Shown here: positions 1-43,490 of the stretch, piece by piece
Position numbering within the stretch: position 1 is the stretch's first letter
Layout of the letters: each line of letters starts with the position of its first letter
Source: Flavobacterium sp.
GTDB lineage: Bacteria; Bacteroidota; Bacteroidia; Flavobacteriales; Flavobacteriaceae
DNA length: 43,490 bases
Direction of reading: 5' to 3'
Assembly: GCF_029242675.1 (NCBI RefSeq)
Contig: NZ_JAQWTM010000319.1
Coordinates: 1 to 43,490, forward strand
Position numbers and translations under genes: made by a program
The notes under the pieces: generated by a model
Database searches by the model: none
Told to the model about the DNA's origin: nothing
What the model saw: only the letters and a program-made list of their open reading frames with translations

Positions 1-68
1 CCAGATTCAAAACCTTCTACTTGCTTTCTTAATATTGCTGAAATTTCAGCTGGTTTAATTTCTGCCAT
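1..68 (-). CDS. atpA: ATP synthase F1 subunit alpha, N-terminus (partial, runs off window)
   Basis: Reverse strand reads ATG GCA GAA ATT AAA CCA GCT GAA ATT TCA GCA ATA TTA AGA AAG CAA GTA GAA GGT TTT GAA (MAEIKPAEISAILRKQVEGFES), a typical AtpA N-terminus, directly after atpH. Confidence 0.9.
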   Translation of the reverse strand, partial: MAEIKPAEISAILRKQVEGFES

Positions 69-104
69 CTTAATTTATAATTTAGACACTAATGTGTGAT
101 AAAA

Positions 105-638
105 CTAATTACTTAACTCTTTTTTTAATACTTGTAATCTGTTAGCAACAGAAGCATTGTATTGCTTGTCACCTATTCTTAAGATAAAACCTCCAATGAT
201 TGAAGGATCTATATGCTTTTCAATTGTGATTTTCTTATCTGACAACTTTGCTATCGAAGCTAAAACTTGTGCTTCTAAAGCTGCATCCATTGGAAACGCT
301 GTAGTTACTTTAGCTACTTCAATACCATTGCTTTCATCAAATAATTTTACATACTCTGATGCCACTGCTTCTAGGATTTCAAAACGCTTGTTTTCAAATA
401 ATAAATGAAACAAACCTTTCGTAACTCCATTAACGCTAGCAAAAACTTCAAGAAGTGCTTTTTCCTTAACTTCAACTCTAGTCGTTGGGTTTTGGATAAA
501 AGTATTTAATTCCTCATTTGCACTAATTGTCAAAGCAATTGATTTCATGTCTGTATCAACAGCTTCAGCAACTCCTTTTGAGTTTGCTAAGTCTAGAATT
601 GCTTTTGCATAACGAATTGCCGCTCTTGTACCTGCCAT
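105..638 (-). CDS. atpH: ATP synthase F1 subunit delta
   Basis: 177-aa ORF, MAGTRAAIRYAKAILDLANSKG...IIGGFILRIGDKQYNASVANRLQVLKKEL, OSCP/delta signature; operon context. Confidence 0.95.
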   Translation of the reverse strand: MAGTRAAIRYAKAILDLANSKGVAEAVDTDMKSIALTISANEELNTFIQNPTTRVEVKEKALLEVFASVNGVTKGLFHLLFENKRFEILEAVASEYVKLFDESNGIEVAKVTTAFPMDAALEAQVLASIAKLSDKKITIEKHIDPSIIGGFILRIGDKQYNASVANRLQVLKKELSN

Positions 639-644
639 AATTGC

Positions 645-1145
645 TTAGTTTAACTTTACGTCCCCTAACAATTTCTCTACTAATTTAGTTTGAGACTCTT
701 TGTTAGATAATTCTTCTTTCAATAATTTCTCTGCAATACTCAAAGATAAAGTAGCCACTTGCGCTTTTAATTCAGCAACAGCACCATTTTTTTCACTCTC
801 GATAGCTGCTTTCGCTTGCTCGATCATTTTAGCTCCTTGAACTTGTGCTTCGTTTTTAGCATCAGCAACCATTTTCTCTTTCATTTCACGCGCTTCTTTA
901 AGCATAGTGTCACGCTCTAATCTTGCTTCTTGCAAAATACGTTGGTTGTCAGCTTGAAGGTCTAACATTTCTTTCTTTGCATTTTCAGCAGAAAGCAATG
1001 CATTTTTGATTCCGTCTTCTCTTTCGTTTACCGCGTCAAGAATTGGTTTCCAAGCAAATTTTTTCAATAATAAAATTAATCCAACAAATATTAAAATCTG
1101 CCAAAAAAACAAACCAAACTCAAACTGATTTATTAACTTTTCCAT
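645..1145 (-). CDS. atpF: ATP synthase F0 subunit b
   Basis: 166-aa ORF, N-terminal TM helix then long charged coiled coil; operon context. Confidence 0.95.
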   Translation of the reverse strand: MEKLINQFEFGLFFWQILIFVGLILLLKKFAWKPILDAVNEREDGIKNALLSAENAKKEMLDLQADNQRILQEARLERDTMLKEAREMKEKMVADAKNEAQVQGAKMIEQAKAAIESEKNGAVAELKAQVATLSLSIAEKLLKEELSNKESQTKLVEKLLGDVKLN

Positions 1146-1212
1146 TATATATGATTATAAATTTTATATTCTAATTTTGATTGTATTGCTACAATAGTAA
1201 TGTTTAAATTTT

Positions 1213-1253
1213 AAAAACAATAGTTACAACCAACCGTTGCAACTATTGTTTTT
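1213..1253. terminator. Strong intercistronic hairpin between atpE and atpF
   Basis: AAAAACAATAGTT ... AACTATTGTTTTT, 13-bp perfect arms with an additional CAAC/GTTG inner stem; U-rich on either strand. Confidence 0.6.
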
Positions 1254-1264
1254 TCATTTTTTAA

Positions 1265-1456
1265 TTACGAAGCGAATAACGCTGCGAAACCAATACCTTC
1301 AATAAGTGCAGCTGCGATAAGCATAGCTGTTTGGATCTTTCCTGAAGCTTCTGGTTGACGAGCAATTGCGTCCATTGCTGAACTACCAATTTTTCCAATA
1401 CCTAATCCTGCTCCAATAACGATTAATCCTGCTCCAATGATTTGTGGAATTTCCAT
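1265..1456 (-). CDS. atpE: ATP synthase F0 subunit c
   Basis: 63-aa hydrophobic hairpin, GAGLGIGKIGSSAMDAIARQPEASGKIQTAMLIAAALIEGIGFAALF. Confidence 0.97.
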   Translation of the reverse strand: MEIPQIIGAGLIVIGAGLGIGKIGSSAMDAIARQPEASGKIQTAMLIAAALIEGIGFAALFAS

Positions 1457-1554
1457 GATATATAAATTAAAAATTAAACATACAATTTAAGTCTAAAAGT
1501 TAAAGGTCAAAAATCGTATGTGACTTTATTTCTTTTCGTTTTAGAGAATCTGAC

Positions 1555-2712
1555 TTAGTGCGCCTCGTCGTGGTGGTGTTCTTGAACAGCCGAACCAAAA
1601 TAAAGTGCTGATAACATTGTGAAAATGTAAGCTTGCAAAAATGCTACTAAAATTTCAAGTATAGAAAGCAAAAATGCTAATCCGAATGATAAACTACTTC
1701 CTAACCAACTTTTGAAGATAAACATTAAACCAATGATACTCATTAATACAATGTGTCCTGCAAAAATATTAGCATACAAACGTATCATTAAAGAGAATGG
1801 TTTGATGAAAATACCCAACAATTCAATAGGTGCTAAGATAATACGCATTGGTTTTGGCACACCTGGCATCCAGAAAATGTGTCCCCAATAATGTCTGTTA
1901 GCAGAAAGGTTTGTAATTAAAAAAGTAATTAAAGCTAAAGCAAAAGTAATAGATAAATTACCCGTTGCATTAATTCCTAGTGGTGTTAATCCGAAGATGT
2001 TTAAGAACAATACAAAGAAGAATATCGTTAACAAATAACTCATGTATCGTTTGTAGTTTTTCTCTCCAATATTAGGAATAGCAATTTCGTCACGAATGTA
2101 AACTACTAATGGTTCGAAGATACGTCCTGGTCCTTTAGCAATTCCTCCGTTTTTAGCATATGATCTAGCTAAAGAACTAAATAATAAAACCATTAAGAAA
2201 GCAGCGATTAAAATAGAAACTACTGTTTTAGTAATAGAAAAATCTATTGGTCTTATGTTAGAAGGAAAACCTGTTTCTTCGTTTTCAGTAATTGTTCCTG
2301 CAGCATCAGTTCTATAAATTTTACCATCATGATGATTGATTGCATAAAATTTACCATCAGATTCTGCTACCTCTTTACCGTGGTGAAATTTAGCCGAAGA
2401 GAAAGTATGTAAACCTTTATCCCATAAAATAACTGGTAAGGCAACGCTCCAAGCTTCTCCAGTCACATCATCTTGTGTGAATGAAAAATCGTGAGAATCT
2501 AAAACGTGGTGGTTGATAAACGCTTTTATTTTAGATTTTACGTCTGTTGGTTCCGCATGAGCTCCCTCATGATGTCCTTCAGCAACTTGCTCATGACTTG
2601 CTTCTACCTGCACTTGCGTAGAGTCAACTTCTTGATTAGCAAAACTCATCAATGGAAGACAGGCAACAAAAGTTGCAATTATAAATCTAAGCGGTTTTTT
2701 TGAAATTACCAT
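1555..2712 (-). CDS. atpB: ATP synthase F0 subunit a, with Bacteroidota-type extended periplasmic N-terminus
   Basis: ORF track gives 1555..2808; start at MVISKKPLRF (2712) preferred because it yields a signal peptide. C-terminal MIRLYANIFAGHIVL motif. Confidence 0.93.
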   Translation of the reverse strand: MVISKKPLRFIIATFVACLPLMSFANQEVDSTQVQVEASHEQVAEGHHEGAHAEPTDVKSKIKAFINHHVLDSHDFSFTQDDVTGEAWSVALPVILWDKGLHTFSSAKFHHGKEVAESDGKFYAINHHDGKIYRTDAAGTITENEETGFPSNIRPIDFSITKTVVSILIAAFLMVLLFSSLARSYAKNGGIAKGPGRIFEPLVVYIRDEIAIPNIGEKNYKRYMSYLLTIFFFVLFLNIFGLTPLGINATGNLSITFALALITFLITNLSANRHYWGHIFWMPGVPKPMRIILAPIELLGIFIKPFSLMIRLYANIFAGHIVLMSIIGLMFIFKSWLGSSLSFGLAFLLSILEILVAFLQAYIFTMLSALYFGSAVQEHHHDEAH

Positions 2713-2831
2713 ATCTATTAAATATCTTAATTTTTTAACGTTTCTAAAATTTGGTGCAAAGGTACATTTTTTATTTATACGCAAAAGCATATGAAAAATT
2801 ATTTTCATTTGTTTTGAGTACGAATGGCCTT

Positions 2832-3224
2832 TTATTGCTTTTCATTTAATAAACGGATTGTTAAAATCGTCTCAATTGCTAAAAATAGCATAAAAATCAC
2901 AAAAAAATTCATTTTCTCCAATGTATTTTCGGGCGATGCGTTTTTTAATATTGGTTTCAAAAGTAAAAAACAGAAAATCATTTTTACACTCGTACTTAAC
3001 AAAAAAGACATTCCTACATTATCAAAACTTTTGGCTTTTACCTTTAATAAGATTATGAATACAATTAAAGACAATATATAGAAAACTGCATAGAGTGTTT
3101 CTAGCGCATAATAAAAATCTTGGTCGTCAATGACTAAAAAATGAAAAACTATTTTGTGTACTACATAAAAAAAGGTCGCTAAACCTGTTAAATAAAGTAG
3201 TGACCTAGAACTTTGTTTCAGCAT
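2832..3224 (-). CDS. Small integral membrane protein upstream of atpB (ATP synthase I-like position)
   Basis: 130-aa ORF with about four predicted TM segments, between atpB and an AtpZ/AtpI-like gene. Confidence 0.75.
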   Translation of the reverse strand: MLKQSSRSLLYLTGLATFFYVVHKIVFHFLVIDDQDFYYALETLYAVFYILSLIVFIILLKVKAKSFDNVGMSFLLSTSVKMIFCFLLLKPILKNASPENTLEKMNFFVIFMLFLAIETILTIRLLNEKQ

Positions 3225-3259
3225 GGGGATTTTAAATAATGAACGTCCTAAAAACGTAA

Positions 3260-3493
3260 TTACTGTGTTTTATTAATTTCGTTAACTTGCCTGTACACAT
3301 TATATAAAGCGAGAGCAACTCCCACCATTACTAAAATCTTACTATAATATACTGTAGGACTAGGGTGATTTTCGTCGAGCCAAGTTCCGAGATAGGCAAA
3401 AAGGAAAATAATAACTCCCATTTGAATGGGAATATTAATTAGCGCCAACCACTTACTAGCTTGTTTTTTGTTGGGCTTGTTTTCCATCGGCAA
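3260..3493 (-). CDS. AtpZ/AtpI family protein
   Basis: 77 aa, KWLALINIPIQMGVIIFLFAYLGTWLDE..., two TM segments, adjacent to F0 genes. Confidence 0.8.
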   Translation of the reverse strand: MPMENKPNKKQASKWLALINIPIQMGVIIFLFAYLGTWLDENHPSPTVYYSKILVMVGVALALYNVYRQVNEINKTQ

Positions 3494-3863
3494 TTTTGAT
3501 GTTTTTGATATTTGCTTTCATAGAACAACTCGCTGTGAAATCAGCTCCAGGTTCTACAGATAACTTACCAACATTAACTTGTCCATAAATACTTGCTTTA
3601 GCTTTAATTGATAATAATTCCGTAACTTGAATAGATCCGTTAAATTTACCCTCAATATCAGCATTTTTACAAACTATATCTCCAACAATATTTCCCGTAG
3701 ATCCTACCACTAATTTTCCCGTAGATTCAAAATCTCCTATTAGTTCACCGTCTAACCGAAAATCAGTCGAACAAATAATGTTGCCTTTAATTATGGTCCC
3801 TTCGACAATTCTATTCGTTTTCCCTACGATTTCAGAATTTGATTTTTCTTTTTTATTAAACAT
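3456..3863 (-). CDS. Bactofilin / polymer-forming cytoskeletal protein
   Basis: 135 aa, repetitive beta-helix pattern GTIIKGNIICSTDFRLDGELIGDFESTGKLVVGSTGNIVGDIVCKNADIEGKFNG. Confidence 0.9.
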   Translation of the reverse strand: MFNKKEKSNSEIVGKTNRIVEGTIIKGNIICSTDFRLDGELIGDFESTGKLVVGSTGNIVGDIVCKNADIEGKFNGSIQVTELLSIKAKASIYGQVNVGKLSVEPGADFTASCSMKANIKNIKIADGKQAQQKTS

Positions 3864-3869
3864 CTTCTT

Positions 3870-6500
3870 TTATTTTTTTAATGCTAAATAATCACTTAAA
3901 TTTTTCTTGATTTGCACCACTTTATAATCATCATTTGAAATTATAATTGCAGGCTCTGCTACTTTAAAATCCTTGTTTTCTTGCAGTGTAATTGCAATAT
4001 CAGTAGCATATTGTTTTGACTTGATTCCTTGTAAAATAATAAACACCTCGTTGTTAGCGTAATTATCATAAGTAATGGTCAGCCTTTGAAAATTTTCGGC
4101 TGCTAAAAATTTCTTAAATTTTTCTTCAATCGCTTTAGCCGCCTCACTCTCACGAGAGTTCAGTTGGTACAAAATTTTATAATTTTGACTTTCGGCTGTG
4201 CTGAATTCCATTTTTTCAAGTGTCGGAATTTGATCTGTTAAAATCGCTAATGCTTGCTTCCCTTCCTCCGTATTCGAATAACTATCGGCAACAAATTGGA
4301 GTGCATTTTTATAGGCAGCTAATCCTTTTAGTTTTCCAAGCGTATTGGCTTTTAGCAACTCAAATTTAGCCACGATCTCCTCACCTGACAATTGATTGAT
4401 TAATGGATCAATCTGCTCTAGAACAGTGGTAAACTTTTCATCACTATACAATTTATACAGTTTATTGTACAAGTTATCAGGACTATCAGCTAATGCCTTG
4501 TCATCTAAATTATTATTGTTTATGATCACTGCATAGCGCGAATTAGGATATTGGCTATTGATCCTTTCCTTCATGGCTATCGCCTTAGCAGCATCCGTAA
4601 TTTGGTAAATTTTGTACAAGTTATATAAGGTTGGCAACACTAATTTCTCCTCTGGTTTGTTTTCCAAAAGTTTCTCTAGCTTCGTGGTAGCCAATGCATA
4701 CTCTTTAAATTTTTCCTTATAAATCAAACCCAATTGGTAATAAGCCGTGTTGCGTTCCTTGTTTATACTATCAATAGCAGTAGTACTTGTTGGTAATTGC
4801 TTAATGTAAAAATCAGTGGTATACTCCGCGATACTTGATGGATCAATGCTGCTATTAGTATCTCCCTTGGTGGCAGTATCAGTTTCAGCACCGTCATTAC
4901 CATCAAAATTAGTATTGGCTGTAGCTGATAATCTCCAATTGCCCACTGGACTGCGGTTTCCCCAATTTTTCTTGAATTCTACTTTACCAAAAGCTACCGT
5001 AGTTGGATTGTAAAAATAAAATAAATTATCTCCTGCATTTACCCCTGCCATTGACGGCGGTGCTAGTGGTGGTTTTTTAGAAGATCCTCCTGGACTTTGA
5101 GGCGCAACAGCAATATTTGTATTTGCAGCTTGATTGTTGCGATCAATGTTAGCTTGCTTTTCCATTAGCTTTTCCTCAGCGGCTTTTTTAATCGCATCAG
5201 CGGCCTTGAGTTTTTCGATATAGTTTTCGAAATAAGCCACGCGCCCTGATGTAGACATACCTACCACATTAAGAATACTATCGTTACGATTGGCTATGGC
5301 TTCATAGATAATAACATCATCTAAATCCTTTCGTACTTTTTGAATGTGAATGAATTCCCTAGTCTTGGGATTCATTTTAACCAAGGTGCTGTCATAGTAT
5401 TGGGCCGCAACAGGATACTTTGCGTTTTTAAAATACATGTTTCCTATATTTCTATAGTTCGATGCTACCAAGTAATCGTCAGTAGTTGCCTTGTTCAGAG
5501 AGGTATTGTAGTAGGCTAAGGCCTGTTTTTGCTTGTTTTGGGTGTCATAAAAAACGCCCATCTGGTAATTTAAAAGATCAAGGAAAGGTCTGTTTTCGCG
5601 GTCCGCTAGCAATTTTTTGAATTTTTTTACAAAAGCTAAGGTATCGTCTTTTTGATAATCAAATAATTGTGCTTTTCGAAACTGTGATTGAATTACGTAT
5701 TTCCTATCGGATTTTCTATTCATTTTTATGACTTGCTCATAGCTGTAACGCGCACTATCTTTTTTTCCTAACTCTTCGTACAGTTGTCCAAGTATGAATT
5801 TATAACGCGCTCGCTCCTTGTTGTGCTTTGTGAACTCGGCGGCTACTTTTAATTTAGCTACGGCGCTGTCCTTTTCCTCCAAGTTTAAAAAAGCTTCCGA
5901 CAATAGCGCATGCGCATCTGCATAGACTTGATTGCTCAAGGCTCTTTGTTTTAATAATCTTGAAATATTAGTAATCACTAAGCCGTCATTACCAAGGCGC
6001 ATATTTGTTTTCTCTCGCCAAATTTTGGCCTCATAAATAGTACTACTGTTGGGGTACTTGTATAAAATGTAATTGAAGGCATCGAGAGCGGGAATAAAAC
6101 GCTGGTCGTAATATCGTGCTTTACCTAATAAAAGGTACGATTCATCAATTTGATAATTTTTCTCGCGACCGTCAATATTCATGGAATGTTTTTGAATGGC
6201 TTTGGTTGCTTTGGTCTCTGCCAATTCAAAATCAGGGTTTTTATTTTTTTGGGCTCCTGCTACTTCCTCATTGATTACCATACTCTCGACAGGAAGCCGG
6301 TGCCAAAAATCGTCTTTATCAGCGGATTCTATAGACTTAATGCCTTTGTCAAGGCCAATTTGACCATTATATAGAATATTATATTTGGTGCTTAAGGCGT
6401 GTGAGTTTCTCGACAAAAAAGTATTATTCTTGGTAGAACAAGCCACCAAAAGAAGCAGTCCTACACATGGAATTGAGAATTTAAATCTATTGGTTTTCAA
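3870..6500 (-). CDS. TPR-rich lipoprotein, SprE/PorW-like gliding motility / type IX secretion protein
   Basis: 876 aa, lipobox LLLVACS, many TPR-like repeats, start CSTKNNTFLSRNSHALSTKYNILYNG resembling SprE/PorW from memory. Confidence 0.75.
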   Translation of the reverse strand: MKTNRFKFSIPCVGLLLLVACSTKNNTFLSRNSHALSTKYNILYNGQIGLDKGIKSIESADKDDFWHRLPVESMVINEEVAGAQKNKNPDFELAETKATKAIQKHSMNIDGREKNYQIDESYLLLGKARYYDQRFIPALDAFNYILYKYPNSSTIYEAKIWREKTNMRLGNDGLVITNISRLLKQRALSNQVYADAHALLSEAFLNLEEKDSAVAKLKVAAEFTKHNKERARYKFILGQLYEELGKKDSARYSYEQVIKMNRKSDRKYVIQSQFRKAQLFDYQKDDTLAFVKKFKKLLADRENRPFLDLLNYQMGVFYDTQNKQKQALAYYNTSLNKATTDDYLVASNYRNIGNMYFKNAKYPVAAQYYDSTLVKMNPKTREFIHIQKVRKDLDDVIIYEAIANRNDSILNVVGMSTSGRVAYFENYIEKLKAADAIKKAAEEKLMEKQANIDRNNQAANTNIAVAPQSPGGSSKKPPLAPPSMAGVNAGDNLFYFYNPTTVAFGKVEFKKNWGNRSPVGNWRLSATANTNFDGNDGAETDTATKGDTNSSIDPSSIAEYTTDFYIKQLPTSTTAIDSINKERNTAYYQLGLIYKEKFKEYALATTKLEKLLENKPEEKLVLPTLYNLYKIYQITDAAKAIAMKERINSQYPNSRYAVIINNNNLDDKALADSPDNLYNKLYKLYSDEKFTTVLEQIDPLINQLSGEEIVAKFELLKANTLGKLKGLAAYKNALQFVADSYSNTEEGKQALAILTDQIPTLEKMEFSTAESQNYKILYQLNSRESEAAKAIEEKFKKFLAAENFQRLTITYDNYANNEVFIILQGIKSKQYATDIAITLQENKDFKVAEPAIIISNDDYKVVQIKKNLSDYLALKK

Positions 6501-6622
6501 TGATAAACGTTTTTAACATTAAACTTTTAAAAAAGCTTTTTAGTATACTAACGGGTAAAAATACGTTTCTTTTTGAGAAAGTGAAAATTATATGAAGTTA
6601 TTTGAATGCGGCTACTCGCATG

Positions 6623-6716
6623 AGGGATGTAATGGAAATCCTTTTTTATTTTTTTTCAAAATAAAAAAGATTGGGAATGAAAGCCCGACCGCGCTTTTTT
6701 GGCGCGGTCATGCCCT
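6623..6716. ncRNA. Candidate structured element (three-way-junction-like)
   Basis: Outer AGGGAT(6623-6628)/AT-g-CCCT(6710-6716); inner CTTTTTTATTTT(6641-6652)/AAAATAAAAAAG(6658-6669); inner GACCGCGC(6687-6694)/GCGCGGTC(6702-6709). Confidence 0.45.
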
Positions 6717-6727
6717 AAAAAATAAAA

Positions 6728-7423
6728 TTATACTGCAAAAAATTGCTCTAGTTCTTGTAGTGTTTCTGGTGAGGTTTGGATGTCCTTAACCACCTCGCCT
6801 TTGTGCATAGCAACGATACGGTCGCTTACCTCAACGGTGTGCAATAAATCATGGCTTGAAACTAAAATAGTCACGTTAGGATCAGCCGCTAGTTCCTTGA
6901 TGATTTTTTTAAGGCGGAACTGCGTAGTTGGGTCTAAATTAGCAAAAGGCTCATCGAGAATAATCACCTCAGGATTACCAATAAGAGTAGCGATGATCCC
7001 TACTTTCTTTTGGTTTCCCTTAGATAAGTCACGTAAATACTTTTTATTTTTTAGAATTTCGCCATTAAAAAATTCCTCGTGTTTGGCTAATAATGCATCC
7101 ACATCGGCTTTGTTTTGACCGCGTAAATCGCCTATGAAATAAAAATATTCCTCAGGAGTAAGGTAACCAATAAGGAAACTCTCGTCTAGGAAAGAAGCCG
7201 TAAATGGTTTCCAAGCTTCGCTGGTATTTACTTGTACGCTATTGTTGACGATAGTACCGGTTGTAGGCTGGATTAAATCCAAAAGCAAACTGAAGAAGGT
7301 CGTTTTTCCTGCTCCGTTGTTTCCTACTAAACCAAAGCTTTCGCCTTTTTTAATTTCTAATGAATCGATTTTTAATACGGTGGTACCGTTGTATTTTTTT
7401 GAAAGATTGTTTACTTTAATCAT
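6728..7423 (-). CDS. ABC transporter ATP-binding protein
   Basis: 231 aa, Walker A GLVGNNGAGKTTFF, signature LSKGNQKKVGI, Walker B VIILDEPFANLDP. Confidence 0.97.
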   Translation of the reverse strand: MIKVNNLSKKYNGTTVLKIDSLEIKKGESFGLVGNNGAGKTTFFSLLLDLIQPTTGTIVNNSVQVNTSEAWKPFTASFLDESFLIGYLTPEEYFYFIGDLRGQNKADVDALLAKHEEFFNGEILKNKKYLRDLSKGNQKKVGIIATLIGNPEVIILDEPFANLDPTTQFRLKKIIKELAADPNVTILVSSHDLLHTVEVSDRIVAMHKGEVVKDIQTSPETLQELEQFFAV

Positions 7424-7473
7424 CTTTATAAGTTTTATCGTTGGATTGATTTTTTAGTGTGACTGTATGCTTC

Positions 7474-8943
7474 TTAGCTTTTTTGTTTGTAAGCCACTAT
7501 GGTAGCGTATTTCTCTGATTTGTAGATTTTTTCTATTTGTGAAAACGCCTTGCCTTTTAAGGCTAGACCTAACACACCTACTGCCGCAACTAGTGCTAAA
7601 CCGATGTTCGCTCCGCCATAAGTAGACCCTATCCAATATAAAAATACGGGTAAGCCCAATTGCGGAATGGAGATGATCATGGTTTTGAAGTTAAATGCTT
7701 TTTTGTCTCCAAAGGCACCTTTACCTGAACTTAAATCGATTGGGGTTTTAGTGTACGCACCGCCTAAAAGAACGAGTTGGGAGTTGACACCAATATTATA
7801 AATTCCGCCAACGACAATTGTTAAATAGGTTTGCCATCCAAAATAAAGGTAGAACGATGCTATTAAGGTGGTTACAATAGTTGCAATGACCATTAAATAC
7901 CATTTAGAACTTAAATAGCCTTTGTAGGGAATATTTTGTGTCATCATTAATTGATAATAAGCACTATCCCAACTAGGAACGAATTGCCCAAAAGTGATTA
8001 AGAAACCTCCTGAAACGAAGATTCCAGCAAAAATATGCATGATTGGATTGTTGTACGCCTCGATACTGTTTGTAAAGAATAAAAAACCGTAAAACAGAAA
8101 CATTACACTTAGTCCTACTGTAGTTTTAGAACGCTTGTTTCTCTTGATTAATTTGATATCATTTTTTAAGAAAGTCCCAATGGTTCCAAACTGGTTTAAC
8201 CATACAAGATCCTCGGTTTTAGCCACATCCTGTTTTTGAGAAAGTCCTGCATCGAGGTATAAATTCTTTTTGAAAAACTGAAACGTTAGATAATACATTG
8301 TTCCTAATGCCACTACTGGAATAGCTGCTGCCCAATAGGTATTGAAAAGCGCATCGAAAAATGGTGCTGTATAATCCGTTACATTAAAATAATCATAGTA
8401 ATGCAAGGCGGCAAGCGAAACCGCTACTGCGCCAAAAATAGCAAACAAGTTATCCTTATTACTTAATATAATATTGATGAAATTATTCAGGTACACTAAT
8501 GACAGGATCGAGATAAACCACAATACCACTGCAATTGGATCATACCCTTGAACAATAAGCACAACACTAAACGGAATCAGGAAAAAAGCATGAATGATAT
8601 TGAAAAAAGACAAGGCTGTTTTTCCTAAGGAGAAATGGACAATTGTCGATTTCTTGATTGGAAAAATCAATAATGGTCGAATGTTCATCACAGGAATCTT
8701 TTGAAGAAGCAACCTGAAAATTAAATCGACAATTAAGTAATAGATCATGAATTTATTGACCGTTGCTACAGGATCCAGGTTTGCTTTCTTTAAAATAAAA
8801 AACACACCTATTCCCAATGCTAGGAATATTACAATAAAATAAGCGGCTACAAAACCCATAAGGATTTTTAATGCCAAGTTGGTTGCGAAGGAAGCCGACC
8901 TAAAAAAAGCTTTCCACTCGAGGTAGAGAAATTTTTTAATCAT
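7474..8943 (-). CDS. ABC transporter permease, DUF5687-like
   Basis: 489 aa, about 10-12 hydrophobic segments, MIKKFLYLEWKAFFRSASFATNLALKI; immediately upstream of ATPase on same strand. Confidence 0.88.
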   Translation of the reverse strand: MIKKFLYLEWKAFFRSASFATNLALKILMGFVAAYFIVIFLALGIGVFFILKKANLDPVATVNKFMIYYLIVDLIFRLLLQKIPVMNIRPLLIFPIKKSTIVHFSLGKTALSFFNIIHAFFLIPFSVVLIVQGYDPIAVVLWFISILSLVYLNNFINIILSNKDNLFAIFGAVAVSLAALHYYDYFNVTDYTAPFFDALFNTYWAAAIPVVALGTMYYLTFQFFKKNLYLDAGLSQKQDVAKTEDLVWLNQFGTIGTFLKNDIKLIKRNKRSKTTVGLSVMFLFYGFLFFTNSIEAYNNPIMHIFAGIFVSGGFLITFGQFVPSWDSAYYQLMMTQNIPYKGYLSSKWYLMVIATIVTTLIASFYLYFGWQTYLTIVVGGIYNIGVNSQLVLLGGAYTKTPIDLSSGKGAFGDKKAFNFKTMIISIPQLGLPVFLYWIGSTYGGANIGLALVAAVGVLGLALKGKAFSQIEKIYKSEKYATIVAYKQKS

Positions 8944-8991
8944 GGTTTGATTGTTTTGGTTGTAGGGTAAGTATACTAAAGTAAGAAAACG

Positions 8992-9699
8992 TTACAGCTT
9001 TTCTAGTTTATATTCAGGATAAGTGGCAAACAAATAACTCTCGGCCTTAGACGGAATGATCTTGAAAATGATATAAAAGAATAAACTAAGTGATACTAAA
9101 AAGAAACTCAAACCCATTGTCCAGTAAGCATTGCTAAACAACCTATCAGAATGATTAAACAATTGTGTCATCATATTAAAAGGCAAAATTACTATTCCAG
9201 CAAAATTCCCGTAATGACTTATGATTTCCTCAAATAGCCAGCGCTTTTCTCCGCTTTGTTTTTTGTTTTTCCTTGTTTGATACCCTTTATAGATTTCGTA
9301 AAACATGCCAACTATCAGTACAATATAAAACCCAAAGAAAATATATTCCTTAACTGCACTAAATTGTAAAATAGTAAACAAAGCCAATGTCAATGCTACG
9401 GTCAAAATAATTTTAGGAATACTAAAAAAGTCTTTGAAATGCTGCCAAACGATATGATTGTACTTTTTACTCAAAGCAGCTTGTCGTTTTTCGACCACGT
9501 CCATAAAACCAAAGACTCCAAATTTTTTGAATTCTTTTTGCAGAGCAGCTTCAAAAGAAAGGGTTGGATTTTGCTCCCAATCTGTTTCTATCGCGTTCGC
9601 TAGATGATCCACAAGCTCTGATTGCAAGTCGTACCATTCGACATAATGCTGACGGGTAAAAAGGAATAATTGGTCTATTTGTTCAGTGGTTAGTTTCAT
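8992..9699 (-). CDS. HAAS-like/paralogous membrane protein 1
   Basis: 235 aa, MKLTTEQIDQLFLFTRQHYVEWYDLQSELVDHLANAIE..., then TM segments; paralogous to five neighbours. Confidence 0.85.
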   Translation of the reverse strand: MKLTTEQIDQLFLFTRQHYVEWYDLQSELVDHLANAIETDWEQNPTLSFEAALQKEFKKFGVFGFMDVVEKRQAALSKKYNHIVWQHFKDFFSIPKIILTVALTLALFTILQFSAVKEYIFFGFYIVLIVGMFYEIYKGYQTRKNKKQSGEKRWLFEEIISHYGNFAGIVILPFNMMTQLFNHSDRLFSNAYWTMGLSFFLVSLSLFFYIIFKIIPSKAESYLFATYPEYKLEKL

Positions 9700-9749
9700 G
9701 TTTGAATATTATGAAAAGTGGTTATTTTTTATTTATATTTTTTCTCTAT

Positions 9750-9878
9750 TTTGTCATGCTGAGGAACGAAGCATCCCTGCTTGTTGCTTCAGTTAGTTAT
9801 ATTTTGACTATTAATGTCTAATTTGATGATGTTTGGTTGCCAACTTTATGGAGATGCTTCGTACCTCAGCAGGACAAA
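9750..9878. repeat. Imperfect palindromic intergenic repeat, copy 1
   Basis: Arms TTTGTCATGCTGAGGAACGAAGCATC and GATGCTTCGTACCTCAGCAGGACAAA, inverted with 2 mismatches. Confidence 0.95.
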
Positions 9879-9911
9879 TTTGCTTGCTTATAATATTGCT
9901 TTTTGTTGTAT

Positions 9912-10613
9912 TCATTCAAGTTTATATTCTGGATAAGTAGCTAACAAATAGCTCTCGGCCTTAGACGGAATGATCTTGAAAATGATGAAAAGAAAAACTC
10001 CAAATGATATTAAAAAGAAGCTCAAACCCATTGCCTCATAATCATAAATAAAAAAGTCATCAGACTGATAAAAAACCTGAGACATCATATTAAAAGGAAA
10101 ACTAAGCGCACCTGCCAAGTAACCATAATTATGAATGACTTCCTCAAATAACCATCTTTTTTGGCCACTTTTTTTTCTCTTTTTTCTGTTTTGGTGATTT
10201 TTATAGAGTTCGTAAAACATAGCAACGAACAATAAAAGGTAAATTCCAATGAAAATATATCGACTATTTACACTTAATTTTAAAATGATAAACAAGCCTA
10301 ATATTGCAGCTATTGTTGATATAATTTTAGGGAAACTAAAAAAATCTTTAAAATACTCGCAGACAATTTTGTAGTACTTTTTCTTAAGTACCCCTCGTCT
10401 TTTTTCGACCACATCTACAAAACCAAAGACTCCAAATTTTTTGAATTCATTTTGCAGAGCAGCTTCAAAAGAAATTGTTGGGTTTTGCTCCCAATCTGTT
10501 TCTATCGCGTTCGCTAGATGATCCACAAGCTCTGATTGCAAGTCGTACCATTCGACATAATGCTGACGGGTAAAAAGGAATAATTGGTCTATTTGTTCGG
10601 TGGTTAGTTTCAT
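9912..10613 (-). CDS. HAAS-like/paralogous membrane protein 2
   Basis: 233 aa; first ~70 aa and last ~15 aa nearly identical to paralogue 1, middle divergent. Confidence 0.85.
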   Translation of the reverse strand: MKLTTEQIDQLFLFTRQHYVEWYDLQSELVDHLANAIETDWEQNPTISFEAALQNEFKKFGVFGFVDVVEKRRGVLKKKYYKIVCEYFKDFFSFPKIISTIAAILGLFIILKLSVNSRYIFIGIYLLLFVAMFYELYKNHQNRKKRKKSGQKRWLFEEVIHNYGYLAGALSFPFNMMSQVFYQSDDFFIYDYEAMGLSFFLISFGVFLFIIFKIIPSKAESYLLATYPEYKLE

Positions 10614-10662
10614 GTTTGAATATTATGAAAAGTGGTTATTTTCTATTTATATTTTTCTCTAT

Positions 10663-10795
10663 TTTGTCATGATGAGGTACGAAGCAACTCTACTCGTTGC
10701 TCTACTTAATTTTTTATTTATTCAACTTATAAGTACTACTTCCCTTTATTTATTTGCCTAATTTGAGGAGATGCTTCGTACCTCAGCAAGACAAA
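10663..10795. repeat. Imperfect palindromic intergenic repeat, copy 2
   Basis: Arms TTTGTCATGATGAGGTACGAAGCA and ATGCTTCGTACCTCAGCAAGACAAA. Confidence 0.93.
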
Positions 10796-10812
10796 TTTGT
10801 GTGATGACGGTT

Positions 10813-11481
10813 TTATGTTAGTTGGTATTGTTTTTTGATATTCTTAATTGTCTTTTTACTAAGATAAATTGCAGTAATAGAGAACAAAATTGTAAATACC
10901 CAAATGCAACAAAATAGTAAAACCAACCACTGATACCGGAGTAATTCGTTTCTTAAATAGCTCGAAGAACTCATCCCTAAATTTGAAAAAGATATAATCA
11001 ATCCACTACTAGTTAATCTATTTACCATTAAAAACTTCTTGCCATCAATTTCCTTATTTTTCCACAAATAAAAAGAAAGAGGTAAAGTAATAATCAATGA
11101 ACTACAAAATAGCACTGCTATGTATTTTTGTGGACTAACAAAGTATGCTGAAATGGTATATACAAAATAAACGAGCACAAGACTACCAACGATTTTTGGA
11201 AACGTTAAATATTCAGCAATCATTTTTCTGTGTTCTTTAGCTAGTTCTTTACTTAAAATTTTGGCGCGTTCTTTTTCAATCGCTTTTAATTCTGGCTTTG
11301 CGATTTTTTTAAACGTCTTTTCTTGTACTTGCTCAAAAGACAAGTCCGGATTTTGTTCCCAAAATTCCTCCATACTCAAAACCATGTGATCGGTGAGTTC
11401 TAATTGCAACTCATACCACTTGATATCTTTGGATTCAATGTAATTGGATATGTATTGTATTTGTTCGTTGGTTAGGTTCAT
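10813..11481 (-). CDS. HAAS-like/paralogous membrane protein 3
   Basis: 222 aa, MNLTNEQIQYISNYIESKDIKWYELQLELTDHMVLSMEEFWEQNPDLSF..., TM segments, C-term IKNIKKQYQLT. Confidence 0.85.
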   Translation of the reverse strand: MNLTNEQIQYISNYIESKDIKWYELQLELTDHMVLSMEEFWEQNPDLSFEQVQEKTFKKIAKPELKAIEKERAKILSKELAKEHRKMIAEYLTFPKIVGSLVLVYFVYTISAYFVSPQKYIAVLFCSSLIITLPLSFYLWKNKEIDGKKFLMVNRLTSSGLIISFSNLGMSSSSYLRNELLRYQWLVLLFCCIWVFTILFSITAIYLSKKTIKNIKKQYQLT

Positions 11482-11531
11482 ATTTAGATATTATCAAAGG
11501 TGGTTATTTTGTATTTATGATTTTCCTCTAT

Positions 11532-11666
11532 TTTGTCATGCTGAGGAACGAAGCATCCCTGATTGTTGCTCCTTTTAGTTACTTCAATTTAATCAACTTA
11601 TAAGTCTTACTTCCCCTTATTTATTTGCCCAATTTGATGAGATGCTTCGTTCCTCAGCAGGACAAA
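11532..11666. repeat. Imperfect palindromic intergenic repeat, copy 3
   Basis: Arms TTTGTCATGCTGAGGAACGAAGCATC and GATGCTTCGTTCCTCAGCAGGACAAA (one mismatch). Confidence 0.95.
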
Positions 11667-11683
11667 TTTGTGTGATGACGGTG

Positions 11684-12355
11684 TTATGTTAGTTGGTATT
11701 GCTTTTTGATATTCTCAACTATTTTATTTTGAATGTGAATTCCAGTAATTAAAAATATTAGTCCCAAAACCCAAAATAAACAGAAAGGTAATATCAAAAT
11801 TGGATATTGTTGAATCAACACTTTAAAGGAATTTAATAAAAATAGTATCCAATACATAATTCCGAAGATTCCAGTATAAGTTCCATGGTTAATGTTTAAT
11901 TCTAAAAACCGTTTTCCTTGAATCTTTCTATTCCTGCAATAAGAATATAGGATTGGAATAGCTAAAATTGCTAAGAAAGCAAATGACTTTCCAACCAATT
12001 TAATTGGTTCATTAAAATAAAAAGTAGCCTTGTATATAATAAAAACGAATAATATACTTCCCAAAATTTTAGGAAACTTTAAGTATTCCTTTGCCAACTT
12101 CCATTGGTTTTTTCTGAACTCTTTCTTAAGAATTTGAGTTCGCTCTTCTTCAATGGCTTTAAAACCATTTCTACCAAATTTATCCTCAGCATAGTGTTTT
12201 ACTTGATGAAAAGTGAGTTCAGGATCAGCTGTCCAAAATTCCTCCATACTCGAAACCATGTGATCGGTGAGTTCTAATTGTAACTCATACCATTTGATAT
12301 CTTTAGAAATGATATAATTCTCTACGTATTCTATTTGTTCGTTGGTTAGTTTCAT
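11684..12355 (-). CDS. HAAS-like/paralogous membrane protein 4
   Basis: 223 aa, MKLTNEQIEYVENYIISKDIKWYELQLELTDHMVSSMEEFW..., C-term VENIKKQYQLT. Confidence 0.85.
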   Translation of the reverse strand: MKLTNEQIEYVENYIISKDIKWYELQLELTDHMVSSMEEFWTADPELTFHQVKHYAEDKFGRNGFKAIEEERTQILKKEFRKNQWKLAKEYLKFPKILGSILFVFIIYKATFYFNEPIKLVGKSFAFLAILAIPILYSYCRNRKIQGKRFLELNINHGTYTGIFGIMYWILFLLNSFKVLIQQYPILILPFCLFWVLGLIFLITGIHIQNKIVENIKKQYQLT

Positions 12356-12405
12356 ATTTAGATATTATGAAAGGTGGTTATTTTGTATTTATATTTTTTC
12401 TTTAT

Positions 12406-12540
12406 TTTGTCATGCTGAGGAACGAAGCATCCCTGCTTGTTGTTCCACTTAATTACTTCAATTTAGTCAACTTATAATTATGCTATCCCTTTATTTATTT
12501 GCCCAATTTGATGAGATGCTTCGTGCCTTAGCAAGACAAA
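12406..12540. repeat. Imperfect palindromic intergenic repeat, copy 4
   Basis: Arms TTTGTCATGCTGAGGAACGAAGCATC and GATGCTTCGTGCCTTAGCAAGACAAA. Confidence 0.93.
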
Positions 12541-12578
12541 TTGTTTGTTACACTTAGGAGTTTAAGGCAGCATATGAA

Positions 12579-13235
12579 TTACTGAAATGATAATTTTTTT
12601 TCGAATTGAAAATGCTTCAAGACCAATTGTAACACTAAAAACATACTGAATAGCATCCAAAAAGAAGATATAACAAGTAGTATTTGATTTCGTAATTCGT
12701 TAGGTGTTGGAGAAAAGCAAATTGGATAAACAAACATCAAAAAAGCGATTTGTCGCTCTTTAAAATTATGTTGAAATGAAGTTTTGTGCTTTGCCTTTAA
12801 AAATTTAATATTACTTGCAACAAGGAGTAAGCCACCAAGAAGGTATAAAAAACGAGTTCCAACTTGAACATTCTGTGTGATTGCTTTAGCGTCAAAAAAT
12901 GAAGCCAAACCATAGAAAACGATCAAAACAACTACCGATGATAGTAATCCAATCCATAACTGTTTTTTTACAAGAACTAGTTTTTTTTCTAAGACAATCT
13001 TTGGGTACTTTACGCTTAGTCCAGTCAGAAATGAACTTGTTGGTTGCAATTCTTCAGACCATTTATCAAGTACTATTTTAAAATTGTCATCAAATGAAAG
13101 CTTATTTTCATCCATTTTAACTTCTACTTCAGTAGCGATATGGTCCATGATTTCCAGTTTAGTGTCGTCGAATTTAAGTCCGTTTAAAACTAAAATGGAA
13201 TCTATAAAGTCAATTTGTTCGGTTGTTAATTGCAT
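12579..13235 (-). CDS. HAAS-like/paralogous membrane protein 5
   Basis: 218 aa, MQLTTEQIDFIDSILVLNGLKFDDTKLEIMDHIATEVE..., TM segments, C-term LKHFQFEKKLSFQ. Confidence 0.85.
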   Translation of the reverse strand: MQLTTEQIDFIDSILVLNGLKFDDTKLEIMDHIATEVEVKMDENKLSFDDNFKIVLDKWSEELQPTSSFLTGLSVKYPKIVLEKKLVLVKKQLWIGLLSSVVVLIVFYGLASFFDAKAITQNVQVGTRFLYLLGGLLLVASNIKFLKAKHKTSFQHNFKERQIAFLMFVYPICFSPTPNELRNQILLVISSFWMLFSMFLVLQLVLKHFQFEKKLSFQ

Positions 13236-13238
13236 GGT

Positions 13239-13910
13239 TTATTGAATTTTTAATTTTTTTTCAAATTGAAAATGTTTGACCGCAAGCATCGCATAAAATC
13301 CTGATGCAATTATCATTACAACTGGCAAAAAAATAGTCATAAAATTAAAATTAGATAATTCCTCATTTGCCTTAAATTGTAATATGCCAGCAGCAATAGC
13401 AATAAGATTAAATATTTGGATCAAACCATTTCGATCAAATAAATAGCGGAAGGATGAATATTGTTTTGATTTCAATAGTTTATACTTGGCCAATAGCAGA
13501 AAAACAATAGCCGTAATTGCACAACCTTTTAAAACGGTGTTTAGGTTATCAATAATTTCGTTATTGGCTGCATTTTTAATAAGTACTGTAACTATAATTG
13601 CAAAAACTAAACCTAAGCTTAAAGACATCTTAAAAACGTCAAGCATCATTTTATTGCATTTTAGAATGACCATTTTAGGAATGGGATTTGTCCCCCATAT
13701 CCACATAGAAGTACTCGGTCTTAATTGTTCCTGCCAATCTGTAAATACGGCAACTAAAGCTTCATCAAATGACGTATTATTTTTATTTAGTAGTACTTCA
13801 ATTTCTGTAGCAATATGATCTATAACTTCAAGTTTTAAATCATCATAAATAAGACCGTTTAAAACTAAAGTTTTTTCGATAAGATCTATTTGTTCGGTTG
13901 TTAATTGCAT
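13239..13910 (-). CDS. HAAS-like/paralogous membrane protein 6
   Basis: 223 aa, MQLTTEQIDLIEKTLVLNGLIYDDLKLEVIDHIATEIE..., C-term VKHFQFEKKLKIQ. Confidence 0.85.
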   Translation of the reverse strand: MQLTTEQIDLIEKTLVLNGLIYDDLKLEVIDHIATEIEVLLNKNNTSFDEALVAVFTDWQEQLRPSTSMWIWGTNPIPKMVILKCNKMMLDVFKMSLSLGLVFAIIVTVLIKNAANNEIIDNLNTVLKGCAITAIVFLLLAKYKLLKSKQYSSFRYLFDRNGLIQIFNLIAIAAGILQFKANEELSNFNFMTIFLPVVMIIASGFYAMLAVKHFQFEKKLKIQ

Positions 13911-13920
13911 GTCCTATAAA

Positions 13921-14262
13921 TTAAAATTCTAAACTCAGCTTTGGGTTCACTAAACTCTGCATGTTTTTAATAAAATCTTCCAGCTCAGCCAGTCGGTTTA
14001 CCGTTTCTTTCGTGCCTGCCTCAGTAAGTTTGTAATATTTACGCATTCGGTTATCAACCTTAGCGATTTCAACATCTAGAATTCCTTCGGCTTCTAGTTT
14101 ATGCAAAGCTGGATACAAAGCACCCTCAGTAATATTAAGTTCGCCTTGCGTAATCGCCTTTACTTTTTGAGTGATTTCATAACCGTACATCTTACCATTT
14201 TCTTCCAGTAACTTCATGATAATGGTGTTTAAACTCCCCTTATATAATTGTGAATTTTTCAT
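13921..14262 (-). CDS. PadR family transcriptional regulator
   Basis: 113 aa, GSLNTIIMKLLEENGKMYGYEITQKVKAITQGELNITEGALYPALHKLEAEGILDVE, PadR winged helix. Confidence 0.95.
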   Translation of the reverse strand: MKNSQLYKGSLNTIIMKLLEENGKMYGYEITQKVKAITQGELNITEGALYPALHKLEAEGILDVEIAKVDNRMRKYYKLTEAGTKETVNRLAELEDFIKNMQSLVNPKLSLEF

Positions 14263-14282
14263 TTCGATTTCATTTTGAATTA

Positions 14283-14310
14283 CAAATATACATAAGATTC
14301 TTATACATAA
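14283..14310 (-). promoter_or_regulatory. Putative PadR promoter/operator: TATATTTG -7 box overlapped by palindromic/direct-repeat core
   Basis: CAAATATA (minus TATATTTG) at 14283-14290; TATACATAA at 14287-14295 and 14302-14310; palindrome ATAAGA-T-TCTTAT at 14292-14304. Confidence 0.5.
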
Positions 14311-14340
14311 CAGTTTTAGGTATGTAAATTTTTCAAAGTC

Positions 14341-14376
14341 TTTGATTTAAGAAACCTAATCTCTTTAGTATATTTG
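14341..14376 (+). promoter_or_regulatory. Putative Bacteroidota sigma-A promoter for the ferredoxin reductase
   Basis: TTTG at 14341-14344 and TATATTTG at 14369-14376, close to the TTTG/TAnnTTTG consensus, just upstream of ATG 14392. Confidence 0.5.
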
Positions 14377-14391
14377 TACAAAAAATAAAAT

Positions 14392-15441
14392 ATGGCTTCA
14401 TTTTTAAAATTAATTATAAAAGAAGTAAAAAGAGAAACCAAAGACGCGATCTCTATACTTTTTAATGTACCCGAAGAATTAAAACTCAACTATACCTTCA
14501 TTGCTGGACAATACGTAAACATAAAATTAACGCTTGATGGCCAAGAGATTCGTCGTGCGTATTCTATTTGTTCTTCGCCTGAAAGTGGTGAATTACGCAT
14601 CTCGGTAAAAGCAGTGAAAAATGGTGTTTTCTCTCAATTTGCTAACTCAAAACTAAAAGCAGGTGACATGCTAGAAGTAGGAACACCGGAAGGAAAGTTC
14701 ACTTTTACAGCAGATGCCGCACGTCAAAAGAACTATGCAGCCTTCGTTTCTGGAAGCGGAATCACTCCTGTATTGTCAATCTTGAAGTCGGTTTTGAAAA
14801 GCGAACCGAAAAGCACTTTTGTTTTGGTTTACGGAAACAAGTCACCCGAAGACACGATCTTTCATCAACAGCTTCATGATTTACATCTAGAATATGTAAA
14901 TCGTCTGTTTGTACATTATGTGTACAGCCAAGTAAAAGTTGATGAAGCACTTTTTGGTCGTATCGACAAATCAGTGGTGAACTTTGTGGTAGGCAACAAA
15001 CACAAGGAATTAGAATTTGATAAATTCTACTTGTGTGGTCCTGAGGACATGATCAATACAGTTTCGGCTACTTTAAAAGAGAAAAATGTAAAAGAATCTG
15101 CTATCAAGTTTGAGCTTTTTACTAGTTCAACTCAAGTTGCTGAGATTAAAGACTTAGGCGGACACTCCAAAATCACGATTATGGTCGATGATGAGGAAAC
15201 TACTTTTGAAATGTCTCAAAAACAAACCATTCTAGATGCAGCTTTAAAACAAGGAATCGATGCTCCCTATTCCTGCCAAGGCGGAATATGTAGTAGTTGC
15301 TTGTGCAGAGTAATATCAGGAACGGCTGAAATGAAGAAAAATTCAATTTTGACCGATAAAGAAATCGCCGATGGTTTAGTACTAAGCTGTCAAGCGCACC
15401 CAACATCCGAATCAATTTATGTGGATTTTGATGATGTTTAA
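14392..15441 (+). CDS. Ferredoxin-NADP reductase / PaaE-like flavin- and 2Fe-2S-containing oxidoreductase
   Basis: 349 aa; RAYSICSSP flavin motif, SGSGITPVLSILKSVL NAD site, C-terminal CQGGICSSCLCRV...LSCQ 2Fe-2S motif. Confidence 0.92.
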   Translation: MASFLKLIIKEVKRETKDAISILFNVPEELKLNYTFIAGQYVNIKLTLDGQEIRRAYSICSSPESGELRISVKAVKNGVFSQFANSKLKAGDMLEVGTPEGKFTFTADAARQKNYAAFVSGSGITPVLSILKSVLKSEPKSTFVLVYGNKSPEDTIFHQQLHDLHLEYVNRLFVHYVYSQVKVDEALFGRIDKSVVNFVVGNKHKELEFDKFYLCGPEDMINTVSATLKEKNVKESAIKFELFTSSTQVAEIKDLGGHSKITIMVDDEETTFEMSQKQTILDAALKQGIDAPYSCQGGICSSCLCRVISGTAEMKKNSILTDKEIADGLVLSCQAHPTSESIYVDFDDV

Positions 15442-15461
15442 AATCATCTCAATTATAAAGC

Positions 15462-15490
15462 AAACTTCTCTGAAAAGGGAAGTTTTTTTT
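15462..15490 (+). terminator. Intrinsic terminator after ferredoxin reductase
   Basis: AAACTTC ... GAAGTTT followed by T-run. Confidence 0.75.
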
Positions 15491-15616
15491 TGGCCTGAAA
15501 AGTCTTTTTTTCAGTACCTTAGTGAAAGAATTCCACTTTTACCTATGCTATTTCCTTATCATTGATTTGTCGCTTTCATCACCTTGTTGTTAATCTGATT
15601 TAAAACATTAATAATT

Positions 15617-16045
15617 ATGACAATCTTCACTAAAATACATCCGGTACATTTAACTTTTTTTATCATTTTTGCAATTACTGCTTCGCTCTGTGCACTGATT
15701 ATTATACTAAAGATGTCCAGAAAAAAAAGGCCAAAACAGCTTGAAAAGGAAAAATTCGACGCTACCCTTAGTCCGGTGATGAAAGAAATAACAACTACAG
15801 ACGATGCAATTTTTAATTTTTGGCCATACGTTAGCGAACTAAAATCGGCTAAAATACTTTCGAATAAAATCAAAGAAAATGAATTGGTATACAAAGTGTA
15901 CCGCTACGCTAACGAACAATTTGAGCATATCCTGCTAGCGACCGAAAACGAAAATAGCTATGTATCGTTAATTGTAAATAGAAATAAGAAAAAAATAATA
16001 GGTTATGCAGTCGTAGATTCGCAAGGACACTATAGTTTGACTTAG
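15617..16045 (+). CDS. Hypothetical membrane-anchored protein
   Basis: 142-aa ORF with one N-terminal TM segment; no family recognised. Confidence 0.6.
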   Translation: MTIFTKIHPVHLTFFIIFAITASLCALIIILKMSRKKRPKQLEKEKFDATLSPVMKEITTTDDAIFNFWPYVSELKSAKILSNKIKENELVYKVYRYANEQFEHILLATENENSYVSLIVNRNKKKIIGYAVVDSQGHYSLT

Positions 16046-16110
16046 AAATACAGTGTTTCTAAGGTCAATAGAAGGAGTTTATCAATAGGCTTTACCCTTT
16101 GATAAATAAT

Positions 16111-16146
16111 AAAGCCCAAAAATTTAATTGTTTTTTGGGCTTTATT
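16111..16146. terminator. Bidirectional intrinsic terminator
   Basis: AAAGCCCAAAAA / TTTTTGGGCTTT 12-bp inverted repeat between convergent genes. Confidence 0.85.
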
Positions 16147-16228
16147 GCTGAAAGAAATTGATGCAATGTTTACAAGTATTTCATTTTTAAACATTTGTAA
16201 AAATCATAAAAGCTATTTCCTGAAAAGT

Positions 16229-16990
16229 TTATAAAAAAGAGCTTAACAAAAAGATATTTTTTTGTCTTTTATTCTCTTCTTTATCATCTCCGTAGCTGTA
16301 CCAATCTTTTGTTCGCTCTTCAATTAATGTTTTAAGCCCTATTAGGTCGTAAGTCTTCTTGGCACTCACTGGTTTTATCTCTGTTTTGGCGGTGTTGCTA
16401 ACATCTACTTTTGTGGCAATGTAAGAAGTATACAATTGCGGAATTGTAAGTCCTAAAATCATTCCTGGTAAACCGTTTATAGAACATGGACCTCCCGAAA
16501 TCGTAATATCGTCACTGTAAAAGGCGAAAATATAAACATCATCCATAATTTTACCAACCGCTTTACGGCAATTGTAACCTGCTATTTCTCTGTTTTCGTT
16601 TGTGATTTTCCACTGTATTTTTGGAATGCTGTCAGCAATAACAAAGTTGGTCCCTACAATTTGTTTTTGCATTTGCATAGTCCCTTGTGTAAAATCAAAA
16701 TACCAGCTACTTTCCTCGTCTGATTCCTTTTGATATTTAGGCATTTTTGTTTTTGGACTCCATCTATCAAATTTAAAGATGCTTTTATTATCTGCAAATG
16801 TGTAAACGAAATAGGAAGTTTTAAGGTCGGACATATTCTCTTTCATCGAGTCATTCCAGCTGTCATTGCTCATCGTTTTTTTTACATTGGTATTTACTTC
16901 ATATTCGATAGTGGCACTATCCACAAATTGTTGCGCTACTACCGTATGGGCAAATAGTACGGCTGTAATATAAAAAAGTAGTTTTTTCAT
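16229..16990 (-). CDS. GLPGLI family protein
   Basis: 253 aa, signal peptide, NGLPGMILGLTIP motif. Confidence 0.88.
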   Translation of the reverse strand: MKKLLFYITAVLFAHTVVAQQFVDSATIEYEVNTNVKKTMSNDSWNDSMKENMSDLKTSYFVYTFADNKSIFKFDRWSPKTKMPKYQKESDEESSWYFDFTQGTMQMQKQIVGTNFVIADSIPKIQWKITNENREIAGYNCRKAVGKIMDDVYIFAFYSDDITISGGPCSINGLPGMILGLTIPQLYTSYIATKVDVSNTAKTEIKPVSAKKTYDLIGLKTLIEERTKDWYSYGDDKEENKRQKNIFLLSSFL

Positions 16991-17094
16991 TAGATGCTAT
17001 TTGAACGTTTGATTCATTTTTATCACAATTTATACTGTTTAACTTCCTGCTCGTTTATCGGCTTAACAGTATAATGGTTGCGGTGTTTAATTGT

Positions 17095-19872
17095 TTATTT
17101 ACTTTTTTCGGCGCTATTTTTAAAATTCCAAGTGAATCCCACCATTACATATCTTTTAAGTCGATCATTGCGCTCTTCACTGATGGTGTTTCCATAAACT
17201 GACCTATTAATACCTATGTTTTGATTTAATATGTCTCTTATCAAGATGTAGGCGGTAAACTCGTCGCTTTTAAAAGTACGTTGTAGCCTAGCATTCCATA
17301 ATTGATTGGTAAGGTTTGTTTGGAAATCAACTGTTTTTTGTCGTGAAACAAATTCGTAATCAGTCGACAACTTCCATTTTTCTCTAAAATAAACTCCTGA
17401 TTCTACACTCAATGTATTGGTGTTAAACGACTTTACCACATCATTTTGTGAGGTCGTATTTCGATTGTTTGCAAACCTATTGCTTAGACTAAAATCGTAT
17501 TTCTTGTCTTTTGATTTGTTTAGATAAATCGAAAATCCCGAGTTCAAATTTTTAGCACTACTTAAATTATTATTAATGCTTTGAACGGTTTTAGTGTAAT
17601 ATACTGAAGGGCTCAAATTAACACTCAAATCAATTTTCTTTACTTTAAAACCGTATCCTAAATAAAAATTAGTCGAAAAGTTACCATTAGTATTGATGGG
17701 TTTCGAAATTGTTTTGGCACTCTCAGGGTCAATTACGCTACTGTACGAAATTAAATTGCTAGTTGTTCGATATGAAATACCTTGATATATTTGCGTTTCA
17801 GTTAGTATATTATAACTGTTTTGGTTGATGCTGAAACTGTTTGTAAAAGATTGTTTTAGATCTGGATTACCTAGAATTTGATTAAAAAAGTCTTGATTGT
17901 TTCTTAAAGGTTGCAATTGATTTATTGTTGGTTGTTTAGTAGCACCTTGATAAGTAAAACGAATGTTACCATTATTCTTGTACTTATAAGAAAAACTAGC
18001 CGATGGGAAAAAGTTAGTGTAATTTCGATTGTACTCTTTGTCCAAGGTCTGGTCCAGCAACTTAAAAGTTGTAAAACCAAATCCACTACCCAAACTATAA
18101 TTGATTTTTTTAGAATTGTAACTCAACTTTAAATTGGGTCTGTTGGTAATAATATTTTGCTTAAATTCATTTGAAAAAGCATCAACTAATACATCATACT
18201 TACCTGTACTGTTCGAGAAATCGTAGGTCAAATTATTACTTTCGCCACCATTAAAAGTAATTTGATGCGCAAATTGAAAAGCAAACTTTTTACTGATTGG
18301 TTCAGTGTAGGTAAGGTTTACATCAATATTTTGATTTCTAACTTCCCCAATCTTATTTTGATCAACCAAATTTGTAGCTGATAATGCACCCGCTTCGTAG
18401 CTTTCGTTGGTCGATTTTAAAAAATTATCCGAGTTTGTATTTAAGCTGCTCCAAGTACTATTGACAGAAAATGTACGTCTGGCTTTTGCAAATTTATGTT
18501 TAAACAATACACTGGCGTATAGCGCAGTTTTGTCAGAGTTTGTTGTAAATGTTTTATCCTGTTGGTTTTTCAACAACCCATCATCTCCAGTTATTAGCCC
18601 GTTAGTTAACTCTTGGCTTTCTGTTTTATAAAAATTAGTTCTGGTTGTAATTTTTAAAGAATTTACAGAATCTATTTTTACTTCATAAACAGCATTTAAT
18701 TTAAAATTTCTCCTGTTTACGTCAGATACCGTTGATCTATTTTCGTTCAATTGATTTTCACCAACTTGTGTTTGAGAGATTCTGGTATTGTTATTTGAAT
18801 AAATTTGCTGGTTTAATTTTGGTGACAAGTTCAAAGTTTGCTTGTCTTTCCATTTATTGGTGTATTGGAGTCCAGCATTCGTATTTTTAACAAATCCGTT
18901 TTGAGTATCTACATAGGGTTCATCATCGCTATTACCTCCTGTCCATTGATAATTAACATTACCATCATCATCCATATTCATCGATACGTTGTTTTGATCG
19001 CCATATTTATCACCATCTTCCCAACTCAAACCATCTTGACCCGTGTTTCCATTTAATAAAAAGCCAGACAATTTTCTTTTACCTTTAAAACTACTAAATA
19101 ATATATTGGTATTGTACCTAGAGTCAGCACCAGCAAAGGGTTGGTTAGCACCATCTAGCTTTCCAAAATAACCTTTCTTTTTATCTTCCTTTAATTTTAA
19201 ATTAATGGTCTTTCGGGTATCACCATCATCGATTCCCGTAAACTCCGCTTGATCACTTTTCTTATTAAAAACTTGTACCTCTTTTATAGCGTCGGCTCTC
19301 AAGTTTTTTACTGCCATACTTGGGTCATCACCAAAAAATTCTTCGCCATCAACTAAAACTTTTTGAACCGTTTCTCCCATGGCTTTTATCGTACCATCTT
19401 TGTCTACTTGAATACCCGGTAGTTTTTTTAATAATTCTTCAACATTGGCATTTTCACCTACTTTAAAATCACTCGCCCTATAGCTTGTTGTATCTCCCTT
19501 TATTCGAATCGAACCCGATTTAATAATAACTTCTCGTAATAATTCTATTTTACTCGTTAAATTGATGGAACCCAATTTAATTTCCTTTTCTTTTACCAAT
19601 AAAGCATCTATATAATCAGCGTACTGATGATGCGACGTCATCAATATATACTCTCCTTCTTTTACTTCTTTAAAAATAAATTTACCTTCCTTATCTGAGC
19701 GAGTAAATTTGTATAAAATAGAGTCGGTTGGAATCAGTAGCGCAACGACAGAGTTGTAAACTCCTGCCTTATCAGCACCACTAGTTACAGTTCCTGAAAT
19801 GGTTGATTTTTGCGAAAAAATAGTGCTAAAACTAAAAAAGAGAATTAGGGTAGTTAATGTCTTTAAAGGCAT
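17095..19872 (-). CDS. Outer membrane beta-barrel / TonB-receptor-like protein with carboxypeptidase-regulatory-like N-domain
   Basis: 925 aa; signal peptide, SGTVTSGADKAGVYNSVVALL..., plug-like VEELLKKLPGIQVDKDGTIKAMGETVQKVLVDGEEFFGDDPSMAVKNLRADAIKEVQVF. Confidence 0.92.
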   Translation of the reverse strand: MPLKTLTTLILFFSFSTIFSQKSTISGTVTSGADKAGVYNSVVALLIPTDSILYKFTRSDKEGKFIFKEVKEGEYILMTSHHQYADYIDALLVKEKEIKLGSINLTSKIELLREVIIKSGSIRIKGDTTSYRASDFKVGENANVEELLKKLPGIQVDKDGTIKAMGETVQKVLVDGEEFFGDDPSMAVKNLRADAIKEVQVFNKKSDQAEFTGIDDGDTRKTINLKLKEDKKKGYFGKLDGANQPFAGADSRYNTNILFSSFKGKRKLSGFLLNGNTGQDGLSWEDGDKYGDQNNVSMNMDDDGNVNYQWTGGNSDDEPYVDTQNGFVKNTNAGLQYTNKWKDKQTLNLSPKLNQQIYSNNNTRISQTQVGENQLNENRSTVSDVNRRNFKLNAVYEVKIDSVNSLKITTRTNFYKTESQELTNGLITGDDGLLKNQQDKTFTTNSDKTALYASVLFKHKFAKARRTFSVNSTWSSLNTNSDNFLKSTNESYEAGALSATNLVDQNKIGEVRNQNIDVNLTYTEPISKKFAFQFAHQITFNGGESNNLTYDFSNSTGKYDVLVDAFSNEFKQNIITNRPNLKLSYNSKKINYSLGSGFGFTTFKLLDQTLDKEYNRNYTNFFPSASFSYKYKNNGNIRFTYQGATKQPTINQLQPLRNNQDFFNQILGNPDLKQSFTNSFSINQNSYNILTETQIYQGISYRTTSNLISYSSVIDPESAKTISKPINTNGNFSTNFYLGYGFKVKKIDLSVNLSPSVYYTKTVQSINNNLSSAKNLNSGFSIYLNKSKDKKYDFSLSNRFANNRNTTSQNDVVKSFNTNTLSVESGVYFREKWKLSTDYEFVSRQKTVDFQTNLTNQLWNARLQRTFKSDEFTAYILIRDILNQNIGINRSVYGNTISEERNDRLKRYVMVGFTWNFKNSAEKSK

Positions 19873-20059
19873 AAATAGATAGGTGTTTTTATTGTTAAAA
19901 ACAGATCATTTTTCAATGAAACAAAAAATAGCTTCCTATCATAAATTGACCTTACAAAGTCAAAAATAGTATAATTCTTACCTTGAAAATAAACAGCAGG
20001 GTTAATAAAATGTTAAATTAAAAGAATAGCAAATTACTGATACAAACTAGGGATTAAAA

Positions 20060-21100
20060 TTATCCTATTAAACGGTTTACGTTATCTACTACCATAGCAG
20101 GATTAATCGTTCGCATGGCATCTTCATAACCAACTATTTTCTTATTGCCGTAGACTGAAGTGGGCAAAAAAGGATACTTTTCTCTATCCGAAACTAAAGA
20201 GTTGCTGAATGGTTGGTTAAAAGGTACAAAGCCCGCATACGGATGCGTCGCGCCCCAAAGCGTTAAAACCTGTACGCCTAACATAGCCGCAATATGTGCG
20301 TTACCTGAGTCCATAGACAGCAAAACGTTTAGGTTGCTAATGAGTGCTAACTCTTGCTGAAACTTGATTTTACCAGCCATGTTAACCACATTCGGTTTCC
20401 CTTTTGCGAATGCATCCAATAGTTCTCCTTCTTTTTTTCCACCACCAAAAAGTAAGATGGTGACATCCGCTTTCATGGCTAATTGGTCAATTACCTCTTG
20501 CATTAAATCAAGTGGATACACCTTAGAATCATACTGTGCAAAAGGCGCTATTCCTATTAATTTGGTCTTTGGAGTTCCAATAATCTGAAGAATTTCTTGA
20601 CTTAAAGACGCTTTTTGAGGAAACTGAGGATGCGCTAAATCGATAGGGAATCCTAACTGTTTCAACACCGCTGCGTGCCTTTCAAACATACTAGGCAAAG
20701 GTTTAAAAACCTTGTTATCTGCTCTTGTTAAAGCCTTTTTTTCTGCTCTTCCTTTATCCGTAAAAGCTACTTTTTTTCCGCTCAAGGCAAAAAGAGATCG
20801 CACAACCTGAGATCGTAGTACATTATGAAAATCAGCAAAAAGGTCAATATCGAGCTTTTTTACATCTTTAAATAACCGAACTAAGCCTACAAAACCTTTG
20901 TGCCTTTCTTTTTCATCGAAAGCAAAAAAGGTAAGATTGGGGATTCCGTCAAAAAAAGGTTTGAAAAAAGGTCGCGAGATAACCGTGAGTTTTACCTCTG
21001 GATACTGCTGCACTAAGGCGCGTAAAACAGGAACGGTCATGGCAACATCACCCATGGCGGACAGTCGCATGACGGCTATATGTATTGGTTTTATTGGCAA
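20060..21100 (-). CDS. Glycosyltransferase family 9 (heptosyltransferase-like)
   Basis: 346 aa, RLSAMGDVAMTVPVLRAL, LLSMDSGNAHIAAMLGVQVLTLWGATHPYAGF. Confidence 0.92.
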   Translation of the reverse strand: MPIKPIHIAVMRLSAMGDVAMTVPVLRALVQQYPEVKLTVISRPFFKPFFDGIPNLTFFAFDEKERHKGFVGLVRLFKDVKKLDIDLFADFHNVLRSQVVRSLFALSGKKVAFTDKGRAEKKALTRADNKVFKPLPSMFERHAAVLKQLGFPIDLAHPQFPQKASLSQEILQIIGTPKTKLIGIAPFAQYDSKVYPLDLMQEVIDQLAMKADVTILLFGGGKKEGELLDAFAKGKPNVVNMAGKIKFQQELALISNLNVLLSMDSGNAHIAAMLGVQVLTLWGATHPYAGFVPFNQPFSNSLVSDREKYPFLPTSVYGNKKIVGYEDAMRTINPAMVVDNVNRLIG

Positions 21101-21101
21101 A

Positions 21102-21335
21102 CTACTTCTCTTTAGTATTTGCGTTTTCTAAAGCTCTTCTATCTCTGTTCTTTTTTAAAGCAATTCTTAAAAAAAAGAAACCAAATAAAGCCACCAAGTA
21201 AATAGCGATTCCCGAATGCTGCTTTTCATCAATAAACAGAATTTCATAAAAAACGTACAGCGTTCCTATAAAAGAGAGCACATAAATGATCTTGAACAAA
21301 AGGGGTTCAGTAGAAAAAAAAGAAGGCTTGGCCAT
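21102..21335 (-). CDS. Small two-TM hypothetical membrane protein
   Basis: 77 aa ORF tightly packed between GT9 and DUF4254-like genes. Confidence 0.7.
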   Translation of the reverse strand: MAKPSFFSTEPLLFKIIYVLSFIGTLYVFYEILFIDEKQHSGIAIYLVALFGFFFLRIALKKNRDRRALENANTKEK

Positions 21336-21336
21336 A

Positions 21337-21942
21337 TTACTTTTTGTTTTGATACAATACAGGATTTAAATCATCATCATTGTACATTTTCATTTGCTTG
21401 TACACCTTCATGAATTTTTCTCCGTTTTCGATTGCCAACAATAAATCATCGATAGCTGTTGATAAATCGGTTCTTTGCTCTAGCAAAATATTTAGTTTTT
21501 CCTGACATTTATCTCTGTGTTCAACTGAAGCTTCTGCACGAGTTGCTTCTTCGTTCATGTGATAAATTTTTAAAGCTAAAATAGACAATCTATCAAAAGC
21601 CCAAGCAGGACTTTCTGAATTGATTTTAGCATCTGCATTCACTTTCACATCGCTAAATTTTTGTAAAAAATAACTATCAATGTATTCGACCATATCGGTA
21701 CGCTCTTGATTAGAAGCATCGATTCTTCTTTTTAAAGTCAATGCAGCTACAGGATCAATATTAGGATCCCGAATAATATCTTCAAAATGCCATTGTACGG
21801 TATCGATCCAATTCTTAACATATAACAAGTGTTCGAATTTATCTTTAGGAAAAGGATTGTTTATCGGTTGATCTACATTATCAAACTGATGATAATCTTT
21901 GATACTTTGCTCGAAAACAGAATAGGCTAATTTTGAAAACAT
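21337..21942 (-). CDS. DUF4254-like protein
   Basis: 201 aa, NPFPKDKFEHLLYVKNWIDTVQWHFEDIIRDPNIDPVAALTLKRRIDASNQERTDMVEYID; GT9 neighbour. Confidence 0.8.
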   Translation of the reverse strand: MFSKLAYSVFEQSIKDYHQFDNVDQPINNPFPKDKFEHLLYVKNWIDTVQWHFEDIIRDPNIDPVAALTLKRRIDASNQERTDMVEYIDSYFLQKFSDVKVNADAKINSESPAWAFDRLSILALKIYHMNEEATRAEASVEHRDKCQEKLNILLEQRTDLSTAIDDLLLAIENGEKFMKVYKQMKMYNDDDLNPVLYQNKK

Positions 21943-22063
21943 CTTTTATATTTTTATAGATACAAAGATACTTTTTATACTTTTATAAAAAAATTACACC
22001 TATAAAATCTACTTTAGTACTTAATAATCAAATACTAAAATAAAAATAACAACAAATACCATC

Positions 22064-22717
22064 ATGCAAATCCATCATTTATCTGAAAACAACAGTGTGC
22101 TTAATCATTTTTTAGGTCAAATACGAAACGTAAACGTCCATAAAGACAGCATGCGTTTTAGACGTAATATTGAACGCATTGGCGAAATCATGGCGTATGA
22201 AATGAGCAAGGAATTGCATTATAAAGCAGTGTCAATTGAAACGCCACTTGGAGTCAAAAACACTACTGAAATTTCAGATCAGCTGGTTATTAGTTCGGTT
22301 TTACGCGCAGGATTACCCTTGCATATGGGTTTCTTAAATTATTTTGATCAGGCCGAAAATGGTTTTGTATCGGCTTTTCGATACCATCCTAACAATGATG
22401 ATTATTTTGAAATAAAGGTAGACTACCAAGCCATTGCTGACTTTAACGATAAGTACTTACTAATTGTAGATCCAATGCTTGCTACAGGACAATCGATAGT
22501 AGCTGTTTTTAATCAATTGATGGAACGAGGAACGCCTAAAGCAATTCATATAGCCGTAGTAATTGCTGCACCTGAAGGCATAGCCTACCTTGAAGAAAAT
22601 TTACCCGATCATTGCCATTTATGGATTGCTGATCTTGACGAAAAGCTAAATGAACACAGCTATATTGTCCCAGGACTAGGTGATGCAGGTGATTTAGCTT
22701 ACGGAACTAAACTATAA
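22064..22717 (+). CDS. upp: Uracil phosphoribosyltransferase
   Basis: 217 aa, SSVLRAGLPLHMGFLNYF, LLIVDPMLATGQSIVAVFNQL PRPP site, PGLGDAGDLAYGTK. Confidence 0.95.
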   Translation: MQIHHLSENNSVLNHFLGQIRNVNVHKDSMRFRRNIERIGEIMAYEMSKELHYKAVSIETPLGVKNTTEISDQLVISSVLRAGLPLHMGFLNYFDQAENGFVSAFRYHPNNDDYFEIKVDYQAIADFNDKYLLIVDPMLATGQSIVAVFNQLMERGTPKAIHIAVVIAAPEGIAYLEENLPDHCHLWIADLDEKLNEHSYIVPGLGDAGDLAYGTKL

Positions 22718-23641
22718 TTGAGAGAAAAAAGCAAAGAAACTACAAGCAATGAGCACGAAAAGCACCATTTCTTGCTTTAATTTCACCTGTGGGATTTCGA
22801 TATGACTAGTAGCCATAATAGCTAAAGGAGCAACGGTAAAAAGGAGCAAATCATTGCTCTTGTTAGCGGAAACAACAAATACTACTACGCCTATAAAAAA
22901 AGCAGCTACCACCTTTTTAAATGAGCTATGTAAAACTTGAGGCCTATTAGACAAACTTAGGACCATAGAACTAACAAAAAATAACGCTACTGTAGCATAA
23001 ATTGATAAAGCACCATTTTGATAATTATTGGTAAAATAATTGATTTCGAAATTAGTACTTACGGCTTGCTCTAGGTATTCAATTATACTAAAATGAAACA
23101 ACAGAGAAACCAGTAAAAACAAAGTAGCTACCGCAAAAAAGGCGATAAATGGCAAAAACCAATTGCGATAATCTCTCGAAACGTGAAAAATAATAGAGAT
23201 AAACACTAAAACAAGATACAGTATACACCAAAACTGAAACAAAGCGGCTACAAATATCCAAAACGAAGCATCAAAAATCTTCTCTTTGGACGCTTTTAGC
23301 GATTGGAGAGATAACAGCCTACGGAGTGCTAACAAAATAAAAAAGTTAGCCAAAATTAAATTGACATTGTCTAGGACCGATGGAAAGAAAATCAATAACA
23401 AAAAGTAGAAAAAAACCGTAAATCCGCTGTCTTTACTTAAGCCATTTTTTTTCGAAATAAAATTTGTCATAAATACAGAGCCGAGCAAAACAGCTAGTAA
23501 TCCCAACTTTTGTCCAAGTAAAACAAGTGAATTCGTCCAACTTGAATCTTGCATTTGAAAGACAAAGAAGAAAACTAGTATCAAAAATACTACTAAAGAG
23601 AAATTTAACGGTGTAGATTTTTTAAAAACACTTGTAATCAT
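22712..23641 (-). CDS. Integral membrane protein, DUF6427-like
   Basis: 309 aa, many TM segments; convergent with upp. Confidence 0.75.
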   Translation of the reverse strand: MITSVFKKSTPLNFSLVVFLILVFFFVFQMQDSSWTNSLVLLGQKLGLLAVLLGSVFMTNFISKKNGLSKDSGFTVFFYFLLLIFFPSVLDNVNLILANFFILLALRRLLSLQSLKASKEKIFDASFWIFVAALFQFWCILYLVLVFISIIFHVSRDYRNWFLPFIAFFAVATLFLLVSLLFHFSIIEYLEQAVSTNFEINYFTNNYQNGALSIYATVALFFVSSMVLSLSNRPQVLHSSFKKVVAAFFIGVVVFVVSANKSNDLLLFTVAPLAIMATSHIEIPQVKLKQEMVLFVLIACSFFAFFSQL

Positions 23642-23774
23642 AAGGATATTTTATACTTTTGTGACTGTAAATATAATACTTGTTTAAAAAGTAAACCCTC
23701 AAGTTGAAAAGATTCTCAATAAAAGAGTTTTATAGGTTTTGAGGAATAAACATAACAAACTAATTTTTAGCGAT

Positions 23775-24005
23775 ATGAAAGCATTTTTTGAAGGAATTCA
23801 ATACCTATTTGTAAACATTTTATTTGCTCCTCTTGATTTTTTACGTTCTTTAGAACTTTCATCTTGGTTTGTGGCAAATACAATTAACTGGATTTTCATG
23901 ATCATTTGCACTGCCGCAATGGTTTATTGGATCAAACAACTTAGAATTTTTGATGATGCAGGTACAGAAAATCAAGATACTACTGCTCATTCATTTTTAA
24001 AATAA
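23775..24005 (+). CDS. Small membrane protein, DUF6341-like
   Basis: MKAFFEGIQYLFVNILFAPLDFLRSLELSSWFVANTINWIFMIICTAAMVYWIKQLRIFDDA; start at 23775 preferred over track start 23739. Confidence 0.75.
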   Translation: MKAFFEGIQYLFVNILFAPLDFLRSLELSSWFVANTINWIFMIICTAAMVYWIKQLRIFDDAGTENQDTTAHSFLK

Positions 24006-24026
24006 TAGCATAAAAAGTATTGGGAA

Positions 24027-25301
24027 CTATTTTAAGTCGTTCCCAATATCTTTTCTATAATTCATCTTATCAAAATGTAGCTTTGCTATGTTTTGGTAAG
24101 ATTTTTTTATGGCCTGTTCAAAATCATCTCCGTACGAAGTAACCATTACAACACGTCCACCATTAGAAACTATTCGTCCGTTTTCTAATTTTGTTCCCGC
24201 GTGAAAAACAATAGAATCAGTGATGTTTTCTAAACCAGTAATGACTTTCCCTTTTTCAAAAGCTTCAGGATAACCTCCTGAAACAACAACAACTGTAGTT
24301 GCGCTACGTTCATCCACCTCAAGTGTAATCGTATCAAGTTTTTCATTGGCTACAGCCAAAAACAATTCAACTAAATCATTTTTTAATCTCGGGATCACTA
24401 CTTCGGTCTCAGGATCACCCATTCGCACGTTGTACTCGATTACGATTGGCTCGTTATTTACGTTAATTAGTCCAATAAACACAAATCCTTTGTATGGAAT
24501 TCCGTCTTTTTGAAACCCTTCAATCGTAGGTTTTACAATACGCGTTTCGATTTTTTGCATCAACACATCATCAACATACGGTACCGGAGAAACCGCTCCC
24601 ATTCCGCCTGTATTCAATCCAGTATCACCCTCGCCTATGCGCTTATAATCTTTGGCCGTTGGTAAAATTTTATAATTCTTACCGTCAGTTAATACAAAAC
24701 AGCTAAGTTCAATTCCGTCTAAAAATTCTTCGATTACTACTTTTGAACTGGCTGCTCCAAATTTTTGCCCTACTAACATATTTCGTAATTCTTCTTTGGC
24801 TTCCGCCAAATCATGAATGATCAATACGCCTTTTCCAGCAGCTAATCCATCTGCTTTAAGCACAAACGGAGGTTGTAAGCTTTCTAAAAAGCCACAACCT
24901 TGCTCTACAGTTTCGGCGGTGAAACTATCATAGGCAGCCGTAGGTATTTTATGTTTTACCAGAAATTCTTTGGCAAACTCTTTACTTCCTTCTAGCTGTG
25001 CACCTAATTTAGAAGGCCCAATAACTGGGATAGAACTCAATTGGGCGTCATTCAAAAAGAAATCGTAGATCCCATTTACTAAGGGGTCTTCAGGACCTAC
25101 CACCACCAACTCGATGTTTTTTTCGATTACTAACACTTTTATCGCTTCAAAATCAGTAACTCCAATAGCAACATTGGTTGCAATCTCTGCCGTTCCTGCA
25201 TTTCCTGGAGCCATAAAAAGGGTATCGCAAAGCGGACTTTGAACCATTTTCCATGCAAAAGCATGTTCTCTTCCTCCTGATCCTAATAGTAAAATATTCA
25301 T
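24027..25301 (-). CDS. purD: Phosphoribosylamine-glycine ligase
   Basis: 424 aa, MNILLLGSGGREHAFAWKM, ATP-grasp FVLKADGLAAGKGVLI, EYNVRMGDPETEVV. Confidence 0.97.
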   Translation of the reverse strand: MNILLLGSGGREHAFAWKMVQSPLCDTLFMAPGNAGTAEIATNVAIGVTDFEAIKVLVIEKNIELVVVGPEDPLVNGIYDFFLNDAQLSSIPVIGPSKLGAQLEGSKEFAKEFLVKHKIPTAAYDSFTAETVEQGCGFLESLQPPFVLKADGLAAGKGVLIIHDLAEAKEELRNMLVGQKFGAASSKVVIEEFLDGIELSCFVLTDGKNYKILPTAKDYKRIGEGDTGLNTGGMGAVSPVPYVDDVLMQKIETRIVKPTIEGFQKDGIPYKGFVFIGLINVNNEPIVIEYNVRMGDPETEVVIPRLKNDLVELFLAVANEKLDTITLEVDERSATTVVVVSGGYPEAFEKGKVITGLENITDSIVFHAGTKLENGRIVSNGGRVVMVTSYGDDFEQAIKKSYQNIAKLHFDKMNYRKDIGNDLK

Positions 25302-25453
25302 CTGTAGTGTGTGTTTAGTTGTGTGTCCTTTGGTAAGGAATGCTGCAAAAATAATTGCTTTTGGACGTAAAAAATAATTAATTTTTAAAAAGTTGTCCCA
25401 ACCCTTTCCATTCGACCCCGATATACGCTATTTTTGAAGAAACATAACTTTAG

Positions 25454-26764
25454 ATGCTTTCTCTATTTGATTTAACCTTGCGGCTCAATGGCTTCCCTAT
25501 AAAAAAGGCGAAGACACAGTTGCATGCTATAATCAACCTTTCTGAGACTGACTGTAGCACTTTTGTAGCAAATCAAAAAAGAGAAATTCTCGATTTTCAT
25601 TTGAATCACAATTCATTTTACCGTGATTTTGCCAAAGAACAATCCTTTAAAAACTGGAGTGATGTACCTGTTTTGACCAAGAAGGACCTCCAAATACCAC
25701 TAACTGATAGGCTTTCAGAAGGATTTACAAAAACCAATTGTTATACCAATAAAACCTCAGGTTCAAGCGGAACACCTTTTAGTTTTGCCAAAGATAAATA
25801 TTCCCATGCCCTTACTTGGGCTTCAAATATGTACCGTTTTGGTTGGTTTGGTATCGATTTTAATCAGTCCTATCAAGCACGTTTTTATGGCATTCCGCTG
25901 GATTTTATTGGGTATAAGAAAGAACGATTCAAAGATTTTTTAGGCAAGCGCTATCGGTTTCCGATTTTTGATTTATCCGATGCCGTTTTAGAGACTATTG
26001 TTGAAAAATTCCGATCAGAACAATTCAAATACATCAATGGCTATACGAGCTCAATTGTACTTTTTGCCAAATATTTGAGAAAACGAAATCTACTTTTAAA
26101 AAGTATTTGCCCTAGCTTAAAAGTAGTTATGGTAACCTCCGAAATGCTTTTTGAAGAGGATAAATTGCTTTTAGAAACACAATTCGGAATTCCCGTTGTA
26201 AATGAATATGGCGCCTCAGAGCTGGATTTAATAGCTTTTCAAAACCCAAAAGGCGAATGGCAAGTGAATGCTGAAACGCTTTATGTAGAGATTCTTGACG
26301 ACAATAATTCTGTTTTGCCCTACGGCCAAGAAGGACGCATTGTAATCACGTCATTGTTTAATAAAGCGCATCCTTTTATTCGTTATGATATTGGCGATAT
26401 TGGTATTTTAGACGAAAATAGTACGGTACAAAAACCCCTTCTGAAAAAATTAATTGGCCGAACAAATGATGTTGCTTTGCTGCCTAGCGGAAAAAAATCG
26501 CCTGGATTGACATTTTATTATGTGACCAAAAGCATTATTGAAGATGATGGCAACGTTCAAGAATTTGTGATCACACAAACTAGATTGGATAGTTTTGAGA
26601 TTGATTACGTTAGTGCAACCGAAATAACTTTCGAACAAATTGAGAAAATTGAAAAAGCCATTGCCTTGTATTTAGAACCGGGCTTGCATTTTACTTTTAC
26701 TAAAAAAGATTTCCTAAAACGATCCAATCGAGGCAAACTCAAACAATTTAGCTCGTTACTTTAG
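25454..26764 (+). CDS. Phenylacetate-CoA ligase / CapK-like adenylate-forming protein
   Basis: 436 aa, TSGSSGTPFSFAKDKY, NEYGASELDLIAFQ, IRYDIGDIG, KKLIGRTNDV. Confidence 0.85.
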   Translation: MLSLFDLTLRLNGFPIKKAKTQLHAIINLSETDCSTFVANQKREILDFHLNHNSFYRDFAKEQSFKNWSDVPVLTKKDLQIPLTDRLSEGFTKTNCYTNKTSGSSGTPFSFAKDKYSHALTWASNMYRFGWFGIDFNQSYQARFYGIPLDFIGYKKERFKDFLGKRYRFPIFDLSDAVLETIVEKFRSEQFKYINGYTSSIVLFAKYLRKRNLLLKSICPSLKVVMVTSEMLFEEDKLLLETQFGIPVVNEYGASELDLIAFQNPKGEWQVNAETLYVEILDDNNSVLPYGQEGRIVITSLFNKAHPFIRYDIGDIGILDENSTVQKPLLKKLIGRTNDVALLPSGKKSPGLTFYYVTKSIIEDDGNVQEFVITQTRLDSFEIDYVSATEITFEQIEKIEKAIALYLEPGLHFTFTKKDFLKRSNRGKLKQFSSLL

Positions 26765-27530
26765 TCTCCTTAACATATTTGGGTTTAACTACTAATTGCT
26801 TCCACAAAAACAGGAGCATACATAGTGAAGCCTTTATACTAGTCAAGCCATGATGCTTCCTGTAAATGGCGTAATTGTGCTTAAGCAAATTGACTTTAGC
26901 AGTTGAAATAGAGTTGGATCTAATGCGATAAAAAGCCAAGCTTTCAGGCACTGGTTGGGATGTTCTAATCCTTTTTAAAATCGTAAGCCATAGCATCCAA
27001 TCTTGTCTTTTTCTATTGGGTGAAATCGGAATTTTTCCAAAAAAAGCCACATCATAGATACCGGTTAGGTTACCGATATAATTGCAAAAAAATAGTTGGT
27101 TGTATGTCAAGTTTTTTGGTGCTTGAATTTCTCTCCCCAAGGGTTGTCCATTTTCATCCATGCAGTCATAGAACGAAAAAGTAAAAGGCAATTGATGTAT
27201 GTGCATCCATTGCAGCTGCTTCTCTAATTTATGCGGTTTCCATAAATCATCTGAATCTAAAAAGGCTAAATACTTTCCTTTGGCTTTTTCTAAACCTAAA
27301 TTTCGGGCTACACCCGTACCGGAATTTTGAGCTAATTGGTACAGCTGAATTCTGGCATCTGCTTTTATCAGTTCTGATACGATTGTAACTGTGGTATCTT
27401 GAGAAGCATCATCAACTACAATAATCTCCCAATTCGCATAGGATTGCAACTGTACAGACTGAATCGCCTCAGCTATAAATTGAGCGGAATTGAATGTAGG
27501 AATGATAACGGATACTAATGCTGACTCCAT
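26748..27530 (-). CDS. Glycosyltransferase family 2
   Basis: 260 aa, VSVIIPTFNSAQFIAEAIQSVQLQSYANWEIIVVDDASQD, LAFLDSDDLWKPHKLEKQL. Confidence 0.93.
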   Translation of the reverse strand: MESALVSVIIPTFNSAQFIAEAIQSVQLQSYANWEIIVVDDASQDTTVTIVSELIKADARIQLYQLAQNSGTGVARNLGLEKAKGKYLAFLDSDDLWKPHKLEKQLQWMHIHQLPFTFSFYDCMDENGQPLGREIQAPKNLTYNQLFFCNYIGNLTGIYDVAFFGKIPISPNRKRQDWMLWLTILKRIRTSQPVPESLAFYRIRSNSISTAKVNLLKHNYAIYRKHHGLTSIKASLCMLLFLWKQLVVKPKYVKETKVTS

Positions 27531-27531
27531 G

Positions 27532-28899
27532 TTAATAAGCTTTAGTATCTCCTTTGTAAATATTCACAAGTGTTTGATAAATAATTTTTAAATCCAGAAT
27601 CAAAGACCAATTTTCGATGTAAAAAACATCTAATTTTACTCTGTTAATCATATCAGTATCTTGTAGAATCTCGCCTCTATAGCCACTCACTTGCGCTAGT
27701 CCTGTGATGCCGGGTTTTACAAAGTGGCGCTTCATGTATTTTTTAATTTTATTACTGTAAGTGATGTTTTGCGACCATAAATGCGGTCTTGGACCCACGA
27801 CGGACATATCTCCAATTAAAACATTTAAAAACTGAGGTAACTCGTCCATGCTAGTTTTGCGCATAAAACGACCTATAACTGTTACGCGAGGATCATTTTT
27901 AAAGGTCTCTGTTTCCGTTGAATCATTCAGTCGCATCGATCTGAATTTATAACAATTGAATTCATTTTCATTAATACCTGGACGTCCTTGCTTAAAAAAA
28001 ACAGTTCCTTTTGACTCTAACTTAATTAAAATAGCCAAAATTGGCGTTAGCCATGATAAGATGCCAAAAATTACAACCAATGAAAAAACAATGTCAAAAG
28101 TGCGCTTAAAAAATTTAATTACGGGCTCGTCTAAGACTGTCTTTGGCAAGGATAATACAGGGAAAAAATCGTAATAATCAACTTTTAAGCTTTTAGTAAA
28201 TACCTCTTTTGTATCTGGAATAAACTTAATAGTTTTAAAGTTTTCGTCAGCAAAATCAATTAAATCTTTTAACTGTTCGTTCGAGACCTCATTCAAGGAA
28301 CAATAGATTTCGTCTATTTTTTTTTCGACTACAAATGTTTTAACGCTATTGATATTCCCTTTTATATTTTGATTTACCACTTTATTTGAAAAGAAGCCCG
28401 AAAAAACATAACCGTATTCCCTCCTACTTTCAAAAAGCTCTTTAAGCCGAATCGCCTCAGCAGTGTAACCAATAATAATTGCACTTCTAAAATTATTCCC
28501 TGTTATGATACGGTATTGCTTTAAGCAATAAAATAAGAAAAATTTTGACAGCGTAATTAATATAAAAACGCTCAAGCAAAACTGCAATACTACCTCAACA
28601 TCAAACATAAAATTATCCAGAAAAGGAAAATAGGCAACCACCAACAGCAAGAAAAGAAATCCTTGCTTTACGATTTTAGAAATGATTTCAATGGGAGTAG
28701 TAAAACGATATACTTTATAAAAACCTAGTATAAAGGCTAATACAAACCACCCTGCTAGTAAGTATCCAAAGTAATACACATTGTCCAATCCGAATTGATT
28801 GAACCAGAAAAAACAATTTACGGCAATGATTAACACATCTGTAAAAACAGCTATGGGACGTATAAATTTTGAATATCTTCCTATTTGGTTAGCAGTCAT
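27532..28899 (-). CDS. Exopolysaccharide sugar-phosphate transferase (polyprenyl glycosylphosphotransferase, WbaP/WcaJ-type)
   Basis: 455 aa, N-terminal TM region, KRTFDIVFSLVVIF, FFKQGRPGINENEFNCYKFRSMR, DELPQFLNVLIGDMSVVGPRPH, KPGITGLAQVSGYRGE. Confidence 0.95.
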   Translation of the reverse strand: MTANQIGRYSKFIRPIAVFTDVLIIAVNCFFWFNQFGLDNVYYFGYLLAGWFVLAFILGFYKVYRFTTPIEIISKIVKQGFLFLLLVVAYFPFLDNFMFDVEVVLQFCLSVFILITLSKFFLFYCLKQYRIITGNNFRSAIIIGYTAEAIRLKELFESRREYGYVFSGFFSNKVVNQNIKGNINSVKTFVVEKKIDEIYCSLNEVSNEQLKDLIDFADENFKTIKFIPDTKEVFTKSLKVDYYDFFPVLSLPKTVLDEPVIKFFKRTFDIVFSLVVIFGILSWLTPILAILIKLESKGTVFFKQGRPGINENEFNCYKFRSMRLNDSTETETFKNDPRVTVIGRFMRKTSMDELPQFLNVLIGDMSVVGPRPHLWSQNITYSNKIKKYMKRHFVKPGITGLAQVSGYRGEILQDTDMINRVKLDVFYIENWSLILDLKIIYQTLVNIYKGDTKAY

Positions 28900-29134
28900 G
28901 TAGTAGGTACAATTCTTGAATTATGGGCAGCATTTTGGGTTTTAGTAGTTGGCAAATTACATGACTTATATCGATGTATTTGTCAGGCTCGCTCACCTAC
29001 CGTTTGACTATGCAAGGTATAAAAAAACAAGCAACCCATAGGCATATAAGCCATAACTATTTGCACTTAATAGAAGAAAATGTACAATCCCAACTAATCA
29101 ATTTTGTGTATTTTTACAAAAATTATAATTATTC

Positions 29135-30214
29135 ATGTTAAAAGTAGTTCATGTTGTTGAGGCTTTAGCTGGGGGAGTCAATACGTACTTCAAGGACCTT
29201 TCCTGCTATTTTGGTGCGGAGCAAACAGCACTTGGAATCAACACTACAATTATTTATAGCGCCAACCGTAAGGAGGTTGATGGTGCTCAAATAAAAGCTT
29301 CTTTTTCGAATACCGTGCCCTTAATTGAGTTGAGTATGCAGCGTGAATTTTCGCTGATAAAAGATCTCAAAGCCACTAGAGAACTCCTGAAATTAGTTCG
29401 AAAACTCGATCCTGATGTAGTACACTTACATTCCTCTAAAGCAGGCGTTCTTGGCAGGATTGCATGTTTTTTTCTATTTAAGAAAGTAAAGGTGTTTTAC
29501 ACACCACATGGCTACGCTTTTCTTAGAACTGATATTTCAGCTTTCAAAAAAGTAACATACCGAGCAATCGAGCTTGTTTTTCAAAAGTTATTCAAAAATA
29601 CCACTATTGCCTGCGGTGACGCAGAATATACAATTGCAAAAAAAATGGGACCTTCTTACCTAGTTCGAAACGGAATTAATGTTGATGAAATTCAAACGCA
29701 TTGTACTGCACTTACTAATTCGGTTTTAACCATCGGTATCGTAGGAAGAATTACAGCTGCAAGAAACCCTGAATTATTCAATCAAATTGCTTTAGAAAAT
29801 CCACAGTATCAATTTGTTTGGATAGGTGATGGAGAACTAAGACCAACACTTACCGCCACCAACATTCGTATTAGCGGTTGGTTTTTAAACCATCCCAACG
29901 TACTTCGAGAACTGGATAAAATTGATGTTTACATCCAAACTTCGCTTTGGGAAGGTTTACCCATTGCGGTTTTAGAAGCTATGGCGATGCAAAAACCAGT
30001 TATCGCGACAAACATTCCAGGAAATAGAGATGTGGTTGTGCCAAATGAAGGCGGCTTTCTCTTTGACTCTATCGCTGAAGTAAAGGATTACCTAGACCTT
30101 CTCAAGGATAAAAATACCCGAGCACAAATGGGAAAAAACGGACACGTTCGCTGCCAAAAACTTTTTAGCAATGACCGTAAATTTAAAGAACTTGTTGCAC
30201 TTTATCGGCAATAG
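29135..30214 (+). CDS. Glycosyltransferase family 4
   Basis: 359 aa, DVVHLHSSKAGVLGRI, IGIVGRITAARNPELF, SLWEGLPIAVLEAMAMQKPVIATNIPGNRDVV. Confidence 0.93.
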   Translation: MLKVVHVVEALAGGVNTYFKDLSCYFGAEQTALGINTTIIYSANRKEVDGAQIKASFSNTVPLIELSMQREFSLIKDLKATRELLKLVRKLDPDVVHLHSSKAGVLGRIACFFLFKKVKVFYTPHGYAFLRTDISAFKKVTYRAIELVFQKLFKNTTIACGDAEYTIAKKMGPSYLVRNGINVDEIQTHCTALTNSVLTIGIVGRITAARNPELFNQIALENPQYQFVWIGDGELRPTLTATNIRISGWFLNHPNVLRELDKIDVYIQTSLWEGLPIAVLEAMAMQKPVIATNIPGNRDVVVPNEGGFLFDSIAEVKDYLDLLKDKNTRAQMGKNGHVRCQKLFSNDRKFKELVALYRQ

Positions 30215-31487
30215 CCTTTTGCTGAAGCCAATAACTGCCAAATACAGCAAACCAAAAGCTACTAAACACGATTCCATCAAAGCGGATTAAAAAATCATCT
30301 ATACAGTTAGAGGTGAAAAAAGAAACGAAGAAAAACAATACCACCGGCTGCTTCAAATCGAGTCCCAAATAAGCAATTCCTAATAAATAAATCAAAACAA
30401 CGATAGGACCCAAAAAACCGTATTTGAGGAAGTAATCTAGAAACTGGTTATGAGTAGGAAACTCATACTTAGCCAAAAATTGTTGATTTGTTTGTTTGTA
30501 ATAAGCAATCAAATCTGTTTTGGATTGAGAAGCTCCTGTCCCAAAAGGTAGATTTTGAAGTGATAACTCCCAAGCTGATTTCCAAATTGATAGCCGTGTA
30601 ACCATAGAATTAAAAATCTTTGCCTCTGGATTTTTAATCTCGTCCAATTTACCCACTTTGTCCATATAAGCAAAGGTTACCACTTGGTATTTATAGGTCA
30701 TATAATTGTTGTTTTTGACAAAGACAATTAAAACAACTACTGAAATTATAATAGAAATTAAACTTACTTTAATCGTTTTCTTTACATTAACCTGCTCTTT
30801 TAGGGCATAGAAAAAAACAATCAACATTCCTAAAAACACATTAACCAAGGCCATTCGGGTGTTGATAAACAATACCATAAAAAATGAAATCACAAAACCA
30901 CTAATTCGGAAAATATGATTTTTAAGTCCCCTGTGTTTTTGGAACGATTGTAAGATCAAATAGAGAAAAATAACTGTTACAAAAGCCATGTGCATGTTTA
31001 ATGCTGGTGCGTGCAAACCCATGCTTTGTGAAAACACATAACCCATTTCCCATAAATCAATGCCACTTTGATATTTAGCTATTAAAATGGGATTGGTACC
31101 TATAAAAAGAAACCAATAAAAAAGAACTATCAGTAAGGTTAAATAGGCATAACTAGTTAGCAATTTATAGAAATGAACTCTGTGGTAATTGCCAATTATA
31201 AACCAGGCAAATACAGGCAAGGCGGCGTACTTTTCTAAAATTTTCACTTCATTATAGTAGGAGTCTGTGTTAAAAAAAAACAGTAATTCTAACAGTAAGG
31301 GCAAGGCAATTAATAGCCGTAAGCCATTAGCCTTTTTAATTGTTTTCATCTTTTTTAAGAAAAACAGATTGAAAGCTGCAAAAACAAGCAGCAGCCAGGT
31401 ACAAGGAATTCTAAAAATAATTCCTGCACCAATTAGCAGTAAAAACAAATTGAATATGCTATCGAAGTTTTTCTCGGAAATTGTCAT
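30183..31487 (-). CDS. O-antigen ligase/polymerase family membrane protein
   Basis: 434 aa, multiple TM, Wzy/WaaL-like loop FGTGASQSKTDLIAYYKQTNQQFLAKYEFPTHNQFLDYFLKYGFLGPIVVL. Confidence 0.85.
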   Translation of the reverse strand: MTISEKNFDSIFNLFLLLIGAGIIFRIPCTWLLLVFAAFNLFFLKKMKTIKKANGLRLLIALPLLLELLFFFNTDSYYNEVKILEKYAALPVFAWFIIGNYHRVHFYKLLTSYAYLTLLIVLFYWFLFIGTNPILIAKYQSGIDLWEMGYVFSQSMGLHAPALNMHMAFVTVIFLYLILQSFQKHRGLKNHIFRISGFVISFFMVLFINTRMALVNVFLGMLIVFFYALKEQVNVKKTIKVSLISIIISVVVLIVFVKNNNYMTYKYQVVTFAYMDKVGKLDEIKNPEAKIFNSMVTRLSIWKSAWELSLQNLPFGTGASQSKTDLIAYYKQTNQQFLAKYEFPTHNQFLDYFLKYGFLGPIVVLIYLLGIAYLGLDLKQPVVLFFFVSFFTSNCIDDFLIRFDGIVFSSFWFAVFGSYWLQQKAIADKVQQVL

Positions 31488-32526
31488 AGTATAACGCGAA
31501 ATAAATTAAAGGAAAAACCCCTATTTTATGCCTAATGGCAGTTCCTAAATCAGGTTCAAAAACACCTTGAACAATGAAGTAAGAGAACAATATAAGCAAT
31601 AACCACAACTCATAATTCTCTTTTCGTCTACTTTTTAAACAATTTGAAAACCGAACTAAAAGTAGAGAGAACAAAAGAAGTTGCCAAATTACAAAAGCTA
31701 AAATTTGAGGAGATAATACATGTTTTAAGCCATTTACTGGAACGTTAACCGTAAAAAAACCGTAAGCGATTCCAATAGCTTCACCATACCAACTATCAGG
31801 CTTAATTGGAGATACAATAATAGAGTTGGCATCCTGCGAATTCAATCGGTCTAAATTGACTACTTCCCTACTGCTTTCTGATAGATATTGCCCCTTGACA
31901 AGGCCGTAACTCAATGAAAGAAAAAAGGCTATACATAGTCCGTAAAACAAAGTCATCATTGTTTTATTTTTGAATTGTACATAACGCAATCCATACATTC
32001 CTATCGAAATAATGGGAATTAATAAAAAGTAGGGGCGGTAAAAAGCACCAAATAGTAACAGTAAAAGCATCGAATAAACAACCGATTTTTTAAAACTAAA
32101 TCGATCACTTTTGTAAATAAAAACAATCAAAGCAAGATACAAGTACGTAATGAATTCCTTAGAAGGCATAGACATAAATACAGCTATCATAAAAAAGCCT
32201 AAGTAAACTAACAGGTTTTTGATTGTAAGAAGGTTAAAGTTTTTAGGAATCCCTACTTTATATAACACATAAATCAAAATCGGATACTGAATTAAAGCTA
32301 CAATTGGAAAAGACAAATACCGTAAATAGGTAATTTTGTAAAATAAAATCGTAAGCGGGTAACTACCTAAAAACCCAATTTCGTTGCCCTTATCATAAGC
32401 AATAAGCATCGCATCGTAAAAAAACTTTTTAGGTAAAACATAAAATGCCAGTAGCGCAACAATTAGATTGCAGAGAAACAACAGCAAAAAAGTAGCTTTA
32501 TTTTTAGATAATTTATAATTAATCAT
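31459..32526 (-). CDS. Polytopic membrane protein, possible polysaccharide polymerase
   Basis: 355 aa with about ten TM segments within polysaccharide gene block; family not certain. Confidence 0.6.
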   Translation of the reverse strand: MINYKLSKNKATFLLLFLCNLIVALLAFYVLPKKFFYDAMLIAYDKGNEIGFLGSYPLTILFYKITYLRYLSFPIVALIQYPILIYVLYKVGIPKNFNLLTIKNLLVYLGFFMIAVFMSMPSKEFITYLYLALIVFIYKSDRFSFKKSVVYSMLLLLLFGAFYRPYFLLIPIISIGMYGLRYVQFKNKTMMTLFYGLCIAFFLSLSYGLVKGQYLSESSREVVNLDRLNSQDANSIIVSPIKPDSWYGEAIGIAYGFFTVNVPVNGLKHVLSPQILAFVIWQLLLFSLLLVRFSNCLKSRRKENYELWLLLILFSYFIVQGVFEPDLGTAIRHKIGVFPLIYFALYYDNFREKLR

Positions 32527-33609
32527 TTACAATTTTTTATACAATTCAATCTGTTTATCTACCATACTATCAATGTCATACTGCTTCGCTCTCAAACTAC
32601 ATTTTTTAGCGATAGCTTGGTAATACATTTCATTGTCCACAAGCTTTATTACCTCAGCCGCCAATTGTTCAGCATCACCTTCTTTAAATAAAATTCCTGC
32701 TCCATCAACCAAGGTATTTACGGCAGCCACATTAGTTGCGATTACCGGTTTACCAGCAGCCATACCTTCTACCGCAGCTAGGGAAAACCCTTCGTATTTT
32801 GACGATATGATTACAATGTCGGCCATTTTTATCAATTCGGGTACATCCAAGCGTATTCCTAAAAATACAACCCTTTGGGACAATTTCAATTCATTGACTA
32901 AATTAATACAATCATTCTTCAATTCTCCGTCTCCAACTAACACTAATTGCACTTCAGTAGGTAAATACAAGAGTGATCTAATGACCGTTTTTTGATCTTT
33001 GGGTTCTTTAAAACTAGCAATTTGAATGATGGTTTTTAAAGAAGAATCGCTACCAGGGAACAAAGTTGAGCGATGAGTGGGTTTACTGTTCCTAAACGTC
33101 TCCAAAAGTACGCCATTAGGTATTAATTCAACAGCGTGGCCCAAGCCCGTATGCTTTTGAATAACTGTTGCTACTGCTTCTGAAATTGCAATTATCTTGT
33201 TGTAACGTTTGTAAAAATAGGGATCTAATCTTTGAAAAAAACGGCTGTTGATTCTTCTTCCAGAGGTACTGTGTTCCGTATAAACTAGCTTAATTTTTGA
33301 ACCCGAAAGCAATTTAGCAATCACTACCCAATATTGTGTAGGAAATAAATGCACATGTGCAATATCATATTTCTTTAATAAAGGAATAATCTTTAGTATA
33401 GCAAGAGGATTGTATGCTGAACCAAAATTTAAAGAATAAATAGAACAGCAATTTAAAGATCGTAGTGCTTTCATAAACGGATAATTAAATCCATTTAGCA
33501 CAAGCAAATCTACAGTTACCTTTTTTTTCTTGTATAACGGTAAGGTGTCAAGCAATAGCTTCTCAGCACCGCCTGATTCTAAACTGTTTATTATGTGTAC
33601 TATCCTCAT
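32527..33609 (-). CDS. Glycosyltransferase family 4
   Basis: 360 aa, MRIVHIINSLESGGAEKLLLDTLPLY, SSKYEGFSLAAVEGMAAGKPVIATNVAAVNTLV. Confidence 0.94.
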   Translation of the reverse strand: MRIVHIINSLESGGAEKLLLDTLPLYKKKKVTVDLLVLNGFNYPFMKALRSLNCCSIYSLNFGSAYNPLAILKIIPLLKKYDIAHVHLFPTQYWVVIAKLLSGSKIKLVYTEHSTSGRRINSRFFQRLDPYFYKRYNKIIAISEAVATVIQKHTGLGHAVELIPNGVLLETFRNSKPTHRSTLFPGSDSSLKTIIQIASFKEPKDQKTVIRSLLYLPTEVQLVLVGDGELKNDCINLVNELKLSQRVVFLGIRLDVPELIKMADIVIISSKYEGFSLAAVEGMAAGKPVIATNVAAVNTLVDGAGILFKEGDAEQLAAEVIKLVDNEMYYQAIAKKCSLRAKQYDIDSMVDKQIELYKKL

Positions 33610-33644
33610 TTATACTTTTTACCGCTTGCTTTCGCAAAATGAAA

Positions 33645-34955
33645 TCAATTTAAAAAAACAACAATCTTATCTCTTTTATAAATTACAATTGCAGAGCATA
33701 AGTTCCAAAAAAGTGAACTAATCACAAAAGCACTAGCAGCACCTGTCATGCCGTAGATAGGTATCAACCATCTATTAAAACCCAAATTAAGTAAAACTGC
33801 TACAACCACTATCCTTTGAAATATATGCTGCCTACCTGTCATATTTAAATAAACGGGCGCAGAACCAAAGGCGGAACAAATTACTTGACCAATTGTTAAA
33901 ATAAGTAGGGCATCTTTAGCCAAAACATATTCTTTCCCAAAAAAACCTAAAATAGGGTCCGCAAATAAACATAAGAATAAAGCGGCTGGAAGTGTTAAAA
34001 CTAAAATTAATCGGGAGCTGTTTTTGATAACTCCTTTAAGTTGTTCTAGGTTTCCGGCAGAATGAAATTCGGCTATTTTTGTAGAGACTGTAATGTTAAC
34101 TGTCACGATTATCATCGATAAAATAGTCATCAATTTTACTGCCAAAGCATAAAAGGCAACTGTTGCATCTCCCCTATATTTTTTTAAAAACATGATGTCA
34201 AAACTAATCAGTAAAAACAACGCCATTCCGCTAACTGCAATAGGATAGGATTTAGTAATAATCTCTTTATATGAAGTAATACTACTACTAGCATCCACTT
34301 TGTTTTTTGAAAAATAATACCATACAATCACTGTCGTTACCAACGCAAGCAATATAAATCCTCCCAAAAAAACATCTGGTAAATAGGATTCATTATCGGT
34401 ATACTTTAGGATAACAGCGCCAACTATCACAGGAACGTACTTAATAGAATTTCTAAATAACTCTGCGACATATAAATGATCTAAAGCCCTAATCACTTCA
34501 ATGTTTAGTGTTGTCAGAGCGTAAAAAATCAATAATAATGTGGCCTGATAAAGTAGTTTGTATACTCCCTGATCGCTAAAAAAAGAGTCAATAAAGGGTT
34601 CATTAATGACTGAAACGAGCAAACATAACAGAATGGACATTACTAGTAGGATGCCCACCATTTTTACATAAATACCCTTTAAGCCAATCAAGGAATAAGT
34701 TCCTTTAAGTTGGCCTCGAAAGTAAAGAATCGACTGATCGCACCCTAGCAAACAAATACTACCGATGACAAATAAATAGGATCGTACAAAATCGTATTGA
34801 CCTACAATTTTTGGTGAGAAATTTTTAGTGAGAAATAAAGTAAAACCAAACAAAATTAGCACTCCAAAAACTCTCAAAATTAACGTTATTATACTTTGAT
34901 GAATAAACGAATTTTGTTTGATTTTTTGAAAATAGTAGCCAATTGTTTTTAACAT
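33645..34955 (-). CDS. Polysaccharide flippase (Wzx/MOP family)
   Basis: 436 aa, about 12 TM segments, oligosaccharide flippase-like N-term and NMTGRQHIFQRIVVVAVLLNLGFNRWLIPIYGMTGAASAFVIS. Confidence 0.88.
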   Translation of the reverse strand: MLKTIGYYFQKIKQNSFIHQSIITLILRVFGVLILFGFTLFLTKNFSPKIVGQYDFVRSYLFVIGSICLLGCDQSILYFRGQLKGTYSLIGLKGIYVKMVGILLVMSILLCLLVSVINEPFIDSFFSDQGVYKLLYQATLLLIFYALTTLNIEVIRALDHLYVAELFRNSIKYVPVIVGAVILKYTDNESYLPDVFLGGFILLALVTTVIVWYYFSKNKVDASSSITSYKEIITKSYPIAVSGMALFLLISFDIMFLKKYRGDATVAFYALAVKLMTILSMIIVTVNITVSTKIAEFHSAGNLEQLKGVIKNSSRLILVLTLPAALFLCLFADPILGFFGKEYVLAKDALLILTIGQVICSAFGSAPVYLNMTGRQHIFQRIVVVAVLLNLGFNRWLIPIYGMTGAASAFVISSLFWNLCSAIVIYKRDKIVVFLN

Positions 34956-35005
34956 ATCTACGTTTATTAATCTGTATTACTAGGCCCTACACGAATCAAT
35001 TAGTT

Positions 35006-35983
35006 TTAGGCGTATTTGGCTGATTGACTTTTATAAAAAGATAAAAAGAGTCTCAATACTATAAATAGTCCTATAAACAACAAGGGTAGCAAAAATTTGA
35101 ATTTTCCGTTAGTGAATTTGTCGTTTTTGACGTTTAAAACTGTCGAACTATCGTTGATAATTTTCTTGGAATTGAATAATTCAATTTTTAAAGCCGCCAT
35201 TGTGCTCGCGAGCGTATCCTTAGTTTTAATGATATTGTCTAGCTGATTATTATCGTTGTAATAAATCATCTTATCATTTTTGCTGACCACGGCCTTATTT
35301 GTAGAATAGGAATTAATTATTTCATCAATTTGTACAATGATGTTCTCTTTTACTTTAATTTTTTCCTGAATGTTTCCAATGGCAATTTTTTGGATATCCT
35401 TATAGTAGGCGGTTGTATTTAAATAAACTAATAAAGGATCTATTAGCTGTTTTTGACTGGTTTTCCCATTAGTTGAGACGATTATCGTATGAAAATTGTA
35501 GTTTTTGCTAGTAGTGGTCTCTTTAACAACTGATTTTAAATCTCCGTTTTGCGCTAGTAATGCAAGTAATTCAAAATTTTGCTCATTACTACTAATGAGT
35601 TTATAAATATCTACAACAGGTTCAATTTTAATTCGCAGTAAATTTTGGTAGTTATAAATTCCCATTCCTTTAAAAAAAACGGAATCTTTTTCAGCAATCT
35701 TGGTCGCTAACAAATCGATTTTGGCATAAAGATAATCCGTCGATTTAAAATTAGGTGCGACTATGATTTGGTGATCATACAATTGTTTGGTTTTGTCTAA
35801 ATACAATCCCACCCCAAAACCTAGCAAAATCAAAACAATGACAACGATGATGTTTTTTACAAAAAAATGAATTGCAAGAAACAACATCCGATTGATCCAT
35901 TGAAAAAAATCACCCACTTTAGTAAAAAGCGTGAATAAATCAATCTCTTGATTATCTTGATTTTGGGGTCCGTTTGTACTCAT
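35006..35983 (-). CDS. Wzz-like chain-length determinant / polysaccharide co-polymerase-like membrane protein
   Basis: 325 aa, TM at both ends flanking a coiled-coil/soluble region; adjacent to wzx. Confidence 0.65.
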   Translation of the reverse strand: MSTNGPQNQDNQEIDLFTLFTKVGDFFQWINRMLFLAIHFFVKNIIVVIVLILLGFGVGLYLDKTKQLYDHQIIVAPNFKSTDYLYAKIDLLATKIAEKDSVFFKGMGIYNYQNLLRIKIEPVVDIYKLISSNEQNFELLALLAQNGDLKSVVKETTTSKNYNFHTIIVSTNGKTSQKQLIDPLLVYLNTTAYYKDIQKIAIGNIQEKIKVKENIIVQIDEIINSYSTNKAVVSKNDKMIYYNDNNQLDNIIKTKDTLASTMAALKIELFNSKKIINDSSTVLNVKNDKFTNGKFKFLLPLLFIGLFIVLRLFLSFYKSQSAKYA

Positions 35984-35990
35984 TCTTTAG

Positions 35991-37670
35991 TTATTTAGAA
36001 TTGAAAATTTGTTCCAATATTTTAATGGTAATCAAATATGTAGGTTTTACTCCTGTCGTTCCTAAACCACCTGATGCTAATGTACTTCCCGTTTCTAAAG
36101 GATTATCTGATGCATAATAGGCATATCGAACCTTAATATCTTGAGGAACACTTTTTCTAATTTTCGAAGCCGACTGAATTGCTTTTTGGTAATAAGATCC
36201 TTCCATCTCTAATCCAATAACACCCCAAGTTGACTCGTGAAAGAATTTAAGTAAATCTCTATTTTGTAATGAAGTTCCCAAAACCGTAACCATCGGACCC
36301 GCGAAAACCGCAATGTCATTGTCTTCGAACATCTCTGCACTTAATTCATTTTCGAAGCAATAATTATCAGCTGTTCCTTCGTTGATGTGGGCATTAGGAA
36401 TCATGATATCCCCTTTTCCTCCTTCTAGAATTCCGGCTTTACCCATGATCGATACTGATTCGACATTCAACAAGATGTTTTTCTTGAATGGTTTAAGCAG
36501 CTCATCAATGGTTTCATAAGCTTGCTCACCAAAGGCATAATCCATTACAATTAACACTGGTTCTTGTCCTTCGAATTTTGCATTAGGAAACGACGACTTC
36601 GCCCAGTTGATCTTAGCGGTGTCAAAAATTTGCACATCAATATTGGTTCCTGAAGCATCGGGTATGGAGATCATACCGTGTTTAAGCGCTACTTCTTCTA
36701 CTTTATTTCGCACCTCATGCGCGCCTGACTTACTTAACTCTTCGTAAATAAAGAAATCAGCTTTGTCCTTGAACTGCGTTTTTAGTACCGTAGTAGCAAA
36801 AATAGAGTTCATAACAGAGTGCATGTTGGCACTAATAACATGTATAGGTCGCTCTAATAATCCGTTTTCTTTTAAAACTTCTTTGATATTGGTAGCCCAA
36901 ATCTCTCCGTGAATGTGGTGTCCCAAACGTTCTCTTAAAATAGGACTAAAAGTAATTGTACGCTTGTTGTTATCCACAATCTCATCAATCGCTAATTTCC
37001 CTAACCAATAAATAACGTGTAAAAAACGATCAGGAGCAGCCTCTGACCCAAAAGCGTCATAAATGTTTAAAACCTCTTCAAAAGTTCTACCTAAAATATT
37101 TGCTGCATGAGAAATTGCTTTCTCTTTTTCGATTAAAGGCAGTTTTTTAGTTTGAGCGACTGCCTGCTCTAGTTTCATCCAATCACGAGAAACTTCGCCT
37201 GCATCATCTAACAAAACTCTGTTTCGTATTTTGTGAGACTCAATAAAGATAAATGTTAAATGCGTTAAAATATCGTAAATGTCTGATCGACCACGAGTAA
37301 TTTCTACATTCATTTGCTCCTCGTCAATTCTATAGCAATTACGTCTTCTCTTAGGAGGGACAATCGCTTTAAAGTGCGATCTAGAATACCCTTCATCAGA
37401 AGTTAAATTGATAAAACGACATTCTTCTATTCCTACCGGTAGTCTTTCTATAACGTATAATAATCCGTTTAATTCTACTTTTTCTTCGGCTATATTCCCG
37501 TAAATTTCAGGGCGTAACGCTAATAATGCTTCGCGCAATGTTTCACCCGAGATTCCCATTGGTTTATAAAATCCACGGTTAAATAAATGACGCATGGTAA
37601 TGTATAATTTCTCAATTGCTGCTGATGATTCTTGCGCTCTAGAGCGTGATATGTTTTTAGTTTCTTTCAT
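35991..37670 (-). CDS. DUF6909-like protein with a nucleoside-phosphorylase-like C-terminal half
   Basis: 559 aa; C-terminal GKAGILEGGKGDIMIPNAHINEGTADNYCF...VLGTSLQNRDLLKFFHESTWGVIGLEMEGSYYQKAI...YYASDNPLE. Confidence 0.65.
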   Translation of the reverse strand: MKETKNISRSRAQESSAAIEKLYITMRHLFNRGFYKPMGISGETLREALLALRPEIYGNIAEEKVELNGLLYVIERLPVGIEECRFINLTSDEGYSRSHFKAIVPPKRRRNCYRIDEEQMNVEITRGRSDIYDILTHLTFIFIESHKIRNRVLLDDAGEVSRDWMKLEQAVAQTKKLPLIEKEKAISHAANILGRTFEEVLNIYDAFGSEAAPDRFLHVIYWLGKLAIDEIVDNNKRTITFSPILRERLGHHIHGEIWATNIKEVLKENGLLERPIHVISANMHSVMNSIFATTVLKTQFKDKADFFIYEELSKSGAHEVRNKVEEVALKHGMISIPDASGTNIDVQIFDTAKINWAKSSFPNAKFEGQEPVLIVMDYAFGEQAYETIDELLKPFKKNILLNVESVSIMGKAGILEGGKGDIMIPNAHINEGTADNYCFENELSAEMFEDNDIAVFAGPMVTVLGTSLQNRDLLKFFHESTWGVIGLEMEGSYYQKAIQSASKIRKSVPQDIKVRYAYYASDNPLETGSTLASGGLGTTGVKPTYLITIKILEQIFNSK

Positions 37671-37705
37671 TTCTTATAATTTTCTAACCTGCAAAGGTAG
37701 GTGTT

Positions 37706-39193
37706 TTATTTCAAGTTTAATAAATCTACGATTTTCCTGTTGTCTGACAGTCTTGGGATCTTGTTTTGTCCGCCAAGTTTACCAATTGATTTCATGTAAT
37801 CCTGAAAACCATTTTTGGCCACAGCCGTAATAACCACTTTTTTCAGAATGTTACCTACAATCAGGTCGTCGTAGTAGATGTTTTGTTTGCGCATGGCAGT
37901 ATCTATCGCTTCTGCAAAAGCAGATATGTTCTCCGGTTCCTGCTCAAATTCTATAAACCACTCGTGGTAAGGCAAGCCGCTAGCTGGATTTATTTGCGGT
38001 GCCACCGTAAATTCGTTCACACGAACAGTAGTTCCCTCCATGGCTTCTTGCAAAGCACTTTCGACTTCTTTACCAATCACATGCTCGCCAAAGGCTGATA
38101 TGTAATGCTTAATTCTTCCGGATACGATAATGCGGTAGGGCTTTAATGAGGTAAACTGAACCGTGTCTCCAATGTTATAACCCCAAAGTCCTGCATTTGT
38201 CGAGATGATTAAAACATAATTAACGCCAAGCTCTACCTCGCCAATGGTGTACCGTCTAGGGTTATCTGTGAAAAAAGAATCGCTTTTGATAAATTCATAA
38301 AAAATACCGCCATCCAACAGCAACAGCATCCCTTTTTGCTGCTGTGTATCTTGATAGGCAAAAAACCCTTCCGAAGCAGGAAATAACTCGATGCTGTCTA
38401 CTTTTCGTCCAATAAGATTTTCGAACTTGGCGCGATACGGCTCATAATTGACACCACCATAGATAAACAAGTTGAAATTTTTGAAAATCTCACCTACAGG
38501 CTTTCCTCCTTTTTGTTCTAAGCGCTCAAAATACATTTGTACCCAAGACGGAATTCCTGAAATTACCGTCATGTTTTCATTGAAGGTTTCGCCTACAATT
38601 GCATCTACTTTAGCTTCCCAATCGTCAATACAGTTGGTTTCTAAAGAAGGCATCCTGTTTTTTTGCAAATATTTAGGAACAAAATGCGCCACAATACCCG
38701 ATAAGCGGCCAAACTGAATTCCGTTTTTTTCTTCTAAAATGGGGCTTCCCTGAAGGAAAATCATTTTGCCATCTACAAAATCCGCCTTTCCGGTTTCATG
38801 GATATAATGTAAGATTGCATTTCGAGCGGCTTGAATATGATAGGGCATCGATTCCTTAGTAAGCGGAATGTATTTTGCACCTGAGGTTGTTCCTGAAGTT
38901 TTAGCAAAATAAAGTGGTTTACCTTTCCATAACACATTTTCTTGCCCGGCAACCACCTTTTCAACATATGGCTTTAGATCTTCATAATCTCTAATAGGAA
39001 CTTGATTTGCAAAATCAGCATAGGTTGTAATAGTACCAAAATTATGGTCCTTACCAAAATCAGTTTCCCTAGCTTCTTTAATCAATTGATTAAAAACAGC
39101 CTGCTGCGTAGCTACAGGATTATTGGCCCAGGATTGTGTTTTTTTGTAAATATGATTAGCAAAGAGTTTTGCTGCTATTGCTTTTATAGACAT
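37706..39193 (-). CDS. GH3 auxin-responsive promoter family (acyl-adenylating) protein
   Basis: LYFAKTSGTTSGAKYIPLTKESM, LFPASEGFFAYQ, YVLIISTNAGLWGYNIGDTVQF; start at 39193 (MSIKAIAAKLF) preferred over 39226. Confidence 0.92.
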   Translation of the reverse strand: MSIKAIAAKLFANHIYKKTQSWANNPVATQQAVFNQLIKEARETDFGKDHNFGTITTYADFANQVPIRDYEDLKPYVEKVVAGQENVLWKGKPLYFAKTSGTTSGAKYIPLTKESMPYHIQAARNAILHYIHETGKADFVDGKMIFLQGSPILEEKNGIQFGRLSGIVAHFVPKYLQKNRMPSLETNCIDDWEAKVDAIVGETFNENMTVISGIPSWVQMYFERLEQKGGKPVGEIFKNFNLFIYGGVNYEPYRAKFENLIGRKVDSIELFPASEGFFAYQDTQQQKGMLLLLDGGIFYEFIKSDSFFTDNPRRYTIGEVELGVNYVLIISTNAGLWGYNIGDTVQFTSLKPYRIIVSGRIKHYISAFGEHVIGKEVESALQEAMEGTTVRVNEFTVAPQINPASGLPYHEWFIEFEQEPENISAFAEAIDTAMRKQNIYYDDLIVGNILKKVVITAVAKNGFQDYMKSIGKLGGQNKIPRLSDNRKIVDLLNLK

Positions 39194-39275
39194 GATGGTT
39201 GTTGATTTGTAACGTGCGTAACACAAAATAAGGTTTAATCAATGAGAGCGCTAGCGCTATTTTTTACGTCAAAAA

Positions 39276-39782
39276 TTATTTAGTGTTTTTCTTTTTGCTT
39301 TTAGTGGTAAGTGCTTTCTTTTCCTCTATTTCCACTTCTTTTCTTAATTGTAATTCTTCCTCAGATGCGGTCAATTTCAATGGCGGTACCGGTTCTTCAG
39401 AAGCAGCTAAAATCGAATCTTTATTGAATTTAGCATACTCCAACTGTCCGTTTAATACTTTTTGAATGGATTGAATATAGGCTTCGTTTTTCTTTAAGGC
39501 GTTCGTTAAAGAGTCGGATTTTAATGCTAAAATAGTGGCATCCTTTTTTAGTTTGGTAGAGGAATATCCAGGAATATATTCCCGTAAAGGAGTAAAGGCA
39601 ATAATAAAAGTAGTGATCGATATAAGTAAAATTGCTCCTAGAGTAGCGACTACAAAAACATTCATCAAGGTCAACTTTAAAGAAAAGGTTTCCTCAAAAG
39701 TGTCTTCATTCAAGATAACCAAGCGGTTTTTAGTGAATAATTTACTGTGAAGTTTCTTTCTTTTTAATCGTTTCTTGGACAT
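39276..39782 (-). CDS. Single-TM protein resembling the N-terminal part of Flavobacterium M23-peptidase-like proteins
   Basis: 168 aa, basic N-term, one TM, AFTPLREYIPGYSS..., C-term low complexity; no M23 catalytic motif seen. Confidence 0.65.
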   Translation of the reverse strand: MSKKRLKRKKLHSKLFTKNRLVILNEDTFEETFSLKLTLMNVFVVATLGAILLISITTFIIAFTPLREYIPGYSSTKLKKDATILALKSDSLTNALKKNEAYIQSIQKVLNGQLEYAKFNKDSILAASEEPVPPLKLTASEEELQLRKEVEIEEKKALTTKSKKKNTK

Positions 39783-39998
39783 AATTTTTCTTTATATGAC
39801 AAATATAATAATTTAAGTCAAGCATAGTACTTTAGTACCATAGTTCGCCTATGAACAGCGATAATAAGTTGTTTTTAATATATTTTTAACTTTACACGCT
39901 TTAAATATTTACGGTTAAATGAATGCAGGTATCGTTATTCTATTTACCTTTGTCCCTACATTAATTACAAATTTGCTTCGGCAATAAATTATTCAATC

Positions 39999-40172
39999 AT
40001 GGGAAGATTTGGTGTTACAGAAATCCTAGTTATTTTGGCAGTGGTTTTATTACTTTTTGGAGGTAAAAAAATTCCAGAATTGATGAAAGGCTTAGGAAGC
40101 GGAATTAAAGAATTCAAAAATGCCGCAAAGGAAGATCAGCCTGCTGATAAAAAAGAAGATACTAAAGAGTAA
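39999..40172 (+). CDS. tatA: Sec-independent translocase TatA/E/B homologue
   Basis: 57 aa, absent from ORF track: [57 protein letters not shown]. Confidence 0.95.
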
Positions 40173-40223
40173 AATCTAACGATTCTATTTAAACACGTTA
40201 AACGGTTTAAGTAAGGTAATCCC

Positions 40224-40255
40224 AAATCCCAAATACTGGTGTTTGGGATTTTTTT
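40224..40255 (+). terminator. Intrinsic terminator after tatA
   Basis: AAATCCCAAA tactggtg TTTGGGATTT then T-run. Confidence 0.9.
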
Positions 40256-40364
40256 GTGCCCAATTTTTGGCTTCTAAAAAATAATAATATCAAAAAAGGC
40301 AAAAAAACACGAATAAAAGAAAATTATTTTTAACTTTGTTTAAAATAAATTTAACTTTATTAAA

Positions 40365-40631
40365 ATGAAACTACCAATTGTTTGTCCCAGCTGCGAGAAT
40401 TCATTGCGTGTAAGCCAAATGAAATGTGACCAATGCGAAACCGAAGTCAACGGAAATTACGATTTACCCTTGTATTTAAAATTAAAGCGAGAGGAGCAAG
40501 ATTTTGTCCTAGAATTTTTTCTAAGCAGTGGTAGTATTAAGGAAATGGCCAAGCAAGCGGGCAACTCCTACCCCACAATGCGAAACAAAATGGACGACCT
40601 TATTGAAAAAATAAAAAATTTAAAATCGTAA
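40365..40631 (+). CDS. DUF2089-like zinc-ribbon/HTH protein
   Basis: 88 aa, CPSCENSLRVSQMKCDQCE zinc ribbon, then LYLKLKREEQDFVLEFFLSSGSIKEMAKQAGNSYPTMRNKMDDLI. Confidence 0.88.
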   Translation: MKLPIVCPSCENSLRVSQMKCDQCETEVNGNYDLPLYLKLKREEQDFVLEFFLSSGSIKEMAKQAGNSYPTMRNKMDDLIEKIKNLKS

Positions 40632-40633
40632 TC

Positions 40634-41221
40634 ATGACTTGGCAAACCGTTTTTAATCCGTTTTCAAAATTTTCCGAAAAGCAATTACTCTCAATTGGAA
40701 TCCTGTCTTTTATTGTTAATTCAGTAGTCTGTTTTTATACTTCCACAAAAATGGATAGTATTTTTCATTTTTCTCCGCAACCAGATCTTTTGTTAGCAAA
40801 TGCATTTATCTATGTGACCATTAGCACTGTAACTGCAACTTTATTTCTTTTTTTACTAGCGCTACTCTTTAATAAAAAAACCCGTTTTGTAGATATCGTT
40901 AACACCGTTTTATTGTCGCAAGCTCCTAACTTTTTAGTGTTGCTGTGCATCAAATTTAGCGGACTTGAAACAATGGCTAAAACCGTTAATACCAGCAATG
41001 GAGCGGTTCCCTCCTTAGATTTGAATACAATTGCCATCGTTCCTTTTTTAATTGGAATCGTTTTAATGCTTGCCCTAATAGTATATGGTTTTGTGCTGAT
41101 CTACAATGGTTTTAAAACAGCGACCAACTTAAAAAAGGGGCTTCATATTGGCTTGTTTATCCTATTTCTGTTCTTATTTACTTTATTTCACCAGATATAT
41201 ATTCACTATTTAAACCTTTAG
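40634..41221 (+). CDS. YIP1-like integral membrane protein
   Basis: 195 aa, five or so TM segments; directly after DUF2089. Confidence 0.7.
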   Translation: MTWQTVFNPFSKFSEKQLLSIGILSFIVNSVVCFYTSTKMDSIFHFSPQPDLLLANAFIYVTISTVTATLFLFLLALLFNKKTRFVDIVNTVLLSQAPNFLVLLCIKFSGLETMAKTVNTSNGAVPSLDLNTIAIVPFLIGIVLMLALIVYGFVLIYNGFKTATNLKKGLHIGLFILFLFLFTLFHQIYIHYLNL

Positions 41222-41253
41222 TTCTGCCGCCTTAACAAACAAAAACTATCATT

Positions 41254-42591
41254 ATGAAAACAAAACTATTAATTATCGCGCTCCTCAGTATGCAATTCCT
41301 TTTTGCTCAAGAAATAACCGGTTCGTGGTCAGGAGAACTTAGCGTTCAAGGAATGACGTTACCACTTAGCTTTCATATTAAAAAAGATTTAAACGGACAA
41401 GTGTCTACAATGGATAGCCCAAAACAAGGGGCTAAAAACATACCACTCGGTACTACAACATTCATCGATAATTTAGTAACAATAAATGCACCCGCACTGG
41501 GTTTGAGTTATTCAGGAAAATTGAATGCTAGTACTATCGAAGGAACCTTCAAACAAGGTGGAATGGAATTTCCAATGACTTTAACTCGACAAAGTGAAAA
41601 TGTTCCTACCGTTATGAGGCCGCAAACTCCAAAAGCACCTTTTAATTACCAAACTGAGGAAGTTAGTTTTGTAAATTCAACTGACAAAAACAGTCTAGCT
41701 GGAACACTTTCAACACCAAAAAATTTTAGTAAATCAAGTCCAATTGTAATTATGATAACAGGTTCTGGAAGTCAAAATCGCGATGAAGAACTTTTTGACC
41801 ACAAACCATTTGCGGTAATCGCTGATGATTTTGCAAAAAAAGGAATTGCTACACTACGTCTTGATGATCGCGGTATTGGTGGTTCTAGCAAAGGAACTAA
41901 GAATGATACCTCGGCTAATTTTGCCACTGATATTACAGCTGCAGTACTTTTTTTAACAGATAAGGGCTTTACTAACATTGGTTTATTAGGTCACAGTGAA
42001 GGCGGCATGATTGCACCCATGGTTGCTCTTAATTCTAAAGAGGTAAAATTTTTGGTTTTAATGGCTGGTCCAGGCGCAGCTGTTGATGAATTGTTGTTGC
42101 AGCAAAATTATTTAGCGGGGAAATTAGCCGGTATGAACGAAGCTGATTTACAAGAAAATAAAAAAACGAACGCTACAATTTATAATTTTATAAAAAATTA
42201 CAAAGGAACTACTTATGAAGAAGACTTACGATCGTTTTTAAAAAGTGACGGTCAAAAAGCAAACGAAGATTTAGTTAATCAATTGAAAAATTCTTGGTTC
42301 CGATACTTTATAAGTTTTAACCCTGATACTTACTTATCAAAAATTAAAATACCTGTATTAGCAATTAACGGAGGTTTGGATTTTCAAGTCCCAGCTAAAG
42401 AAAACTTAGCTGCCATTAAAAATTCACTAACTAAAGCTAAAAACAAAAACTTTGAAACCTACGAATTCGAGGGCATGAACCATCTGTTTCAAGAATCTAA
42501 AACGGGTGCATTCTCTGAATATGGAGAAATAGATCAAACCATTTCACCTAAAGTACTTGATAAAATGAGTAACTGGATTTTGAAATTATAA
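41254..42591 (+). CDS. Secreted alpha/beta hydrolase (serine aminopeptidase-like)
   Basis: 445 aa, signal peptide, ITGSGSQNRDE, LLGHSEGGMIAPM nucleophile elbow, late GMNHLF His motif. Confidence 0.92.
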   Translation: MKTKLLIIALLSMQFLFAQEITGSWSGELSVQGMTLPLSFHIKKDLNGQVSTMDSPKQGAKNIPLGTTTFIDNLVTINAPALGLSYSGKLNASTIEGTFKQGGMEFPMTLTRQSENVPTVMRPQTPKAPFNYQTEEVSFVNSTDKNSLAGTLSTPKNFSKSSPIVIMITGSGSQNRDEELFDHKPFAVIADDFAKKGIATLRLDDRGIGGSSKGTKNDTSANFATDITAAVLFLTDKGFTNIGLLGHSEGGMIAPMVALNSKEVKFLVLMAGPGAAVDELLLQQNYLAGKLAGMNEADLQENKKTNATIYNFIKNYKGTTYEEDLRSFLKSDGQKANEDLVNQLKNSWFRYFISFNPDTYLSKIKIPVLAINGGLDFQVPAKENLAAIKNSLTKAKNKNFETYEFEGMNHLFQESKTGAFSEYGEIDQTISPKVLDKMSNWILKL

Positions 42592-42599
42592 CCTAAAAG

Positions 42600-42630
42600 T
42601 CTCGATTTGCTCGAGAATTTTTTATTTTTA
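42600..42630 (+). terminator. Probable intrinsic terminator
   Basis: TCTCGA tttgc TCGAGA followed by ATTTTTTATTTTT. Confidence 0.7.
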
Positions 42631-42808
42631 ACCTCATGGTAATTCGAAAAAGGGCTCAAAAAAACCACGACTCATATTCTTAATTTACTGGTCATTAAAA
42701 AAAATTAAACACTGCTAAAAAAATTACAAAACTCTTATTTAGAATTAATCTTAATTATGTATGTTTGCACTTCAAAAAAGCAAAATAATACTTAAAATAG
42801 TAGCAGCC

Positions 42809-43324
42809 ATGACAAAAAAGAAGAAATCAAGTAATTTAATGCGCATCATACACCGATATTTGGGTTTTTTTCTTGCGGGAATAATGGCTGTTTATGCCTT
42901 GAGCGGAATTATTTTAATTTTTAGAGATACCGATTTTCTAAAGCAAGAAAAGAATATTGTAAAAACCATAGCTCCCAATTTGAATGAGGAAGATTTAGGA
43001 AAAGAATTGCATCTTAAAAAATTAAAAGCAGAACGTGAAGAAGGAGATATCGTTTTTTTCAAAGAAGGAACCTACAATAAAAAAACAGGAGCGGCTGATT
43101 ATAAAACCACAAGCCAACCTTTTATAATTGAAAAAATGAGTCATTTGCACAAAGCAAAATCAGGTGATCCTTTGTTCTTTTTGAATATCTTCTTTGGATT
43201 ATCACTATTCTTTTTTGTGATTTCTTCTTTTTGGATGTTTTTACCCCAGACAACTATTTTCAAAAAAGGAATGTACTTTACAGCCGCAGGAATTGTCTTG
43301 ACATTGATACTATTGTTTTTGTAA
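42809..43324 (+). CDS. PepSY-associated TM-like membrane protein
   Basis: IHRYLGFFLAGIMAVYALSGIILIFRDTDF and later TM segments; start 42809 (MTKKKKSS) preferred over 42761. Confidence 0.75.
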   Translation: MTKKKKSSNLMRIIHRYLGFFLAGIMAVYALSGIILIFRDTDFLKQEKNIVKTIAPNLNEEDLGKELHLKKLKAEREEGDIVFFKEGTYNKKTGAADYKTTSQPFIIEKMSHLHKAKSGDPLFFLNIFFGLSLFFFVISSFWMFLPQTTIFKKGMYFTAAGIVLTLILLFL

Positions 43325-43350
43325 AACAATACTTTTATAGCTTTATATGA

Positions 43351-43382
43351 AAAAACCATCTTTAGTATAGATGGTTTTTTTT
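43351..43382. terminator. Bidirectional terminator between convergent genes
   Basis: AAAAACCATC tttagtatag? GATGGTTTTT inverted repeat with T-run. Confidence 0.88.
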
Positions 43383-43403
43383 ATACTTGCAGTGACTCAA
43401 TTA

Positions 43404-43490
43404 CTAAATCACCATCGTCAATTGAATCCTCTTTCTATCCTCATCGACTTCGGTTACTTTTACCGTTACATGTTGGTGTAACTTCACTAC
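43404..43490 (-). CDS. C-terminus of an S1-domain protein, Tex-like (partial)
   Basis: Reverse strand reads VVKLHQHVTVKVTEVDEDRKRIQLTMVI*, end of an S1 RNA-binding domain as in Tex. Confidence 0.65.
   Translation of the reverse strand, partial: VVKLHQHVTVKVTEVDEDRKRIQLTMVI

Follow-up and report, generated by a model that had tools for sequence, protein, structure and literature searches.

The gene cluster between positions 6,728 and 14,262 of the window (the whole analysed stretch of 43,490 nucleotides from Flavobacterium sp.) is a variant, specific to its lineage, of the predicted PadR–HAAS signalling pair. HAAS domains are described as comprising three helices, adjoining PadR regulators and sitting N-terminal to varied transmembrane (TM) or permease domains, in a study that proposes HAAS–PadR pairs as an alternative to two-component systems (PMC11237479). 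Features of the cluster are its array of six membrane proteins, an N-terminal domain (N-domain) that lies outside Pfam HAAS and the sequence signature of module-wise gene conversion described below. The PadR-linked N-domain is widespread in Bacteroidia yet has no Pfam model, and a candidate operator, a natural series of one to six copies and module-swapped paralogues mean that culturable Flavobacterium can be used to test directly if one PadR receives many inputs.

The cluster runs on the minus strand from position 14262 down to 6728 in the order PadR, six membrane proteins (H1–H6), DUF5687 permease and ABC ATPase, upholding the one-strand arrangement of the original prediction. The PadR-family transcriptional regulator (113 aa; 13921..14262) scores 74.6 bits against a PF03551 gathering score of 27 (E = 6.3e-21), which places it within the family. 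It is followed by H1 (223 aa; 13239..13910), its paralogue H2 (218 aa; 12579..13235), the middle-clade paralogues H3 (223 aa; 11684..12355) and H4 (222 aa; 10813..11481), H5 (233 aa; 9912..10613), a paralogue of H6, and H6 itself (235 aa; 8992..9699), of the transporter-proximal clade. A DUF5687 membrane protein, presumed to be an ABC permease (489 aa; 7474..8943; PF18940, E = 1.7e-197), and an ABC ATPase (231 aa; 6728..7423; PF00005, E = 6.9e-22) complete the cluster; our literature search on DUF5687 returned no paper. Read from PadR to the ATPase, the intergenic gaps measure 10, 3, 223, 202, 199, 212, 48 and 50 bp. H1–H6 are the sole family members detected in a search of the whole 3.5-Mb genome. 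An iterated full-length profile also picked up a 77-aa open reading frame at 3260–3493, which we rejected as an extra paralogue because only its TM columns match, a TM artefact; it looks like an AtpZ/AtpI-type protein.

All six membrane proteins have a common N-domain of ~65 residues followed by four predicted TM helices. Residues E28, D31, H32, E38 and F48/49 are invariant or nearly so, and the profiles of the H6 and H1 clades align over 58 N-terminal columns (hhalign probability 98.3, E = 1.1e-14), bearing out the earlier claim of an N-terminal motif common to all six. AlphaFold2 models of H1 (pLDDT 90, pTM 0.82) and H6 (pLDDT 82, pTM 0.69) contain three N-terminal helices (residues 5–17, 23–44 and then 48–63 in H1 or 49–91 in H6) and four long hydrophobic helices; three consecutive N-terminal helices, a feature of the HAAS superfamily, are thus seen as a prediction, in models only. 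The loop charges are compatible with an N-in/C-in topology, and both this topology and the four-TM fold are predictions. A Foldseek search of the PDB with the H1 and H6 models gave nothing with E < 0.001, whole-chain models that contain TM helices being a poor query for a small domain. Between H6 and its F. kayseriense orthologue, pN is 0.05 in the N-part and 0.03 in the TM part, against pS of 0.56 and 0.43, respectively, pointing to strong purifying selection on both modules.

Of the 395 Bacteroidia genomes searched with a profile of the N-domain only, 104 encode it, spread over 66 of 196 genera. Among 44 distinct loci examined across the class, 43 have PadR next to the N-domain gene, and the remaining one lies at a contig edge. 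In a Flavobacteriales set of 81 loci (80 from relatives, plus the window), 80 have PadR upstream in the same orientation, no more than 150 bp away in 75 of them, and the exception is likewise a contig edge. The permanent standalone PadR neighbour that characterizes the HAAS superfamily is therefore present in both sets. So is the superfamily's fusion to diverse TM domains: C-terminal partners of the N-domain include four-TM parts, GldL_N-like TM hairpins, GldL_N plus the first domain of GldM (L249, E = 2.4e-13) and duplicated MacB_PCD/FtsX permeases (L246–L248, MacB_PCD E down to 9e-37), and L252 matches the first and second GldM domains (E = 1.2e-31 and 1.6e-11). Three PadR-linked proteins with unrelated TM parts (L089, L090 and L087) match the N profile with E values of 2e-10 to 7e-7 and the TM profile with E = 1.3 or not at all; GldL-type proteins are recognized by the N profile and missed by the TM-only profile. 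This strict linkage to PadR, combined with interchangeable C-termini, argues for an adaptor role of the N-domain. GldL/GldM-like fusions are not mentioned in PMC11237479, and our literature searches found no relevant paper on PadR with GldL and no experimental work on HAAS–PadR pairs in Bacteroidota.

The HAAS label that the original prediction gave to the six proteins is right in kind and well supported by behaviour, but not by profile. The combination of PadR, membrane proteins with a helical domain and an ABC exporter is, as anticipated, the HAAS–PadR arrangement of PMC11237479. As in the HAAS–PadR-like wHTH dyad of that study, a standalone PadR lies beside a protein whose N-terminal three-helix domain is joined to variable multi-TM regions, the four-TM and MacB/FtsX fusions of the wider family included; the tandem arrays of up to six per PadR are a difference. 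PadR linkage, varied C-termini and three modelled helices thus speak for HAAS membership. On the other side, the profile match expected to HAAS, DUF1700 or DUF1129 was absent from the six: the Pfam models for HAAS (PF22564), DUF1700, DUF1129 and DUF1048 gave zero matches, both in H1–H6 and across alignments A3 and A4 with their 101 proteins. Comparisons by hhalign of the N-domain with HAAS-PspC proteins of the class were not significant (E = 0.04–0.3 per single comparison without realignment), and column-shuffled controls scored as high. HAAS identity is therefore not established by sequence. The HAAS-defining GxP motif, which kinks the third helix, is missing in five of the six paralogues, where FGxxGF-type or WxxxLxP-type motifs replace it: its place is taken by FGVFGF in H5/H6, FGRNGF in H3 and WQEQLRP/WSEELQP in H1/H2; only H4 carries a proline there (AKPE). 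Among curated models, NCBIfam NF038403 (permease prefix domain 1) comes nearest: its recurrent matches cover the same N-domain residues, always below the curated cut-off (best score among N-domain loci 27.6 bits, cut-off 30); N-domain loci make up 15 of its 42 class-wide matches (E up to 0.01), and it found no match in the window genome. The one Bacteroidia protein above the cut-off (L266) also adjoins PadR, and the N-domain aligns with it weakly and in register over 47 columns in helices 2–3 (hhalign E = 0.018). The N-domain family is probably a divergent relative that is HAAS-like in architecture, and we do not file it as HAAS.

Upstream of PadR lies a predicted operator (14288..14323) composed of the dyad ATACATAACAGTTTTAGGTAT (14303–14323) and a second half-site pair, TATGTATAAGAATCTTATGTAT (14288–14309). 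A dyad of the form ATACMTAA-N5-TTATGTAT is found upstream of PadR in 73 of 74 orthologous regions (up to two mismatches; shuffled mean 0.05) and is a single occurrence in the 3.5-Mb genome. The half-site pair adjoining it overlaps a Bacteroidetes −7-like element (TAnnTTTG), TATATTTG, on the minus strand at 14283..14290, the only such element among the intergenic stretches of the cluster on this strand. A conserved dyad over the sole −7-like element, with one genomic site, predicts PadR autoregulation, and its uniqueness leads to the prediction that PadR controls chiefly its own operon. From these sequence features, we infer that PadR binds the dyad and is probably self-regulating.

Each of the four ~200-bp gaps contains a 26-bp inverted repeat, TTTGTCATGCTGAGGAACGAAGCATC, with 77–83 bp between its arms (eight arm sites found, zero expected). 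The elements occupy 12406..12540 between H2 and H3 (arms 12406–12431 and 12515–12540), 11532..11666 between H3 and H4 (arms 11532–11557 and 11641–11666), 10663..10795 between H4 and H5 (arms 10663–10688 and 10770–10795) and 9750..9878 between H5 and H6 (arms 9750–9775 and 9853–9878). Allowing up to three mismatches, we found 28 occurrences of the repeat in the draft genome, including arrays on C82 and C326. Ten relatives carry a longer form, with ~385 bp separating the arms and a GIY-YIG-type reading frame between them; nearly all of these copies lie between the paralogue genes, and F. sandaracinum has the short version, as in the window. These long forms suggest that the window copies are probably deleted forms of the GIY-YIG-bearing element. 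GIY-YIG genes in the window's own draft genome lack these 26-bp repeats at their flanks. Y1-type transposase genes are also present in the window genome.

We found the family in 43 of 150 related genomes. Across the 81 loci, the number of copies is one in 17, two in 30, three in 19, four in 8, five in 5 and six in 2 (the window and F. sandaracinum), and G033, from a separate genome set, has six too. The description of six copies as an unusual expansion therefore stands insofar as six is at the high end of the range, but not as a unique state, syntenic loci in Flavobacterium holding between one and six. Among the named species found, F. kayseriense (L135) is the closest; it has three copies, and its nucleotide sequence is 88% identical to the window across a 3.3-kb stretch running from the end of the H5–H6 gap through the exporter. 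The array genes abut or overlap in many relatives. In a protein tree, the copies fall into three main groups, represented by H1/H2 (PadR-proximal), H3/H4 (middle) and H5/H6 (transporter-proximal), the last of which is a genus-wide orthologue and clusters with single copies from other families of the order. The six copies are therefore three pairs of different age and not the product of one burst.

The paralogue copies have, as their sequences indicate, recombined at the boundary of the N-module. H5 and H6 are near-identical over codons 1–65 (pS 0.09; minus strand, 10419..10613 in H5 and 9505..9699 in H6) and diverged in their TM parts (pS 0.54), with a best breakpoint at codon 65 that was reached by 0 of 2,000 permutations. 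The comparison of H6 with its F. kayseriense orthologue shows no significant break at synonymous sites. Because pS in the N-part is 0.09 between H5 and H6 and 0.56 between the orthologues, the N-module was homogenized after the split from F. kayseriense, a pattern that indicates gene conversion. G084 provides the mirror case, with pS of 0.02 in the TM part, 0.49 in the N-part and a break at codon 58. The 81-locus set offers five informative within-genome pairs; four of them show significant mosaicism, with the break at codons 65–68 in three. We also considered a general drive of breakpoints towards the module boundary. When pairs were chosen regardless of the boundary, 20 of 92 breakpoints fell in codons 55–80 against an expected 12%, the pairs not being independent, and codons 20–39 showed an excess as well. 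This excess is only moderate, so the boundary claim rests on the individual cases.

With moderate confidence, we interpret the cluster as one autoregulated signalling operon in which the membrane paralogues signal to PadR and the exporter is the output. PadR would repress one promoter, located ahead of its own gene, and H1–H6 would reside in the inner membrane with both termini inside, their conserved three-helix domains serving as the putative PadR-contacting parts. The divergent four-TM parts may respond to a membrane-active compound or to some feature of the membrane or envelope; when any one of them receives a signal, the N-domain would change so that PadR leaves the operator, and its release would induce the operon, including the DUF5687/ABC exporter. 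The array would grow and shrink through recombination between copies, which could homogenize the PadR-facing module and leave the sensing modules different. We infer that the genes are co-transcribed, that the N-domain binds PadR, that the TM parts sense and that the exporter is the output. Autoregulation has a precedent in the autorepressed PadR operon lltR-lmo0600-lmo0601 of Listeria, in which lmo0600 encodes a DUF1700 protein (PMC6624303). More generally, and tentatively, a PadR-linked adaptor domain of Bacteroidia may plug many membrane modules into one repressor, with Flavobacterium arrays swapping or homogenizing adaptor and sensor modules separately through recombination at the domain boundary, making a one-repressor, many-sensor system whose diversity comes from exchanging modules.

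Several observations count against the signalling operon. The Listeria DUF1048 protein LftS is dispensable for PadR repression of the LieAB exporter, its deletion leaving repression of LieA by LftR unaffected (PMC4517056), and the title of another report proposes a ligand-induced mechanism for the PadR protein LftR itself (PMC6457526). PadR might likewise sense small molecules directly, the six membrane proteins being accessory parts or targets, such as exporter partners or membrane protectants, and not upstream sensors. The genus-wide orthology of the transporter-proximal copy fits such a role. We nevertheless regard it as rather unlikely, since the class-wide N-domain stays beside PadR on unrelated C-termini, which fits a PadR-facing adaptor better. 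The DUF5687/ABC exporter follows the array in just 61 of 81 loci, which weakens both readings; some of the roughly one-quarter of loci that have no adjoining exporter do so only through a contig end.

The ~200-bp gaps before H3, H4, H5 and H6 could break co-transcription, leaving PadR, H1 and H2 as one unit and H3–H6 with the exporter driven separately, in two or more transcripts. This we consider improbable, as these gaps contain no −7-like element on this strand and are filled by inserted repeat elements between genes that abut in many relatives. The same repeats, together with the three copies of F. kayseriense and degraded copies in G019 and G070 (in G070, one remnant with stops), could instead indicate that copy number is largely neutral, changing by recombination between intergenic repeats or genes, so that six versus three copies would have no signalling meaning. 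Such neutrality seems distinctly doubtful: many species have retained the old paralogue clades with their distinct TM parts, purifying selection acts on the H6 orthologue pair, and arrays of up to six also exist without the inverted-repeat element (G033).

The signalling operon that we favour resembles lltR-lmo0600 and lftRS of Listeria in that PadR has a partner protein in its operon, from the DUF1700 or DUF1048 family in Listeria (PMC6624303, PMC4517056), in autoregulation (LltR) and in links to ABC drug export (LftR–LieAB). The Listeria operons differ in having one partner per PadR, in encoding other protein families by sequence and in being Gram-positive. Also comparable is a PadR-HAAS-PspC-like operon that the window genome carries (G000:C104, L124), annotated by eye, in which PadR likewise directly precedes a membrane protein that begins with a helical domain; there, the protein has a HAAS-type start with GxP (MGQP) and is a single copy outside any array.

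An element of approximately 410 bp, in which a GIY-YIG reading frame of about 105 residues is flanked by 26-bp inverted repeats, recurs between paralogues in the fetched loci. It is present in Flavobacterium kayseriense, the closest named species found (locus L135, 6537–6950), in the related genome G070 (L086, 6916–7417) and in loci L140, L143–L146, L150 and L153; gene-less short forms occur in the window and in L138. Elsewhere in the window's own genome, related 26-bp repeats form arrays on contig C82 (L121, 350–1430), spaced by about 108 bp, and on contig C326 (L122, 2383–3818), where spacing is irregular and often about 215 bp.

The G070 paralogue array has shrunk to one remnant with in-frame stops adjoining the GIY-YIG element (L086, 6450–7730). 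Despite this loss, open reading frames are kept for PadR, the DUF5687 permease and the ATPase, and the −7-like promoter element upstream of PadR reads TATATTTA. In another relative, G019, two of the five paralogues appear to be broken by frameshift or truncation (L051, 6114–7474), a sign that the array is still losing copies.

In other Bacteroidia, the PadR-linked N-terminal domain is fused to GldL-like TM hairpins, the first domain of GldM or both (L249, 3755–5032; L252, 4825–6498; L265, 3942–5333). These C-terminal parts resemble the type IX secretion/gliding motor; our literature search found no relevant paper on a PadR–GldL connection.

One candidate family member, a 77-residue protein on the minus strand of the window (3260–3493), was rejected as a false positive of the iterated TM-containing profile; it is an AtpZ/AtpI-like two-TM protein. 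A second PadR gene lies on contig C104 of the same genome (L124, 5114–8866), followed by a protein with a recognizable HAAS-type start (MGQP) that, annotated by eye, looks PspC-fused, and by two further proteins resembling, again by eye, DUF2807/Toastrack.
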